A stretch of DNA of 64,000 bases from a candidate division KSB1 bacterium (GTDB lineage: Bacteria > Zhuqueibacterota > Zhuqueibacteria > JANLFK01 > Oleimicrobiaceae). Positions 1 through 64,000 of the stretch are shown piece by piece; position 1 is the first letter of the stretch, and the number at the start of each line of letters is the position of its first letter. The notes below the pieces were generated by a model. It saw only the letters and a list, made by a program, of their open reading frames with translations. It did no database searches and was not told the origin of the DNA. The DNA lies in assembly GCA_024655945.1 (NCBI GenBank), contig JANLFK010000006.1, forward strand, positions 1-64,000. The letters are read 5' to 3'. Made by a program: the position numbers and the translations under genes.

Positions 1-638
1 AAGCTTTCCACGACGCCGTTGCAGCGTGGGGTGGCTACCGGGATGGTGCGGTGGGTGACGCCGTAGACCTGTTCCAGCAGCTGCACAAAGGGGCTGTTCT
101 TTTTGGCGTTGGCGGGGCCGACAAACTCGGTGCCCCAATCGCTTTGCACGGTGAGCTGGTGGAGGTTGATGCCATGGCGGCTGAGGTGTTCCAGCACCAG
201 AGTGGCAAAGCGCATGGAGTTGGCCACCCTCAGTTCGTAGGCAAAGGCGACGAAAGTGGTGGCGGTGGTCACATCACAGATAGTGTCCTGCTACTTGGGC
301 AGTTTCCCCAGATAGATCAGTGGCCAGAGGGTGGCGATGTCGTTGAGGTATTTGACGTCAATCTGCATGCGGTGGAAGGCCCGGAAGGTCTTCCTGAGGG
401 TAGAAAGGTCGACCTTGTGCCGCCAGCGTTTCTGGCGGGGGACAAGCAGGTGGTAGTCATGGAGGATGCGGTTGATGGTGGTGGCCGACAGACGACGCTG
501 GTGGCGGGTCAGCAGCAGCCAGCGCAGGGTGCGCTGTCCGGCGAAGGGGTAGCCTCGCTTCACCTCTGCCACCAAGGCTTCTACCCCAGGAGGTGTCTGT
601 GGTCGTGTGGGCGTTGGCGGTGACGTTCCTGGGCTCAT
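1..638 (-). pseudogene. IS481-like (rve/DDE) transposase, broken by in-frame stop, truncated by window edge
   Basis: Read on the minus strand, 638-294 encodes a helix-turn-helix/integrase N-part (VEALVAEVKRGYPFAGQRTL, then FHRMQIDVKYLND, which carries the first catalytic Asp). A TAG follows at 291-293. The same frame then stays open down to base 1: ICDVTTATTFVAFAYEL, LTVQSDWGTEFVG (second Asp) and TPRCNGVVES (catalytic Glu). All three DDE residues are therefore present, split by a single amber codon rather than a frameshift. The 3' end lies outside the window, so terminal inverted repeats cannot be judged. The N-terminal start is uncertain: ATG 636-638 is the first in frame, and family members usually carry about 50-80 more residues. 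It is most likely an inactive insertion-sequence remnant. A sequencing error at 291-293 is the alternative. Confidence 0.8.
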
Positions 639-836
639 GGGTGGTGCGTGGTAGTGGATGCGCCAACGTCGTGTTGTTGGGGCAATTGTGCAACCAGATC
701 CTCAGTCTGGCGCAATGGCAGCCATGCCACCGCACGGGGACAGAATGGCTCGAAGCTAGCCCTGATCACCTCACCGATCGCCTCACATAGGTGGGAAGGT
801 TTTGTCTGGTCCCCACAAAACAGACTCAAAATCGCC

Positions 837-865
837 TTGCATATTTGCCCACCGGGTGCTATATT
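837..865 (+). promoter_or_regulatory. sigma70-type promoter of the M48 peptidase gene
   Basis: The -35 box TTGCAT (837-842) and the -10 box TATATT (860-865) are separated by exactly 17 bp. They lie 47 bp upstream of the ATG at 912, which is preceded by the Shine-Dalgarno GGAGGA (903-908). The predicted transcript start is near 872, giving a leader of about 40 nt. Confidence 0.7.
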
Positions 866-911
866 CTGGCGCAAACCGACAGAGACCATTTACCAAATAC
901 CGGGAGGAAAG

Positions 912-2360
912 ATGAGTACGCTCATGCGTCACGTTGGCCGCCTCGCGTGCACGGCAGCGGCACTGGCACTCCTATTCTCCTGTGCAGTCAACCCGGTGAC
1001 CGGCAAGCGCGATTTCATGCTGCTCACCGAGGCGGATGAGATCCAACTCGGCAAACAGACCGATGCCGAGGTCATTGCCACCTACGGGGTTTTGGAAAAC
1101 CCGCAGCTTCAGGCGTATGTCGGCGACCTTGGGCAGCGGCTGGCAAGGGTCAGCCACCGGCCGCAACTGCCCTACTCGTTCAAAGTGCTGGATTCGCCGG
1201 TAATCAACGCCTTCGCCGTGCCCGGCGGCTACGTCTATCTCACCCGTGGCATTCTCGCCTACCTCAACAATGAAGCCGAGTTGGCCGGGGTCATGGGGCA
1301 CGAAATCGGCCACATCACCGCGCGCCACACTGCCAAGCAGTACAGCAAAGCAATGGTAGCCGGCCTGGGCCTGGAGATCGGCAAGGAGCTTTCCAAGGAG
1401 TTCCGCAAGTACGCCCCATACGTGGAGTTCGGCGTGGGCATGCTCTTCCTGAAGTTCAGCCGCGACGACGAGCGCCAGGCCGACGAGTTGGGCGTCACCT
1501 ACTCCACCAAGGCGGGCTGTGACGCCTCGCACATGGCCAATTTCTTCGTCACCTTGGAGCGCTTGCAGCCCAGCTCCGCACAGGGGCTGCCCGACTGGTT
1601 CTCCACCCACCCAAATCCGCCGTCGCGCATCAAGAACATCCAGAGCTTGGCAGCGCAGTGGAAAAAGACTGTGGGCGCGGCCGACTACCAGGTGAACAGC
1701 GAAAGGTACCTGCGCAGCGTGGATGGCATCGTCTACGGGGAGGATCCCCGGCAGGGGTACGTAGCCGATGGGGTGTTCTACCATCCGACCATGCGCTTCC
1801 AGTTCCCGGTGCCGCAGAATTGGAACGTGGCCAACACGCCATCGCAAGTGCAGATGGTCTCGCCCCAGGAAGACGCGGTCATCCTCTTCATGCTGGCCAA
1901 GGAGCCCGCTCCCAAGGCGGCGGCGGACAAATTTGTGCAAGAGACAAATGCCACCGTGGTGGAGTCCACCTCGCTGCAGGTCAACGGCCTTGCCGCCCAC
2001 CGCCTGGTGACCAACTTGGTTTCGGGGGAGACTGCCCTGGCGGTGCTCTCTTACTTCATCCAAAAGGGGAACACGGTGTTTGTGTTCCACGGCTACACTC
2101 TTCAGGCCGGGTTTGCGCAGTACAGGAGCCTGTTGCAGAGCACGATGTCTCAGTTCCGGGAGCTCACCGATCCGGCGCGCATCAACGTCAAGCCAGCGAT
2201 CCTGCGCGTGAAGGAGGCGCCACGCCAGGCTACCTTGCGCCAGATCCTCAAGGACTTTGGCGTGGCGGATGACAAGCTCTCCGCCATGGCGATCCTCAAC
2301 GGCAAGGAGTTGGAAGAAGTGCTGCCGGCCGGCACCCTGGTGAAGGTAGTGGAAAAGTAG
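912..2360 (+). CDS. M48 family metallopeptidase, lipoprotein, with LysM-like C-terminus
   Basis: Zinc endopeptidase of the BepA/YfgC-like M48 type, probably acting in the periplasm on outer-membrane proteins (family knowledge). The 482-aa product starts with a signal peptide ending in a lipobox, LLFSC, with the acylated Cys at residue 24. The zinc site is HEIGH (H130, E131, H134) with the third ligand Glu187 in DDERQADELG. A downstream domain of about 200 residues follows, and the last 45 residues (RQILKDFGVADDKLSAMAIL..) resemble the LysM-like tail seen in many M48 lipoproteins. ATG 912 was chosen for its GGAGGA ribosome site; upstream in-frame starts would run through the promoter. It is monocistronic, with its own promoter at 837-865 and terminator at 2382-2420. 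Confidence 0.93.
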   Translation: MSTLMRHVGRLACTAAALALLFSCAVNPVTGKRDFMLLTEADEIQLGKQTDAEVIATYGVLENPQLQAYVGDLGQRLARVSHRPQLPYSFKVLDSPVINAFAVPGGYVYLTRGILAYLNNEAELAGVMGHEIGHITARHTAKQYSKAMVAGLGLEIGKELSKEFRKYAPYVEFGVGMLFLKFSRDDERQADELGVTYSTKAGCDASHMANFFVTLERLQPSSAQGLPDWFSTHPNPPSRIKNIQSLAAQWKKTVGAADYQVNSERYLRSVDGIVYGEDPRQGYVADGVFYHPTMRFQFPVPQNWNVANTPSQVQMVSPQEDAVILFMLAKEPAPKAAADKFVQETNATVVESTSLQVNGLAAHRLVTNLVSGETALAVLSYFIQKGNTVFVFHGYTLQAGFAQYRSLLQSTMSQFRELTDPARINVKPAILRVKEAPRQATLRQILKDFGVADDKLSAMAILNGKELEEVLPAGTLVKVVEK

Positions 2361-2381
2361 GGAGCAAGGCCCACAAGCGAA

Positions 2382-2420
2382 AAACGGGCGGAGCAAGCCT
2401 GCTTCGCCCGTTTCTTTTCT
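2382..2420. terminator. bidirectional rho-independent terminator between convergent genes
   Basis: A 9-bp stem AAACGGGCG (2382-2390) / CGCCCGTTT (2405-2413) is extended by AGCA/TGCT around a short loop. It is followed by TTTCTTTTCT on the plus strand and by a T5 run on the minus strand. It sits between the M48 gene (+) and the transglutaminase-like gene (-), so it probably serves both. Confidence 0.8.
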
Positions 2421-2435
2421 CCCACCGCTTTCCCT

Positions 2436-4160
2436 TCACGGCGTCGTCATCCCCTGCACGCGATAGTTGAACTCATACGAGAGGGCGCGACTCCAGTCCT
2501 CGTCAAAAATGGTCTTGTAGCGCGTCCCTTCGGGGGGCCCAACCGGCTTGCCGTAGGTGAAGAACCAATTGACAATCGGGCTGCCGGTGAAGCCGAAAGC
2601 AATCCAGTACCGTCCCGGCGAGAGCAGAATGGGGTCCCCCTGGAAAGGGAAATCCACCCAGCGGTAGCCCGGACGCAAGGAGAGCTGCCCCACGGAGAGC
2701 ATTTCGCTGGTGGCAATGTAAGCCCCTGGTTTGGCGTTGTCGTCCTTGTACAGCTCCACCCACAGGGTGCCGTCGCCGCCAAAGCGGTGCAGCGCCAGGC
2801 CCACGCTGCGCAGGCTGAGCGGCTTACTGAGCACGAACATTTGTGCGTATTGCGCCGCCTGCGTGGTCACGTACTCGGCCGTCTCTACAAGAAAATTCTT
2901 GCGCATCTCAAAGGCGTTCTCGCCGCCCGCCACTGCCGGCCCCCGCGCCGCCATAAAGTCCACGCCCTCCGGATAGTTGAGGTTGCCGTAGACAAATGGC
3001 ACCGTGTAGCGGAGCTGCTTCATCTCCTGTTCGGGGACGACCTTCGGCGGTGGCGGTGGGGGCGGCGCCTCGTAGGGCTTGAACACTGCCAACACTTCCG
3101 GAAGAAAGAGCATGTTGCGCGGGCCGTGCGCTTCCTTCTTGGCGTTGAGCGCCACGCGGTCCTGGACAAAGTCCGCGTCGATACTCTCTTCGCACTGCGG
3201 CTGCCCTTCTGCGCCTTGTGACTGCGTCCAGCGAATCAGGCCATCCTTGATGGTCTCCTCGTTGTCCACGCCCACTTCGATGCGGATGAAGCGGTTGCTG
3301 ACAAAGAGCTCGGTCTGCTGGGGGTCAAAGGGCACCCATCCCAGGTCAGGGAAAAACACCTCGATCCACGAGTGCCTACCCTGGCCCATGCGCATGGTGA
3401 GCGTGCCATCAGGCAACTTCACGTCGTACGGGCGCTTGAGGGTGACGCCATTGACGATGCGCACCGGCACCCCCACCGCGCGCAGCAGGGCCGCAGCCAG
3501 GTGCGAGTAGTTCTGGCAATTGCCCTTGCCGCTCTGGAACGAATAGAGCGCGTCGTACTGCACGGGCGGCGTTACGTACTGCATGTGGTCCACTACCCAG
3601 GAGAGAATTTTCTGCACGGCGTCAAATTCGGTTTGAGCACCGACGGTGAGCTGGCGTGCCTTGGCGGCAATGGCCGCGTCGCCGCTCTGCACCTGAGGAC
3701 TCGGTTTGAGGTAGACCCCCACCTCGGCGGGCAGAGCCGTCAGAGGAAACGGAGCCTGGGTCTTCAAAGACTGCAGCGTGACCTTGGTCACTGCCACCAT
3801 GGCAATGTTCGCCTCCACCAGGCCTCTGGCACCTGACCAGGTCGCCTTCACCACGCGGTTGCCGCGCGCATCGACTTCCTCCTGCCGCGAAGACGGCTCC
3901 GGTTGAAAGGTGAGCGAAAACTCGGCGACAGCCTGGTTGTACGTCGGCGAGGCGAAGCTTTCCGGCACCACAAAGCTCAGCAAGAGGAGCTTAGTGCCTG
4001 GTGCGGGCTCGACTTTTTGCGACAGCCGGTAGGCAATCTTCGACTCCTGCCCGCCGTTGAGCAGATAGTTTTCCGCGGCGCTCCGTCCCACTACGCACGC
4101 CGCGAGCAGCAGCACGACCAGTCCCTTTCGCACGGTCACCTCCATTGCCCGATGAACCAC
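2436..4160 (-). CDS. secreted transglutaminase-like (cysteine protease fold) protein
   Basis: The protein has 574 aa from a GTG start. After a signal peptide (MEVTVRKGLVVLLLAACVVG..), about 150 residues of beta-rich N-terminal domain lead into a transglutaminase-like core. The catalytic triad can be read as Cys215 (GKGNCQNYSHLAAALL), His263 (GRHSWIEVFF) and Asp279 (WVPFDPQQ). A proline-rich linker (PPPPPPPK) precedes a C-terminal beta-sandwich that may bind a ligand or cell wall. No T9SS sorting domain is visible. GTG 4160 is preferred because AGGAG lies 5 nt upstream; the ATG at 4145 has no well-placed ribosome site. The gene follows the B3/B4 gene by 31 bp and is probably co-transcribed with it. 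Members of this superfamily are proteases or peptide cross-linkers; which applies here is unknown. Confidence 0.85.
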   Translation of the reverse strand: MVHRAMEVTVRKGLVVLLLAACVVGRSAAENYLLNGGQESKIAYRLSQKVEPAPGTKLLLLSFVVPESFASPTYNQAVAEFSLTFQPEPSSRQEEVDARGNRVVKATWSGARGLVEANIAMVAVTKVTLQSLKTQAPFPLTALPAEVGVYLKPSPQVQSGDAAIAAKARQLTVGAQTEFDAVQKILSWVVDHMQYVTPPVQYDALYSFQSGKGNCQNYSHLAAALLRAVGVPVRIVNGVTLKRPYDVKLPDGTLTMRMGQGRHSWIEVFFPDLGWVPFDPQQTELFVSNRFIRIEVGVDNEETIKDGLIRWTQSQGAEGQPQCEESIDADFVQDRVALNAKKEAHGPRNMLFLPEVLAVFKPYEAPPPPPPPKVVPEQEMKQLRYTVPFVYGNLNYPEGVDFMAARGPAVAGGENAFEMRKNFLVETAEYVTTQAAQYAQMFVLSKPLSLRSVGLALHRFGGDGTLWVELYKDDNAKPGAYIATSEMLSVGQLSLRPGYRWVDFPFQGDPILLSPGRYWIAFGFTGSPIVNWFFTYGKPVGPPEGTRYKTIFDEDWSRALSYEFNYRVQGMTTP

Positions 4161-4191
4161 CTTCTCTCCTTCCTGAGAGGGGCTTGCAGGC

Positions 4192-4866
4192 TCAGCACAC
4201 GATGCACGACCCGCTGAGCCGCGCCCTGCAATACTGCGCCATAGTGTGCGCAGCACAAGACATGTGTTCTGCCAGGTGCTCCGGCGAGTAGCCGCCCGGG
4301 GCGAAAATCATCATCAGCACTTCTTGGGTGTTCTCGGTTATCCTGGTGCGGGCCGAGTCTGCAGAGGGATTGCCAAACGGCCCCTCCGCATCGACTAAGA
4401 CCAGCTTCCCTTGCGCGTTGACCCAGCCCTTGCCAATCCCTTCGTACCCCTCCCCTTCGAGGCCCAAGCGAGCAACGACCTCGTGGCCTTTTATCGTCGC
4501 CACGTCGTACAGCCCGATGGGCAGCAGAAAGCGCAGGCAGCAGAGGTTGCACGCATCGACCACCGTGTTGATTTGGTAGAGATCCATCCCTTTGAGCACG
4601 CGGCGCAAGAGGGCCTCTGAGGACGGCCGGTTCTTGGTGGGATCCAATCCAATCCGCCGATAGAGCGCTCGGGCCGGCTGCAGCGCGGGCAAGGCACCAT
4701 CGGGGTTTTGGAAGCGCGTACGCAGCTCCTCGGCCAGCGATTGCATCTCTTGCCCCAGCTCCGCTGACCTGTTGCCGACCACGACCTCGGCCAATTGCAG
4801 CACCGCCAGGTTCACCCAGCCTGCCACCTGCGGCGCGACCACAAGCGTGACGTTCCCTCGGCTCAT
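4192..4866 (-). CDS. B3/B4 (tRNA-binding-like) domain protein
   Basis: This 224-aa cytoplasmic protein resembles the stand-alone B3/B4 domain found in the phenylalanyl-tRNA synthetase beta subunit (COG3382 type). Characteristic stretches are ARALYRRIGLDPTKNRPSSE (residues ~84-103), followed by LLRRVLKGMDLYQINTVVDACN and LPIGLYDVATIKG. Such free-standing proteins are thought to have editing or aminoacyl-tRNA deacylation-like roles, but their substrate is not settled. ATG 4866 is used; the ribosome site is weak. There is no signal peptide. The C-terminus ends in a Cys-containing tail, SGSCIVC. It lies 31 bp upstream of the transglutaminase-like gene, with no obvious functional link. Confidence 0.85.
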   Translation of the reverse strand: MSRGNVTLVVAPQVAGWVNLAVLQLAEVVVGNRSAELGQEMQSLAEELRTRFQNPDGALPALQPARALYRRIGLDPTKNRPSSEALLRRVLKGMDLYQINTVVDACNLCCLRFLLPIGLYDVATIKGHEVVARLGLEGEGYEGIGKGWVNAQGKLVLVDAEGPFGNPSADSARTRITENTQEVLMMIFAPGGYSPEHLAEHMSCAAHTMAQYCRARLSGSCIVC

Positions 4867-5288
4867 CTGCCCGGCCCTTGTACGCTCGGATGTTACGAAA
4901 TCCTCCCGTCAAAAGCAAGCAAAATATGCGGCAGCCGTCAGGCGGCCGAAGGGCCCGAGGCGCATCTCGCGCCAATGGCAGGGAGTGGCAACGCATCAAG
5001 GCCGCAGCACTCCCGGGGGTTCTCGCTTCTGGAACAAGCTGGCGACGCACGCGTTGAGCGTGCTCGTCCTCGCCGAGCACGTGCCGCTGCAGCGAAGGCC
5101 GCCCGACGAAGGTGACGACAGGCGAGACAGCTCCTCCACCGCGAGGAGAGCACGGCCTCTGGCACGAGGACGCGTCACTCGCCAAGGGCGGTCCGGCAGG
5201 AACTCTCGGGCGGCAGTGGCTGCGCGGCGAGGGGTTTGTACCCCCACGGCCGATGGGCAACTGCCTCCGCAGCAGGCGCGAGGGCGCG
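4867..5288. other. 422-bp intergenic region, no gene recognised
   Basis: No reading frame here has coding character and no tRNA-like motif is visible. The only marked structure is a perfect 8-bp stem-loop, CGTGCTCG (5059-5066) / CGAGCACG (5074-5081), with a 7-nt loop. It has no T-run on either strand, so it is not a convincing terminator. Confidence 0.5.
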
Positions 5289-6710
5289 CTATCTGATGAG
5301 CACACAGCGACCGGTGGCCACCTGCCGTGCTCCGGCCACTCGCAGGAAGTACACGCCAGGACCCACGTCTTGGTCAGGTTGCCAGCGCACGGCATGCAAG
5401 CCGGCGGCGTACTCCTGGGAGGCAAGCTGCTGCACGAGCTGGCCCACGGCATTGTACACGGAGACGGACACCACCTCCGGCGCCGGCAAGTCAAACATGA
5501 GCGTCACGCCGCTCCTGTCCCTGCTCAGGGGGAAGGGGTTCGGGTAGGCAGGATAGAACACAAAGCTTGCTGGCGCGCCGCTTGCGCCCTGCTCGCATGC
5601 CAAGACAGCAGTCGAGGGCACGTCGATGCCGGAAAAGACGTAGGCGACACCGCCTTTCTCGAACCATGACTTGGACAGGTCGGCCTTGTTGAACACGTGC
5701 GCATAGCCGTCAGAGCTGCGTGCCGGGTCGTGCACGATGGGGTCTCCGCTGGCGGTAAAGCCCGCCACCATCATCAGGTGTCCGCTGTACAGGGGCGGTC
5801 CCACCGACATGCCGATGCGCCCGCCTTTGGCCAGCACGTCGTAGGCCTGGCTCCAGGAGCGGATGCGCGCCACTGTGCCCCGCAGGCCGTGCTCTGCGGC
5901 ATTCTGCACCACGCGCGGCCAGACGCCAAAGATTCCCCAGTAGGGGTCGTACGTATCCAGGGCGAATGGGAGGGGATCAACAGAAATCCCATAGCTCAGC
6001 AGGATCATGGCCACAGTCGTCGGCGAACAGATTCTGCCGCCAAATTCGCTGGAAATCTTGTACTGCGCCAGGAAGGTGGTGGGAATGAAGATCGCCGGGG
6101 GCCGGTCCGCAAGGGCAGCGCTCAGGTCAAACTCGGCCGTCGTGCGACTGTCGCTCGCCACAAATGACAGCAGCCGCACCGTGGGAGAAGGCACGCTTGC
6201 AGCCAGGCGCTTCATCTCGATCTTGAACTGCCAGCTCGTGGCATAGAAGGAGAGCTCCACGGTGTCGATGTCAATCCGCCCACCGGCGAAGGTCGTCGGC
6301 TTGGTGCCCGGCCAGAGGTTGGCCTTCCAGTAGCCGACTTCCAACCAAGGCGACCACCCAGTCCCGTAGGGCACGCGGATGAGCACGCGGAAGCCGCCGC
6401 TGTCGCCAGGCGCCGAGCCATTCCATGAGGGGAGGCCGATGTCGAACGGGAAGGGTGCGCTCTGCACCTGCAAGATGATGCTTCCGCTCAAGGAGCCATC
6501 GGCTAACTGGATCGCTCGCCCGTCCGGGCTGCGCACAATGTTCACGATGCTGGTCGCCCCGGCCAAGAGTGAGTCGGCCCCTTCCAGAACAAACTGCTGG
6601 TCCGGGTACGACGCAAGTGCCCCTGGTGCGCTCAGCCCAAGCAGAGCAGCAAGAAACAGCATCCCTTTGCGACTTCTCAAAAAGCCACCTCCACGATTCC
6701 GTCTTTCCAT
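5289..6710 (-). CDS. C39-like peptidase with T9SS C-terminal sorting domain
   Basis: This 473-aa secreted protein has a signal peptide (LFLAALLGLSAPGALA), then about 180 residues of beta-rich domain. A papain-like C39/C39_2 peptidase core follows, with Cys228 in GGRICSPTTVAM and His311 in YSGHLMMVAGF. The last ~85 residues form a FlgD/Por-type sorting domain (YPNPFPLSRDRSG...PGVYFLRVAG...CVLIR) that predicts T9SS export and surface anchoring. Start choice is ambiguous. ATG 6710 has AGGTG upstream. A TTG at 6680 has a better-placed GGAGGTGG and would give a shorter signal peptide. It probably hydrolyses extracellular peptides or cell-wall peptides. The upstream GT2 gene ends 94 bp before. Confidence 0.85.
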   Translation of the reverse strand: MERRNRGGGFLRSRKGMLFLAALLGLSAPGALASYPDQQFVLEGADSLLAGATSIVNIVRSPDGRAIQLADGSLSGSIILQVQSAPFPFDIGLPSWNGSAPGDSGGFRVLIRVPYGTGWSPWLEVGYWKANLWPGTKPTTFAGGRIDIDTVELSFYATSWQFKIEMKRLAASVPSPTVRLLSFVASDSRTTAEFDLSAALADRPPAIFIPTTFLAQYKISSEFGGRICSPTTVAMILLSYGISVDPLPFALDTYDPYWGIFGVWPRVVQNAAEHGLRGTVARIRSWSQAYDVLAKGGRIGMSVGPPLYSGHLMMVAGFTASGDPIVHDPARSSDGYAHVFNKADLSKSWFEKGGVAYVFSGIDVPSTAVLACEQGASGAPASFVFYPAYPNPFPLSRDRSGVTLMFDLPAPEVVSVSVYNAVGQLVQQLASQEYAAGLHAVRWQPDQDVGPGVYFLRVAGARQVATGRCVLIR

Positions 6711-6804
6711 GTGCGACACCTGAAGTTCGATTTCTCATGTCAACTGCTGGGCGGGAACCCAGCATAAGCACTCGCCTGCTGCGCCGCCACTCGTACCACC
6801 CTGC

Positions 6805-7953
6805 TCACAGCAGCCGCACCTTTCTTCGCACCAGCGTCCGGTCTTTCCAGGTCGCCTTGCCGGCCAGAGCACGGACTATGGCTTCCAGGCCGATCAATAC
6901 CGAGGCAGTAATGACCACGGGGTAAAGACAGCACAGCCGCTTGGGCATGCCGGTGGCCGTTGCGACCAGGAGCCACAGGAGGCAGTTCAGGCCGACAGTC
7001 ACAAGTGCGGCAACGCTGGAGCCGGGGAGACTCGTCCTCATCATGCCGGAGAGGACGGTGACCAGCGGGTGCCACGCGATGAGCATCAGCCATGACCAGA
7101 CGAAGAGCGCCACCAGCAGGCGGTAGTTGAACAGAGCGAAGTAGTTCTTGGCGAACCCTCGTCTCGCCTCGCACCAGCCGCGGTACATGCGAGCGGTGAC
7201 GAGGTCGGTGGCGTTGACCAGCCGCCATCGTAGGCCGGCTTTCTTGATGTGCCTTGCCAGTTCCATGTCCTCGGTGGCGTGGTCGCGGACGGCGGCGTGT
7301 CCGCCCACCTGCTCGTATGCCTCACGCCGCATGAGCAAGAACTTGCCATTGGCCGCCACCAAGGCGCGGTTCTTGCGCAGCCAATAGGCAAGGGGCACCG
7401 GCAGCAGGGTGAGGATGCTCCAGGCCGGAAACGGGACGGTGACGAGCTCTCCTACGCTGCCTATCTCCAGGCCGGTGATGGCCGTAAGCAAGTCTGCCTT
7501 TGTGCTCTGCAAGGCGGCCACTGCCCGAGCGAGGGTTTCGGGCTGATGCCGCGTATCGGCGTCGGTGAAAAAGAGGAGCTCGCCGGTAGCAGTTGCCGCA
7601 AGCTGGTGACAGGCCCACGGCTTGCCATTCCACCCCTCCGGCAAGGGCTGACCGTGCACCAGGCGGACGGGCGTCCCCCCTGTGTCGCGCACCACCGCCG
7701 CTGTGCCATCTGCAGAGTCATCGTCCAAGACGAGCACCTCAAAATCCGGGTAGGATTGCGCGACCAGCGACGAGACGCATGCAGCAATGCTCCCCTGCTC
7801 GTTACGCGCCGGAACCAGAATAGATACGCGCGGCTGCGGGGAAGAGGGCCGAAACCTGGAGAGAAGGGGCACTGCCCGCAGATTCAGTGCAGCGATAGCA
7901 AGCTGCACTGCCACAAAGAGCAGAATGCGCCACGAGTCGACGATCGGACTCAC
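6805..7953 (-). CDS. GT2 family glycosyltransferase, membrane-bound
   Basis: The 382-aa protein has one N-terminal membrane helix (ILLFVAVQLAIAALNL), a GT-A nucleotide-sugar domain and two or three C-terminal helices (residues ~275-355). Conserved features are RVSILVPARNEQGSI near residue 40, the first Asp pair in LVLDDDSADGT, the DXD-like FTDADTRH and the catalytic-base region RDHATEDMELARHI. The architecture matches polyisoprenyl- or lipid-linked GT2 enzymes such as the HpnB type. GTG 7953 overlaps the TGA of the upstream plsY gene by four bases (GTGA) and has AGGAG 6 nt upstream, so translational coupling is likely. Coupling to PlsY hints at a glycerolipid or glycolipid acceptor (inference). 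Confidence 0.9.
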   Translation of the reverse strand: MSPIVDSWRILLFVAVQLAIAALNLRAVPLLSRFRPSSPQPRVSILVPARNEQGSIAACVSSLVAQSYPDFEVLVLDDDSADGTAAVVRDTGGTPVRLVHGQPLPEGWNGKPWACHQLAATATGELLFFTDADTRHQPETLARAVAALQSTKADLLTAITGLEIGSVGELVTVPFPAWSILTLLPVPLAYWLRKNRALVAANGKFLLMRREAYEQVGGHAAVRDHATEDMELARHIKKAGLRWRLVNATDLVTARMYRGWCEARRGFAKNYFALFNYRLLVALFVWSWLMLIAWHPLVTVLSGMMRTSLPGSSVAALVTVGLNCLLWLLVATATGMPKRLCCLYPVVITASVLIGLEAIVRALAGKATWKDRTLVRRKVRLL

Positions 7954-8558
7954 ACCCTGCTCCTGTGCGCGCACAATTCCCGCCGGTGGGTGAAGATGAG
8001 CAGGGCAAGATTCAGCGTGGCAGTCCCCAACAGAGGCCCGGCACCGAAGCGCACAGCAACGAACAGCGTCACGCCGGCCATGGCCGAAGCCACCACCCAG
8101 GCGTCCGGCAGACGGAGCAGGAACTTGGCCACTGCGCATGCACCGCCGAGAATGCAGGGGACCTGCCAGGCGGTGAGCCCTGCCCACACGCCGAAAGTAA
8201 CGGCGATCCCCTTGCCGCCGCGACCTGCCAGCCACGGCGAGAAGATGTGGCCCAGCACCGGCGCCATGGCGATGAGCGGCAGAAACCATCCCCAAGGCGA
8301 GGCCTCAGGCGCTGACAGCGGCCAGGTAGCCAAGGCCACGGGGAGTGCGCCTTTGAGAAAGTCCAAGAGGCCTCCTGCCAGCCCGATGGCCAGGCCTGCC
8401 GCCTTGATGGCGTTGGCCGCTCCGGGGTTGCCGTCGCCGACCTTGCGCACATCCTGGCCCCCCAGCCGCCCCAACCAGTAGGAGAACATGAGCGAGCCGC
8501 TGAGGAAGCCTGCGGCGAGCCAGAAGGCGGTTGTCCCTGGAGTCGGTTGGCCGTGCAT
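7950..8558 (-). CDS. plsY: PlsY-type acyl-phosphate:glycerol-3-phosphate acyltransferase
   Basis: A 202-aa integral membrane protein with the three PlsY signatures: SGSLMFSYWLGRLGGQDVRK followed by VGDGNPGAANA (motif 1), LLDFLKGALPV (motif 2) and GHIFSPWLAGRGGKGIA (motif 3). The family moves an acyl group from acyl-phosphate to glycerol-3-phosphate, the first step of phospholipid synthesis. It is close to the usual PlsY length (~200 aa). ATG 8558 has an excellent ribosome site, GGAGGAGGTG with a 6-nt spacer. The gene is 19 bp downstream of the Ntn-hydrolase-like gene and coupled through GTGA to the GT2 gene. Motif 1 has 'GGQD' where classical enzymes have G(V/I)D, so it may be a divergent paralogue rather than the housekeeping copy. 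Confidence 0.85.
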   Translation of the reverse strand: MHGQPTPGTTAFWLAAGFLSGSLMFSYWLGRLGGQDVRKVGDGNPGAANAIKAAGLAIGLAGGLLDFLKGALPVALATWPLSAPEASPWGWFLPLIAMAPVLGHIFSPWLAGRGGKGIAVTFGVWAGLTAWQVPCILGGACAVAKFLLRLPDAWVVASAMAGVTLFVAVRFGAGPLLGTATLNLALLIFTHRRELCAHRSRV

Positions 8559-8577
8559 GGTGTTCACCTCCTCCTTT

Positions 8578-10119
8578 TCAGCGCACCAGGACGCACCGGC
8601 GCGTCTGCTGCCGGTGGGAGGTGCGGGCCTGCACAAAATAGACTCCACTGGGCAGTGGCCTGCCTGCATGGTCCCGTCCGTCCCAGGTCAGAAGATGCTT
8701 GCCTGAGAGCACCTGTCCATCGCAGAGCACGGCAACCTGTTCCCCTCTCGCGTTGTACACCGCCACCCAGGCCTGCTTCGGCTCGGGCAGGTGAAGCACT
8801 AGAGAGGCCGAGGTGTTGCAGGGATTCGGGTAGGGCTGGCTAAGGACACAGGTAGGCGCACCCGAGCTAACTTGTGGAGCGGGCACGCTGGTTATGTAGG
8901 CGTCGTAAGCCTGGCGGAGAACAGCGAGCGCCCGTCTCGCCAAGTCCGCCTCAGCCTGCAGCATGACCTGCGGCGGCACGGGATTGGCACGCCACAGCAC
9001 CATGAGACTTTCGGCCCTAGCGAAAATAGCATCCTCTGCGGGGAAGAGCGTGTACCAAAATCCGCCTCCCTTGCCATCCCGAAGTTTGTAGGAGTCGATG
9101 TAGTTGCTGTTCTCCGCATAGTCGAACAGGAGACTCTTGATGGCCAGGGCGGCATCACACAAGGGGGCGGTCACTTCGCCATTGGCGGCGGCAGGCGTGT
9201 TACCCACCGGCCAATAGGGCACAGCAACCGCACCGGCCGGCTGACCCAGCATGGCCCACATCGTGCTCAGACGCGCCGGCTCGCCCGGCCGCACACCCTG
9301 GATGACGGCCGCCGATACCGAAGTGGAGCGGCAGATGCTGAGGTAGCAGTAGATATAGCCAAACGGTCTGTTGCTCTGCCAGCGTGCAGGGAAGGGTACT
9401 GGCACGGGATTGCTGTTGGCGTCAGAAAAGTCACGCATTTGCGTACGAAGGATGCTGCGATAGCCAAGCGTGTCCCCGGCCCAAAAATCCGCAATCAGCT
9501 TAGTGGTTCGCCGGTAGCGCTCAATGCCACTGCTACCACCACCGTGGAGGGCAAAGTTGGTGCGCAACACATAACCCTGAGAGGCGACTGAAGAGTCGTT
9601 GGCGTCGTACTTCCAGTACTGCGTGCCGGCGGTCTCAAAAATGGCCGCAGCCCCGGTGCTGTCAATGACGGCAAAGTTTGCCTGGGTGGTGCGCCCGGTA
9701 AGGTTGGTGCGGTCAAGAAGGGCCTGGAACTCTGCCACCGACGCGCAACTGCCTAATGCGTCCTTCATCAGGGTAGCATTGCTGGGACCGGTGGCAGCGG
9801 TTGGAAGGTCGCTCGACAGAGAGTTGAGGATGGCAAAGCCCCTCTCGTTCACGCCCATCCACGGAGTGGTGGAGCCAGCGCTCACCACGGCCACGAAGCG
9901 GTACAAAGAGCCGGTAACCCACACCACTTCGTTGTTCACCTGGCCGGCGTCTCGGGTCTTCCACACCATGGGGCGCCCGTCAGCAGTAGCCCGGGCAGAG
10001 GCCACGCCGATGGTGCACTCCTCCAGCTGATGTTCAGGCAACTCCTCCCATGGCCCTTCAGCTGGGGCCATCGCCATGACCCCTGCCAGCACTATGCCCA
10101 CCACGATGGTGATGCGCAT
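8578..10119 (-). CDS. secreted Ntn-hydrolase-like (C45/acyltransferase-type) protein with T9SS sorting domain
   Basis: The protein has 513 aa. A signal peptide (MRITIVVGIVLAGVMAMAPA) is followed by a Cys (residue 35) in ECTIGVASARATADGRP. This resembles the nucleophile region of C45-type Ntn hydrolases (isopenicillin-N acyltransferase, carcinine hydrolase), and the GVNERGFAILNS stretch downstream also fits that family. The last ~85 residues are a sorting domain (YPNPCNTSASLVLHLPEP...LPSGVYFVQ...CVLVR). It probably acts outside the cell on an amide substrate; specificity cannot be read. ATG 10119 is preferred because GGTGAGG lies 6 nt upstream. An ATG at 10125 gives two extra residues. Confidence 0.75.
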   Translation of the reverse strand: MRITIVVGIVLAGVMAMAPAEGPWEELPEHQLEECTIGVASARATADGRPMVWKTRDAGQVNNEVVWVTGSLYRFVAVVSAGSTTPWMGVNERGFAILNSLSSDLPTAATGPSNATLMKDALGSCASVAEFQALLDRTNLTGRTTQANFAVIDSTGAAAIFETAGTQYWKYDANDSSVASQGYVLRTNFALHGGGSSGIERYRRTTKLIADFWAGDTLGYRSILRTQMRDFSDANSNPVPVPFPARWQSNRPFGYIYCYLSICRSTSVSAAVIQGVRPGEPARLSTMWAMLGQPAGAVAVPYWPVGNTPAAANGEVTAPLCDAALAIKSLLFDYAENSNYIDSYKLRDGKGGGFWYTLFPAEDAIFARAESLMVLWRANPVPPQVMLQAEADLARRALAVLRQAYDAYITSVPAPQVSSGAPTCVLSQPYPNPCNTSASLVLHLPEPKQAWVAVYNARGEQVAVLCDGQVLSGKHLLTWDGRDHAGRPLPSGVYFVQARTSHRQQTRRCVLVR

Positions 10120-10361
10120 CCTCATCCTCACCACCACACCTGACCACGGGCTTGTCCTGCCCATTGACAGGTCCCGTGCGTCTGTTGCCGCGTCGCAAGC
10201 AGCAAGATGTCGTGAGTCCATTGTGGCGCAGGGCCTCCTCTGCGATGCCGCGGAACTCCAGGTGCCGGCATCTTCGCCCTCAGGTGCTCAGGCTTGACAA
10301 GCTCCACCCTGGCTGGACCGCGCCTTCGCCACCTGGCTGACCTGCACCGGGAATCGGCTGA

Positions 10362-13346
10362 TCACCGCACTATCGTCACCTTCCGCATGAAACGCGCAAG
10401 TTCCTGGCCTTGTTGGTCGTGAACCTCCAACAGGATGAAGTATACCCCGCTGGCTAGTTCCCTTCCACGTCCATCCTTGCCATCCCAACGCACGGCTCCG
10501 CGGCCTGAAGGCTGCCTGCCTTGCAGGAGGGTACACACCTCCTGCCCGAGCAGGTTCACCACCGTCATCTTCACCACTGCAGGCCGCGGCAACGAATAGG
10601 CGATTTCGGTTTGGCCATTGAAAGGATTGGGGTAACACGGATAGAGGCGGTAGGAGTCAGGAGCTTCCTGACCGCCACTTACTGTAAGCGATGTTGCCAA
10701 CCCATCTTTGACCAAGACATCATCGATGTTCCAACCGCCCGCCACGAGGTTGTCGCCGTTGGATGTGAGTCCAAAAGAGACCACCACCTGGGGATTGCCG
10801 TCCGCAATGGCCGAAATGTCCACAAGCTGGACCGTCCAGCTGCGGTCAAAGAGCCCTTCTGGAGGACTTGTCCAGACCACCTGGTCATTCACCAAGACGG
10901 TAGCAACGTCCCCGGCGCGCACATTGAGCCATCGCATGAAACGTAGCCCCACCTTCTGGTAGCGGCTGCAGTCGATCGTTGGGGAGTTCAGGTAGCAGTT
11001 GACATTGGCTTGGTAGGATCCGTCCCAACCTTCGCCTCCCAAGTCGTTGCCCCAGCAATATTGACCCGAGTAGGCTGAGCGGGGGTCTTGCCCGCTCGCC
11101 TTTCCTTGGGGAGTTCCCCACTGCCAGTCGTCCTGCAGATTGGATGGGTTGCCCCGCACCTCATGCCACCAGCGGCTGTCGGCCACCTCCAAGTCGTCGA
11201 AAAAACCTGCTACACAGGCGTAGCGGAAGGACTCTATGGCCGTGTACTTTTCTGCGCTAACCAACGTCAGGCGGAAGTGGGCCACATGCGCCGCTGGCGC
11301 CGCAGCTGGCAGCTCAGCCCTAAACAGAAAGACCCCCTCTTGGCCGGGCTCAATGGCCTCTACCGTATCCATGGCAACGGGCAATCTCACCCACTCACTC
11401 GCACATGTAAGGGTGCCGCGTACCTGGGTGGCGGTCATGCCGCCGTGGTTTGCTACCACTACTTTGAGAGCAACCTCCTCCCCTGGTTCCAGTGCGCCAT
11501 TGTCGTTGGCCAGACTGTCCGCCACCACCACGCGCGCGTAGTGAAGCAAGGGAGCCTGGATCTCCAGGGAAAAGTCGAGGTCAAGGCTCAATCCGCCCGC
11601 GCCTCTGATCTGAAGCTGCAGGGGGAGCTGAAAGCCATGGGGGGTGCGGTAGAACACCCGCAGCACAAAACTCTCCTCCGGCGAAACGGTAGAATCCACG
11701 GGGAGGACTCCGTACGAGACTGTCCCCTTGAGCACCGTACCGTTGGCATGTCGGGCCACCAGGGTCGCGGTGAGATTCTCCGCCGGGCTCCTGCCCGCAT
11801 TGCGCAGGGGGATGCGCAATTCGATGGTCTCTCCCGCCTCAACCCTCCCGTTGCCGTTGCCTGCGCTCGCCCCTAAGCTATCGTCGTCCACTACTATTGC
11901 GCTGATGCTAGGCAGAGCAGCGGGCGGCAGCGCGATGTCCAGCAAGCTCCACCCGTCGCTGGCCACCGTCACGTGCTCGGTGACGGGCAGGAACCCGGGG
12001 GCCCAAGCGCGAAGGGTGTAGACACCCGGTGCGGCAAAACGGTGGAAGCGGCCGTAGCGCGCCTCAGCCCTACGGGGTGTCATCCCTGGGCGGTCGTACT
12101 CAAGGATGCTGACCTCTGCGGCCACAGGCGCGCCCGTCTCTGCATCCCGTACGTGTCCGTACACGCCCGGACCAGCTACCGTTTTCTCCAGCAGGTACAA
12201 TGCCCCGGCCAAGTTGTCTGCAGCCACCCGGCGCGCCACCGGCCCGGGGGGAATAAACTCCGTCCCAGTTTCGATGAGAAGCTCGTAGACCCCTGCCACC
12301 GCAAATGCCCACGGGTAGCTCTGGTTGGTGGCATTTGTGCGTCCCCCCGGCTCGTAAAAACCTCCCCCCAGGCGGGGGATGCGATTGGCGACTGCCGCGG
12401 CAAACGCGTCCAACAAGGGCGTCTCCGGTATGGTGGAGCCGTATACACCACGCGCATAGTAGATTTCTTCAGCGTAGCTATGGTAGGAGATGGAGCAGAG
12501 GAAGCGCTCCCGCAAGACCAGATCGCGCTTGGCTTGCGTCTCCGCTTCCGAGAAAGGGGCCGGACCTCGGTACGTCCAGCTCGTCATGTCACCAGAACCA
12601 CCCTCTGACCAGCGGTAGTCGTAGTTGCGATTTAGATCTACGCCGTCGAAGGTGACGTCAAAACGGCCATTGCCGTTATTGTCCCGCTGGTTCTTTCGCC
12701 ACCAGGGGCTACCCAGATCGTTATCCACGATGTACTTGTAGCCCTCAGGATTCAGAATGGGGACAACCCAGATTTCCAGCTCGTTGACCGCCGTGGTAAC
12801 GAGGGGATCCTTGCCATAGTTTTCCAACAGATGCCGGACAAGAAGCAAACAGCACTCCATGCCCAACGGCTCGCGGGCATGGTGCATACCATCATAGAGG
12901 ACGGTGAACTCGTCTTCATCGAGCGCGGCATTATCGGAGATTTTTGTGGCGTAGATAGGGATGTGCAATTGCTGGCTGGCACCTATTTGATGCACGGCCG
13001 TAATCTCTGGGTACTCTCGGTGCAGAGAGTCCAGATAAGCTACCATGTGTTCGTAGGTGTGGTAGGCTGGGTCGAACAGGCGCGCACGATCAATGGTTGG
13101 CAGCAGTTGGTAGGTGAAACCCCTTTCCTTGAGGATCCCCAGTTGTTGCTCATCCACCACCAGGTCCACATAGTCCTTGAGACCTTGGTAGGCAAAGTCC
13201 AGGTCCAGGTCCTGCAAGCGCTGAAGGGATGCCCGCTCCGGGATCGGCACCCTCACCAGCAACCTTTGGCTTTGCCCGGCTATGCATGCGCCCGCAACCA
13301 TGAGGGTCGCAGCGATGAGGGACAGCCGATGACTCGTACGCTTCAT
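10362..13346 (-). CDS. M14 zinc carboxypeptidase with CARDB-like repeats and T9SS sorting domain
   Basis: A 994-aa secreted peptidase. Zinc ligands are His156 and Glu159 in DGMHHAREPLGME and His289 in ISYHSY. The substrate-binding DLNRNYDYRW stretch and the catalytic Glu359 (ELLIETGTEF) are intact, so it should be active. Downstream comes a carboxypeptidase-regulatory-like domain (VYGHVRDAETGAPVAAEVSI), then repeated beta domains with the NGNGRVEAGE and NDNGALEPGE pattern typical of CARDB-type repeats, and a jelly-roll-like region. The C-terminus is a sorting domain (YPNPFNGQTEIAYSLPRP...ASGVYFILLEV...KVTIVR). ATG 13346 has GAGGAGGCG upstream. A candidate promoter lies at 13371-13399. It probably digests extracellular protein from the C-terminus. 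Confidence 0.93.
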   Translation of the reverse strand: MKRTSHRLSLIAATLMVAGACIAGQSQRLLVRVPIPERASLQRLQDLDLDFAYQGLKDYVDLVVDEQQLGILKERGFTYQLLPTIDRARLFDPAYHTYEHMVAYLDSLHREYPEITAVHQIGASQQLHIPIYATKISDNAALDEDEFTVLYDGMHHAREPLGMECCLLLVRHLLENYGKDPLVTTAVNELEIWVVPILNPEGYKYIVDNDLGSPWWRKNQRDNNGNGRFDVTFDGVDLNRNYDYRWSEGGSGDMTSWTYRGPAPFSEAETQAKRDLVLRERFLCSISYHSYAEEIYYARGVYGSTIPETPLLDAFAAAVANRIPRLGGGFYEPGGRTNATNQSYPWAFAVAGVYELLIETGTEFIPPGPVARRVAADNLAGALYLLEKTVAGPGVYGHVRDAETGAPVAAEVSILEYDRPGMTPRRAEARYGRFHRFAAPGVYTLRAWAPGFLPVTEHVTVASDGWSLLDIALPPAALPSISAIVVDDDSLGASAGNGNGRVEAGETIELRIPLRNAGRSPAENLTATLVARHANGTVLKGTVSYGVLPVDSTVSPEESFVLRVFYRTPHGFQLPLQLQIRGAGGLSLDLDFSLEIQAPLLHYARVVVADSLANDNGALEPGEEVALKVVVANHGGMTATQVRGTLTCASEWVRLPVAMDTVEAIEPGQEGVFLFRAELPAAAPAAHVAHFRLTLVSAEKYTAIESFRYACVAGFFDDLEVADSRWWHEVRGNPSNLQDDWQWGTPQGKASGQDPRSAYSGQYCWGNDLGGEGWDGSYQANVNCYLNSPTIDCSRYQKVGLRFMRWLNVRAGDVATVLVNDQVVWTSPPEGLFDRSWTVQLVDISAIADGNPQVVVSFGLTSNGDNLVAGGWNIDDVLVKDGLATSLTVSGGQEAPDSYRLYPCYPNPFNGQTEIAYSLPRPAVVKMTVVNLLGQEVCTLLQGRQPSGRGAVRWDGKDGRGRELASGVYFILLEVHDQQGQELARFMRKVTIVR

Positions 13347-13370
13347 CTTACGCCTCCTCAGTCCTGTGCC

Positions 13371-13399
13371 AATGTACGAAAGTTTGCGCAACTGCGCAA
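13371..13399 (-). promoter_or_regulatory. candidate promoter of the M14 gene with overlapping inverted repeat
   Basis: On the minus strand, TTGCGC (13399-13394), a 17-bp spacer and TACATT (13376-13371) lie 25 bp upstream of the ATG at 13346. The -35 box is one arm of the inverted repeat TTGCGC-AACT-GCGCAA (13384-13399), a possible operator. The -35 match is weak. Confidence 0.4.
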
Positions 13400-13516
13400 G
13401 CCCCTATTTGCCCTTGCCAAGCCGGCATGTCACCCCCATTGGCCTGGCTCTGTTGCAGCTCCAAAGGCGCAGGGTACAGATGCCGTGCCACTCGGGAGCC
13501 ATTCCGCTGCCGTGGC

Positions 13517-13572
13517 AAAAAAACAGGCAAGGACGCAGCCCTCACGTTGCGTACGGGCCACATCCTTGCCTG
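13517..13572 (-). terminator. rho-independent terminator of the Asp-box propeller gene
   Basis: Minus-strand transcript: a 10-bp stem CAGGCAAGGA (13524-13533) / TCCTTGCCTG (13563-13572), with an inner GC-rich helix, is followed by T7 (13523-13517). It lies about 80 bp after the stop of the gene at 13654. Confidence 0.75.
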
Positions 13573-13653
13573 ACCTCGGCCCCGCGAGTGACATACAGCG
13601 GGCAGCCCCCGGCTGGGCCAGCAGAAGCTCCTGCGGTCACCTCCTGCTGGCTG

Positions 13654-15384
13654 CTACCGCACAAGAGTCATCTTGCGCGTGGCTACAAAGTCGCCAGCAC
13701 GCAGGGTGCAGAAGTAGACGCCGGAAGGCAACCCACGGGCATCCCACACTACACCCTTCATCCCGGCAGGCTCGACCCGGTCGACGAGTCTGGCAACCTC
13801 TTGGCCCCTCTCGTTGTGGACGGTGAGAGTGACGTGCGCTTGCTCCTTAAGGTCAAACCTGATCGAGGTAGTCGGGTTGAAAGGATTGGGGAAGTTCTGG
13901 TATAGGGCAAAAGACTTCGGTACTTCACTACGCGGCAGGCTGACGGCGCTGCGCGCCTTGACCTCGGAGGTGGGCGCACCCACATAGTACAGCGAGTCCA
14001 CTCCGCCGACGTACTCGCGGAAAATGATGTGCAACTTGTCGCTGGCGTTCTTGGCCATGCCGTTGGGGTGGCCGCGGCCGCTCCAGTTCTCCACCACCGC
14101 CACCGGCCCGTTCCAAGTGCTGCCCTGGTCACCGGAGACCATGACGAACATCTTGTACTTGTACTTGTACTGGTCGCCGGCAGCGCCTGTGGTGTCAACA
14201 ACATCGACGTAGGAGTAGTATAAGGTCCCGTCCGGGCCAAGGGCGGCATTGTTCATCGGCCACGCCGAGTTCTTCGGGTTGAGCGCTACGATACCCTCCG
14301 GGATGACCTGCGGGTACACGAAGCGGCTAATGTTCCACACCGAGCCGTCGTAGCGAAAATCCCAGGCACACACCTGTTCTGGGGTCCCCTCAGAGGTGTC
14401 GGCGCCGATAGCAAAGACGTGAAAGTTACCTGCCCCATCTAAGAGAGAGGTAATGTTCCGCCCTAGACGGCCGTTGCCAAAGTCCAGAAAGTCGGCGCCT
14501 GGAATAAGAGCCGGCGACGACCAGGTAGCGCCTCCATCGGTGGAGGTGGAGTAGATCACACGCCACAGGTCGTCATCCGAATAATACTGCCCAAGTCCCG
14601 CCGCATATGCCTTGTTGTTGGCGCCCAATTCCACCAAAGTGGAAGAAGTGGACAGGTCGATGACGTAGTTTGGCTTGCCCACGTCTGCAGGCACCGCCGA
14701 AGCCCATCGGATGGGCGGACTCCAGGTGGCGCCGCCGTCCTCGGAGCGATAGACCAACAAGTACTCACCGGGCGCCTGAGGCGCCGAAGTGGTCCCGGGA
14801 TGGTGATAGGCTCCCACCAACCACAGCTGCGGGTTATCAGGCGCTATCGCGATGCTGTAATAACGCATATCCAGGATGTCCTCTGCAGAAGCAGTCTGAT
14901 CGATGAAGCTATTTGCCCATCCCCCCATGTTCCAGCCGAGCAAGTCCATGGCCAGCGTCGGTTGGCCCTTCATGAGCGTCGTGTTGGCCGTGGAAACATT
15001 GCGGTAGACGATGATCGGGGTTGAGGCGTTCCCTTTCAAAGTGGGGTAGTAGGCATTCATCACCGCACCCACACCCAGATTGATGCTCTCATGGAGGGTC
15101 CACGTCTGGCCACCATCGGTGGAAATAGCCGCGGTGATCCTCCGGGGGTCTGGATCGGATGAGCCGTAGGCCCAGTACCATGTCGCGATTAAGTTTCCGG
15201 TTGACGGCTCATAGTAGATGACCTCGTTGCCTCCGCGATAGCAGGAGTTGAAACTCGGCCCCCCGGACGGGCTGGTGGCAACCAGCACGGGCGTCACGCC
15301 AGAGATAGGACACCTCTGCCCCCAGCTCACGCCTGCCCCTACCAACAGGAGCACCGCCGTAAGGAGAATCGTCGCTTTGCGCAT
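13654..15384 (-). CDS. secreted Asp-box (sialidase/BNR-fold) beta-propeller protein with T9SS sorting domain
   Basis: A 576-aa protein with a signal peptide (ATILLTAVLLLVGAGVSWG) and a propeller marked by four Asp-box motifs: STDGGQTW, SEDGGATW, STDGGATW and SGDQGSTW. Asp boxes occur in sialidases, xyloglucanases and photosystem-assembly factors. The arginine triad of true sialidases could not be identified, so an enzymatic role is not claimed. The C-terminal ~80 residues are a sorting domain (NFPNPFNPTTSIRFDL...LPSGVYFCTL...KMTLVR). ATG 15384 has GGAGG 5 nt upstream. It is separated by 112 bp from the SGNH/TPR gene and ends at a strong terminator, so it may be the last gene of that operon or stand alone. 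Confidence 0.85.
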   Translation of the reverse strand: MRKATILLTAVLLLVGAGVSWGQRCPISGVTPVLVATSPSGGPSFNSCYRGGNEVIYYEPSTGNLIATWYWAYGSSDPDPRRITAAISTDGGQTWTLHESINLGVGAVMNAYYPTLKGNASTPIIVYRNVSTANTTLMKGQPTLAMDLLGWNMGGWANSFIDQTASAEDILDMRYYSIAIAPDNPQLWLVGAYHHPGTTSAPQAPGEYLLVYRSEDGGATWSPPIRWASAVPADVGKPNYVIDLSTSSTLVELGANNKAYAAGLGQYYSDDDLWRVIYSTSTDGGATWSSPALIPGADFLDFGNGRLGRNITSLLDGAGNFHVFAIGADTSEGTPEQVCAWDFRYDGSVWNISRFVYPQVIPEGIVALNPKNSAWPMNNAALGPDGTLYYSYVDVVDTTGAAGDQYKYKYKMFVMVSGDQGSTWNGPVAVVENWSGRGHPNGMAKNASDKLHIIFREYVGGVDSLYYVGAPTSEVKARSAVSLPRSEVPKSFALYQNFPNPFNPTTSIRFDLKEQAHVTLTVHNERGQEVARLVDRVEPAGMKGVVWDARGLPSGVYFCTLRAGDFVATRKMTLVR

Positions 15385-15496
15385 GTTGTCCTCCACAATA
15401 TCGTGAGACACAGCTCCGTTGCACGCACCACGCACCCTTCCTGAGGAGAGAATCCTGTTACACACTCCTTCTGCCGCTCTCTCACCTCCTTTCTGG

Positions 15497-17827
15497 CTAA
15501 GGAGTTGGATGGCTGCCCTGGCCCCCCTGAACCCCCCTGTGCCCTTCTGTCCTCAGCAACTCGAGGAAAGCAGGGTCGACATCGTAGTGGACTTGCTGCG
15601 CCGCCCTGACATGATCCCAGGCGCGCCGCAGATCGCCCATGGTATAGTAGGCCACGGCAAGATTGTTGTGGGCTTTGCCCAGGCGCGGGTTGAGGCGCAA
15701 GGCGGTCTGCAGGGCGCTCACGGCATGGGGTAAGTCCTGCATCTGATAGAAGCATACTCCCAGGCTGCAGTGCGCATCCGCATACAAGGGGTCACAGGCG
15801 ATGGCGCGTCGGAATGCTTCCATGGCCTGCTGCAGTCTTCCCTCCTCTAAGTAGATGAGCCCCAAGTTGTAATATGCTTCCGCATAGCCAGGGTTTTTCT
15901 GCAGCGCCTTCTGGAGCTGAACCACTGCTTGCTCCCGATACCCTTGGTGGTGATAGACCACACCCAAGCCCGAGTACGCGTCCGCGTACTCACCGTTAAG
16001 GGCAATCGCCTTGCGGAAGGCGGCAATAGCGGCCCTATTGTCGCCACGCAAATAGGCCAGCCGTCCGAGGTTCGCCTGCGCCACATAGTCCTGGGGGGCC
16101 AGGCTCAAGGCCTTGAGGTACTGGGCGCGCGCCCCCTCGGCATCGCCGCTCTGCTCTAACGCCATGCCAAGATTGGTGTAGGCGTTGGCAAAGGAGGGAC
16201 TCAGTTCGATGCAGCGACGGAACTCCCTCGTCGCCTCTGCCACCTCTCCACGGCGCAGCATGCTATTGCCCATCATGTAGTGAAATTCGGCGTGGCCCTG
16301 GAGCTGTTGCTGGTGGCGGCGCAGGAGCGCCAACTTTTCCTCCTCTTTGCCGGCCCAGCCGAGGACTTTGGCCAGGTTGAGCGTGCCTTCCAGGTAGTAG
16401 TCAGGGGGCAGCGCGTGCATCACCCGTTCATAGGCAGCCAGGCGCTCATGGTCGGTCACTGCCCTGGCGGCGGGCACCCACCCCAGGCGTTGCATCTGCT
16501 GGACCAGCAGCTCGGCGATAAGCTGATGGCCGCGCACCGTCGGATGCACGTGGTCCAGCAACAAAGAAGAGTCCATCACCCCCTGGGGCGAACGGCGTGC
16601 AAACTCCTCCTCCACATCGACCAGTGCGAGCCCATAGCGGGAGGCTACATCCCGGATGATCCGGTTAATCTCCCCAGGTGCTCGCAGCGGGCAGACATCC
16701 AACTCCCTGGCCAGCAGTAAATACTGCTTGGCCAGGTCAAAGTGCCCCAGCCTGTGCAGACAGCAACCAATGCGGTAGGCCAATTCCGCGTACTGATCAT
16801 CGAGCTGGTAGCATTGTTGGTAGGCAGCCAGTGCCTGTTCGTACCCCCCGCGAGCCCCGGCAATGATGCCAGCGCGAAAGTGTTCATCCCACCACTCCTG
16901 TTGTTCTTGGCTCCACGGCTCGCGGTGTTCAGATTTGAAAGGGGAAAAGTCTTTGAGGTTTGTGGGCAGCGTTGCCAGCAGCATCTTGACGTGATGCTGG
17001 CGGGCGAGCGCCACCATGCGCTCCAGGTTGTAACGATAGTGGGCATAAGTTTGCTCGCGCTGCAGAGTCTGCCGCGAGTAGCGCTCCAGGCCGGCACTGG
17101 CATCAAGGATGGCACTGACCTCATCCTTCAGCGGGGGCTTCTCCTCCCCTTGGCCGAGGACTCTCCTTTGCACGGCCGTAACTACGGGGCGCAAGGCAGC
17201 ATAGAGGGCTGACCTGTCCATGAGCAGCCTCGCTTTCCGCACCACGGGAGGCTGGCGTAGGAGTGCATCATAGGTGCGCGCCTCCAGAAACTCGTTGTGG
17301 CCGCAGTATAGCACGAACACGTCCGGCTCGTAGCGCAATGCCTCCTCTACCAGGTGGGCAACGCGATAGCTGGCGTAGGAGATGCCACCGGCGTTGATGA
17401 CTTCGTAGCGGTGATCGGGATCCTGTAGCTGGAGGTTGATCGCAAGCCATCTGGGAAAAGCGGTCTCGCCTCTGTAAGGGCGACCGTAGGTGGTTGAGCC
17501 ACCGAAGCAAAAGATGCGGACCGTGCCGGGGGCTTTCTTTGCGGAGAATTCCTGATGATTGAAGAAGGGCAGCTTGTTGGGGGCGGTGGCCATCATCAGC
17601 CGCCCGTCCCCTGCTTTGCTCTCGACCCATAACGGATAAACCCTTTCAAAGCCGACAAAAGGGTCGAGGCGCCTGGCTCGGTTGCCCATACCTGCCAGGC
17701 GGAGTACTCCTTCGGCAAGCCCCAGGAGGAACAGCCCGGACACCATGAGGGCCAGCCTCTGCCGCCAGGTCGTCGGAGGCTTAGCCTCGCCGCGTGTCCC
17801 GTGCCCTTTGTCCTGCTCAGCGGGCAA
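15497..17827 (-). CDS. membrane-anchored SGNH hydrolase with embedded and C-terminal TPR repeats
   Basis: A 776-aa protein starting at TTG, with GGAG 7 nt upstream and 11 bases of overlap with the upstream gene. Residues ~22-45 form a membrane anchor (LALMVSGLFLLGLAEGVL). The SGNH fold follows: Ser111 in CFGGSTTYGR, Gly block in EVINAGGISYAS, Asn in YCGHNEFLEA, and the Asp425/His428 pair in LLDHVHPTVRGHQLI. Between Ser and Asp-His sits a TPR-like segment (GGYEQALAAYQQCYQLDDQY). At least six TPR units (residues ~510-750) follow the catalytic part, such as ANAYTNLGMALEQSGDAEGA. SGNH enzymes are esterases, lipases or acetyl-transfer enzymes. The TPR part probably scaffolds a complex at the inner membrane. 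It is last in the receptor-PorV operon. Confidence 0.88.
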   Translation of the reverse strand: MPAEQDKGHGTRGEAKPPTTWRQRLALMVSGLFLLGLAEGVLRLAGMGNRARRLDPFVGFERVYPLWVESKAGDGRLMMATAPNKLPFFNHQEFSAKKAPGTVRIFCFGGSTTYGRPYRGETAFPRWLAINLQLQDPDHRYEVINAGGISYASYRVAHLVEEALRYEPDVFVLYCGHNEFLEARTYDALLRQPPVVRKARLLMDRSALYAALRPVVTAVQRRVLGQGEEKPPLKDEVSAILDASAGLERYSRQTLQREQTYAHYRYNLERMVALARQHHVKMLLATLPTNLKDFSPFKSEHREPWSQEQQEWWDEHFRAGIIAGARGGYEQALAAYQQCYQLDDQYAELAYRIGCCLHRLGHFDLAKQYLLLARELDVCPLRAPGEINRIIRDVASRYGLALVDVEEEFARRSPQGVMDSSLLLDHVHPTVRGHQLIAELLVQQMQRLGWVPAARAVTDHERLAAYERVMHALPPDYYLEGTLNLAKVLGWAGKEEEKLALLRRHQQQLQGHAEFHYMMGNSMLRRGEVAEATREFRRCIELSPSFANAYTNLGMALEQSGDAEGARAQYLKALSLAPQDYVAQANLGRLAYLRGDNRAAIAAFRKAIALNGEYADAYSGLGVVYHHQGYREQAVVQLQKALQKNPGYAEAYYNLGLIYLEEGRLQQAMEAFRRAIACDPLYADAHCSLGVCFYQMQDLPHAVSALQTALRLNPRLGKAHNNLAVAYYTMGDLRRAWDHVRAAQQVHYDVDPAFLELLRTEGHRGVQGGQGSHPTP

Positions 17828-19136
17828 TCCTTATCTCCTCGCGCCAGTCAGGATTGTAAATCTCCAACCGCTCCCCACTCTTGAGCGTACAGTGCACGAG
17901 ACGATGGTTGCCGTAAACGCCATAGTCACAGAAGACAAACTCCACTCGCCCCTGGCTCTTGAGGTTCTCGTAGATCCAGATCTCGTAGGCGCGCGTATCG
18001 ACGCTGGCCGGCTCCCGCTCTATTTCGTCCGGGGGCCCATACATGATGTAGACCCGCCCGCGGTCGGACTGCCAACCCGGAGTGGTCGGCGAGCCGAACA
18101 ACCGGTTCGCAGCGTCAAAGCGGCGCAGATGTTCCGACCGGAACTGGGGCGAAAAGGCCGCCCAAAAGGAGGCGACGTACCTGGCCTTGCCCTGCGCATC
18201 CAGCTGGTCAAACAGGCGCAGCTCCTGGTCGCTCACCAAGTAGGTAAGTTGGGCACGGGCCTGGGCTGCTTGCTGCTCGTCCAGCTGGCTAGGCGAGCTG
18301 ACCACGGCGGGATTGCTGAACCAAAAAGGGGTCTCCCGTTGCACAGTGGCGCCGCTGGTGCTATCGGTCACGGCCAGCCGCAGCAGATACCGCCCAGAGG
18401 CCACCCCTAAGAGGTTGATCTTTTCCGCCCACACCGCGGTGGGGGCGCGCGGCCGCATGCTCCTCTGCCCCGAGTGCACGGGGTTGCCTTGGCCGTCTAC
18501 AACCGACCACTGGCGCAGGCAGCTCTGCCCCGCCACCAGATTGTACAGTTCGCAGTAGAAATACAAGAAAGGCGAGTCGATGCCATAGATGCGCGTAGGG
18601 TTGGGAAGGACTTGAAAACCACTTTTCACGAACCGATTGTCAGCAGCTGCACGCTCGATGGAGCCTGCCAACTCCACCTCGCTCATCTGCAGACCAGAGT
18701 CAGCAAAGGTGGGCACCTGCACCCAGGTCTGCAGTGAGCCACGCATGCCCGAATTCAGGTCCTCTACCTCGACGTCCAAGAGGAGCGAATCCTCATGCAC
18801 CACGAAGCCGACCACCTCCAGGGATGTCTGTCGTTGGCTGTCCTGCAGCGAGTCAGCGCGCACCACGCTCTGCCAGGTGCGTTCCCCAACAGCCTGCCCA
18901 GCGCGAGTCAGGAGGCGCGCCCGCACGGAGTAGCCGGCCAACCACCCCCCCTCGGTGGCGCTGAAGCGCAGCCGCCCATGAGGAATGCCCAGATACACCT
19001 CCTGGTAGGTCGCACCTGCGCTGCGCAGCTCTTTGAAGGCCGCCCAGTCGCAATTGAAACGAAGCGCCCCTTGCTGGGCAGCGGGTGCAACTGCCCAACC
19101 TACCACCGCAAAAGCCAGCGCCCACAAACCTACCAC
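17817..19136 (-). CDS. secreted GWxTD-domain protein
   Basis: A 439-aa protein from GTG 19136, which follows the previous gene's TAG by one base. The signal peptide is LWALAFAVVGWAVAPAA. The N-terminal part is beta-rich (residues ~25-300). The C-terminal GWxTD domain is recognisable by RYVASFWAAFSP, then the signature TPGWQSDRGRVYIMYGPPDE (here GWQSD for GWxTD), YEIWIYENLKSQGRVEFVF and YNPDW. The GWxTD family occurs mainly in FCB-group and Acidobacteria genomes, often beside outer-membrane proteins; its function is unknown. The C-terminal bases overlap the SGNH/TPR gene. Position in the operon suggests a role at the cell envelope together with the PorV-like protein and the lipoprotein. Confidence 0.85.
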   Translation of the reverse strand: MVGLWALAFAVVGWAVAPAAQQGALRFNCDWAAFKELRSAGATYQEVYLGIPHGRLRFSATEGGWLAGYSVRARLLTRAGQAVGERTWQSVVRADSLQDSQRQTSLEVVGFVVHEDSLLLDVEVEDLNSGMRGSLQTWVQVPTFADSGLQMSEVELAGSIERAAADNRFVKSGFQVLPNPTRIYGIDSPFLYFYCELYNLVAGQSCLRQWSVVDGQGNPVHSGQRSMRPRAPTAVWAEKINLLGVASGRYLLRLAVTDSTSGATVQRETPFWFSNPAVVSSPSQLDEQQAAQARAQLTYLVSDQELRLFDQLDAQGKARYVASFWAAFSPQFRSEHLRRFDAANRLFGSPTTPGWQSDRGRVYIMYGPPDEIEREPASVDTRAYEIWIYENLKSQGRVEFVFCDYGVYGNHRLVHCTLKSGERLEIYNPDWREEIRIAR

Positions 19137-19137
19137 G

Positions 19138-19779
19138 CTACCGCACCCTCGCCAGCTCTGCTTCCAGGAATGGTCGCCACCCCGTGTGCGGGAACTTCTC
19201 CAGGAAGTATTGGAAGATGGGCGGCCGTTCAATCTCCTGCCCATTGGAAGCCGTGAAAGCGGAAATCCTATCGTAGGCACCGTGGCGGATCTCCCGATTG
19301 GAGAACAAGGTGAAATAGTTATGCTTCAGGTTCACGATCCTATTCTCGGGGCCAATGTCGAAAAAGGTACCGCTAAAGGCCACGGTCTCCGTCGGCTGTA
19401 TCTCATAGTTGCTCACTGTGCTGCGGAATTCGTTGGCAATGGTGAGGAACGCCACACCAGGCATGTTCACTCGCAAACCTTTGAGCGCGTACTTGCCGTC
19501 CGGCACGTTAGGAATGAAGAAGTAACCGTTCTCATCAGCCACCACCCATTTGCCGAACAACTTCTCCTTGCCGTCCTCCTGGGAGTACCCAATGACGGCC
19601 ACCTCCACGTTGGCAAAGTAGACGTCGTTCCTGTTCTGGTAGCCACTGTTTTCGAAAATCACAGAGCCGATGAGGAGGTGTTTCCCCTCCACCGGTTCCT
19701 GGAGGGAAGCCATGCCTCCTGCGCATGCTACCAGCAACGCCAACCCAAACACCAATGCCGCTCTTACCATGCGCCGCAT
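19138..19779 (-). CDS. small lipoprotein with carboxypeptidase-regulatory-like beta domain
   Basis: A 213-aa protein. The lipobox is LLVAC (Cys19), so it is a membrane-anchored lipoprotein. The mature part contains a transthyretin/CarboxypepD_reg-like sandwich (VVADENGYFFIPNVPDGKYA, LKGLRVNMPG). ATG 19779 has AGGAAGAG upstream. It lies 146 bp downstream of the PorV-like gene and 1 bp before the GWxTD gene. The domain type commonly binds or scaffolds other surface proteins. No enzyme motif is visible and I do not recognise a named family. Confidence 0.8.
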   Translation of the reverse strand: MRRMVRAALVFGLALLVACAGGMASLQEPVEGKHLLIGSVIFENSGYQNRNDVYFANVEVAVIGYSQEDGKEKLFGKWVVADENGYFFIPNVPDGKYALKGLRVNMPGVAFLTIANEFRSTVSNYEIQPTETVAFSGTFFDIGPENRIVNLKHNYFTLFSNREIRHGAYDRISAFTASNGQEIERPPIFQYFLEKFPHTGWRPFLEAELARVR

Positions 19780-19925
19780 AGTCTCTTCCTGCCAAAGTGT
19801 GATTGTTCCGCTAACGGCGGCAACCGGGTCTTGTTCTCTTTCTTCCTTGGTTGCTTGTCTTGCGGGCACGCCGTCAGACGCTGTGGGGTGGCCAAGAGAG
19901 GAAGCCGCCGTTGGCCACCGGGCCA

Positions 19926-20963
19926 TCAGAAGCCGATCTCTACCGAGGTGACATGGATGCTGTCCAGGTCGCCATAGTCGGCAAGGGCATAGTCGAAGCG
20001 TACGTTCATGCCCGACACCGGCAGGCGCAATCCGCCACCGAACGAAAAAGTGGCCAGGTCGTACTTCTGCTTGTAACCCGCGCGCAGGGCCAGGATGTTG
20101 CGCCACTCGTATTCGAGGCCGTACTTGGCGCGCATTGGGTTGTCGAACGCGTCGTTCACCTCGAACACCCACGTGAGGCGATTGGCAGAGCTCTTGACCA
20201 CGAAGGCCTTCGATCCCACCAGATCCAGCGCGACACCCATTTGGAAACTGACCGGCATAGGGTAGTCATCTACCATGAACTTGGCATCCAGGTTACGGTT
20301 GCCGACGCCGGGTTGATCTGGGCGCGGCTCATAGGAGAAGGTCTGGAGCGGGCCTTCATCCATGGCCATGTTCGGGCCGAAATTGGTGATGCTCATGCCC
20401 ACGCGTAGGCCGCTGAGCCCTGGGCTGAATAACAGCCCCAGATCCCCACAGTAGCCATCGGCCTTCTCTTGCCAGATCTGCTCGTGCACGTAGCGCCCGG
20501 TCACACCAAAGGTGACGCGGTCGGTGAGCATGCGAGAGTAACTCAGACTGACGGCCATGTTGTAGCTGGAGAAGAAAAGGCCGGTACCGTCAGGGCTTTC
20601 CACGGTGGTCTTCTCGATCTTACCCAAATCCACATAGTCAAGGGCGACGCCGAAGACGTTGTTGCCACCCGTGGGAATCACCACCCCCACGAACTGGTGC
20701 GAGATATCCGCATAGAGGTTGACGTTGTGATAGGTGACGGTCAGACGGTCGAAGAACGACAGCCCGGCCGGGTTCCACTTCAGGGCCGAGGCATCGTTGG
20801 CCAGGGCAGTGAAGGCGCCCGCCAGGGCCACTGCCCGCGCCCCCACCTCGAGGTTGAGGAAGTTGGCCGCCGTGGTACCCACCTTGTGCACCTCTCCCTG
20901 GGCAAAGACTGGCGCCGGAGCGACAATCGTCGCTGCAAGTAGGAGAACAATCGTCTTTCTCAT
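19926..20963 (-). CDS. PorV/UPF0164-type outer-membrane beta-barrel protein
   Basis: A 345-aa protein with signal peptide (MRKTIVLLLAATIVAPAPVFA) and the N-terminal signature of PorV/PorQ-like barrels: FLNLEVGARAVALAGAFTA, then DASALKWNPAGLSFFD. The strand pattern runs to the C-terminal FDYALADYGDL...SVEIGF. In T9SS bacteria PorV is the outer-membrane shuttle that takes cargo with C-terminal sorting domains from the translocon to the attachment complex. Homologues outside that role are common. ATG 20963 has AGGAGA upstream and follows the cargo-like gene by 23 bp. A paralogue lies at 52168-53214 in the same gene order. Confidence 0.88.
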   Translation of the reverse strand: MRKTIVLLLAATIVAPAPVFAQGEVHKVGTTAANFLNLEVGARAVALAGAFTALANDASALKWNPAGLSFFDRLTVTYHNVNLYADISHQFVGVVIPTGGNNVFGVALDYVDLGKIEKTTVESPDGTGLFFSSYNMAVSLSYSRMLTDRVTFGVTGRYVHEQIWQEKADGYCGDLGLLFSPGLSGLRVGMSITNFGPNMAMDEGPLQTFSYEPRPDQPGVGNRNLDAKFMVDDYPMPVSFQMGVALDLVGSKAFVVKSSANRLTWVFEVNDAFDNPMRAKYGLEYEWRNILALRAGYKQKYDLATFSFGGGLRLPVSGMNVRFDYALADYGDLDSIHVTSVEIGF

Positions 20964-20986
20964 ATCCTCGGTCTCCTTTGCCTCAT

Positions 20987-23900
20987 TCACTTGACAACAG
21001 CCAACTTCCCGATCTTGGTGTTGCCATTTGGTGTCTTCACCACCCAGATGTAGATCCCGTATGACACCTCAAGGTTCTCTTTGGTCAACAGGTCCCACCG
21101 TGCCTCTCCATAGGTAGGCATGTTGTGCACAATCTCCCGCACATGGTCGCCCGTGAGGGTGTAGATGTTGATGGTACACTGCGGTGGCAAATGGGTAAAA
21201 CGCACCTCCCGCTGTTCCCACTGCGCCGAGCCGGTGTACAGCTCGGTCTTGGAGTACACGACGTAGGGGTTTGGCACCACCCTAATGTGGGCCAGGTCGT
21301 CTGCAGTGATGGCGCGAGTGGTAGGCGAGTAGGTACGAAAACGAAACCTATCCCTGACAAAGGGCTTCTTGGTGGTCACCCGGAAGACACTGCCTGGCAT
21401 GGGCTCTTTGCCCATCGGGTTGACTACTGGCTGCCCACCTACCCATTGGGTGTCGGGTTTCCACGTCCACTCAAAAACCCAGGTAAAGGTGCGGGTAGTG
21501 GAGCCAGGGGTCAGTCGCTCCCACAATTTGATCTGGTCGCCACTGGCAAAACTACCCGTGGTGGGGGTGATGAAGATATCCACCTGCTTGGGGGGATCCA
21601 TGCTCACGTTCCAGATCTGAAACGGGACCGTCTTGGTCCCCACGACGTTAGTATCAGCGTTCGGCCCCAAGAAGCGGATCTCGTAATCGGAGGGCTGCCG
21701 TTTGCTTGCCCCTACCAGCCGGAATGTCCAGGTGCTGGTGTCGCCCACCACATTTGCCCACCCGGCATGGAGGAGCTCGACTACGTCGTGGTTGATGATC
21801 TTCAGCCCCACCCCGTCGAAGATAGGTGCAGCTTCCGGTTCGATGCCGCTACTCTCATTGCCGATGTTAGTGCAATCGCTCACCCTGTAGCGCCGCTCGT
21901 CCTCGTCATACACGCTGTAGGCAAGGCGGCCCAGGGTGTCGGCGATCTGCAAGGTGTACGTATGCCCAAGCACCGCGTCATCGTCGATCACCTTGAGGGC
22001 AATGGGGCCAGTACCCGTGCCTGCCAAGCGCAGGAACACTGTGTCCACCTGCGCCCCGACATAGCCCACAGGCCTCACGCCAGGGATGACATCGACCACG
22101 TTGAGGTCACGGGACGAATTGCCCCGCGCCGTCTCATTGCAGTTGAACTCCCTGTCCGCGTACCAGTGGTCATAGGCGGTGATGCAGTAGCGGTAGCGAA
22201 TACCGGGTACCACGTTGTTGTCAGTCCAGGTGTGGACGATGCCACTATTGTTGCCCACATAAAACCAGGGCTGGAACGGATCTACCCCCTCATACTCGTC
22301 GACCAGATCACACTGGAAGACCGGCACATAGGTGAGAACCGCACCGGGCGTGCCCTTGTCGGTGATCTCATAAACCTCTTGTCCCCAGTCGACATAGTCC
22401 AGGTCCCGGTCGAAGTAGGCCTTGTAGATTTTGTACCCCTCAAAGTCTCTTTCCTTGGTGAGGATGTCGACGGATTTTTCCGCGGCGTCGTCCCAGTAGA
22501 GAGTAACCTTGTTATCACCGGTGTAGACGAGCGGGAGGCCGTTCTCGTCCAGCACGTTGGTGCCGACAGCGTACAGCGTGGGAGTCTTCGGGGGACCGGT
22601 GCCCTGGAACTTGTTGTTGTACAGTTCCATAGCTTTGGCAAAGTTGTTGAGCACGTCCGCGAAACGTACCTCGTAAGGGTTGGTGGGAAACCCATCGGCA
22701 TCCAGCGGCCCAGGGTTATCAAAACCACCGACGATGCAAAAGTGCAACGGCAAGGTGTCGCCAGGGGCGATGCTGAACGGGCCGGAAGACATCAGGAAGT
22801 GCACGTCGGGACGGCTCCCCACCGGGTAGCTCTCCTGCCACTCCCGCAACAGCTGCAGGTCGTCGAAGTTGGGGTCAGGCCCGTGGAAATACTTCTGCTG
22901 GTCTTGCGGGGTAAGGATCTCCTTCTTGCCGCTGGCCATTGCATAGATGATCTCCTCCATCTTGCGACCACATGGTTCGGCATCGAAGGTCTCCTGTTCA
23001 TAGAAGTGGAACCCCGTGAGGCCGATGTCGCGAGGTGTCTTGAGAAAGGCGATGGCGTACGCCGACACGGGACCCTCGGAGTTGATGTCATCAGCATCGC
23101 GGTCCCAGCCGTCTTTGTCGAACATCAAAAAGATGCCGCGGGCAGTGTCGGCGATGCAATAGTCGTCCTCCGCCCAAGGGTCCATGGTGTAGCCCTGAGG
23201 GTCGCGCCCCGGGAGGTCAGGGTCAATAATGAACCCAAAATAGAGCCCATCGATCGGCCCATTGTAATGTTGGCGGCTGGGATCAGTGATGTCATCGCGA
23301 TAGATGAGGTGGTAGTTAAAAAAGACAATATCCTCGTAGGCCCTTGTCGCGTAACAATAGCCGCTTACTTCCATGTCAAAGCCGATGGGATAGCCAACGT
23401 TGACCTCATCGCCCTTGCGGATGCCGTTCCACTTGTCGTCCATGACGAAATAGATATCCTTGTCGGAGACAAAGCGGCCAGGAACCTCCTGGCCGTAGGT
23501 GGGTGAAGTGGGGTCGGGATCTATGGCCCAATGCCCTGGCCAGTGGCGCTCGCCTGGGGTTGCGATAAACTGCCTGAAGGTGGGCGAGGTGGGGTTTTTG
23601 TCGTAGTAGCCCTGCGGCCAGGAGTTAGGCCTGGTGCTGGTGGCGATAAGCGGAATATCGGACCATGTGTCGTCGCCCATGAGGCGCGTCTTGGAGTAGT
23701 CCTGCGCCTCCCAGTCGGTGTAGGTTAAACCCTGGCCGCCAGTACCAAAGTACATGGAGATGCTCTCGATGCAGTTGTAGTATTGGCTGCGGTCAAAATG
23801 GCGGCCATCTTCAGTGACGATGTCGGTCGCCCACGGCTGCGGTGGCACAGCCAAGAAGGGGATGATCCAGCGCAGCTCCCCCCAGAAGCCGTGCTTGCAA

Positions 23901-24124
23901 TAAGGGAAGCCGCGGCTGCCGATCATGCCATAGTTTTCCACCCCGTTGACCTGCATTTTGCCAGCGTCCATGAAGGCGATGCCGCGATCGAAGTTACTGG
24001 CATGCTTCCTCAGGTCGGCTGGAAAGCTCTTATGCTCGGGGGACCAGTCCCTCTGTTGCGCCAGCGTGGCGCCTGCCAGCAGCGCCAGTACTACAACAAT
24101 ACTTAGCTTGCGTGTCGGTCGCAT
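20987..24124 (-). CDS. ~1000-residue secreted protein with T9SS sorting domain (triad A cargo)
   Basis: The 1045-aa product begins with a signal peptide (LSIVVVLALLAGATLA). The body is rich in Asp, Tyr and Trp, with a fibronectin-like segment near residue 535 (LYWDDAAEKSVDI, RDFEGYKIYKA). The C-terminus is a sorting domain starting at IRVVPNPYVVYSK and ending KIGKLAVVK. It is a clear paralogue of the 1085-aa protein at 53229-56486: shared blocks include VMDD near the N-terminal third, IGLTGF, SSGPF/ASGPF, LxWDDAAE, DFEGYxIY and VVPNPYV. No catalytic motif was recognised. ATG 24124 has GAGGAGAG upstream. Neighbouring TonB receptor and PorV-like genes suggest it is a surface protein exported by T9SS, possibly working with the receptor. 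Confidence 0.82.
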   Translation of the reverse strand: MRPTRKLSIVVVLALLAGATLAQQRDWSPEHKSFPADLRKHASNFDRGIAFMDAGKMQVNGVENYGMIGSRGFPYCKHGFWGELRWIIPFLAVPPQPWATDIVTEDGRHFDRSQYYNCIESISMYFGTGGQGLTYTDWEAQDYSKTRLMGDDTWSDIPLIATSTRPNSWPQGYYDKNPTSPTFRQFIATPGERHWPGHWAIDPDPTSPTYGQEVPGRFVSDKDIYFVMDDKWNGIRKGDEVNVGYPIGFDMEVSGYCYATRAYEDIVFFNYHLIYRDDITDPSRQHYNGPIDGLYFGFIIDPDLPGRDPQGYTMDPWAEDDYCIADTARGIFLMFDKDGWDRDADDINSEGPVSAYAIAFLKTPRDIGLTGFHFYEQETFDAEPCGRKMEEIIYAMASGKKEILTPQDQQKYFHGPDPNFDDLQLLREWQESYPVGSRPDVHFLMSSGPFSIAPGDTLPLHFCIVGGFDNPGPLDADGFPTNPYEVRFADVLNNFAKAMELYNNKFQGTGPPKTPTLYAVGTNVLDENGLPLVYTGDNKVTLYWDDAAEKSVDILTKERDFEGYKIYKAYFDRDLDYVDWGQEVYEITDKGTPGAVLTYVPVFQCDLVDEYEGVDPFQPWFYVGNNSGIVHTWTDNNVVPGIRYRYCITAYDHWYADREFNCNETARGNSSRDLNVVDVIPGVRPVGYVGAQVDTVFLRLAGTGTGPIALKVIDDDAVLGHTYTLQIADTLGRLAYSVYDEDERRYRVSDCTNIGNESSGIEPEAAPIFDGVGLKIINHDVVELLHAGWANVVGDTSTWTFRLVGASKRQPSDYEIRFLGPNADTNVVGTKTVPFQIWNVSMDPPKQVDIFITPTTGSFASGDQIKLWERLTPGSTTRTFTWVFEWTWKPDTQWVGGQPVVNPMGKEPMPGSVFRVTTKKPFVRDRFRFRTYSPTTRAITADDLAHIRVVPNPYVVYSKTELYTGSAQWEQREVRFTHLPPQCTINIYTLTGDHVREIVHNMPTYGEARWDLLTKENLEVSYGIYIWVVKTPNGNTKIGKLAVVK

Positions 24125-24169
24125 GCGTGCTCTCCTCGCGTTTCAGTCGCTTGCTTGTTGCGCCCGGTG

Positions 24170-27100
24170 CTACATCATCAGTCGCACGCCAAAGTTGATC
24201 AAGCGGCGCGGGCCAAAATTGTTGATGGTGATGCCATCCATTCTGGTGGCGCTGTAAGTACCATAGGCGCCACCGGGATCAGTTGCCGAGCCGGTACGCT
24301 CGTAGCCCTCCAGCACGTTGAGGCGGTCGAACAGGTTGCGCACCTGCACGAAGAACGAGTAGGTCAACCCGAATGCCTTCACGTTCTTGTAAGCCCGCAG
24401 GTCAAACTGGTGCCAGAACGGCCAACGGGCAGAGTTCTCTTTCTCCAAGTAACCTTCGTCGCCCATGTAGGGGGTATAGACGCGCCCGCTCTCGCCAAAG
24501 TAGACGAGGCTGACCCCGAAATTGGAGAGCAGCCGCTTGCCCAAAAGGCGCGGCCCGCTACGAGAGGGGATACTAAAGTCGATATGCACCCGAATGCTGT
24601 GCGGCTGATCCCACGAGGCGATGCTCTCCCGCTTGGGCATGGTCTGCTTGGTGTCCCCGTCCCAGTAGCCGTCCCAGGAGGTGGGCTTCAGCACCATCGC
24701 CCGCGACCACGTATAGTTGACGGTCCCCGAGAAGTAGTGGCTGTAACGTTTGCGCAGGGTGATGTCCATGCCCTTGGCCGAACCGAAGTTGTTGTTAACA
24801 AACACATAGTAGGTGTACGGATTATCGTGCCCTGGGTCCGAATAGGCAGGCACCGTGATAGAGCCCACCTGGTTTGTGGTCTCCTTGGTCCACAAGGTCG
24901 CATTGAGCCCGTACAGGTCGCCGATCTGCTGCTGGAAGCCGATCTCGTACTGGATAGCTTTCTCCGGCTCCAAGCTCGGGTTGCCAATGATGTTGCCCCG
25001 CATCATGCTCACTTCGCGGATGGCCCCGGAGGCGCGATAGAGGTCGCGGTAGTTGGGCGCCTGGTAGAAATGGCCAAAGTTAAAGTGCACCACCGACTTG
25101 TCGGTAAGCGGATAGGCCATGCCGATGCGGGGGCTGAACTTGAACTTTTTCTTGGCCTTCACCCACCCATTGTATTCAAAGCCGGGTTGGGTTGGGTCCT
25201 GCTCGCCCAGGGGATCCAGGGGATCGGCCCACATCTCACCACCGGCGTTGGCGTAGTCCAGCCTGCCCCCGACATTGATGACAACGCTGCCATACTCGAT
25301 CTTGTCCAAGATGTAGAGCGCACCCTCCTTGGGAAGCATGCGGTAGATGGTCGGGTACGCCGAGGGCCCTGAGGTCCCTTGGTCGTCGTGCCGGTGCACG
25401 TCCATGTACACGAACTGGCCCCCGAACTTGAGCTGATGGTGCCTGGTCACCTGGCTGGTAAAGTCCAACCGCAGGTCATAAGTGACGCTGGAGTCACCCT
25501 CAAAGTAGTTGTTGTCGTAGCGGATGCGGAAGTAGTCCTCCCAGGGGTCGAGGACCCCGTAGGTATTGTAGTGAGCGTATTGCTCCTTGGCCAGAATGTT
25601 ATCCCAGTCCGGCGCCCAATAATTCGTCAACCCCATGACGGTGGCGTAGGGGTGGCTGTAGTCATTGAGAATGCGCGAGCGGCGGGACTGGAAGAAGCGC
25701 TGAAACCTGAAGGTGTAGAAGGTGGAGGGGCTCAACGTGTGGCTCAACGCCAGGCTCTGTCTGTTGCTGCGCTGGATGCGTACCTGGCGGGCGCCCATGC
25801 CTGAGCGGTTCCGATGCCAGATCTCAAAGTTGGTGCTCCCACAGACAGGACAGACCTCAGGCGTTGGTTCACCAGGGGCAACAAAGCGGCCGTCGTCGTA
25901 CTTGGCCCCGCGCAAAAAGATGCGCGCGCCACAGTCGCTGCACACCAACAACCGGTCGATGCTCTCCCGGTTGTCCACTGGGCTCTGATCCACGTTGTAC
26001 CAACCGCCGAACCAGTCGTCAGGCAGGTAGTAGTAGTAGCCCGCGTGGAACACGTTGGCCTGACTGTAGCCGCCCGACTGGGAAGCGCTCAGCGCCAGCT
26101 TGAGGTTGGGACTGATGCGCCAGGTCAACTTACCCAAGTAGTCAAACGAGTTATCCCACCCCAACCCTTTCCACCCTTTCCAGATATCAATGGGGTTAAT
26201 CCAGCGCACAGCCCCGTACACTGGCCCTTTGGTCTTGACGCTCTGCAGTTGCGCAGAAGTGATCAGGTCCATCTTGCCGTCTTCGAAGAAGTCTTTGAAC
26301 AACTCCTTCGACGAGGGAAGATCTCCACGATAGTCGTCCCAAATGATGTCGTCAAACTTGAGCACCGTGCCAGCCCGCACACTGGCCTCGCCAGAGAAGA
26401 AGAAGGACACGGTCTTGGTGAAGGGCACCGGGCCACTGAAACTGGCCACCACGTCTTGGTAATTGCGCGCCCGCCCCTCAGCAGGCGCCAACGCCTTGAT
26501 GCCAAACGGCATGGAAGTGCTATACTCGAGCTGCCCCGAGAAGACTGACCCCCCCTCGCGCGTGGACAGGTTGATGACCCCGGACAGGGCATTGCCGTAT
26601 TCAGGGCTAAACCCGCCGGCAGCCACCGTCATCTGGTTGATGGCGTTATTGTTGACCCGCGTGGCGAAGCCGCCAAACAGCGGGTTCCCCACCTTCATGC
26701 CGTCAATGACTAAGGCCAGCTCGTTGTTGCGCCCGCCGCGCATACGAATGTCCTCGATGCCGCGCAGGTCGTAGCCCGACTTGCTGTACGGCGTATTGGT
26801 CAGGACAGTGACATTCGACTGCAACGCCAGTACCCTGGTCATGTCCTCGGCAGGCAAGTTCTTGATGTCCTCGTAGGTAATAGTGGAAACCTTCGAGGTC
26901 ACGTCGCGCTCGATGAGCGGGCGCTCGGCCGTCACCACCACCTCCTCTCCCTCCAGCACCGTCTCTTCCAATTCAAAGTTGATGCGCGTGGTCTGCTCGA
27001 CCACCACCTGCACCCCCTCCTTGTGCACCGTCCGGTAGCCAATCATTGAGGCCACCAGCGTGTAGGTTCCTGGCTGCACGTTCAGGATGAAGTAGTAACC

Positions 27101-27283
27101 ATCCGCGCCAGTGGAGGCACCGCGTGCCGTGCCCTTGACGATTACGCTGACCCCAGGAATGGGCCGGCCAGAGGCCCTATCCTTGACCACCCCGTCAATC
27201 TTGCCAGTGACTGATTGGGCGTGGACGAGGCAAGGTAGTAGTAGCAAAGCTACCACTAGCGCCATAACTATGCTCCCTCTCAT
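24170..27283 (-). CDS. TonB-dependent receptor with carboxypeptidase-regulatory domain and embedded zinc ribbon (triad A)
   Basis: A 1037-aa outer-membrane receptor. Domain order: signal peptide (ALVVALLLLPCLVHA); CarboxypepD_reg-like domain, residues ~25-110 (GVVKDRASGRPIPGVSVIVK, GADGYYFILNVQPGTY); plug, ~135-240 (VVVTAERPLIERD, IEDIRMRGGRNNELALVIDG, GFSPEYGNALSGVINL); and a 22-strand-type barrel. The barrel carries an insertion with Cys448-X2-Cys451 (VCSDCG) and Cys478-X2-Cys481 (VCPVCGS), a textbook zinc-ribbon spacing. The start is well supported by AGGAGGG before ATG 27283. It heads the operon and has a strong promoter and long leader. The substrate is unknown; no SusD-like partner is encoded. 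A paralogue without the zinc ribbon lies at 56508-59168. Confidence 0.92.
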   Translation of the reverse strand: MRGSIVMALVVALLLLPCLVHAQSVTGKIDGVVKDRASGRPIPGVSVIVKGTARGASTGADGYYFILNVQPGTYTLVASMIGYRTVHKEGVQVVVEQTTRINFELEETVLEGEEVVVTAERPLIERDVTSKVSTITYEDIKNLPAEDMTRVLALQSNVTVLTNTPYSKSGYDLRGIEDIRMRGGRNNELALVIDGMKVGNPLFGGFATRVNNNAINQMTVAAGGFSPEYGNALSGVINLSTREGGSVFSGQLEYSTSMPFGIKALAPAEGRARNYQDVVASFSGPVPFTKTVSFFFSGEASVRAGTVLKFDDIIWDDYRGDLPSSKELFKDFFEDGKMDLITSAQLQSVKTKGPVYGAVRWINPIDIWKGWKGLGWDNSFDYLGKLTWRISPNLKLALSASQSGGYSQANVFHAGYYYYLPDDWFGGWYNVDQSPVDNRESIDRLLVCSDCGARIFLRGAKYDDGRFVAPGEPTPEVCPVCGSTNFEIWHRNRSGMGARQVRIQRSNRQSLALSHTLSPSTFYTFRFQRFFQSRRSRILNDYSHPYATVMGLTNYWAPDWDNILAKEQYAHYNTYGVLDPWEDYFRIRYDNNYFEGDSSVTYDLRLDFTSQVTRHHQLKFGGQFVYMDVHRHDDQGTSGPSAYPTIYRMLPKEGALYILDKIEYGSVVINVGGRLDYANAGGEMWADPLDPLGEQDPTQPGFEYNGWVKAKKKFKFSPRIGMAYPLTDKSVVHFNFGHFYQAPNYRDLYRASGAIREVSMMRGNIIGNPSLEPEKAIQYEIGFQQQIGDLYGLNATLWTKETTNQVGSITVPAYSDPGHDNPYTYYVFVNNNFGSAKGMDITLRKRYSHYFSGTVNYTWSRAMVLKPTSWDGYWDGDTKQTMPKRESIASWDQPHSIRVHIDFSIPSRSGPRLLGKRLLSNFGVSLVYFGESGRVYTPYMGDEGYLEKENSARWPFWHQFDLRAYKNVKAFGLTYSFFVQVRNLFDRLNVLEGYERTGSATDPGGAYGTYSATRMDGITINNFGPRRLINFGVRLMM

Positions 27284-27302
27284 AGCTCCCTCCTGTAAAG
27301 GG

Positions 27303-27540
27303 TTTAGTTGCGGCGCGTGCGCGGGGTCTGTCCTGGGCTCCCACCCCGCCGCACGCACACCTCCCGCCTCCGTGCACCACTTCTGCGGCGCAAAGACGAT
27401 GCTACTTGCCGGAAAAAACACAAAAGGCACAGACCCATCCCTTCCCCACTAAAGAGAGTAGCTGTGCCCTTGCACTCCGAGACTATCAATCATCACTCCC
27501 GCTCTCTCGGGCGCCTTAGCCTTGCAAGGCCAAGGTTTTG
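27303..27540 (-). promoter_or_regulatory. long structured 5' leader of the TonB-receptor operon
   Basis: Between the predicted start near 27540 and the ribosome site, three structures occur in order. First is a 22-bp near-perfect palindrome (27514-27535, one wobble, core GCCTTGCAAGGC). Second is a terminator-like element with stem GGCACAG (27426-27432) / CTGTGCC (27462-27468) and a T-rich run at 27425-27413. Third is a GC hairpin, GCGTGCGCGGGGT (27315-27327) pairing with 27343-27356 with one bulge, directly before AGGAGGG. This arrangement could regulate the operon by attenuation; it matches no riboswitch that I recognise. Confidence 0.45.
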
Positions 27541-27548
27541 CACTCGTG

Positions 27549-27576
27549 ATTTAACGTCCCAAGGCCAAAATGTCAA
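27549..27576 (-). promoter_or_regulatory. strong sigma70-type promoter of the TonB-receptor operon
   Basis: On the minus strand, TTGACA (27576-27571) is followed by 16 bp and TTAAAT (27554-27549); a 17-bp spacer with TAAATC is the alternative. A- and T-tracts just upstream of the -35 box (27577-27595) look like an UP element. Confidence 0.65.
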
Positions 27577-28901
27577 GAAAAAAATTCATTTTTTCCCGAC
27601 CGCGTGGAAAGTTCATCTTGTTTGCCTCGCCATCTTCCAGCGAAACCTTTCTGTATGAGTCGCTGGATATGGTTATCCAGAACGATCGAAGGGTGCTTGA
27701 AACCATGGTAGATCCGGTGTCTCCCGCAGTAGCGATTCCCTTTCCTAAGGGCGAGGGAAGGGGCATAAGCCTCGGCTGTAAACTTTGCTGTGTGTCTACA
27801 GTCTTCTCCGCTATGGAATTCGTTCCCCACAAGCCGATGAAGCACTTGCGGCGCGCTCTGTGAGGTGGTCGCCCACGGCGGCATGCAACGGTGCCACACC
27901 CTCACGAACCCCGGGCCCTTTCGAGCTCCTCTTGCGCTCCCCGCGCCCATACACGACGAATCTTGAGCCGTCATGTGTGTGCATCGTCGCTGCACTGCGC
28001 CCTACCCTCGCAGGCGTGAAGCTGACTCAGCAGGGGATGCACAGAGTTGTCGCGGTGTCGTCCTTCTTTGGGCGGCAGGCACCCCGTTCACCACCGGTGC
28101 GCACCTAGCGGCGCGCAAACCGGCAAGGCAGCCGCCCGACTCTCCTCATCTGCAGCGGCACTCGCACATGTCACCGAGCTCCTTGGCATCCATCCGGTTG
28201 TGGTAAAGGGGGCGCAAATCCCTCGTCACCTCCTGCAACTGCCTATCCCCCTTCTTCTTTGCTTTTCCGCACCAAATCACGCTGGGAGACGATGCGCGTA
28301 GTCGGTGGCGATTCGGAAGATCGCATAGCTGCTTCCCTTTCTCCGGCCCGAGGCAATCACGTGCTCGTCAAGTTCCTGTGAGGTCTTATGGATGCGGTGC
28401 GGCGCCGGCCAGCCCTTGCTGTTCATGGCTGCTCGGCCACCTGCGCACGGTGGGCCAGGTAGAGACAAGTTCCCATGCGATCTGGTTGAGGCCCGCCGGT
28501 TCTCCTCACCATCACCAACCGGAGCCCAAAGCGCCTCATCCCTTTGCCACCCCGAAGTATCTCCTCGCCCAGACCTCCCCGGGCAGCTGCGCGCCCTTCT
28601 TCTGCAGGGCAGACAACCCCTTTCTACGATTCTCCACAATTCATCCACCCATTTTTCCCTTAAATCGCCAAGACCTGTTGTCTCCTGGTCACCTGGTAGC
28701 CGCCTTCCTGCAGGGCCACTTGTATTCGCCTACCAGCGCACGCCATGGTATCTCCTCTCTGCGTAGCTTTCAGCCCCCGATGAGGGACCGTGCCCGACCG
28801 GCAGAGACAGGTTCCAAGCGAACTGTGCATCAGGGATGGGCAAGGAGGGAGCCAAACTCGCCGCAGGCATCCCCCAAGCTTCCGAGGTAACCTGGGCCCC
28901 C
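27577..28901. other. ~1.3 kb region without an intact gene
   Basis: The space between the divergent operons contains only short frames without ribosome sites, conserved motifs or consistent codon use. The one recognisable item is the transposase relic at 28277-28500. No tRNA, known riboswitch or ncRNA signature was found by eye. It may be a decayed insertion or a regulatory/ncRNA region. Confidence 0.5.
28277..28500 (-). pseudogene. degenerate IS481-type transposase N-terminal relic
   Basis: On the minus strand one frame at ~28497-28439 reads LNQIAWELVSTWPTVRRW, a helix-turn-helix of the 'VSRPTVRRW' type. After a shift to another frame, ~28415-28277 reads PHRIHKTSQELDEHVIA, matching the linker 'RPHRxPxKTxxELE' of IS481-like transposases, and then stops. 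No catalytic DDE segment follows. It is a short, frameshifted remnant unrelated in sequence to the pseudogene at 1-638. Confidence 0.4.
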
Positions 28902-28924
28902 GCAGAAAATGTTTGATTTTCTGC
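28902..28924. promoter_or_regulatory. operator-like palindrome over the -35 box of the GMC-oxidoreductase operon
   Basis: A perfect 9-bp inverted repeat GCAGAAAAT (28902-28910) / ATTTTCTGC (28916-28924) has a 5-bp centre. It covers the -35 hexamer of the promoter at 28912-28940, so a bound dimer would block transcription. The regulator is not identified. Confidence 0.5.
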
Positions 28925-28940
28925 AGAGATTTCGTATATT
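28912..28940 (+). promoter_or_regulatory. sigma70-type promoter of the GMC-oxidoreductase operon
   Basis: TTTGAT (28912-28917), a 17-bp spacer and TATATT (28935-28940); TTGATT with 16 bp is the alternative register. The predicted start is near 28947, about 36 nt before the GTG start codon. TTTG with TATATTG also partly resembles Bacteroidota-type promoters. Confidence 0.6.
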
Positions 28941-28982
28941 GCACGGCGAAAATGGGAGCCGACGATTTTGGCAGGAGTTGCC

Positions 28983-30569
28983 GTGACCTACGACGCAGAC
29001 TTTGTCGTCATCGGTTCAGGATTCGGCGGCAGCGTCGCTGCGCTGCGCCTGGCCGAGAAAGGCTACCGGGTTCTGGTGCTCGAAAGCGGCCAGCGCTTTC
29101 GCGCCGAGGACTATGCCAGCACCAACTGGCAGCTGTGGAGATGGCTCTACATGCCGCGCCTGTTCTTCACCGGCATCCAGCGGTTGACGCTCCTGCGCAA
29201 CGTCCTGGTGCTGAGCGGCGCAGGTGTAGGCGGAGGGAGCCTGGTCTATTGCGCCGTCCTGTTTGAGCCGCCTGACAGCTTCTTTCGCGACCCGCACTGG
29301 GCAGAGCTGGACCCTGACTGGAAAGCAACCCTGGCGCCCTTTTACGCGGAGGCAAAACGCATGTTAGGGGTGACGGTGCCCCCGCGTCTCTGGCAAAGCG
29401 ATCAGCTGCTGCGTGACTACGCAGGGGAGATCGGCCGCGAAGAGCACCTTCGACCGGCGCAGGTAGGCATTTTTTTTGGGGAGCCGGGGTTGACCGTGCC
29501 CGACCCCTATTTCGGCGGCTTGGGTCCGCCGCGCGCCGGTTGTGACGCCAAGGCGCGCTGCATGGTTGGCTGCAAGGCGGGAGGGAAGAACTCCCTGGAC
29601 CGCAACTACCTCTACTTAGCCGAGCGACTTGGCATGCGCATCTTGCCCCTCACGACGGCAACAAGAATTCGTGCTTTGGCCGAGGGTGGGTATGCCGTGG
29701 AGACCAGGTCCTCGTTGGGCTGGTGGGGCCGGCGACAGACGTTTACCGCGCGAGGAGTGGTCTGCGCAGCCGGCGCGCTGGGCACTTTCCGGTTGCTGTG
29801 GACAAGCAAGCGCACTGGCGGCTTGCCAAACATCTCCGGCCAGCTCGGCAACGGCGCCCGCACCAACAGCGAGGTCATTGTCGGGGCGCGCACCACCGCG
29901 CGGCCCATGCGCCTGTGCGAGGGAATCGCCATCGGCTCCAGCCTTTTTGTGGACGACATCACGCATATCGAGCCGGTGCGCTACCCGGACGGCTCCGGCG
30001 CCATGTTCTGGCTCTCCACTTTGTGCACCGACGGCGGCTCGCGCTTAGGCCGGCCACTGCACCACATCCTCAACTGCCTGCGTCATCCCCTTGCCTGGGT
30101 GCGCGTGCACTGGCCGTTCGGCTGGGCGCGCCGTGTGCTCATTCTGCTGGTGATGCAGACCATCGACAACCGCATTCGGCTGGTCATGCGCCGCAAGTGG
30201 TGGTGGCCTCTCGGCTGGTTCCTCACCTCCGAGTCCACCGATCGGCCCACGCCCACCTACATTCCGGCGGCCAACCAGGCGGCGCGGCGCATTGCCAAGC
30301 GCATAAACGGCATCCCGGCCAGCGCAGTGACCGAGGTGATGCTCAACGTGCCGCTTTCGGCGCACATCTTAGGCGGCTGCACCATGGGCAAAGGGCCAGA
30401 GGATGGGGTGGTGGACAAATACGGCCGCGTGTTCGGCTATGAGAACCTCTACGTCACCGATGGCTCCATCATGCCGGCGAATCTCGGCGTGAATCCCAGT
30501 CTGACGATTACGGCACTGGCAGAGTACATCATGCATCATGTGCCACCACGCCCCGAGGCGTGGGAGTGA
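28983..30569 (+). CDS. GMC-family FAD-dependent oxidoreductase
   Basis: A 528-aa flavoprotein. The FAD-binding Rossmann motif is at residues ~8-33 (VVIGSGFGGSVAALRLAEKG). A second FAD contact is GAGVGGGSLVYCAV near residue 78. The C-terminal GMC_oxred_C part contains HILGGCTMGKGPEDGVVD and LYVTDGSIMPANLGVNPSLT. The layout resembles cholesterol oxidase-like and long-chain alcohol oxidase/dehydrogenase members. It has no signal peptide. GTG 28983 is chosen because AGGAG lies 5 nt upstream; a TTG 15 bp earlier lacks one. It is first in an operon with an aldehyde dehydrogenase and a 4Fe-4S protein, which suggests an alcohol-to-aldehyde-to-acid oxidation pathway (inference). Confidence 0.9.
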   Translation: MTYDADFVVIGSGFGGSVAALRLAEKGYRVLVLESGQRFRAEDYASTNWQLWRWLYMPRLFFTGIQRLTLLRNVLVLSGAGVGGGSLVYCAVLFEPPDSFFRDPHWAELDPDWKATLAPFYAEAKRMLGVTVPPRLWQSDQLLRDYAGEIGREEHLRPAQVGIFFGEPGLTVPDPYFGGLGPPRAGCDAKARCMVGCKAGGKNSLDRNYLYLAERLGMRILPLTTATRIRALAEGGYAVETRSSLGWWGRRQTFTARGVVCAAGALGTFRLLWTSKRTGGLPNISGQLGNGARTNSEVIVGARTTARPMRLCEGIAIGSSLFVDDITHIEPVRYPDGSGAMFWLSTLCTDGGSRLGRPLHHILNCLRHPLAWVRVHWPFGWARRVLILLVMQTIDNRIRLVMRRKWWWPLGWFLTSESTDRPTPTYIPAANQAARRIAKRINGIPASAVTEVMLNVPLSAHILGGCTMGKGPEDGVVDKYGRVFGYENLYVTDGSIMPANLGVNPSLTITALAEYIMHHVPPRPEAWE

Positions 30570-30603
30570 AACTCACGAACGACTGATTACAGGGCTCGAG
30601 CGC

Positions 30604-32187
30604 ATGTTGACCTCCATCAACCCGACAACCGGCGAAGTACTGGCACAGGTACCTCCTCTTTCCCGAAATGAGCTGTGTCGCACCATCGAGCAGGTAGCGC
30701 GAGCCTTTCCTGCCTGGCGCGACGTACCTGTCGAGCAACGGCTGGCAGCCTGCCGCAGGCTTATTCGTCTCATCACCGAGCAGCGCGAGAGTATTGCGCG
30801 TATCATCGCCATGGAGCAGGGCAAGCCGGTCTGCGAGGGGCTGATCGCCGAAGTGTTGCCGGTGCTGGCGGCGCTGCGCTATTTGACCCGCCAAGCGCCA
30901 CGCCTGTTGCGCGAACGGCACGTCCCTCACGAACTCATCCTGCTGGCGCACAAACGCAGCAGCTACCGCTTTGCGCCCTATGGCGTGGTCGCGGTCATTG
31001 CGCCCTGGAACTACCCCTTCTCTGTGCCGCTCCCGGAGATTGCCGCCGCCTTGGTCACTGGCAACACAGTCGTTTACAAACCTGCGCCCAACAGCATCCT
31101 CACCGGGCAAAAGATCGATGAGTTGTTGAACCAGGCGGGGTTCCCGGCCACGGCATATGCCACGGTTTTCACCACCGACCAAGTGGCGCCGGCCCTTACC
31201 TCGCATCCGGCAGTGCGCAAAATCGTCTTCACCGGGAGCACGCGCGTGGGGGCAAAGGTCATGAAGAACGCCGCCGACCAGGTCACCCCGGTCTTGCTGG
31301 AACTTGGCAGCAAGGACCCGGCGGTGGTTGCAGCCGATGCGGACCTCGAGCGGGCGGCGAATGGCATCGTCTGGGGCGCGATGTTCACCACCGGCCAGGT
31401 GTGCGCCTCAATCGAGCGCGTGTATGTGGAGCGGCCCATTGCCGAGCAATTCATCGCCGCCTGCGTGGAAAGGGTGCGCAGGCTGCGGGTCGGAGACCCG
31501 CTGCGGCCAGAGACCGACATCGGGCCCTTGACCACCGCGCAGCAGTTGGCCACGGTGACGGCGCACGTGGAGGATGCGCTGCGCAAAGGTGCCAAAGTGC
31601 TGGTGGGTGGCACGCGCCTGGGGAGCACCGGCTTTTTCTATGCGCCGACGGTGCTGACCAATGTCAAGCACTCCATGGCAGTGATGACCGAGGAGACGTT
31701 CGGGCCGGTGCTGCCCATCATGGTGGTCGCTTCCATAGACGAAGCCATCCGCTTAGCTAACGACAGCCCCTACGGCCTCTCCGCCTACGGCTGGACGCGC
31801 AGCAAGAGAACGGCGCAGCGACTGATGCGCGAACTTGAGGCCGGCACGGTGATGATCAACGAGAGCACGGTGACCTGGGGCGAGCCGAGTGCACCCTGGG
31901 GCGGCTTCAAGAGGAGTGGCATCGGGCGAACGCGGGCCAGCTGGGGTCTTTTGGAGATGGTGCGGGTCAAATATGCCAGTTTTGAGGCCGGCAAGAAGCC
32001 AGACGCGCCCTGGTGGTTCCCGTATGACGAAGACGTGCGCACCCTGGCCAAGGAGGCGGTGCCGCTGCTGTTTGCCTCCCGCCCCTGGCAAAAGGTCGCC
32101 CCGCTCTTCCGGCTGCTGCGCAACGGGCGGTTTGTGCGCAGCGCCCACTGGGCGGCCACCCTGCGCAACCTCCACAAGCTCTTCTGA
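30604..32187 (+). CDS. NAD(P)-dependent aldehyde dehydrogenase family protein
   Basis: A 527-aa member of the ALDH superfamily. The catalytic Cys267 lies in FTTGQVCASIERVYV and the general base Glu233 in VLLELGSKDPAVV. The cofactor-binding regions (VVAVIAPWNYPFSVP, KIVFTGSTRVGAKV) and the C-terminal EETFGPVLPIMVV and PYGLSAYGWT segments are intact. About 50 extra C-terminal residues after the fold (PYDEDVRTLAKEAVPLL..) may be a membrane-associating or dimer tail, as in some fatty-aldehyde dehydrogenases. ATG 30604 is used; the ribosome site is weak. It follows the GMC gene by 34 bp. It would oxidise the aldehyde made by the GMC enzyme (inference). Confidence 0.93.
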   Translation: MLTSINPTTGEVLAQVPPLSRNELCRTIEQVARAFPAWRDVPVEQRLAACRRLIRLITEQRESIARIIAMEQGKPVCEGLIAEVLPVLAALRYLTRQAPRLLRERHVPHELILLAHKRSSYRFAPYGVVAVIAPWNYPFSVPLPEIAAALVTGNTVVYKPAPNSILTGQKIDELLNQAGFPATAYATVFTTDQVAPALTSHPAVRKIVFTGSTRVGAKVMKNAADQVTPVLLELGSKDPAVVAADADLERAANGIVWGAMFTTGQVCASIERVYVERPIAEQFIAACVERVRRLRVGDPLRPETDIGPLTTAQQLATVTAHVEDALRKGAKVLVGGTRLGSTGFFYAPTVLTNVKHSMAVMTEETFGPVLPIMVVASIDEAIRLANDSPYGLSAYGWTRSKRTAQRLMRELEAGTVMINESTVTWGEPSAPWGGFKRSGIGRTRASWGLLEMVRVKYASFEAGKKPDAPWWFPYDEDVRTLAKEAVPLLFASRPWQKVAPLFRLLRNGRFVRSAHWAATLRNLHKLF

Positions 32188-32214
32188 GAAGTGAGCAGAT
32201 CCTGAGCCCTGACT

Positions 32215-33024
32215 ATGGCGCGACCGATCTGGTTTGTGGAGCTCCTCAAGCGCGGGTTCACGCAGCGCTTCCGGCTGGCGAGGCTCTCGCGTCTGCCGGG
32301 CATTGGCCGTCTGTTTGACCGCTTGCTTTTCGCTGGTGACGACATCATCTTCCTCCCCCGGCAGCGGGTCATCCAGGTGCACCAGAGCGTGCCGGTGCCG
32401 GAGCAGACGGTGCTGCCGGCGCAGGTGGTGCACCACTTCATAGACGTCGCCCAGTATCACTGGGTAATGAACTTTTGCATCTGCCGCGCGGCAGCGCACT
32501 GCAAGGACTACCCCATCGAACTGGGTTGCCTGTTCATGGGCAAGCCGGTGCTGCAGATCAATCCGCGTCTGGGCAGGTTGGTGACTGCCGCAGAGGCGCA
32601 TGCGCACGTGGAGCGCTGTCATCAGGCCCGCCTGGTGCACCTCATTGGCCGCAACCGCCTGGATGCCCTCTGGCTTGGCGTGCACCCTGGCGAGGAGCTG
32701 CTGACCGTGTGCAACTGCTGCCCCTGCTGTTGCCTTTACCGCATGCTGCCGATGTTGGCGCCGCACGTCTCTGCCCGCTTTGCCCGCATGCCGGGCGTGG
32801 CGGTGGAGGTCAGCGAGGCGTGCGATGCCTGTGGGGCGTGCACGGACGGAGTCTGCTTCGTGGGCGCCATCAGCCAACGGAACGGCAAAGCGGTTATCAG
32901 CGAGGCCTGTCGAGGCTGCGGCCGCTGCGTTGAGCTTTGCCCCAAGGGGGCCATTCGCCTCACTGTCGAGCACGATGCGCTTGCGCGCTCCGTGGCCAAG
33001 GTCCAGGCTGCCGTACGGCTGTAG
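32215..33024 (+). CDS. cysteine-rich 4Fe-4S dicluster protein
   Basis: The 269-aa cytoplasmic protein has two C-terminal ferredoxin-type motifs (residues ~203-250): CDACGACTDGVC and CRGCGRCVELCPKG. Upstream are two more Cys clusters: FCICRAAAHCKDYPIELGC near residue 83 and CNCCPCCC near 165. The combination occurs in a family of 4Fe-4S proteins in anaerobes whose biochemical role is unsettled. Note that the first ferredoxin motif has CxxCxxC followed by a longer C spacing (CTDGVC). It follows the aldehyde dehydrogenase by 27 bp, so it may accept electrons from the oxidation pathway. The start at ATG 32215 has no clear ribosome site. Confidence 0.8.
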   Translation: MARPIWFVELLKRGFTQRFRLARLSRLPGIGRLFDRLLFAGDDIIFLPRQRVIQVHQSVPVPEQTVLPAQVVHHFIDVAQYHWVMNFCICRAAAHCKDYPIELGCLFMGKPVLQINPRLGRLVTAAEAHAHVERCHQARLVHLIGRNRLDALWLGVHPGEELLTVCNCCPCCCLYRMLPMLAPHVSARFARMPGVAVEVSEACDACGACTDGVCFVGAISQRNGKAVISEACRGCGRCVELCPKGAIRLTVEHDALARSVAKVQAAVRL

Positions 33025-33056
33025 CGGAGAAAAGCGGACAATACACCAGAGAGAAG

Positions 33057-33899
33057 ATGACTGCCCCCCTCAGATTGGCTTTGGTTCAACAGCACGCCAC
33101 AGATGACCTCGGCGACAATCTGCGGCGTGCGATTGCGGCCGTGGAGCAGGCGGCGCAACAGGGCGCGCGCCTCGTCGCCTTTGCCGAGCTCGGCCTGACG
33201 CCCTTTTACCCGCGGTGCCCTGCTGGCGACAACCTGCAGGCGCTGGCAGAACCGATTCCGGGGCCGACAACGGAGCTCTTCAGCAAGCTTGCTGCGCAAC
33301 ACAAGCTGGTCGTGGTGCTCAATCTTTTCGAGCGGCGCGGCGCGCACACCTTCGACGCCTCGCCGGTCATCGATGCCGACGGCCGGCTCTGCGGCGTGAC
33401 GCGCATGGTGCACATCTACGAGGGGCCAGGCTTCCACGAAAAGGGCTACTATGCTCCCGGCCCGCCGACTCCCATAGTGCACACGACGCAGGTGGGACGC
33501 CTGGGCGTGGCCATCTGCTACGACCGGCACTTCCCGGAGTACATGCGCCTGCTCCGCCTGCAGGAGGCCGAGCTGGTAGTTGTACCCCAGGCCGGAACAG
33601 TCGGCGAGTGGCCAGCTGGCCTGTTCGAGGCGGAGCTCCAGGTGGCTTCGTTCCAAAACGGCTACTTCGCCGCGCTGTGCAATCGCGTAGGCAACGAGGG
33701 TTCCCTCACTTTTGAGGGCAAGTCGTTCGTCACTGCTCCGGACGGCAGGATAGTCGCGCAAGCGCCGGCAGGGCGCGATCACCTCCTGCTCGTGGACATC
33801 GACGTGGCGGAGGTCGCCACCTGCCACGCGGCACGCCACTTCCTGCCAGACCGACGACCGGAAGCGTACACCGATATGTGCCGAAGCAACGAATCGTAA
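33057..33899 (+). CDS. carbon-nitrogen hydrolase (nitrilase superfamily), catalytic Lys apparently replaced
   Basis: A 280-aa cytoplasmic protein of usual family length. The Glu is E44 (AFAELGLTPFYP) and the nucleophile Cys154 lies in GVAICYDRHFPEYMR. The block around GPGFHEKGYYAPG resembles N-carbamoylputrescine amidase. In that enzyme the catalytic Lys sits in the pattern RK-x-HI; here the aligned residues read R116-M117-V118-H119-I120, so a Met occupies the Lys position. Lys129 in FHEKGYY is nearby, but its homologue is usually not the catalytic one. Function as an amidase is therefore uncertain. ATG 33057 is used (AGAGAG upstream). The next gene starts 12 bp downstream. Confidence 0.87.
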   Translation: MTAPLRLALVQQHATDDLGDNLRRAIAAVEQAAQQGARLVAFAELGLTPFYPRCPAGDNLQALAEPIPGPTTELFSKLAAQHKLVVVLNLFERRGAHTFDASPVIDADGRLCGVTRMVHIYEGPGFHEKGYYAPGPPTPIVHTTQVGRLGVAICYDRHFPEYMRLLRLQEAELVVVPQAGTVGEWPAGLFEAELQVASFQNGYFAALCNRVGNEGSLTFEGKSFVTAPDGRIVAQAPAGRDHLLLVDIDVAEVATCHAARHFLPDRRPEAYTDMCRSNES

Positions 33900-33911
33900 C
33901 GGAGAGGTGCC

Positions 33912-35963
33912 ATGAGAGCTGTCGCCGTTGTCGTTGTCTGCCTTGCCTGGTGCACGTATGCTTTGCATGCGGAGGAAGCGATGACGCAACTCAATCTCAT
34001 GCCTTGGCCGGCTGAGCTGACCTCCGGCGAAGGTTCATTCCGGCTTGAGCAGGATTTTACCATTGGTCTCCAGGCCGGGAGCGGGCTGCGCGCCTATGCC
34101 GCGGCCACCCGCGCCTTGCAACGCCTGGCTGCCCGCACAGGGCTCTTCTTTTCGCAGACAGTCCTCTCCCCCGAGAACGCGCCCGAGGCTGGCTCGCTGA
34201 CCATTAGCTGCAAACGTGCCGGCCAGCTCCGCCTGGGCGAGGACGAGTCGTACGTCCTCCAGCTAGAGCCCGGCGGCATCCGCCTGGAGGCGGAAACCGA
34301 CATCGGTGTGGTGCGCGGCATCGAGACCCTGCTCCAGCTCTTGGCTGCGGACGGGTGCGGCTACTACTTCCCGGCGGTGACCATCAACGACCGCCCGCGC
34401 TTCTCCTGGCGCGGCCTGCTCATCGACGCTTGCCGCCACTTTATGCCGGTGGAGGTGATCAAACGCAACCTCGACGGCATGGCTGCCGTGAAGCTCAACG
34501 TGCTGCACTGGCACCTGACCGAGGATCAGGGCTTCCGCGTGGAGTGCCACACATTCCCCAAGCTGCACCAGCTCGGCTCCGATGGCCTCTACTACACGCA
34601 GGCCCAAATCAGAGAGGTCATCGCCTATGCCGCCGAGCGGGGCATTCGCGTGGTGCCCGAATTCGACATGCCGGGACACGCCACGAGCTGGTTTGTGGGC
34701 TATCCGGAGTTGGCCAGTGCCCCAGGCCCTTACGCAATCGAGCGGCGCTGGGGCATCATGGACCCGACCATGGACCCGACTCGCGAGCAGACCTACAGGT
34801 TCGTGGAGAAATTCTTCAAGGAGATGTGCGCCCTGTTCCCGGACGAATACGTGCACATCGGCGGGGACGAGAACAACGGCCGGCAATGGGATGCCAACCC
34901 GGCCATCCAGCAATTCATGCGCAAGCACAAGATCGCCGATAACCACGCCCTGCAGGCATACTTCAACCGGCGCGTGCTGGGCATCCTCTCCCGCTATGGC
35001 AAAAAGATGGTGGGCTGGGACGAGATTTTTCATCCCGAACTGCCCACCAACATCGTCATCCACTCCTGGCGTGGTCGGGAAGCCACGATCCAATCGGCGC
35101 AACGCGGCTACATGAGCATCCTGTCCAACGGTTACTACATCGACCTCATCCAGCCAACCGATTTTCACTATGGCAACGACCCGCTTCCCGAGGACACTCC
35201 TCTGACCCAAGAACAGCAGGCGTTCATCGTGGGCGGCGAGGCCACCATGTGGTCAGAGTTCGTCACTGCGGAGAATGTGGATTCGCGCATCTGGCCGCGC
35301 ACAGCCGCGATTGCCGAGAGGCTCTGGTCACCCCGCCAGGTCAACGACGTCGCTGACATGTACCGGCGCCTGGAGGTCATCAGTCTGCTTCTGGAAGAAC
35401 ATGGCCTCACCCATGAGAGGAACTTCGAGGCGATGCTTCGTCGCCTCAGCGGCTGCCAGCAAGTCGGCCCGTTGCGCACCCTGGTGGAGGTGCTGGAACC
35501 GGTGAAAGGCTACGAACGCGGCCGGCGCCGCGCCTACACCTCTTTCTCGCCCCTCACCCGTGTGGTCGACGCCGCCAGGCCAGATGCCCCAGTGGCGCGC
35601 CACTTCAGGGAGGCGGTGCGCTCTTTCCTGCAGAGCCGCGACCCCCAGACACGCGCCGAGGTGGAGCTGCACCTGCGGCTCTGGCAGGGAAACCATGAGC
35701 GGCTGCTGCCGGTCATCAAGGCTTCGCCGATCCTTTGGGAGATCGAGGAGCTGTCGGCTGACCTGAGCAGGGTCGCCGCCATCGGGCTGGAGGCTCTCGC
35801 CCGCCTGCACGAAGGACGGGATTCCGCCGAGTGGCAGCAGAAGGTGCTGGGCGAACTGGAGCAATGCCGCGCGCCCCGCGCCGAGACAGAGCTGATGATT
35901 ATCAGCGCGGTGGAAGAGTTAGTCCGCGCGTGCAGCTCTGGTGAGCCGAAGGCAGGCAAATAG
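33912..35963 (+). CDS. secreted GH20 beta-N-acetylhexosaminidase
   Basis: A 683-aa protein with signal peptide (AVAVVVVCLAWCTYALHA), an N-terminal GH20b domain (residues ~28-155) and the GH20 barrel. The substrate-assisted catalytic pair is Asp319-Glu320 in VHIGGDENNGRQW. Conserved WHLTEDQGFRVE and VPEFDMPGHATS segments are present. It removes terminal GlcNAc or GalNAc from glycans or chitin fragments. No T9SS domain is present, so it is likely periplasmic or freely secreted. ATG 33912 has GGAGAGG with a good spacer. The ~180-residue C-terminal extension (~500-683) is helical and of unknown role. It is followed by an S9 peptidase 34 bp on. Confidence 0.95.
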   Translation: MRAVAVVVVCLAWCTYALHAEEAMTQLNLMPWPAELTSGEGSFRLEQDFTIGLQAGSGLRAYAAATRALQRLAARTGLFFSQTVLSPENAPEAGSLTISCKRAGQLRLGEDESYVLQLEPGGIRLEAETDIGVVRGIETLLQLLAADGCGYYFPAVTINDRPRFSWRGLLIDACRHFMPVEVIKRNLDGMAAVKLNVLHWHLTEDQGFRVECHTFPKLHQLGSDGLYYTQAQIREVIAYAAERGIRVVPEFDMPGHATSWFVGYPELASAPGPYAIERRWGIMDPTMDPTREQTYRFVEKFFKEMCALFPDEYVHIGGDENNGRQWDANPAIQQFMRKHKIADNHALQAYFNRRVLGILSRYGKKMVGWDEIFHPELPTNIVIHSWRGREATIQSAQRGYMSILSNGYYIDLIQPTDFHYGNDPLPEDTPLTQEQQAFIVGGEATMWSEFVTAENVDSRIWPRTAAIAERLWSPRQVNDVADMYRRLEVISLLLEEHGLTHERNFEAMLRRLSGCQQVGPLRTLVEVLEPVKGYERGRRRAYTSFSPLTRVVDAARPDAPVARHFREAVRSFLQSRDPQTRAEVELHLRLWQGNHERLLPVIKASPILWEIEELSADLSRVAAIGLEALARLHEGRDSAEWQQKVLGELEQCRAPRAETELMIISAVEELVRACSSGEPKAGK

Positions 35964-35997
35964 GGATAGAGGTAATCGCACCGCAAGGGAGGTTGTC

Positions 35998-38877
35998 ATG
36001 AATCAGCGAGCCGAGTGGAAAGAACGGACTTCTGGCCTGTTGGTTGCGCCTCTTCTGTGGCTCATTACGACCGGCCTTTTCCTGCTCACACCGGTTACCT
36101 GGGCACAGGATGCACCGGTCAAGCGCCCTCTCTGCCACAGCGACTATGACTCGTGGAAGTCCATCGCCAGTCCCTCCCTCTCCCCCGATGGCCGTTGGCT
36201 CTGCTACATCGAGACGCCGCAAGACGGCGACGCCGAACTGGTGGTCACCCACCTCCACGGCCCGGAGACGTACCGGCAGCTCGTGGGCTACTCCGGCGAA
36301 GGGACTGAGGCGCACAAGGCCGCCTCTGCGGCTTTCAGCTGGGATTCCCGGCATGTGGCCTTTCTCATCTCTCCTGACAAGGAGAAGGCCAAAGCAACCA
36401 AGAAAGCCAACAAGAAAGACAAGCCCAAGAAGAAACTGGCCATTCTGAGCCTCTCCGACGGCGCGATGCAGACGGTCGAGGAAGTCAAGAGCTTTACCAT
36501 GCCCAAAGAGGCAGCCAGTTGGATCGCTTACCTGCACGAAACGAAGGAAGCCGAGGAGAAGAAAGGCGACGGCGAGCAAGGGAAAGAGGAAAAGGAGCAG
36601 AAGAAGCGCGAGAAGGAGCGGACCTATGGCGGCCAGCTGGTGGTGCAGGCACTCGCCGACACCACGCGTAAGACCGTGCTGCAGGACGTGGTGGATTATC
36701 GCTTCACCAAGGACGGCCGCCACCTTTTCTACGTCGTCTCCAGCAAGGAGCACCCGGAGCGCGACGGGGCCTATTTCCTCCACCCCGGGGACACCGCGGG
36801 CGTGCCACTCATGAACGGCAAAGGAGAGTACAAGCACCTGACGCTGAACAAGGAGGAGACGCAACTGGCGTTTCTCACCGACAGGTTCGACCAGGAAGCG
36901 CAAGAGCCGACCTTGGTGTTGGCTGGCTGCGCGGTCGGCGCGCCGAAGGCCACCGTGTGGGTCTCTCACACTGTCACGCCGGGCTTTCCCGAGGGCATGG
37001 CGGTCAGCGACAAGTCACCGCTCACCTTCAGCGACGATGGCAAGGTGGTGATGTTCGGCATCAAAGAGATTGCCAAACCTGCCGCAAAGAGTGACTCGCT
37101 CCGCGAGGAGGCAAAGTGTGACCTCTGGCACTGGCAAGACCCTTACCCGCAGCCTGAGCAGAAGAAGATGGCCAAGAAGGTGCGGGAGAACACTTGGGAA
37201 TGCGTCTATCACCTCGAGCGTAAGCGCTTTGTGCAGTTGGCCGACAAGTACCTGCCTGACGTGGAGTTGGGGCGCACGGGCAAGGTGGCCTTGGCGCAAA
37301 ACCCGTGGCCCTACGCGGCCCGCGCCTCTTACGACGCCGCTTACCATGACATCTACGTGATCAATACGACAACTGCTATGCGCACGCTGGTGCGCGAGGA
37401 ACTGCGCGGCGGGGCACAGCTCTCGCCAGAGGGCAGATACGTCACCTGGTTCGACGACGGCCACTGGCACTGTCACGACGTGGCGCGAGGCGTGACCCGC
37501 AATTTGACCGCCACACTGGGCGTCTCCTTTGCGCGGGAGGAACACGACACGCCAGAGCCAGCGCCGCCTTACGGCAGCGTCGGCTGGAGCAAAGGGGACC
37601 GCTCTTTCCTGGTTTACGACCGCTATGACCTCTGGGAGCTCTTTCCGGACGGACGGCCAGCGCGCTCAGTGACAGAGGGGCAGGGACGCGCGCACAAAGT
37701 GGCGTTCCGCTACGTTAAGCTCGACCCGGAAGAGGGGGCCATCGACCCGGCGCAACCGTTGCTCCTGAAGGCAACTGACGAGGAGACCATGGCGGAGGGG
37801 TTCTATCGCGATTGGCTCACGCGGGAGCAGCCCCCGGCGCAGCTGGTCATGGCCGACAGGAGCTTTGGCACGCCGAGCAAGGCTGCCTCCGCCCCCGTGC
37901 TTCTGCTCACCCGCGCCGCCTTTGACGAGTACCCGGACCTGTGGGTGAGTGACCCGTCTTTTGAGCAGCTCCACAAGGTGACTGACCTTGGCCGCCAGAT
38001 GGCCCCTTTTCTGTGGGGGAAGGCCCAGCTCCGCACCTTTCGCAATGCCGACGGGGTTGAGCTCAAGGGTGTACTCATCACGCCCGGAGACTTTGACCCT
38101 ACCCGTCGCTATCCGCTCATGGTGTACATTTACGAGCGGATGCATCAGACCCTGCACCAGTTCCGGCATCCCGGGCCTGGTACGTCCATCAACCCCAGCT
38201 ACTACGCGAGCAACGGCTACCTCATCTGGATGCCGGACATCGTCTACTCGACCGGCTTTCCTGGCCGCGACGCCCTCAAGTGCGTGCTCCCGGGAATCCA
38301 GATGCTGGTAGCCGAAGGTTACGTGGACCCGCAGGCGATTGGCATCCAGGGCCACTCTTGGGGCGGCTACCAGGTGGCTTATATGGTCACGCAGACGGAT
38401 ATCTTCGCTGCTGCCGAGGCGGGGGCGCCGGTATGCAACATGGTGAGCGCCTATGGGGGCATCCGATGGGAGAGCGGCAAAGTGCGCCAGTTCCAGTACG
38501 AGCGCACCCAGAGCCGCATCGGCGCCAGCCTCTGGGAAGCGCCGCTGCGTTTCATCGAGAACTCGCCCATCTTCTGGGCAGACAAGGTGCGCACGCCGCT
38601 GCTCATACTCCACAACGACAACGATGGCGCAGTGCCCTGGTACCAGGGCATCGAGTACATGATGGCGCTGCGCCGCCTGGGCAAGACTGCATTCATGTTC
38701 AACTACAACGGCGAGGAGCATGGCCTGCGCAAGCGGGTGAACCAGAAGGACTGGACCGTGCGCCTGGCCGAGTTTTTTGACCACTACCTGAAGAAGGCCC
38801 CTGCCCCGGCCTGGCTTACCGACGGCATCAAGGCCTGGCACAAGGAGGAGGAAGAGAAAGAGGGAGAGGGAAAGTGA
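35998..38877 (+). CDS. secreted S9 family (prolyl oligopeptidase/DPP-like) peptidase
   Basis: A 959-aa serine peptidase with a signal peptide (LWLITTGLFLLTPVTWA), an N-terminal beta-propeller (~45-680) and a C-terminal alpha/beta-hydrolase domain. The triad is Ser787 (GIQGHSWGGYQ), Asp876 (HNDNDGAVPW) and His908 (GEEHGLRK). A Lys/Glu-rich, probably charged insertion near residues 130-215 (EKAKATKKANKKDKPKKK) is unusual for the family. It resembles 'S9 family peptidase' proteins common in Bacteroidota that cut oligopeptides. ATG 35998 has GGGAGG upstream. The stop codon overlaps the next gene's ATG (TGATG), which indicates translational coupling. Confidence 0.92.
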   Translation: MNQRAEWKERTSGLLVAPLLWLITTGLFLLTPVTWAQDAPVKRPLCHSDYDSWKSIASPSLSPDGRWLCYIETPQDGDAELVVTHLHGPETYRQLVGYSGEGTEAHKAASAAFSWDSRHVAFLISPDKEKAKATKKANKKDKPKKKLAILSLSDGAMQTVEEVKSFTMPKEAASWIAYLHETKEAEEKKGDGEQGKEEKEQKKREKERTYGGQLVVQALADTTRKTVLQDVVDYRFTKDGRHLFYVVSSKEHPERDGAYFLHPGDTAGVPLMNGKGEYKHLTLNKEETQLAFLTDRFDQEAQEPTLVLAGCAVGAPKATVWVSHTVTPGFPEGMAVSDKSPLTFSDDGKVVMFGIKEIAKPAAKSDSLREEAKCDLWHWQDPYPQPEQKKMAKKVRENTWECVYHLERKRFVQLADKYLPDVELGRTGKVALAQNPWPYAARASYDAAYHDIYVINTTTAMRTLVREELRGGAQLSPEGRYVTWFDDGHWHCHDVARGVTRNLTATLGVSFAREEHDTPEPAPPYGSVGWSKGDRSFLVYDRYDLWELFPDGRPARSVTEGQGRAHKVAFRYVKLDPEEGAIDPAQPLLLKATDEETMAEGFYRDWLTREQPPAQLVMADRSFGTPSKAASAPVLLLTRAAFDEYPDLWVSDPSFEQLHKVTDLGRQMAPFLWGKAQLRTFRNADGVELKGVLITPGDFDPTRRYPLMVYIYERMHQTLHQFRHPGPGTSINPSYYASNGYLIWMPDIVYSTGFPGRDALKCVLPGIQMLVAEGYVDPQAIGIQGHSWGGYQVAYMVTQTDIFAAAEAGAPVCNMVSAYGGIRWESGKVRQFQYERTQSRIGASLWEAPLRFIENSPIFWADKVRTPLLILHNDNDGAVPWYQGIEYMMALRRLGKTAFMFNYNGEEHGLRKRVNQKDWTVRLAEFFDHYLKKAPAPAWLTDGIKAWHKEEEEKEGEGK

Positions 38878-40052
38878 TGGCACACTCCAAAAAGAGCTCG
38901 ACGCGCACGCCAAAGGCAATGTGCCTGGCGGCAACCTTCTTCGCCTGCGCCTGGCTGGGCGCCACTCCCGTGTACGCCCAGCTCAGCGAGCGCTACTTTG
39001 CCGAGCAGCAGAACCCGCCCATGCAAGTGTGCGTCGCGGTCTTCTATCCGACGACTGGCACTCTGGAGGAGCTCATCGCCCTGCGCCGCGAGGGTCTCAT
39101 GCCCGCGACCGACCTGCTGGTGGTGGGTGTCTACCACGAGAAGGAGATCGGCGACTACCAGGCTGCCCGCCGCTACGTGGAGGAGCGGCAGCTCGACTGG
39201 GTGCAATTCCACCGAATCAGCGGTGACTTGTCGCCGGCCAACATCTACCAGGACAATTCCTGCCGGAACGACTTTGCCCAGATCGTGCGGCTGAGCGACG
39301 GGGCCATCCTCTTCGGCGGCCCGGACATACCTCCGCAGTGTTACGGCCACAAGACACATCTGGCCACGGCGATCAAAGACGTGTACCGCCACTATCTGGA
39401 CCTTACCTTCGTCTTCTACCTGCTGGGCGGATCGCAGAACAATGCCCATCGGCCCCTGCTGGCGGAGGCACCCGACTACCCCTTGCTGGGCATCTGCTTG
39501 GGGGCGCAGACCATCAACGTGGCCACGGGCGGCACCCTGGTGCAGGACATCTGGCAGGTGACCTATGGCAAGCAGACCTACGAGGACGTGTTGCGTCTGG
39601 GCCCGGAGCGCTGGCACACCAACCCCTATCGGGGCCTCTACCCAGACGCTCGCCTGCTCGGCTACCATCTGCACCACATCCGGCTCAAGCAAGAGGGCTT
39701 CTTCTGTCAGTCATTGGGGTTTTCCCCCTCGGACGCGCCGCTGGTGGTGAGCTCCCATCATCAGGCAGTGGACAAGCCTGGCAGGGGCATCGTGGTGGCA
39801 GCTACCAGCATGGACGGCCGCGTGGTGGAGGCCATCACGCACCGCACTTTCAAGAACGTGCTCGGCGTGCAGTTTCACCCGGATTTTCCCATCCTCTGGG
39901 ACGCCGAGCTGCGCTTCAGATTCACGCCTGAGGGGGAAGAGACCAGCATCCGCGCGCTGTTGGAGGCGGATGCGCCGGGCCTCGCCTTCAACCGCGCTGT
40001 CTGGATCTGGTTCTTTGGCAAGGCAGCTGAGCGGCACCGCTCCCGATCCTGA
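38877..40052 (+). CDS. secreted class-I glutamine amidotransferase-like (peptidase C26/PuuD-type) protein
   Basis: A 391-aa protein with a signal peptide (CLAATFFACAWLGATPVYA). The nucleophile elbow is GICLGAQTI, with Cys207. His334 lies in GVQFHPDF, where the usual third residue Glu of HPE is replaced by Asp336. The fold and motifs match class-I amidotransferase/gamma-glutamyl hydrolase (C26) proteins, which remove glutamyl groups from gamma-glutamyl compounds. A signal peptide is atypical for synthase-type amidotransferases and favours a hydrolase. Start ATG 38877 shares its A with the TGA of the S9 gene; GAGAGGG lies upstream. It is convergent with the gene at 40095-43265. Confidence 0.82.
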   Translation: MAHSKKSSTRTPKAMCLAATFFACAWLGATPVYAQLSERYFAEQQNPPMQVCVAVFYPTTGTLEELIALRREGLMPATDLLVVGVYHEKEIGDYQAARRYVEERQLDWVQFHRISGDLSPANIYQDNSCRNDFAQIVRLSDGAILFGGPDIPPQCYGHKTHLATAIKDVYRHYLDLTFVFYLLGGSQNNAHRPLLAEAPDYPLLGICLGAQTINVATGGTLVQDIWQVTYGKQTYEDVLRLGPERWHTNPYRGLYPDARLLGYHLHHIRLKQEGFFCQSLGFSPSDAPLVVSSHHQAVDKPGRGIVVAATSMDGRVVEAITHRTFKNVLGVQFHPDFPILWDAELRFRFTPEGEETSIRALLEADAPGLAFNRAVWIWFFGKAAERHRSRS

Positions 40053-40094
40053 GCGCGTCCCCTCTGCTCTGAGAACGGCGCCTGTCAGGCAGAC

Positions 40095-43000
40095 TCAATA
40101 CTCTATTTCCACCAGGGCAGGCAGCCTTGTCACCCATATCCCTTCGGGGCCGAACTGCTTGTGCAGCTTGCCGTTGACCCTTACGCGGCGAATGGGGTCC
40201 TTGTACGGCGGTTTGACCAGCACCTTCGCCTCCGCCCGGCTGAGCTCGATGCTCAGCCGCAGGATTTTCCCCTCCCGCCAGGCGGTGTAGGAAAGAAGGC
40301 CAAGGTAGGTGGGCAGCTCTTTGACCTCCACGCCGCCCGGTGCCTCGAGCCAGGCAGCGGGAATGCCCGCGGCCACCGCCAGGGTCCCCTCATCGTCCTC
40401 GTAGACGAACATCGCCCGTAGCGAGCGGATAAAGTCCGAGCCGACCCAGGTGTGCGGCATGTCGCCAATGAACTTGGGGGCATCTGGGTCTTTCCACACC
40501 ACCTCTGCCCAGTGGTTCCAACCGGGTGGACGGCGGTCGTTCATGAAAAAGGCCAGCAGCTGGTGTGCCCTCTCCCTCTGGTCGAGCTGAACTAACGTGC
40601 CGATGGCGCGCAGTTCGTAGGGGGTGTAGTTCTCCCAGGCGCGGGTTCCGTTCTGCCGTTCCTGCGCAAAGCGGAAGTAGCGCTCGAACGTGTTGTGCAG
40701 CTCCGGTTCCGGAATGCGCCCGAGCTCGCCTCCTGGGCAGACGCCGATGGTCGTGGAGGTGGGATCAAAGTCGCCCAGCTCGGCGCAGCCGGGGATGTAG
40801 TCGATGCCGGCGACGGTCATGGCCAGGCGCATGGAGTTGTAGAGGTCGGTGCGCAGGTCATCTCGCTCGCGGGCAAACTCCGTCGCCAGCTCTTTTTCGC
40901 CCAGGATTTCGGCCATATGGGTCGCGTCCTTGAGGCCGCGCAGGGCGAAGAAATCGTCCCAGTACGAGTGCATGGGCTTGGCCGAATAGCCCTCGTGGCT
41001 AATGGACTCCGGCAGCAACCCGTACAGGACCCTCTTCTCGGGCGGCCCAAGCCGGTACTCTTCGCCCTTCCGCTCCTGGCGGAGGCTCTGCATGTAGCGC
41101 ACCGTCTTCACCACCTTGGGCCATTTGCCGCGCAGCCAGGTGGTGTCGCCGGAGAAGCGAAAGTACTGCATGACAGCGAAGATGAACTCGCCGTGGCTGT
41201 CGTGTTCAGGCAGAGGGTCCGGCCCACGCTGGTCGACCACGCACGGAATCTTACCGGAGGGGTACTGGTAGGCGGCGTACCAGTCGATGAACTCCCGCGG
41301 CTCGTCGCGAAAGCCCACTTGCAGCAAGGCAGTTGAGGTGAGGGAGCCGTCGCGTATCCACGAGCGGTCATAGGTGCGCGAGCCAGGCTTGATGCTCGGG
41401 CCGTCGCGGTTGATGAGGATGTAGGCAATGTTGCTGCGCAGCGTGTTCACGAGCTGCGCCGCCGCAGGCGGAACTTTGATTTTCACGCGGTTGACCTCGC
41501 GCACCCATGCCTGGCTGACAAAGCCCAGCTGTTGCTCAAAGAGCGCGCTGGGAGGATCACCGCGCAGCAGGCTCTGCGCGCTCAGCGAGGCATCGTGCAG
41601 CGGGATGGCCAGCACATAGTCGGCAGAGTCGCCAGGGGCCAGGCCTACGCTGTAGTGGAAAGCGGCCGAAGCGAGATGGCGCGGATCGCAGACAGCCTTA
41701 CTCTCCGGCAGCATTCCTGAACGCAGGTAGTCGGTAATGTCTCCCCGGTCGAAGGTGGTGGCGCCGAAATCGGTCGGCGGTGTCAAGCAGAGGATAGTCC
41801 TGCCGTCCACAACCGCGGCCTGGGACGCGTAGGTCAGCGTGTCAATGCGGCCGACCCCACCGAGGGTAACCAGCTTCTGCCAGGGTGGAGTGACCTGAAA
41901 GGGGCGCACGGCCACGAAAAGCGCGCCAGCAGCCGGCTCCAGTCCCTCGTTCACCAGCCGGTAGCGCACGAAGAGAATGGAGCTCCCTGGGTCTCCGGCA
42001 GCAACCGCGGTGATGGACAGCCTGGCCGTTTCCCCGATCTGCCAGCTCACCGTCGGAATGGGCAAATAGCTGTCTGCGAGTGTCTGGCTGGCTGTGACAT
42101 CGGGCCAGGAGAGGAGGCGATCGCCAATCCACAGAAACGGCTCCAGCGAAAAGGAGCGCGTGCCCACCTCGATCATGCCGTGTTCGTTGATGAGCGCCTC
42201 CTCGCCGTCGCCGTTCTTCACGCCCACCACCGTCCAGTAGGTTTGCCGATCGGAGAAATAGGCTGGGAAACTGCCGGTCGGCTCCTCTTTCGCGAGAGCG
42301 CGGAGAAGGTCGTTGGACGAAGAGGAGAACTCCGGACCCTTGACCACCATGCGCCTGAGCAGGCACATTTTACCGCCGCAGGTGAGGAGTCGCAGCCGCA
42401 GGTGTCTGCCTTCTGCCTCTGGGGTGGGCACATAGTCCCGTCCGCCATCGCTCTCGCGCACGCGGTAGAGCTCCTCCCAGGCGCGACCATCTGAGGAAAC
42501 ATCGAGTGCATAGTCTTTGGCGTGGGCGCCAGGCTCCCAGTCCAGCACAAGGCCGCCGATCTCCCTCGTCCTGCCAAAATCGAGGGTGAGCCACTGTGGG
42601 ACCTTTGTCGCCGGGAGCAGCCAGCCTGTCACTGTGTCGGCAGACGCATTCACCCTGGGCGGCGCTCCACGTGCCGCCGAAACACGCAGCTTAGGGGGAA
42701 CCGTCGCCGCAGGAGCATGCAACGGCTCGAAGCGGAAGTTGTCGATCCACACCTTGCCGCTGCCGCCGCTCCCTGTGGAAACCACGAACTCAATGTACTT
42801 CGCCCGCCTGAGCTGCCCCGGTCCCGAAGGCCCCCAGGCGAAGGTGATGTCCCGCCTCTTGACGCGCATCGTTTTCCACGCGGCGGGGTACTCGACGTTC
42901 AACTTCTTCACCCAGTGCACGTTGCCGAGAGAGTCGATGAGCTTGAACTCAAAGTTGTTGACGGGCGTGACGCCCCGCAGGTCGAAGAGGAACTGGTAAT

Positions 43001-43265
43001 CTTCGGGCAGCTCAATCTCGAACTGCTTGCGGGCAATGACGTAGCCAAAACCCCCACCAAAGGAAAAATCCATGAGCATGGCCTGCCCTGCGCGCCCTTG
43101 GTCGGCAAGGAGCTTGAGCTGTGCTCCCTCTGAGGTCACCGGCTGCCAGCCTTGCAGTTGCTCAAAGTCGTCGAGGAGCTTCTCCTGCGTCCGCCCTTGC
43201 GGCATTAGCATCACAAGGCAAAGTCCCACAGCAATGCTCAGTCTCGCCATGCGCCTCATCCTCAT
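40095..43265 (-). CDS. secreted multi-domain glycoside hydrolase-like protein (CBM + discoidin + alpha-toroid)
   Basis: A 1056-aa protein with a signal peptide (MARLSIAVGLCLVMLMPQG). Residues ~30-175 form a jelly-roll domain of CBM11/CIA30 type (LLDDFEQLQGWQPVTSEG). Residues ~195-310 are a discoidin/F5/8C-like module (LTLDFGRTREIGGLVLDWEP). The remainder is an (alpha/alpha)6-toroid of the glycogen-debranching/GH15-like type, with SWIRDGSLTSTALLQ near residue 640, ENYTPYELRAIGTL and MPHTWVGSDFIRSLRAM. There is no sorting domain. The exact GH family cannot be read. As the last gene of the glucan locus it may trim glucan side chains. The start could instead be ATG 43250, which has GAGGATGAGG upstream. 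Confidence 0.75.
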   Translation of the reverse strand: MRMRRMARLSIAVGLCLVMLMPQGRTQEKLLDDFEQLQGWQPVTSEGAQLKLLADQGRAGQAMLMDFSFGGGFGYVIARKQFEIELPEDYQFLFDLRGVTPVNNFEFKLIDSLGNVHWVKKLNVEYPAAWKTMRVKRRDITFAWGPSGPGQLRRAKYIEFVVSTGSGGSGKVWIDNFRFEPLHAPAATVPPKLRVSAARGAPPRVNASADTVTGWLLPATKVPQWLTLDFGRTREIGGLVLDWEPGAHAKDYALDVSSDGRAWEELYRVRESDGGRDYVPTPEAEGRHLRLRLLTCGGKMCLLRRMVVKGPEFSSSSNDLLRALAKEEPTGSFPAYFSDRQTYWTVVGVKNGDGEEALINEHGMIEVGTRSFSLEPFLWIGDRLLSWPDVTASQTLADSYLPIPTVSWQIGETARLSITAVAAGDPGSSILFVRYRLVNEGLEPAAGALFVAVRPFQVTPPWQKLVTLGGVGRIDTLTYASQAAVVDGRTILCLTPPTDFGATTFDRGDITDYLRSGMLPESKAVCDPRHLASAAFHYSVGLAPGDSADYVLAIPLHDASLSAQSLLRGDPPSALFEQQLGFVSQAWVREVNRVKIKVPPAAAQLVNTLRSNIAYILINRDGPSIKPGSRTYDRSWIRDGSLTSTALLQVGFRDEPREFIDWYAAYQYPSGKIPCVVDQRGPDPLPEHDSHGEFIFAVMQYFRFSGDTTWLRGKWPKVVKTVRYMQSLRQERKGEEYRLGPPEKRVLYGLLPESISHEGYSAKPMHSYWDDFFALRGLKDATHMAEILGEKELATEFARERDDLRTDLYNSMRLAMTVAGIDYIPGCAELGDFDPTSTTIGVCPGGELGRIPEPELHNTFERYFRFAQERQNGTRAWENYTPYELRAIGTLVQLDQRERAHQLLAFFMNDRRPPGWNHWAEVVWKDPDAPKFIGDMPHTWVGSDFIRSLRAMFVYEDDEGTLAVAAGIPAAWLEAPGGVEVKELPTYLGLLSYTAWREGKILRLSIELSRAEAKVLVKPPYKDPIRRVRVNGKLHKQFGPEGIWVTRLPALVEIEY

Positions 43266-43369
43266 GAGGTTCTCAGATGGTGGGAAAACTTGCCGCGCCT
43301 CCCAGAAAAAGGTGCTCCTTGCGCTTTACCGCGCCCTCGTCTTGCCGTCTCCGCATCACTCCGGAGAGC

Positions 43370-44785
43370 CTATTCCAGCCAGCCGCCGGAGAAGCCTGCC
43401 CTGCGCAACCCGGCAACGATGTAGGGATTGCGCTTCATCACCTCCCACACCAAGCCGCTGCGCAGGTTCTCCGTCATGAGGACGATTGGCCCTTGGTCGA
43501 TGCCCAGGTAGTCGCGGTCGAACCAGCCGTCGGGTGTCTTTGTGGTTACGAAGGTCGGGTTGAACGCATCGCGGAAGCCGAACTCTGTCCAGAGGCGCTC
43601 GCCGTAGGTGGCGCGCATCTGCTTCAGAGTGGGGATGCAAATCTCCGGAGCAAAAGGAAGCGACCCGGCTACCGCGGTGGGCGTAATGGTGCCGTCGTCG
43701 TTGGTCCAGTCGATGGACGGACCGCGCGCGCCATAGCCGATGAAGCGCCGTTCCTTGCCGTCGATGAGGAGCGTTGTGTCACCCGGGCCATCGCAGGCGG
43801 AAAATCCCCAGATCGTCGGCCCATAGTCGCGAAAGCCGGCTGGGTTGTCAATGGCATACGCCCGTTGCGCCAAAGTGGCGCGACGCGAGTTCTCGACGTA
43901 GTCGATGCCCCGCGCGCGCATGTAGTCGTCCTTGATGCCGCGGAAGTCGATCCAACAGTGCGAGAACTGGTGCCCAAACAGAGGGGCAAAGCTGATGAAC
44001 TCCTGACCGTAGAACTCCGCCCACAGGTAGGAGGCGGTCCAGGCCTGCCAGGCACTGGCCGGAACAGGATGTGTGGGGGAACCCAGGGCCAGGATGTAGA
44101 GGATCATGGCCTCGTTGTAGCCTGTCCAATAGTGCGGGTCAAAGCCGCGCTCCGGCATCCATCCTAAGGCAATGCCCAGTTTGTCGGCCATGGCCCACTC
44201 CCACTCGACGCGGCGGTACAGCGTGTCGGCAAGGCTGCGCACCTCCTGTTCCTCGGCCTCAGGGGCGTCGAAATAGCTCTGGCAAAAGAGCACGCCGGCC
44301 ATGAGCAGAGCTGTGTCCATGGTAGAGAGCTCGCATCTCCAGGCGCGCAGCCCGGTCTTCATGTCCAAGAAGTGATAAAAAAAGCCTCGGTAGCCGCCGC
44401 TTCTCTCTGGATCAGCGCTCTGGGGAAGGGATAGCAAATACTGCAAGGTCGTGCGCACGCGCTGGGCAGCCTCATGGCGAGAGATGAGGCCGTGTTCCAC
44501 CGCCACAGGATAGCTACTTAGAGCAAAGCCGACGGCAGCGATGCTGCACGGCCCTGGCGACGGCCAGCGATCCGGAGCCATGCCGCTCGCTGGATCAGTT
44601 GTCTGCAAGAAATAGGTGAGCGTCCTGACAACCAGGGTGTCCAGGAAAGGGTCCCAGCGCTCTGCCTGTGGCACCGCCTGCGTTCGGCAGGACAGAAAGG
44701 CCGCCGAGGCCACCAATACCATCAGCGCCCCCGCGACAAATTGGCCGCCCGTCAGGCGAGCAGCTCTGGCGAATCGCTCTCCCAT
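43370..44785 (-). CDS. GH144-like (PF10091) glucanase, lipoprotein
   Basis: A 471-aa lipoprotein (lipobox AFLSC, Cys33) carrying the 'putative glucoamylase' (alpha/alpha)6 domain, PF10091. Conserved blocks are GYRGFFYHFLDMKTGLRAW, FGHQFSHCWIDFRGI, ENSRRATLAQRAYAIDNP, the DGTITPTAVAGSLPF loop and YLGIDQGPIVLM. PF10091 proteins of CAZy GH144/GH162 are endo-beta-1,2-glucanases, and the same domain occurs inside cyclic beta-1,2-glucan synthase. The enzyme would sit on the inner face of the outer membrane or in the periplasm. ATG 44785 is used. It lies 9 bp downstream of its paralogue at 44795-46576, so the two form a tandem pair. Confidence 0.88.
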   Translation of the reverse strand: MGERFARAARLTGGQFVAGALMVLVASAAFLSCRTQAVPQAERWDPFLDTLVVRTLTYFLQTTDPASGMAPDRWPSPGPCSIAAVGFALSSYPVAVEHGLISRHEAAQRVRTTLQYLLSLPQSADPERSGGYRGFFYHFLDMKTGLRAWRCELSTMDTALLMAGVLFCQSYFDAPEAEEQEVRSLADTLYRRVEWEWAMADKLGIALGWMPERGFDPHYWTGYNEAMILYILALGSPTHPVPASAWQAWTASYLWAEFYGQEFISFAPLFGHQFSHCWIDFRGIKDDYMRARGIDYVENSRRATLAQRAYAIDNPAGFRDYGPTIWGFSACDGPGDTTLLIDGKERRFIGYGARGPSIDWTNDDGTITPTAVAGSLPFAPEICIPTLKQMRATYGERLWTEFGFRDAFNPTFVTTKTPDGWFDRDYLGIDQGPIVLMTENLRSGLVWEVMKRNPYIVAGLRRAGFSGGWLE

Positions 44786-44794
44786 AATTGCCTG

Positions 44795-46576
44795 CTATTT
44801 GACGACTACCATCTTCTTTGTCGTGGAAAAACCCGCAGCCTGGAGGCGATAGAGATAGATGCCGCTCGCCTCTCCGGGCGGCACAAACTGCACGGCGTGC
44901 TGCCCTGCTGCGCGTGGCTCGTCGATGAGGGTACTCACTTCCCTGCCGAGGGCGTCGTACACAAGCAGCTTCACCCGCGTGGGGTACGGCAGCTCAAAGC
45001 GGATGACGGTGCTCGCATTGCAGGGATTGGGGTAGTTCTGGTAAAGGCGCACCTGGCGTGGCACCCCGCCGGGCTCCTGGCCTACGCCGGTGAATGGCAC
45101 AAAGCCAGCCCGCGCCAGTCCCTGCTGCACGTATGGGTTTTGCATGAAGACGCGCCACACCTTGCCGCTGCGATAGTTCTCAATCATGACGATGATGGGC
45201 CCTTGGTCAATGCCGATGACATAAGACGACCACCAGTTCAATGTGAGGTTGAAGGCATCTCGGAACCCGTACTCACCCCACAGGCGCGTCCGGTAATTGT
45301 CGTACATGTAGCGGAGCGCCGCCAACGAATATTCCGGCGTAAACGGCATGGAGCCGGCGGCAGCAGTGGGAGCGATGGTGCCGTCGTCGTTGAAGGGTGG
45401 CGGTGCGCCCCGAGCCAGGTAACCGGTGGGCCCATCACAGGCGGTGATGCCCCACACGTTCTCGCCGTAGCCGACAAAGCCCTTGGGGTTGGCGATGCAG
45501 TAGGCGCGCGCGGCCAGTGTGGCCCGACGCGAATTCTCAAAGTACGTGATCCCCTTCCCCCGCATACACGGGTCCGCAATGTCGCGGAAATCAATCCAGC
45601 AGTGCGAGTACTGATGGCCGAAGAGCGGCGGGAAGGCGACGTAAGAATAGCCGTAATGCGTCTCCCATGAGTACCCACTCGTCCAGGCGGACCAGACAGA
45701 GGACGGCACCGGATGAGTTGGCGAACCCAGGGCGAGAATGTACATAATCATGGCCTCGTTGTAGCCGCGCCACCAGGCGTTGATAAAGCCGGTCTCCGGG
45801 TAGTAGCCCATCATCAGCCCGGGTGCGTAATTGCGCATCCAGTTCCAGTCGACGCGCAGGTAGATGGCGTCCGCCAGATTGCGGACCATGCTGTCCAGGC
45901 TGTCGGCACCGGAGAAGTATTCGCGCGTGTACAATACCCCCGCAAGCAAAAGGGCGGTGTCGATGGAGGAAAGCTCGCAGTTCCAGGTGCGCAGAGCCGT
46001 GTTCATGTCCAGAAAATGGTAGAAGAAGCCCTTGTAGCCGCTGACACCCTGCGCAGCCTTTCCCTGGGGTGCAGTCCACAGGGTCTTGAGAGCGGCAAGG
46101 ACGCGACTCCTGCCCAAGTCACGGCGCACCCACCCCCGATCGATGGCAATGCAAATAGCGGTGAGGCCAAACCCCAAGGAGGCAATGCTGCAGGGCGAGT
46201 TGGGCAGACTGCTGTCGCGGGTCAGGCCGGTGGTGGGATTGGCTTCGTTCCAGAAGAAGGTGAAGGCAGTGCGTTGCAGCAGGTCGAGGAAGACGCTGTC
46301 GTCTCCTGCGTCCGAGAGCTCGTCAACAGGGGCAGCCGGCAGAAAAGCGGCTCCCGTATAGCCCCGCACCTTCCCGGCGGGCGCCGGACACGTCGCCACG
46401 GCAGCGTTGCCCGCTCCTGTCGCTCCACCCGCAGAGCGAGCGGTGCCATGCGCAGCCAGAAGCGCCACTCCGGCGGTCTTTGGCTCGCCTGGCGTCCGCA
46501 TGCCGGAGGCCGCGACGGTGTTCAGCGCAAAGCAAACCAGTACAAGTGCCAAAAAGCGCGGGCTCTTAGCTACCAA
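44795..46576 (-). CDS. GH144-like (PF10091) glucanase with T9SS sorting domain
   Basis: A 593-aa secreted paralogue of the lipoprotein at 43370-44785: GYKGFFYHFLDMNTALRTW, FGHQYSHCWIDFRDI, ENSRRATLAARAYCIANP. It has an N-terminal signal peptide (FLALVLVCFALNTVAASG), then ~70 low-complexity residues. The C-terminal ~85 residues are a sorting domain (NYPNPCNASTVIRFELPYP...ASGIYLYRLQAAG...KMVVVK), so it should be exported to the cell surface. TTG 46576 is the start: GAGGTGA lies 4-8 nt upstream and it overlaps the GH94 gene by 11 bases. A surface copy plus a lipoprotein copy suggests stepwise cutting of an external glucan. Confidence 0.87.
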   Translation of the reverse strand: MVAKSPRFLALVLVCFALNTVAASGMRTPGEPKTAGVALLAAHGTARSAGGATGAGNAAVATCPAPAGKVRGYTGAAFLPAAPVDELSDAGDDSVFLDLLQRTAFTFFWNEANPTTGLTRDSSLPNSPCSIASLGFGLTAICIAIDRGWVRRDLGRSRVLAALKTLWTAPQGKAAQGVSGYKGFFYHFLDMNTALRTWNCELSSIDTALLLAGVLYTREYFSGADSLDSMVRNLADAIYLRVDWNWMRNYAPGLMMGYYPETGFINAWWRGYNEAMIMYILALGSPTHPVPSSVWSAWTSGYSWETHYGYSYVAFPPLFGHQYSHCWIDFRDIADPCMRGKGITYFENSRRATLAARAYCIANPKGFVGYGENVWGITACDGPTGYLARGAPPPFNDDGTIAPTAAAGSMPFTPEYSLAALRYMYDNYRTRLWGEYGFRDAFNLTLNWWSSYVIGIDQGPIIVMIENYRSGKVWRVFMQNPYVQQGLARAGFVPFTGVGQEPGGVPRQVRLYQNYPNPCNASTVIRFELPYPTRVKLLVYDALGREVSTLIDEPRAAGQHAVQFVPPGEASGIYLYRLQAAGFSTTKKMVVVK

Positions 46577-48968
46577 GGGTCACCTCAATTCTATGCCTGC
46601 TCCCCGGAGGGAACTCGGGCAGGAGAATACCCCGTCCGAGACGGGTCGCAGAGGCGGGCTGTCCGTCGATGCGCACCTCGCCCACGCCACAACTGACGTG
46701 CCCGGGGTTGCGCACCTGGATCAGGTACTCTGCGCCGCGGAATGTGCGTCGCACGCCGTAGGCCTCCCACTCCGGCGGAATGCACGGGTCAACGAGCAGG
46801 CCGCGCAGCGTCGGCCGAATGCCGAGTATCCCCTCCGGACTCACTTTGCACAACCATGCCGCCGAGCCCGTGTACCAGGTCCAGCCGCCGCGGCCATACA
46901 GAGGCGAGTCCGGCCCCTCGACGTTTCCCGGCATCACGTACGGCTCCGCCTGGTAGAGGTCCGGGTCCAACGACCGGTAGATGGGCGAAATCTTCTTGTA
47001 CATGGCGTAGGCCCTTGCGCCATTGCCGAGAATGGTGTGGGCAAGAATGGCCCACGTGGCGGCGTGCGTGTACGTCCCACCGTTTTCGCGCCGCCCTGGC
47101 GCATAGCGCGACAGATAGCCAATGGATGGGTCAGGTCGCGAGTAGGCGGGCCAGAGGAGCAGGGGACCATAGTCACGGTCAAGATATCTGTCCACCGCCT
47201 GCATGGCCTTGGCCTGTAGCTCGGCAGGCGCAGAGTTGGCAATTATCGCCCAGGTCTGCGCGTTAAGGAAGATCTTGCCCTCTGCACAGGAGGCACTGCC
47301 AAGCAGCTCGCCATTGTCTTTGGAAGCCCGCCAGAACCACTCGCCATCCCAGGCATGCGCAGCAATCGCTTCGCGCAGCTTGGCTGCTTCGCGGCGACAG
47401 AAGGCAAATGACCTGCCCTTGCCTGCGGCAGTGGCCACCTCAGCAAAACGCTCCAGAACCGCGCACAAAAAGTGCGCCAACCACACCGACTCGCCCTTCA
47501 TGTCGTTACCCACGGCGTTCAGCCCGTCGTTCCAGTCGTGGTCGCCAATGAGAGGCAGGCCTCGGCTGCTTCGCCACGACAAAGCACGCCGCAAGGCCAG
47601 CCAACAGTGAAGCCACAGCGGTGCCGGCCCTCCCCCGTCCACAAATGGCACAAGCTCATGCAGCACCGCAACGTCTGCCGTCTCCCGCACGTACTCCGCC
47701 ACCACGAAGGGGAGCCAGAGCAGATTGTCGCTCACCCGATTGCGAAATCCTATCTCGGTGAGGGGGTGCCACCAATGGTACACCGAGCCGTCCCGGAACT
47801 GGTGAGCGGCATGGAGCATGATCTGCTGCCGCGTCTGGGCCGCATCAAGCGGCAACCAAACGAGGCTGTCCTGGAGCTGGTCGCGGAAGCCATAGGCGCC
47901 GCTCTGCTGGTAGTAGGCGGCTCGCCCCCACAGGCGGCAGGAAATGGCCTGGTACGGGAGCCAGTTGTTGGTCAGAATGTCGAAGGCCCTGTCTGGGGTA
48001 CTCACGACACATCGGGATAGACGTCCCTTCCACCCTTCCCTCACTTGCGCCAGAGCTCGTTTGGCCGTGGGTAAGGACCGGTACTTGGCGACCAACTCCT
48101 CCGCCTGCATCTGCGAGTCCGCGGCCCCCAGCAGAAACACAAGTTCTTGCTCCTGCCCAGGCTCGAGGTCTACATCCACATGCAAAGCCGCAATGCCATC
48201 GCCCCAGCGCCCTTCAGAGCGGCTACAGTGGCCGTTCGCTACCGCCGCCGGTGTGCGCACGTCCGAGCCGCGCGCCAGAAAGCTTGCTTTGTCGCCGTCG
48301 AAATCGACCACCGGTTCACTGCACGCCTGGAAGGCGACGTAAGGCCAGTCCCGGTTCCAGTGGCGCCCTTTTTCGTCTGCTACTTCCCACAGCCTTTTTC
48401 TGGCGAAGAGGATCCCACTTGTTGGGGCAAAGCTCGTCTCTAAGAACGCTTTGTGAAATTCCCGATGGCTATCCGGCGCCACCCCGAGGCACCACTCGAA
48501 ATAGCTGAACAGGCTCAGCTGCCGGCGTACCCCGCTGCCATTGCGCAGGGACAACAGCCATATCTCCACAGGATCCCCTGGGGCCACGAAAATCGTCCAC
48601 TCGCTGGCAATGTCGCCCAGCGAAGCGGCCAGCGTGGTGTAGCCGAGGCCATGCCGGCATTGGTAGCGCGCAGCATTGTGCTTGACGGGCTGCCATGCTG
48701 CCGACCAGATTTCACCAGTCTGGCGGTCGCGCAGATAGAGGAACTTGCCCCAATTGTCCTGCACCAGGTCCTGCTGCCACCTGGTCAAGCGATTCAGGTT
48801 GCTGTGCGTGCGCCAGCTGAACCCTCCTCCCGCCTGGGAGACGACCAGCCCATAATCGCCGTTGGAGATCACATTCACCCACGGCTTGGGCGTGTCCGGA
48901 CGGACAATCACATATTCTGTTCCATCGTCGCTAAAGTAGCCATACTGGTTCTCGAAGAGCTTGTCCAT
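46566..48968 (-). CDS. GH94 glucan/oligosaccharide phosphorylase
   Basis: An 800-aa cytoplasmic protein, near the length of cellobiose phosphorylase (~810 aa). The N-terminal beta-sandwich (FENQYGYFSDDGTEYVI, PWVNVISNGDYGLVVSQAGG) and the (alpha/alpha)6 catalytic domain are complete. The catalytic Asp region is GDHDWNDGLN; GAYGFRDQLQDSLVW and ENGGTYTHAATWAI are also conserved. GH94 enzymes use phosphate to release glucose-1-phosphate from beta-glucosides. Overall likeness is closest to cellobiose-phosphorylase-type members, but the GH144-like neighbours favour a beta-1,2-linked substrate. It has no signal peptide and would process imported oligosaccharides after ABC uptake. ATG 48968 has AGGAAAGG upstream. 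Confidence 0.93.
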   Translation of the reverse strand: MDKLFENQYGYFSDDGTEYVIVRPDTPKPWVNVISNGDYGLVVSQAGGGFSWRTHSNLNRLTRWQQDLVQDNWGKFLYLRDRQTGEIWSAAWQPVKHNAARYQCRHGLGYTTLAASLGDIASEWTIFVAPGDPVEIWLLSLRNGSGVRRQLSLFSYFEWCLGVAPDSHREFHKAFLETSFAPTSGILFARKRLWEVADEKGRHWNRDWPYVAFQACSEPVVDFDGDKASFLARGSDVRTPAAVANGHCSRSEGRWGDGIAALHVDVDLEPGQEQELVFLLGAADSQMQAEELVAKYRSLPTAKRALAQVREGWKGRLSRCVVSTPDRAFDILTNNWLPYQAISCRLWGRAAYYQQSGAYGFRDQLQDSLVWLPLDAAQTRQQIMLHAAHQFRDGSVYHWWHPLTEIGFRNRVSDNLLWLPFVVAEYVRETADVAVLHELVPFVDGGGPAPLWLHCWLALRRALSWRSSRGLPLIGDHDWNDGLNAVGNDMKGESVWLAHFLCAVLERFAEVATAAGKGRSFAFCRREAAKLREAIAAHAWDGEWFWRASKDNGELLGSASCAEGKIFLNAQTWAIIANSAPAELQAKAMQAVDRYLDRDYGPLLLWPAYSRPDPSIGYLSRYAPGRRENGGTYTHAATWAILAHTILGNGARAYAMYKKISPIYRSLDPDLYQAEPYVMPGNVEGPDSPLYGRGGWTWYTGSAAWLCKVSPEGILGIRPTLRGLLVDPCIPPEWEAYGVRRTFRGAEYLIQVRNPGHVSCGVGEVRIDGQPASATRLGRGILLPEFPPGSRHRIEVTLGS

Positions 48969-49010
48969 GTCGCTGCCTTTCCTCAGGTGCAGTCCTCCGC
49001 AGGATTGTCC

Positions 49011-49913
49011 CTATTCCTTCACACTCCCCGCAGTTATGCCGCTCATGTAGAAGCGCTGCATCGCCAAAAAGGCGATGGCAATCGGAAGTATCACCACCAC
49101 CGAGCCCGCCATCAGCAATTCGTATTGGGTGCGGTGTTCCTCCCCGGTCAGATTGGCCAGGGCCACCGGCAAAGTGTACATCGACTGTTTGGTCATGACG
49201 ATGAGGGGCCAGAGGAAGTCGTTCCAGGCCCCCATGAAGCTGAACACGGCCAAAGTGGCCAAGGCAGGTTTGGTCAAAGGCAGCACCACCTGCCAATAGA
49301 TGCGCCACTCACTTGCCCCATCGATGCGTGCCGAATCTAAGAGCGCATCGGGAATCGACATCATGAACTGCTTGAGCAAGAAGATGCCGAACATGCTGGC
49401 CATTCCGGGAATAATCAGGCCAAGGTAGTTGTTGAGCAAGCCCAGCTTGTTGAACATCATGAACAGGGGCAACATGGCCACCTGGCCCGGAATCATCATC
49501 GACGCCAGCAACAGACCAAAGAGTCTCTGCCGGCCAGGGAACTGGTACTTGGCGAAAGCGAACCCGGCCAGGGAATTGATGAAAAGTCCGAGCACGGTCA
49601 CCGAGACTGCGACGACCAAGCTGTTGAGCGTGGCGCGGGCAAAGTTCATCTGCGCAAAGAGCGTCCTGTACTGCGTCAGGGTCGCCGGGCGCGGAATCCA
49701 CTGCGGGGGCAAGGTGAACGAGGCTCCAGTCGGCTTCAGGGACGTGGAAAGCATCCAGGCAAAAGGCGCCAGGGTAAGGGCGAAGACAGCCACCAAAGCC
49801 AAATGCAGCAGCACCGACTTGCCCCTCGTCCACATCGCCGCGCAGCGTGGTCTTGTCGCCCGCTGGCCGATTGACGCTCCGTGCTGGGAGAAATCTACGG
49901 CAAGAGAGTGCAT
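49011..49913 (-). CDS. ABC sugar transporter permease (MalG/CUT1 type)
   Basis: A 300-aa inner-membrane protein with six helices. The EAA-type loop that contacts the ATPase reads ARIDGASEWRIYWQVVLPLT (residues ~197-216). It belongs to the CUT1 family for oligosaccharides. The N-terminus is about 25 residues longer than usual; an internal Met (MWTRGK) would give the typical length but has no ribosome site, so ATG 49913 (GAGGAG upstream) is kept. It follows the MalF-type gene by 13 bp. Confidence 0.92.
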   Translation of the reverse strand: MHSLAVDFSQHGASIGQRATRPRCAAMWTRGKSVLLHLALVAVFALTLAPFAWMLSTSLKPTGASFTLPPQWIPRPATLTQYRTLFAQMNFARATLNSLVVAVSVTVLGLFINSLAGFAFAKYQFPGRQRLFGLLLASMMIPGQVAMLPLFMMFNKLGLLNNYLGLIIPGMASMFGIFLLKQFMMSIPDALLDSARIDGASEWRIYWQVVLPLTKPALATLAVFSFMGAWNDFLWPLIVMTKQSMYTLPVALANLTGEEHRTQYELLMAGSVVVILPIAIAFLAMQRFYMSGITAGSVKE

Positions 49914-49926
49914 TTGCCGACTCTCC

Positions 49927-50829
49927 TCACAAATGGCGCCTCTGGATACGCATCTGTGCCATGGTCAATATGAAAATCACCGCGAAAAGCGTAAAGGCGA
50001 TGGCCGCGGCGTACCCCATGTTCCAGAACTTGAAGGCTTCTTGATACATCAGCAAGACCACCGAGAGCGTGCTGTCCAACGGGCCTCCCTGCGTCATGAT
50101 GTATGGCTCGGCAAAGAACTGCAGGTAGCCGATGGTGGTCACGATGCTCACAAAAAGCGTGGTCGGACCCAGAAGTGGCACAGTGATGCGCCACGTGCTC
50201 TGCCAGGCGCTTGCCCCGTCGATGCGCGCCGCCTCGTAGTAGGAAGGGGCAATGGTCTGCAGCCCCGCCAGGAAGATAATCATGTTGTAGCCAAAGTTCT
50301 TCCACACCGCCATCAGGATCAGCGCCGGCATGGCCCACGTCGTGGTCGCCAGCCAGTCCGGGCCCTGGGTGCCCATGAGGGACAGCAAATAGTTGAGCAG
50401 GCCAAAGCGAGGGTGGTAGATCCACCGCCAGAGGACCGCCACCGCAACCAGTGTGGTCACCACGGGCATGAAGAACCCCAACCGAAAGACGCTCCGCAAC
50501 TTGACCAGCCGCGAATTGAGCGCCAATGCCGCAACGAAGGACACAGCCACCGTCAGTGGCCCGGCCACCAGCACAAAGTAGAAGGTGTTGGCCAGGGCGC
50601 GCCAGAACAGACCGTCGCGCAACAAGGCGGCGTAGTTGGCAAAGCCCACGAAAGAAGTGAGACGCCAATCCCCCAAGGAGTAGAGGCTGAGATCAGAAAG
50701 GCTCATCAGAAACGCGACCCCGACCGGAATGAAGAAAAACGCCAGGAGGAGCAAGACGCTGGGGGCAATGAAGAAGAGCGGTGCCCAGCTCCGTCCACGC
50801 AGCCAACGTCGCGGCGGTCCAGAGCTCAC
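49927..50829 (-). CDS. ABC sugar transporter permease (MalF/CUT1 type)
   Basis: A 300-aa permease with six helices. The coupling loop is EAARIDGASAWQSTWRITVP. Start GTG 50829 overlaps the stop of the binding-protein gene (GTGA) and has GGGAGG 10 nt upstream, so the two are translationally coupled. It pairs with the MalG-type permease. No ATP-binding subunit gene lies in this window; a shared MsmX-type ATPase elsewhere in the genome is likely, as in many CUT1 systems. Confidence 0.92.
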   Translation of the reverse strand: MSSGPPRRWLRGRSWAPLFFIAPSVLLLLAFFFIPVGVAFLMSLSDLSLYSLGDWRLTSFVGFANYAALLRDGLFWRALANTFYFVLVAGPLTVAVSFVAALALNSRLVKLRSVFRLGFFMPVVTTLVAVAVLWRWIYHPRFGLLNYLLSLMGTQGPDWLATTTWAMPALILMAVWKNFGYNMIIFLAGLQTIAPSYYEAARIDGASAWQSTWRITVPLLGPTTLFVSIVTTIGYLQFFAEPYIMTQGGPLDSTLSVVLLMYQEAFKFWNMGYAAAIAFTLFAVIFILTMAQMRIQRRHL

Positions 50830-52160
50830 GGCTGCCCTGCCTCCCGGTGCTGAGGCCTGGCGGTCTCTGGCGCAATCGAACGCACGGTATGTCTGTGCGA
50901 GTCTGGGCGCTTGCGCATGATGCTCTCGATATCCCTTGCCAAGCCTTCGACTGCCTGGTCTACGCTCACCTTTCCATACACCGCCGCTTCCAGCCAGCGG
51001 TTGATGCGGCTGGCGATCTGCTCCCATTCGGGCACCTGGGGTGCCGGCCGCGTGTGCTGCAGCTGGTCGTGGAAGACCTGGATGAGCGGATTGGCCGTCA
51101 GGGTACTGTCCTGCCAGGCATCTTCCACCGCCGGCAGGTCAGAGGTGAGGTGATACCACTCCCTTTGCACCTCGACGCGCGAGAGGAACTCGATGACCTT
51201 CCAGGCCTCAGCCTTGTGGTTCGACTTGCGAAAGATCACCAAGTTGCTGCCGCCCGCCCAGGAGTCCGTGGTGCGAAACGCCGGCATGGGCGCCACGCTC
51301 CAGCGGCCGGCCAGCCGCGGGCAGTTCTGCGCCACCTGCGTCAACATCCAAGGCCCCGAAAAAAACATCGCATAGTAGCCGCTCTCGAATGCCTGGAAGA
51401 GATCGGTGAGGAGGCCACTGGTCACCGGCACTAACCCTTCGCGGAAGAAGCGGACGTAGAAACGCCACGCGTCTTTGCTCTGCTCGGAGGTCACCGCAGG
51501 GGTAAACATGTCGTCGGCCAGAATACGCCCGCCTGCCTGCCAGGTGAAGAAGAGCGGCTCCTCCCAGACGTTCACCGGCAGCGTCAGCCCGTAACGGTCC
51601 GGCCTGCCGTCGCCATCGGTGTCCACGGTCAGTCGCCGGCACGCCTCGTACAGCTCATGCCAGGTGCGCGGCCCGCGGGGAAAGCCGACCTCCGCCAACA
51701 GGTCCGTGCGGTAGAAGAGCACCCTGGTCTCCACGTACCAGGGCACACCGTAGACCTTGCCCCCGAACTGCCCTGATGCCCAGGGCCCGGGGAAGTATCG
51801 CTCCGGTTTGACCACGGCAGAGGTAGCGATGAAGCTGTCCAGGGGAGCGAGGGCTTGCATGGCATGAAACTCAGGCATCCAGGTGTTGCCGAGTTGGCAG
51901 AGGTCAGGTTGGGTACCCCCGGCAACGGCGGTAATGAGCTTCTCGTGTGCGGCGCTCCAGGGAATCGTCTGCACCGACAGGCGTACCCCTGGATTTTCGC
52001 GCATGAACCATTCCACCAGCGGGCCAAGCCGCTCCCCCTCGGCGCCTATGGCCCACATGGTCACCACCCTCCCCGCAGGGTCCCCGTGGCGCGAGCACCC
52101 GAGCAGGACCAGCAGGGCCAAAGCACTGAGAGCAACCCTTGTCCGGCCGCTGAGCCTCAC
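50826..52160 (-). CDS. ABC sugar-binding lipoprotein (family 1 solute-binding)
   Basis: A 444-aa extracytoplasmic binding protein with lipobox VLLGC (Cys22). Conserved family features are the N-terminal VTMWAIGAEGERLGPLVEWF, PDLCQLGNTWMPEF near residue 85, and the hinge region PWYVETRVLFYRTDLL. It would collect oligosaccharides in the periplasm and deliver them to the two permeases just downstream. GTG 52160 starts 7 bp after the PorV-like gene's stop, so uptake across both membranes is encoded in one transcript with the TonB triad. Sugar specificity cannot be read from the sequence; context suggests beta-gluco-oligosaccharides. Confidence 0.92.
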   Translation of the reverse strand: MRLSGRTRVALSALALLVLLGCSRHGDPAGRVVTMWAIGAEGERLGPLVEWFMRENPGVRLSVQTIPWSAAHEKLITAVAGGTQPDLCQLGNTWMPEFHAMQALAPLDSFIATSAVVKPERYFPGPWASGQFGGKVYGVPWYVETRVLFYRTDLLAEVGFPRGPRTWHELYEACRRLTVDTDGDGRPDRYGLTLPVNVWEEPLFFTWQAGGRILADDMFTPAVTSEQSKDAWRFYVRFFREGLVPVTSGLLTDLFQAFESGYYAMFFSGPWMLTQVAQNCPRLAGRWSVAPMPAFRTTDSWAGGSNLVIFRKSNHKAEAWKVIEFLSRVEVQREWYHLTSDLPAVEDAWQDSTLTANPLIQVFHDQLQHTRPAPQVPEWEQIASRINRWLEAAVYGKVSVDQAVEGLARDIESIMRKRPDSHRHTVRSIAPETARPQHREAGQP

Positions 52161-52167
52161 CGCTTTC

Positions 52168-53214
52168 TCAGAAGCTGAATCCCAGAGTAAAGCGCTGCGT
52201 GTACTCCAGGCGTCCGTGGTCGGCCCACGCGTAGTCGATCTGCAGCTCGGTATCGCCCAAGGACAGACGCGCCCCCGCGCCGAGGGTGAGCCCTACCTCG
52301 GAATCCTTGAGAAAGAGGTTCTGGTAGCCCGCACGCACGGCCACGCTGCCGAACATCCGCCACTCTGCGCCGAAGCTGATGCTTTCCGTGTTGTCGCTGG
52401 GATGAAAGGCGGTGACTGCCGCGCAAAGCTGGTGCCGCTCGCTGATGCGCACGGGCCAACTCAGCCCCACGCGGAAGAGGACCGGCAGCGGATACTTTTC
52501 CGTGTAGACCTCGCCCGGGAGGCTACTATTGTCGCCGTAGCGAGTGGGGTCTTTGTCGTACTGGATGCGCAGGTCCCGCCCCTGGTAGCGCGCGCCAAGG
52601 CCAAAGTTGGCAATGCTCGCCCCCAGCCGCAAGCCTCCAGAGGTGAGATTGTACAGCGTCCCGACGTTGATGGCCACCGTTGCCAAAGAGCTATGCCAGA
52701 TGGTTTCCTGCACATAGCTCACTTGCACACCCATGGAAAAGCGGTCCGTGACCTGACGACCGTACCCAACGCCAAGCGCAATGTTGGACACCGTGTAGCG
52801 CTCCCCGGTGCCCAGCGGCTGCTCCACCGTCCGCACGTCGATCTCACCAGACTGCAGCGAGGTCACCGTGAAAAGCAGGTTGCCAATCTGCCCGGCCCCC
52901 ACTAACGCTGCCACATAGTCGTAGGAGATGTCCGCCAGCCATTCGCTGTGGGTCACCTGCAGACCGTACCCCTGCAAGCGGCCCAATGCCCCGGGATTGT
53001 AGTACGCAGCGCCGATCTCGTCGTGAGAGGCGACGCCGGCATTGCCCATTCCAGCATAGCGGGCACTGGGCTCGATAAGCAAGAACTGGCCGATGGTCGT
53101 GCCGGTCTTGCTTTGCGCGAAGAGGCCGGGGATAATGAGCACCTGCACTGCGACCACGCACGCCCACAGGAGAAACAGACGCGTACTGCGGAGATCAGAC
53201 TTTTGCGCTCTCAT
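52168..53214 (-). CDS. PorV/UPF0164-type outer-membrane protein (triad B)
   Basis: A 348-aa beta-barrel protein, paralogous to 19926-20963. Diagnostic segments are FLLIEPSARYAGMGNAGVA, EIGAAYYNPGALGRLQ and the C-terminal QIDYAWADHGRLEYTQRF. It has a signal peptide (LFLLWACVVAVQVLIIPGLFA). In T9SS organisms PorV-like proteins carry sorting-domain cargo. Here it follows a cargo-like gene by 14 bp and precedes an ABC sugar-binding protein. ATG 53214 has GGGGTGA upstream. Whether it acts as a T9SS shuttle or a simple porin for oligosaccharides is not decided. Confidence 0.87.
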   Translation of the reverse strand: MRAQKSDLRSTRLFLLWACVVAVQVLIIPGLFAQSKTGTTIGQFLLIEPSARYAGMGNAGVASHDEIGAAYYNPGALGRLQGYGLQVTHSEWLADISYDYVAALVGAGQIGNLLFTVTSLQSGEIDVRTVEQPLGTGERYTVSNIALGVGYGRQVTDRFSMGVQVSYVQETIWHSSLATVAINVGTLYNLTSGGLRLGASIANFGLGARYQGRDLRIQYDKDPTRYGDNSSLPGEVYTEKYPLPVLFRVGLSWPVRISERHQLCAAVTAFHPSDNTESISFGAEWRMFGSVAVRAGYQNLFLKDSEVGLTLGAGARLSLGDTELQIDYAWADHGRLEYTQRFTLGFSF

Positions 53215-53228
53215 GGGTCACCCCATCC

Positions 53229-56200
53229 TCACTTGATGATGGCGAACTTGCCGATCTTGCTGCCCAGGCTGCCGGCGTCCACATGGAAAATGTATAGCCC
53301 TGGGGCGACGTCAAGGTTATCCTTGGTGCGCAGGTCCCAAGGCACATAGCCGTGCGTGGAGCCGTCGTGGTACAGCGTCTGCACCAGCTCACTGCGCACC
53401 GTGTAGATGCGGATGGTGCACCGTTCAGGCAGGCCGCGGAATTCGATGCGCCGCTCCCCTCGCCCGGAGATGGCAAAGCGCTCGGCCTCAAAACTCGCCG
53501 AGCCGACATAGGGATTCGGCACGACATACGGATCTTCAGTAAACTGTTGCGCCGCCTTCTGCGGGTCGAGCCATTCCCCTGTCGTAGTGAAGACGAATTC
53601 GTCTCCTGCGCCCAGGGGATAAAGCAGACGGAGGTAGTACACGTCGCCCGCCTTGGGCGGGACAAGGGGACCGCGTTTGGCCTGACCTGTGGTGTCCACC
53701 TCGATGAGCCAGGTGATCTGAGGTTGCGTACCCTTTTCTGGCACATAGGTAATGACCTTGATGAACTCGTCGGCCCTGCTCAGGTTGTTGTCCCTATCAA
53801 GGTCTCTGAACTGAAACTTCAGCCGCAGTGGGCCCGCATCGGTCAGTGCCTCGACACGGAACTTGGCCGGACGAGATGGCAGGCCAATTGCCGCCAGAGA
53901 GGTGTCCAGAAAGGTGTCGGCAAAGGTAATTTTCACGTCATGGGGGAAGCCCGGCCGCCGCCTATTGATGGACAGCTGATACTGGTAGGAGGAGCGCAGG
54001 CACATGGTGGTGGCGCTGCCCGGCGCAAAGCCGCTCTGCGCCGTGTCCACGCTAATCGTGGCCGGCGTGCTCACGATGGGCAACAGTCCTGCCCCGACCG
54101 GGCCGACTCCCAGCCCATCCAGGTCGGTGCCGTTGGTGAAGACGTACTTGTGGGTAGTGCTGTCGTACAGGTCGTAGAAGGCGGCACGCACGCTGTCGGC
54201 CGAGGGGAGCTTGGTCCTGACCACGAAAAGGTGCTCATGCGGCACCAGCGCCGAATTGACCACCTGCACGTCTACCGTGCCCACGCCTTTGCCCTTCGTC
54301 TTGCTGCACACCGACGCAGCGGCCGGCACGAAGCCCAACACCTTCGGTTCCGGTCGCATCGCGACCACGTTCGTGGGAAGGATCAGGCCGCCGCGCGGCG
54401 TGCGCGACACGCTGATGGCATTCTCCGAGGGATAGAAGTCCAGCGAGTCCGAGCCATGGTCGTAGGCAGTCACCGCGTAGTAGTAGAGCTGCCCATTCGT
54501 CACCGTGGTGTCCGTCCAGGTGTGGGTGACGCCCGTATCCTCGCCCAGGTAGTAGGCCACCCCTTCCACCGTCTGCTTGGAGAAACCCTTGATGCCATTC
54601 TTCAGGTCAAACTGCGCAATTGGACGGCCGTTGCCAATTGGCCCTGTACCCCGCGCGGTGGTGATAACTTTCGGGTCGCGGAACTCGGGATCGGTGGAGC
54701 GGTAGATGCGATACCCTTCGAAATCGTATTGCAGGGTCACCGGATCGATCCCTCGCTCGGCAGCATCGTCCCACGACAGGCGCACCCACCCGTCGCCTGC
54801 CTCTGCCGTAACTTTTGGCTGCGGCGGCGGCACCGCAAACTGGTAGTTGGCGTTGTAGATTTGCTGCACGATGCGCACCGTGTTGCGCAACTCCTCCAAG
54901 TCGGCGCCATAGGCCAGAGCTAAGCTAAAGCGCTCCGTCTTGCCGGCCGGGAGCTTGAAAGGACCAGACGCGAACAGGAAGCCAATGTTGTAGTTCAGCA
55001 TCAGCGCCTGGTCGAAACGTGCCGCGGGATCGGGCGCGGTGAAAAACTGATACAGCCGCTTTGGCCACTCCTTGCCGTCGTCGAAAAAGACAATGTTGTC
55101 CGTCTCCTCCGAAGGGTTACCCTGCCCTGGGCGGATACGGTTCATCTTGAACCCAGTCAAACCGATCTGGTCTGACTCGTTGAGGTCTGTCTTGTCGAAA
55201 TTCGGCTCGCCGTTGGTGGGGATGCCATCCCCCTCGCCGGTATCGTTGGTGCCGAACACCCCGTCGGCGCCGGTGTCACACAGCTCGGCCACCCAGTCCA
55301 TGTCCTCGTCGCCAGTCCACCAGCGCGCCACCCGGTAGGCAGGACGGGTGGCAATGGTGCCGATGGCACGCTCGAACTGCTGCACGTTGTAGTGGCTCTT
55401 CAGATACTGCAGGATAGCCTCCTGCCCTACCAGGAGTTCACCCGGCCCTCCGTCCCTTCGCTCGTCCACTATCCCGTCAAGGTCATTGTCGATGCCGTCA
55501 TAGGGGTTGCCGGGCGTCTCAAGGTAGGAGTAGCCAAGGTAGCCGGTGCGGAGGCAGTTGGAGCTCAGGCCAACGCCGTGACCAAGCTTGTCCCACGTGT
55601 ACACTAAGTTGATGCCAAAGGATTTGTCAAAGTAGGCGTTGTCATCGTCAGACTCGTAGATGCCGTCACAAGAGAGGGCCGAACCCCCAACGCCGGAGTC
55701 CATGTACATGCCGAAGATGATGTTGTTGTCATAGTCGGTGGTGCCCTCATTGGTGATGTCGTAGTGCCAGAAGATGACGTTGGCGGCCTGCGGGTTGGCC
55801 CACTGGAAGCCTCTGACCTCGATACGCAGGCCTAAGCCGCGCCGCGTCGAGTCCCTGCTGTCCGGGTAAAAGTCCCAGGCATCGTAAAAGTCATCGTCCA
55901 TCACGAAGAAACTTTCCTGGTCGGCGTTGGGTCGCTTGCCAAAGTAGCCGTTCCAGCTGCCTCGCCAGCCTGGGTCATCGGGGTCATTGAGCTTGTCTGG
56001 CCAGTAATCAGGCCAGGTGCGCGGGTCGTTGCTGATGGCCGGCGAGCGCCCCTTGTTGATGCTGGGGTCCGCCTGGAAGTAGCCGGGGCGTGGCTCAAAG
56101 CGCATCACGCGATTGCGCAACGGGCTTATCCCCTGCCGCTCCCGATAGCCGGTCTCCATGATGTAGACATCGCGCCCCTTTCTATCCCGGATCTTCGCAA

Positions 56201-56486
56201 GCACAAACGGAGTGATACCATCGGTGTAGTTGAGGCCACTGCCTTTGGGCACCTCGGCAGAGTGGAAGACGCTGAGGTCCACGTTGCCGGGGTCTGGCGG
56301 ATAGTCGCCAACCATGCCATAGTTGTAGAAGACGGTACGGATGTTGGCGGCGTCGTGGAACCCGGCGCGCTCCGCATCCACCCGCCCGCGCATCTCCTGG
56401 GGCACTACCGGCGGCAGCTGCGCGTAGGCAGCCACCTGGCAGGACCCCAAAATCGCCAGCACAAGAATGCCGATCTTGCGGCTCAT
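53229..56486 (-). CDS. ~1000-residue secreted protein with T9SS sorting domain (triad B cargo)
   Basis: A 1085-aa paralogue of the protein at 20987-24124. Shared features include FFVMDDDFYDAWD, FWHYDITNEGTTDYD, QIGLTGF, LFASGPF, LSWDDAAERGIDP and YDFEGYRIYRS. The C-terminal sorting domain is PYVVPNPYVGSASFEAER...CTIRIYTVRSELVQTLYHD...GKFAIIK. Extra Asp-rich loops (GIDNDLDGIVDERRDGG near ~345; GADGVFGTNDTGEGDG near ~420) look like calcium-binding repeats. The signal peptide is IGILVLAILGSCQVAAYA. No catalytic motif is seen. Its position between TonB receptor and PorV-like gene within a glucan locus suggests surface glycan binding, perhaps in the place of SusD (inference). Confidence 0.82.
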   Translation of the reverse strand: MSRKIGILVLAILGSCQVAAYAQLPPVVPQEMRGRVDAERAGFHDAANIRTVFYNYGMVGDYPPDPGNVDLSVFHSAEVPKGSGLNYTDGITPFVLAKIRDRKGRDVYIMETGYRERQGISPLRNRVMRFEPRPGYFQADPSINKGRSPAISNDPRTWPDYWPDKLNDPDDPGWRGSWNGYFGKRPNADQESFFVMDDDFYDAWDFYPDSRDSTRRGLGLRIEVRGFQWANPQAANVIFWHYDITNEGTTDYDNNIIFGMYMDSGVGGSALSCDGIYESDDDNAYFDKSFGINLVYTWDKLGHGVGLSSNCLRTGYLGYSYLETPGNPYDGIDNDLDGIVDERRDGGPGELLVGQEAILQYLKSHYNVQQFERAIGTIATRPAYRVARWWTGDEDMDWVAELCDTGADGVFGTNDTGEGDGIPTNGEPNFDKTDLNESDQIGLTGFKMNRIRPGQGNPSEETDNIVFFDDGKEWPKRLYQFFTAPDPAARFDQALMLNYNIGFLFASGPFKLPAGKTERFSLALAYGADLEELRNTVRIVQQIYNANYQFAVPPPQPKVTAEAGDGWVRLSWDDAAERGIDPVTLQYDFEGYRIYRSTDPEFRDPKVITTARGTGPIGNGRPIAQFDLKNGIKGFSKQTVEGVAYYLGEDTGVTHTWTDTTVTNGQLYYYAVTAYDHGSDSLDFYPSENAISVSRTPRGGLILPTNVVAMRPEPKVLGFVPAAASVCSKTKGKGVGTVDVQVVNSALVPHEHLFVVRTKLPSADSVRAAFYDLYDSTTHKYVFTNGTDLDGLGVGPVGAGLLPIVSTPATISVDTAQSGFAPGSATTMCLRSSYQYQLSINRRRPGFPHDVKITFADTFLDTSLAAIGLPSRPAKFRVEALTDAGPLRLKFQFRDLDRDNNLSRADEFIKVITYVPEKGTQPQITWLIEVDTTGQAKRGPLVPPKAGDVYYLRLLYPLGAGDEFVFTTTGEWLDPQKAAQQFTEDPYVVPNPYVGSASFEAERFAISGRGERRIEFRGLPERCTIRIYTVRSELVQTLYHDGSTHGYVPWDLRTKDNLDVAPGLYIFHVDAGSLGSKIGKFAIIK

Positions 56487-56507
56487 CCGCTCATTCTCCC
56501 TAATTGG

Positions 56508-59168
56508 TCACTGTCCGGAACTGACCGTGATTCCCACCTCTACGCGCCGCGGCGGGTAGTAGCGGCCCGGGTCGGCCAGCGTGGCGCGCTGCCCCACGGG
56601 ATTGAGTGAGTAGTCGGGACTTCCGGTGTCATCGAAGACAAAGCCATTGACGAACCTGGTGTCCAGCAGGTTGACTACGCGCGAGAACAGGCTCACCGTC
56701 ATGCCGTGCAGGCGGAAGTACTTCTCGGCCCGCAGGTCAACGCGGAAGAAAGGCGGCTTGCGTCCGGAGTTGGTCTCCAGTCCACCGCCAAAGCCCGCCT
56801 TCAGCGACGGGGTATAGGGTTGACCACTTCCGTAACGAAGGACGGCGCTCACTGCAAAATTCCTCGGCGACTCTAAGAGCACGCTGGCATTGAGGGTGTG
56901 GCGCTGATCCCAGTTGAGCGCTATCTGCCGCGGACGGGGGTCCTCCCCTGCTGCCGCCCTGGTGGCCGTCTCGCGAGGGTCGCTGGAGTTGCCCATCGCC
57001 TTCTGCCAGGTGTAGTCGACCATGGTACTCAAAGGACCTATGCGGCGCTGGTCCACGGCCACCGTGAAACCGAGCGCATTGCCAAAATCCACGTTGGTCA
57101 GACGGGCGTACTCCGCGGCGGCATAGGTGGACACAAACTCCACCCCCAACAGGTCGCGAATATCCTTGTAGAAAATGCTCACATCCAGCCCGAGGAACGG
57201 CGTGATGGCGTGCTTGTAACCAAACTCGTACTGCACCGTGCGCTCCGGCTTGATGTCGGGGTTGCCCATCACGCCGTAGCTTATCCCCCCTGCCTGCAGC
57301 TCATCGAGCACCTGATAGTCGGAGTTGGAGAAGATCTGGCCCAAGGCAGGCATCTGGTAAAAGTGCCCGTAGGCGAAAAAGAGGGCCGCACTCGCCGTCA
57401 TCGGATAGGAGACCCCGATGCGAGGTGCCAGGGAGATCTTCTTGCTCGTTCGCTTGGGATAGCTTGGCGGAGCGCCGGCAATGGCGTTAGCCGGGTTTTG
57501 CAGGTCGCTGGGCACGGTGGCGCGCGCATCGAAGTACTCCAGGCGCGCTCCCGCTCTGACGATGAAGTCGCGCCACTCCAGTTGTCCCTGCCCATAAGCC
57601 ATCAGCGACACAGGATGGTAGGTGGCCACGTCGGGGTAGTCAGGGGGCTCGTTCACGTGCCGGGTGATCAGCGCCCCGCCGGTGCCGACCACGTACCCCG
57701 GCACGCCAAACTGCACCGTCGCCACCTGTGCCTCGAGGCCGGCCTTGCAGAGGAGAGTGCGCGTAACCTGACTGGTGATGGCGCCCTTGGCCACGACCGC
57801 GTTTGTTCGCTGCCGAAAGCGAGTCAAGTCCACACCCTGCACCACCGCTCCCAACTCGTAGTTGTAATCGCCGATGGGTGGACCTGCCGCGTCGTAGCGC
57901 GTGTCGTAGACGTCTTCATAGACGTGGTCACGGTAGTCGAAGTAGTTCTGCCGGAGGCTGAGGTTGTAGAAGGTGTTGCCCGAGAGGGTATGGGTCCAAT
58001 CGATCCCATGGACCAAAGAGAATGTGCGCTGCGCAGTCATGCCGTCCGGGTTCAGACGAAACGCAAAGTTGTACCGCTTGCTGTGAATCGCATTGTAGAT
58101 TGCCTGATAGTCCAACTGCACGTCCTTCAGCGAACGGTTGGTCAGCTTCACAACCCCGGACAACTCCTTGCTGTACGCCAACGGCAGCTCCTTGCCGTCG
58201 CCTGTGGGCGTAAAGACCTTCTTTTCAAAGTCCGCACGGTCAGTGGGCGCAAAGCGGCGCTCGCCGAAGATGTAGCCATTGTCGATGAAGCGACGCGTGC
58301 TGAGCAGAAAGAAGGTCTTTGGCAATCCGGTGGGGCCACTCAGGGAGAACTGGTAGTTCTGGATAGCTAAGGGGCGGAAGCGGTCATCCACGCCGCGCCG
58401 CGGGCCAGTGGTGAACATATAGTCGGCCAGGTAAACCTCGCCATTCCAGGAGAAGCGTTCGCTGCCGGACTTGAGCACGACGTTGACCACGCCACTCATG
58501 GCCTGGCCGTACTCCGCGTCGAACGTGCCGCTGATCACCTGCACCTCCTGGAGGATCGACCGGTCCAACTGGAGGGAGGAGCTATTGTCGTAGCTATTGT
58601 TGACGGTCACTCCATTGATTTGGTACTGCACCTCTCCCAGCCGTCCGCCGCGGAAGTGGCCGTCCACGACCCCGGCCTGCAGGTCCACGATCTCCTGCAG
58701 GTTCCGCACCGGCATGATCTGGATATCGGCGCTGCTCAAGGCCGCCATGGAGCTGGTCAGGTTCAGCTCCACTACCGGCTTTTCGGCCACCACCACCACC
58801 GTTTCGCCCTCGATAGTGCTCTCCTCCACTGCGACATCGAGCAACGTGGTGCGGTCTGCGGTGATAGCCACATCTTCCACTACTCGGGTCTTGTAGCCGA
58901 TGTAGGAGATTCTAACCTGATACCGCCCTGGCGGCACGTTGAGCACGTGGTAGTAGCCTTGTGCGTCTGTGGCCGCCCCGAACAGGGTGCCCACGAGGAC
59001 TACGTTGGCACCTGGGAGTGGCTGGTTGCTGGCATCAAGCACGCGCCCGGCGAGCTTGCCGGTGGTACCTGCCATAGCCCCGTTCCGCCAGGCCGCCACG
59101 CCCCACAACAGCGCCAGCATCACCCTGCAAACGGCTGCAACACGACTCACGCGAATGACTGAGCCCAT
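56508..59168 (-). CDS. TonB-dependent receptor with carboxypeptidase-regulatory domain (triad B)
   Basis: An 886-aa outer-membrane receptor. Order: signal peptide (VMLALLWGVAAWRNGAMA); CarboxypepD_reg domain, residues ~35-115 (LAGRVLDASNQPLPGANVVL, DAQGYYHVLNVPPGRYQVRI); plug, ~125-235 (VVVVAEKPVVELN, VQYQINGVTVNNSYDN, GTFDAEYGQAMSGVVNVVL); then barrel to the end. It lacks the zinc ribbon of its paralogue and is ~150 residues shorter. ATG 59168 is preferred because GAGGGCGACC precedes it; an ATG 12 bp upstream lacks a site. Given the locus it probably imports glucan oligosaccharides. Confidence 0.92.
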   Translation of the reverse strand: MGSVIRVSRVAAVCRVMLALLWGVAAWRNGAMAGTTGKLAGRVLDASNQPLPGANVVLVGTLFGAATDAQGYYHVLNVPPGRYQVRISYIGYKTRVVEDVAITADRTTLLDVAVEESTIEGETVVVVAEKPVVELNLTSSMAALSSADIQIMPVRNLQEIVDLQAGVVDGHFRGGRLGEVQYQINGVTVNNSYDNSSSLQLDRSILQEVQVISGTFDAEYGQAMSGVVNVVLKSGSERFSWNGEVYLADYMFTTGPRRGVDDRFRPLAIQNYQFSLSGPTGLPKTFFLLSTRRFIDNGYIFGERRFAPTDRADFEKKVFTPTGDGKELPLAYSKELSGVVKLTNRSLKDVQLDYQAIYNAIHSKRYNFAFRLNPDGMTAQRTFSLVHGIDWTHTLSGNTFYNLSLRQNYFDYRDHVYEDVYDTRYDAAGPPIGDYNYELGAVVQGVDLTRFRQRTNAVVAKGAITSQVTRTLLCKAGLEAQVATVQFGVPGYVVGTGGALITRHVNEPPDYPDVATYHPVSLMAYGQGQLEWRDFIVRAGARLEYFDARATVPSDLQNPANAIAGAPPSYPKRTSKKISLAPRIGVSYPMTASAALFFAYGHFYQMPALGQIFSNSDYQVLDELQAGGISYGVMGNPDIKPERTVQYEFGYKHAITPFLGLDVSIFYKDIRDLLGVEFVSTYAAAEYARLTNVDFGNALGFTVAVDQRRIGPLSTMVDYTWQKAMGNSSDPRETATRAAAGEDPRPRQIALNWDQRHTLNASVLLESPRNFAVSAVLRYGSGQPYTPSLKAGFGGGLETNSGRKPPFFRVDLRAEKYFRLHGMTVSLFSRVVNLLDTRFVNGFVFDDTGSPDYSLNPVGQRATLADPGRYYPPRRVEVGITVSSGQ

Positions 59169-59242
59169 GGTCGCCCTCATCTTCAGGTGGTCAGCGGCAA
59201 AGCCGCACCCACCGTCCCGTGTCCACGCCCTACAAGACGAGG

Positions 59243-59297
59243 AAAGGCACCCTCTCCTTGCGCCCGTCGTGCACAGGGCAAGGTAGAGGGTGCCTTT
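59243..59297 (-). terminator. long hairpin after the CBM9-like gene
   Basis: A stem of 19 bp with a one-base bulge: AAAGGCACCCTCT (59243-59255) pairs with 59285-59297, and CCTTGC (59256-59261) pairs with 59278-59283. On the minus strand only CCTTTCCTCG follows, so the T-run is weak. It probably acts as a partial terminator or mRNA-stabilising structure between the CBM9-like gene and the receptor gene. Confidence 0.6.
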
Positions 59298-59307
59298 CGC
59301 GCCAGTG

Positions 59308-62300
59308 TCACTTGACAGCTAACATCTTGCCCGTACGGGTAACGGAGACGTGTCCGCTCCGCGAGGCGAGCTGCAGCTGGTACAGGTACATCCCAGAGCT
59401 CAACCCGGTTGCATCAAACGAGACTTCTTTGATGCCCGCCGTCTGCAGACCCAACGGCATTGTCGCCACATTGCGGCCGAGGACGTCAAAGACCTTTAGG
59501 GTCACCACGCCGTCCTCCGGCAAGGCGTAACGAATCACCGTTGAGGGGTTGAACGGGTTCGGGTAGTTGCCGATGATGGCAAAGTACCTTGGCACGTTCT
59601 CTTCCGGGCGTTGGGCCACACCCACGCGCAGAGGCACGTAGGCATTGGGGTCCATGTAGGCCCAGGCGGGGGCAGCGGGCCAGGTGCTCTCGCGCATCCA
59701 CCAGGTGCGCGTGCCATAGTTGTCCGCCGGGTTGGCAAAGGCATCCCCGTCAAACAACGTCGCACTGATGAACAAATCCCCATCACCACGACCCACCGGG
59801 TACCCCAGCGCCTTCAGGTCAATGGCCAACTCAAAACTGTACCCCTCGTCAATGTCCTGGGGATTGTTCACCGTCGTGTTCGGCTTCAACGCCATCGCCG
59901 CCTGCGCCATGTGCAGCGAATCAATCATGTGCGCCAAATAGTCCATCACCTGCAACGACCCCAACGAATCCACCCGCACCGTCAACTGCCGCCGCTCCAG
60001 GTTGTGATCATCAGGATTCATCACCGCACGATCGTTGATGATAAAACGAATCCCATCCCACATGTCGTACAAATTCATCCCCGTCACCGCCTGATCCCGC
60101 ACATCCACCCCAAGGTACAACATGTCCCCCTTGAAAAACCACTTCACCGTCGCATCCCCAGGATCTAACACCGGCGCCCGCACCCCCGCTATCTCCGGCT
60201 GAAACTGACCACTCCGCCACGGCCCTATCCCCGGATACGACGCCCGCAATTGCTCATCCCCATAGCGAATCTCCAAACCCGGCGCTTTCGCCCACACCGC
60301 CTCCTCCAACCGCCCGTCAATCACCGGATCCGGATAATTTACCCCATTGGGAATCACGACCTCCGGCCCCACCAACGGCACCGGCCCCGAATCCACCGTC
60401 ACATCCGGCCGCGCATATATCCGCGCCACATCATAGGCCGACGCATTCCCCCACGGCCCACACCACCACGTCCGATTCCCGCTAAACTTGTCCGCATTGT
60501 GCGGCCAGTGCCAATCCGCATCGTAAATCGACACGTTGAACTCCACAATGTCCCCCTCCGGCCGCGTCACATCGTACCCCCGCGGCGTCAAGTTAAACTT
60601 AAACTCCACCACGTACCCCCTATCCGGCGTCGAATCATCGTTGCTCACCCCATCCACCACCGTCACCGCATCCCATACCCCTCGATCGCCCGACGCCCAC
60701 CCGAAAAACCCAGGCGACGCCCCCACATTGCCCGTGTTCGGATCCGCCCAACCCTCCGTCACCCACCCGTAAAAATACTCAAACGGCGGCGCCGGACGAT
60801 CCACCTCCGAATGATCCCGCATGTTCATCAAAAAACCGTCAAACTGATTGAACAACCCTCCCCCCACCGAACTGTCCTTCACCACCGCCGCCATGTACAA
60901 GTAATTCCCCGAGACCAAAAACTTCAACGTCGCATCCAACGGATCGCTCGGCTTCACCCCACTCTCATCCTTCCACCCACTGCCAGGTATCAACCCCGAA
61001 CTCTTCCCATACTGCAACCGCACCGACTCCGCCTTCTGCCACGATACCTCATCCAACCGCCCATCCAACACAATCGGCTCGCTGGTCGCCCGCGCCCAAA
61101 TCACATTCGGCCGCTCCAGAGCACTGGCAATCTCGCCATCGGGCACGTAGGCATTAGGGTCCATGTAGGCCCAGGCGGGGGCAGCGGGCCAGGTGCTCTC
61201 GCGCATCCACCAGGTGCGCGTGCCATAGTTGTCCGCCGGGTTGGCAAAGGCATCCCCGTCAAACAACGTCGCACTGATGAACAAATCCCCATCACCACGA
61301 CCCACCGGGTACCCCAGCGCCTTCAGGTCAATGGCCAACTCAAAACTGTACCCCTCGTCAATGTCCTGGGGATTGTTCACCGTCGTGTTCGGCTTCAACG
61401 CCATCGCCGCCTGCGCCATGTGCAGCGAATCAATCATGTGCGCCAAATAGTCCATCACCTGCAACGACCCCAACGAATCCACCCGCACCGTCAACTGCCG
61501 CCGCTCCAGGTTGTGATCATCAGGATTCATCACCGCACGATCGTTGATGATAAAACGAATCCCATCCCACATGTCGTACAAATTCATCCCCGTCACCGCC
61601 TGATCCCGCACATCCACCCCAAGGTACAACATGTCCCCCTTGAAAAACCACTTCACCGTCGCATCCCCAGGATCTAACACCGGCGCCCGCACCCCCGCTA
61701 TCTCCGGCTGAAACTGACCACTCCGCCACGGCCCTATCCCCGGATACGACGCCCGCAATTGCTCATCCCCATAGCGAATCTCCAAACCCGGCGCTTTCGC
61801 CCACACCGCCTCCTCCAACCGCCCGTCAATCACCGGATCCGGATAATTTACCCCATTGGGAATCACGACCTCCGGCCCCACCAACGGCACCGGCCCCGAA
61901 TCCACCGTCACATCCGGCCGCGCATATATCCGCGCCACATCATAGGCCGACGCATTCCCCCACGGCCCACACCACCACGTCCGATTCCCGCTAAACTTGT
62001 CCGCATTGTGCGGCCAGTGCCAATCCGCATCGTAAATCGACACGTTGAACTCCACAATGTCCCCCTCCGGCCGCGTCACATCGTACCCCCGCGGCGTCAA
62101 GTTAAACTTAAACTCCACCACGTACCCCCTATCCGGCGTCGAATCATCGTTGCTCACCCCATCCACCACCGTCACCGCATCCCATACCCCTCGATCGCCC
62201 GACGCCCACCCGAAAAACCCAGGCGACGCCCCCACATTGCCCGTGTTCGGATCCGCCCAACCCTCCGTCACCCACCCGTAAAAATACTCAAACGGCGGCG

Positions 62301-62703
62301 CCGGACGATCCACCTCCGAATGATCCCGCATGTTCATCAAAAAACCGTCAAACTGATTGAACAACCCTCCCCCCACCGAACTGTCCTTCACCACCGCCGC
62401 CATGTACAAGTAATTCCCCGAGACCAAAAACTTCAACGTCGCATCCAACGGATCGCTCGGCTTCACCCCACTCTCATCCTTCCACCCACTGCCAGGTATC
62501 AACCCCGAACTCTTCCCATACTGCAACCGCACCGACTCCGCCTTCTGCCACGATACCTCATCCAACCGCCCATCCAACACAATCGGCTCGCTGGTCGCCC
62601 GCGCCCAAATCACATTCGGCCGCTCCAGAGCCTGCGCGTAGGCCAAGGTAAAGGACAACACCACCAGACCTACGACTGCCAGTTGCACACGTCCCTTGCT
62701 CAT
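59308..62703 (-). CDS. secreted CBM9-like protein made of two duplicated modules, T9SS sorting domain
   Basis: A 1131-aa protein with a signal peptide (LAVVGLVVLSFTLAYA). It contains two nearly identical ~497-residue copies (25-521 and 528-1024), each built from two CBM9/DOMON-like domains: VLDGRLDEVSWQKAESVRL opens the first and VIDGRLEEAVWAKAPGLEI the second. Internal motifs fit sugar-binding CBM9 (LYLGVDVRDQAV, WDGIRFIINDR, FELAIDLKALGYP). The last ~90 residues are a sorting domain (NYPNPFNPSTVIRYALPED...SSGMYLYQLQLA...KMLAVK). No catalytic domain is visible, so it is a surface glycan-binding protein. ATG 62703 has GGGAGGAAG upstream; it is 107 bp after the lacI-type gene. Confidence 0.9.
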   Translation of the reverse strand: MSKGRVQLAVVGLVVLSFTLAYAQALERPNVIWARATSEPIVLDGRLDEVSWQKAESVRLQYGKSSGLIPGSGWKDESGVKPSDPLDATLKFLVSGNYLYMAAVVKDSSVGGGLFNQFDGFLMNMRDHSEVDRPAPPFEYFYGWVTEGWADPNTGNVGASPGFFGWASGDRGVWDAVTVVDGVSNDDSTPDRGYVVEFKFNLTPRGYDVTRPEGDIVEFNVSIYDADWHWPHNADKFSGNRTWWCGPWGNASAYDVARIYARPDVTVDSGPVPLVGPEVVIPNGVNYPDPVIDGRLEEAVWAKAPGLEIRYGDEQLRASYPGIGPWRSGQFQPEIAGVRAPVLDPGDATVKWFFKGDMLYLGVDVRDQAVTGMNLYDMWDGIRFIINDRAVMNPDDHNLERRQLTVRVDSLGSLQVMDYLAHMIDSLHMAQAAMALKPNTTVNNPQDIDEGYSFELAIDLKALGYPVGRGDGDLFISATLFDGDAFANPADNYGTRTWWMRESTWPAAPAWAYMDPNAYVPDGEIASALERPNVIWARATSEPIVLDGRLDEVSWQKAESVRLQYGKSSGLIPGSGWKDESGVKPSDPLDATLKFLVSGNYLYMAAVVKDSSVGGGLFNQFDGFLMNMRDHSEVDRPAPPFEYFYGWVTEGWADPNTGNVGASPGFFGWASGDRGVWDAVTVVDGVSNDDSTPDRGYVVEFKFNLTPRGYDVTRPEGDIVEFNVSIYDADWHWPHNADKFSGNRTWWCGPWGNASAYDVARIYARPDVTVDSGPVPLVGPEVVIPNGVNYPDPVIDGRLEEAVWAKAPGLEIRYGDEQLRASYPGIGPWRSGQFQPEIAGVRAPVLDPGDATVKWFFKGDMLYLGVDVRDQAVTGMNLYDMWDGIRFIINDRAVMNPDDHNLERRQLTVRVDSLGSLQVMDYLAHMIDSLHMAQAAMALKPNTTVNNPQDIDEGYSFELAIDLKALGYPVGRGDGDLFISATLFDGDAFANPADNYGTRTWWMRESTWPAAPAWAYMDPNAYVPLRVGVAQRPEENVPRYFAIIGNYPNPFNPSTVIRYALPEDGVVTLKVFDVLGRNVATMPLGLQTAGIKEVSFDATGLSSGMYLYQLQLASRSGHVSVTRTGKMLAVK
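59633..61122. repeat. 1490-bp direct repeat, copy A
   Basis: Identical to 61142-62631 apart from one base that I could find (59647 G versus 61156 A, silent: Pro CCC/CCT). The copies are offset by 1509 bp (503 codons) and lie entirely inside the CBM9-like gene. Confidence 0.95.
61142..62631. repeat. 1490-bp direct repeat, copy B
   Basis: Second copy, nearest the N-terminus. The 19-bp spacer between the copies (61123-61141) encodes the DGEIAS linker. Homology ends abruptly at both ends, at 61142 and 62631. Confidence 0.95.
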
Positions 62704-62736
62704 GACGCTTCCTCCCATTGATTGTGGGACCCTCGC

Positions 62737-62756
62737 CTGCACCCAGGAGGGTGCAG
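62737..62756. other. perfect stem-loop between lacI-type gene and CBM9-like gene
   Basis: CTGCACCC / GGGTGCAG with the loop AGGA, 34 bp upstream of ATG 62703. There is no T-run on either strand. It may influence mRNA stability or processing in the leader of the CBM9-like gene. Confidence 0.4.
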
Positions 62757-62810
62757 CCATACCAACACCCCACGACTCACGCTCCAACAGCCCCCAGCTC
62801 TCACCTCCTT

Positions 62811-63854
62811 TCAGCTCTGTTCACTGCGGTGCCCAATGCAACCGCAAGATTCGCGAATCACCAAACCGGTGGGGAGAACCGTGTTCTGAGTCGGTTGCGT
62901 TTCATCCTTGCTCTCGATTGCACGAATCAGGTGGTCGGCTGCTTTGGAACCGAGTTCGGTGATCGGCACGTGGACAGTGGTCAGTGGTGGACGGATGCAG
63001 GAGGCCACATCGATGTCGTCGAATCCTGCGATGGCCACATCATCGGGAACGCTCAGCCCGTGGTCACGGATGGCACCATAGGCGCCGATGGCCATCTCGT
63101 CATTGGCGGCAAAGACCGCGCGCGGCCGCTTGGCCAAACCCAACAACATGCTCATCGCCAAATAGCCAGAACGACGGTCGAAATCGCCCCGGACCAGATA
63201 CGCGCCACCCTCCGCCTCGGGGTCCATGCCACGTTCCCGCAAGGCGTCCCGGTACCCCTGCTCGCGCTTTTCTGCGTCGAAGTTGCCGGCCGGGCCACGA
63301 ATCATGGCCAAGGGCTGGTAGCCATGGTCCAGCAGGTGTTTGGTCGCCAAGTAAGCCCCGCGCTGGTTATCAACCAGGATGCTTTGCACCATGCCGCCAT
63401 TCCACGGGAAGTTGAGCACCACCACTGGCATGCGAAAGCGCGCAAGCGACGACAGCGCCTTGGTGCCCAGCAGCGGTTCCATGACGATAAGGCCATCAAC
63501 CCGCCCTTCGCTCATCAACTTGGCCAAGGTGTGGATCTCATTGCGGTGGCTGTGGGAACAGGAGACGAGGATATGGTAGCCCTTGCCATAGGCGACCTCA
63601 TCGATGCCCCGCAAAAGTTGAGTGAAGAATTCACCAGATAGGTCGGGGAGGATAACACCCAGAAGGAAGGTCTTCTTTACGGTGAGGGCACGCGCGATGA
63701 GGTTCGGGGTAAAGTCCAGCTCACGGGCAGCCCTAAGCACTCGCTCGCGGGTCTCGTCGCTCACCGGCGCGCTGTCATTGAGTACCCGTGAGACGGTGGC
63801 AGGAGAAACCCCGGCTCGTGCGGCAACAGTCCTGATGGTTGGCCGGTTGCTCAT
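62811..63854 (-). CDS. LacI/GalR-family transcriptional regulator
   Basis: A 347-aa repressor. The N-terminal helix-turn-helix reads TIRTVAARAGVSPATVSRVL (residues 6-25), followed by the hinge helix (PNLIARALTVKKT) and a periplasmic-binding-protein-type core (GVILPDLSGEFFTQLLRGID, RPRAVFAANDEMAIGAYGAI, IAGFDDIDVASCIRPPLTTV). The C-terminus has two Cys near the end (RESCGCIG). It is the first gene of the glucan locus and has two operators and a near-consensus promoter upstream, so it likely represses itself and the whole locus until a sugar inducer binds. ATG 63854 has GGAAGATGG upstream. Confidence 0.95.
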   Translation of the reverse strand: MSNRPTIRTVAARAGVSPATVSRVLNDSAPVSDETRERVLRAARELDFTPNLIARALTVKKTFLLGVILPDLSGEFFTQLLRGIDEVAYGKGYHILVSCSHSHRNEIHTLAKLMSEGRVDGLIVMEPLLGTKALSSLARFRMPVVVLNFPWNGGMVQSILVDNQRGAYLATKHLLDHGYQPLAMIRGPAGNFDAEKREQGYRDALRERGMDPEAEGGAYLVRGDFDRRSGYLAMSMLLGLAKRPRAVFAANDEMAIGAYGAIRDHGLSVPDDVAIAGFDDIDVASCIRPPLTTVHVPITELGSKAADHLIRAIESKDETQPTQNTVLPTGLVIRESCGCIGHRSEQS

Positions 63855-63888
63855 CGTGCCATCTTCCGGCTAATGGACAAACGCTGCA

Positions 63889-63902
63889 TGTAACCGGTTT
63901 CT
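63889..63902. promoter_or_regulatory. secondary LacI-type operator
   Basis: TGTAACCGGTTTCT matches the LacI-family consensus TGNAANCGNTTNCA at all but the last base. It lies 35 bp upstream of the start codon, with its centre 56 bp from that of the main operator. Confidence 0.6.
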
Positions 63903-63942
63903 CGACATGCGGCGACCTGGCCTCAGGCAGGCTCCGCGAAGC

Positions 63943-63960
63943 CATGAAACCGATTTCATG
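63943..63960. promoter_or_regulatory. main LacI-type operator overlapping transcription start
   Basis: CATGAAACCGATTTCATG contains TGAAACCGATTTCA (63945-63958), a full match to the LacI-family consensus TGNAANCGNTTNCA, and is palindromic to its outer bases. It lies immediately downstream of the -10 box, over the expected transcription start near 63958. Confidence 0.75.
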
Positions 63961-63964
63961 CCGC

Positions 63965-63993
63965 AATATAACCACCTTTCCCCAAATTGTCAA
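63965..63993 (-). promoter_or_regulatory. near-consensus sigma70 promoter of the regulator gene and glucan locus
   Basis: On the minus strand, TTGACA (63993-63988), a 17-bp spacer and TATATT (63970-63965). With the operator directly downstream this is the classic arrangement for simple repression. The leader is about 104 nt. Confidence 0.8.
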
Positions 63994-64000
63994 GCGAAAA

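Follow-up and report, generated by a model that had tools for sequence, protein, structure and literature searches.

Why does a bacterial gene for a secreted protein carry the same 1490 bp twice, with only one base of difference between the copies? A first-pass annotation of the locus had left three answers, namely a very recent duplication, copies kept alike by gene conversion, or an assembly artefact. The window analysed here, 64,000 nucleotides in all, opens contig C6 of the source genome (G000 in our numbering), whose assembly comprises 3.94 Mb in 26 contigs. The direct copies lie at 59633-61122 and 61142-62631, are 1490 bp each and are offset by 1509 bp (503 codons). Their sole mismatch is G at 59647 against A at 61156, a silent change in a Pro codon (CCC/CCT), giving 99.93% identity. 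The edges are sharp, the spacer is 19 bp long (61123-61141) and the frame is kept over 503 codons, all as first annotated. The repeat DNA matches these two copies and no other place in the whole 3.94-Mb assembly, and the 1490-bp repeat is not a chance outcome. TRF returned no repeat, because its longest period is 500.

The whole gene (59308-62787) is on the minus strand, and unit 1 in protein order is therefore the copy at 61142-62631. By its ORF and Pfam/NCBIfam matches, it encodes a secreted CBM9-repeat protein with a T9SS sorting tail. The ORF has 1159 aa when counted from TTG, and the start is likely an ATG near 62703. All of its parts are read from the minus strand. The signal-peptide region (62632-62703), present once and native in composition according to the translation and the third-position profile, is followed by unit 1, an exact repeat with two CBM9-like domains, and by the spacer with the linker DGEIAS, a homologue of which (e.g. 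NGHIAM) occupies this site in relatives. Unit 2 (59633-61122) differs from unit 1 by one silent base in the comparison of the copies. The T9SS type A sorting tail (59308-59632), also native in composition, was found once, past unit 2, in agreement with the first-pass annotation. Plus-strand ORFs antisense to the gene (60250-61677 and 61759-62721) were judged to be a side effect of skewed composition.

The protein thus begins with a signal peptide and ends with one T9SS type A tail; between them are two units of 497 residues, each with two CBM9-like domains. Pfam PF06452 matched the whole protein with E=1.6e-11 (44.9 bits; cut-off 23.4), and the AlphaFold model (pLDDT 84) had CBM9 modules of Thermotoga and Caldicellulosiruptor as its best Foldseek matches, while a PDB sequence search with the unit gave no sequence match. 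The unit resembles in fold the CBM9 module of Thermotoga maritima Xyn10A (PDB 1i82; E=4.3e-7, target TM 0.72). Unlike Xyn10A, however, our gene has four such repeats within a T9SS cargo protein, for which carbohydrate binding is only predicted. TIGR04183 matched the C-terminus with 32.9 bits (cut-off 23, E=4.8e-8), and PF18962 (Por_Secre_tail) matched the tail just below its cut-off of 27 (24.7 bits, E=3e-5). A surface sugar-binding protein with four CBM9-like domains, exported by the T9SS, is the product that we favour with some confidence, as one part of the overall explanation set out below.

The gene lies between a LacI-family regulator upstream (62811-63854, minus strand, Pfam) and a TonB-dependent receptor downstream (56508-59180, minus strand, Pfam), and synteny with the receptor is kept in two relatives. 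Positions 53229-56486 of the window encode a secreted 1085-aa protein without a Pfam or NCBIfam match, which is 81-82% identical in two relatives with the gene order always kept. The gene set at 40095-63854 includes a GH94 enzyme, two PF10091 'glycoamylase' proteins, a sugar ABC transporter, the TonB receptor, a PorV-like protein and the LacI regulator. The nearest structure to the GH94 protein is the phosphorylase domain of cyclic beta-1,2-glucan synthase, and the PF10091 proteins are nearest to XCC2207 and endo-beta-1,2-glucanase. This region looks like a beta-1,2-glucan utilisation locus, of which the repeat protein is probably the surface glycan binder.

To what extent the duplication is recent can be judged from related genomes, a comparison that the first-pass annotation had proposed. 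Among 60 relatives (Calditrichota-type genomes) searched for homologues of the CBM9 gene, many members of the class had it, mostly as two adjacent units, though one or three also occurred. The two-unit gene with a homologous linker (VPDGEIAS in G000, VPNGHIAM in G021) is present in at least 12 related genomes of the class, one unit was seen in the assemblies of G009, G052 and G014, and in G001 the contig stops 486 residues into the CBM9 unit. The protein identity between units in the other genomes is mostly 64-89%. In the tree of units, clustering was by genome in G000, G021, G006, G011 and G054, and by position across genomes in G045/G023 and G047/G018. The two copies in G000 are 100% identical in protein and the nearest unit of another genus is 83% identical, as in concerted evolution. 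Because the linker is homologous, the copies have diverged and the tree grouping is mixed, the two-unit architecture is ancestral, with homogenisation repeated among genomes and complete in G000. Of the three readings in the first-pass annotation, gene conversion is the best fit; a very recent origin is not supported, since the two-unit gene is shared by so many genomes whose copies are mostly far diverged. A doubling of the sugar-binding modules, as first proposed, is plausible, but it is ancestral rather than new.

One genome (G055) has three tandem CBM9 units in one gene with a 1656-aa frame (L045, G055:C303, 7022-11482). Units 2 and 3 are 85% identical, which points to a more recent expansion. 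Surface proteins with tandem domains near-identical in DNA are also known as periscope proteins or repeat-domain adhesins (PMC8201768), in which the number of units varies, as it does here between genomes. Our case differs in T9SS export and in having sugar-binding CBM9 units in place of a stalk, and one genome per species was compared here.

Conversion between copies would account for their identity, but the repeat also has an unusual composition. In the repeat, G occupies 80-86% of four-fold synonymous sites and C 5-10%; the neighbours have 38% G and 41% C. Third codon positions of the repeat have G at 60-70% and C at about 5-20%, against about 35% G and about 43% C in the rest of the ORF and the neighbours. 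In the unit body, the four-fold frequencies are.855 for G and.050 for C; those of leading-strand genes are.382 and.407. GC3 is about.76 in the unit and.79 in the neighbours. Within the ORF, 189 of 221 four-fold sites in the body are G, compared with 36 of 98 in the signal peptide, the last 37 codons and the tail (p=7e-18). Maximum-likelihood edges place the G-rich, C-poor synonymous segments of the minus strand at 61252-62637 in unit 1 (LLR 145) and at 59743-61119 in unit 2 (LLR 144). The final ~110 bp of each unit (61142-61251 and 59633-59742, minus strand) are duplicated but native in composition, according to the same edges and the third-position profile. Nonsynonymous sites showed no clear shift, as a control gene had the same trend as the repeat gene.

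This composition is exceptional in the source genome. The skew of the CBM9 gene (.51) is the extreme among 454 sampled genes, the next being.23, and a maximum-likelihood segment scan of 1203 ORFs from 1.2 Mb, about 30% of the genome, gave LLR>100 only for tuf and the CBM9 gene; the duplicates reached 112-253 and the best other ORF 14. A comparison of the same 1.2 Mb with itself, at 95% identity over 150 bp, recovered nothing but the CBM9 unit and tuf, and these coincide exactly with the extreme windows. A finer scan added a 234-bp identical tract on C1 with mild bias only. Besides the CBM9 gene, only two G-rich gene sets were found in G000: tufA/tufB and a 2041-bp pair on C9. A search for K at third positions was a weak tool; it found tuf, missed the CBM9 gene and the C9 pair of G000, and hit low-complexity Ala/Glu-rich genes.

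The tufA and tufB genes are identical across the coding sequence and unrelated outside it. Their four-fold sites have G at.87, and C falls from.41 to.006. Highly expressed controls (rpoB, rpoC, EF-G, ribosomal proteins and groEL) do not have the codon use of tuf and the CBM9 gene, and groEL is C-rich. The C9 copies (L258, ~13.6-15.7 kb; L279, ~23.3-25.4 kb) are 9.7 kb apart and 99.95% identical with one mismatch, and each is the C-terminal part of a different secreted protein; the N-terminal parts of the two proteins are unrelated. In both genes, codon use turns from native to G-rich at the repeat edge (shared versus unique parts, p=1.6e-23). Where the assembly of another genome has a single homologue of the C9 module, that copy has native codon use. 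The pair, with its two copies in G000, was traced from a G-rich gene half in the relative G002, where the start of the contig lies within a second copy (172-bp repeat, offset 9664). The secreted protein concerned (L239, G002:C33, 6927-9767) switches abruptly to G-rich codons at 7779, a site homologous to the repeat edge of G000.

All three long identical duplications found in G000 carry the bias. It is confined to duplicated, homogenised stretches and sets in at the boundary of the repeat, also where that falls mid-gene; three short near-identical tracts lack it or, on C1, have it only mildly. In every case in G000, the biased segment begins within ~15 bp of the 5' repeat edge and ends 87-200 bp short of the 3' edge.

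The association can be followed through the phylum in the EF-Tu genes, which are G-rich in 14 genomes and of native composition in 25. A second tuf was counted when both copies were resolved, when a contig broke off at tuf, or when the EF-G contig ran into a second tuf and stopped there. By this measure, a second tuf was detectable in 13 of the 14 G-rich and 2 of the 25 native genomes (p=1.7e-7, with relatedness ignored). In 13 MAGs the EF-G contigs end 75-140 bp inside a second tuf (L280, L281, L284, L271, L273, L269, L270, L266, L267 and others), which shows that draft genomes often collapse duplicated tuf genes. The two tuf copies of G065 are weakly biased, in G057 a contig ends at a native tuf, and G073 has a G-rich EF-Tu without a detected second tuf. 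The other genomes with native EF-Tu are likely to be single-copy for tuf. Thus, the G bias is strongly associated with duplicated EF-Tu across the phylum. The tuf genes of E. coli are not known to have this bias.

The direction of the bias is informative. The duplicated genes of G000 are on the leading strand, as judged from gene orientation and skew per contig, although only weakly so for C9. In another genome, G008, the leading-strand tuf is G-rich, but a CBM9-type tandem gene on the lagging strand has C at 75 of 83 four-fold sites of the coding strand, and G at none, in a 100%-identical tract. Its flanks, which are less similar between the copies, have normal composition. The polarity therefore follows replication and not transcription, and the bias is tied to identity; the mirror case is one gene. 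This tandem gene is an independent 1704-bp duplication in another CBM9/T9SS gene (L237:4659-4895 and 4984-5552, G008 C2); one identical tract is strongly C-biased and the other, of 237 bp and near-identical, has native composition. A 588-bp tract in G011, 99.3% identical between two CBM9 units, also has native codons (L047:8085-8672). These unbiased tracts in G011 and G008 may be too recent, or G011 may be without the process. The CBM9 unit of G009 is moderately G-rich (.51 against a background of.22) but single in its assembly (L039, G009:C53, 6268-8220); a second copy may have been collapsed or recently lost.

On these grounds, we consider it reasonably probable that an old two-unit gene has been homogenised in G000 by strand-oriented, mismatch-filtered gene conversion, which gives rise to the leading-strand G bias. 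The association is strong; the mechanism is inferred. In the proposed model, one copy would donate single strands of lagging-strand sense, and these would anneal to the lagging-strand template exposed at the other copy. Mismatch repair would abort most conversion events while missing C:C and acting weakly on C:T. A change from C to G on the leading-sense strand would produce C:C and pass mismatch repair, while the reverse would produce G:G and be rejected; a change from A to G would produce A:C, and its reverse G:T, the best substrate of mismatch repair, which would be rejected. The predicted order is G > T, A > C, which agrees with the observed one. Compared with the background, C nearly vanishes, G rises, and four-fold T and A shift less, with T falling; two-fold sites have T in place of C and G in place of A. 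The unbiased 3' margin might, as a conjecture, represent donor-strand 5' ends lost by nick translation. It is a tentative extension, on which we do not insist, that such a strand-specific drive pushes any long conversion-kept duplicate in the phylum in this direction by mismatch filtering.

Biased gene conversion is usually taken to be symmetric between the strands. As in GC-biased conversion (gBGC), recombination between similar sequences would here shift base composition without selection on the protein. However, gBGC favours G and C equally on both strands, whereas in our case C falls from.41 to.05 as G rises to.86 on one strand, with a polarity that follows replication. The strand-symmetric form was ruled out by the unchanged GC3. 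Several parts of the model have precedents in other bacteria. In Salmonella, the two tuf genes are likewise identical over the coding region only and evolve in concert by RecA-dependent conversion; mismatch repair lowers this conversion 200-1000-fold and responds to the kind of mismatch (PMC5485169), as proposed here. A text search of that paper did not find a strand-specific composition signature, nor did we find a report of one in the open-access literature, which is weak evidence of absence. Repair does not act on C-C mismatches, and the preference of recombineering for the lagging strand depends on the direction of replication and not on that of transcription (PMC5021808).

Other explanations have to be weighed against strand-oriented conversion. 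It is hardly credible that an assembly artefact or a brand-new tandem duplication leaves nothing more to explain; the 99.93% identity of the copies is what one would expect of either, but the linker and the two-unit layout are conserved in 12 genomes, the copies carry one fixed silent difference, and the composition anomaly is also present in G001. The artefact that the first-pass annotation had considered is unlikely because of this conserved linker, the silent difference and flanks that are unique on both sides. Translational selection, by which EF-Tu and surface proteins of huge expression would use a special codon set, has in its favour that the CBM9 unit has the same codons as EF-Tu, which is as a rule the most abundant protein. 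Nevertheless, it is improbable, and largely refuted by native EF-G, rpoB and groEL: these genes and those for ribosomal proteins lack the codons, codon use switches at the repeat edge within single ORFs, two-fold codons favour T over C, the single-copy EF-Tu of relatives is native, and the polarity is opposite in the CBM9 gene of G008.

Selection or mutation at the level of the transcript, through avoidance of C in mRNA, Rho sites or transcription-linked deamination, would suit the near absence of C from the sense strand in three gene sets and the sparing of the final ~100 bp. We give it almost no weight, since the polarity flips in a lagging-strand gene, highly transcribed single-copy genes are native, and deamination should raise four-fold T, which falls instead; C avoidance in mRNA was ruled out by the opposite polarity in G008. 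Horizontal transfer of G-rich segments from a donor with unusual codons, followed by duplication, would produce sharp composition edges and a large deviation from all sampled genes, both of which are observed. However, the flanking genes are as related as the unit, and a relic of imported composition should have faded because synonymous sites are saturated relative to G009. Where the C9 module has single-copy homologues, these are native, and the same bias occurs in the tuf genes of many families, nearly always with duplication. Import is very improbable and was rejected on the saturated synonymous divergence and the lack of a donor-like composition. It is also conceivable, though unlikely, that the cause is reversed: G/T-rich leading-strand DNA might recombine better (RecA/Chi-like), so that only such duplicates stay homogenised. 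One strand of the biased DNA is indeed rich in G and T, and the bias coincides with the tracts of identity. However, it seems to arise after duplication, because it starts at the repeat edges and single-copy homologues are unbiased.

If the proposed conversion is correct, the pairing strand in bacterial gene conversion would be readable from genome sequence alone. The bias could also flag collapsed duplicates in draft genomes, as several genomes with one assembled tuf hold a second. In these lineages, the codon usage of duplicated genes such as tuf could then not be taken as a sign of translational selection.
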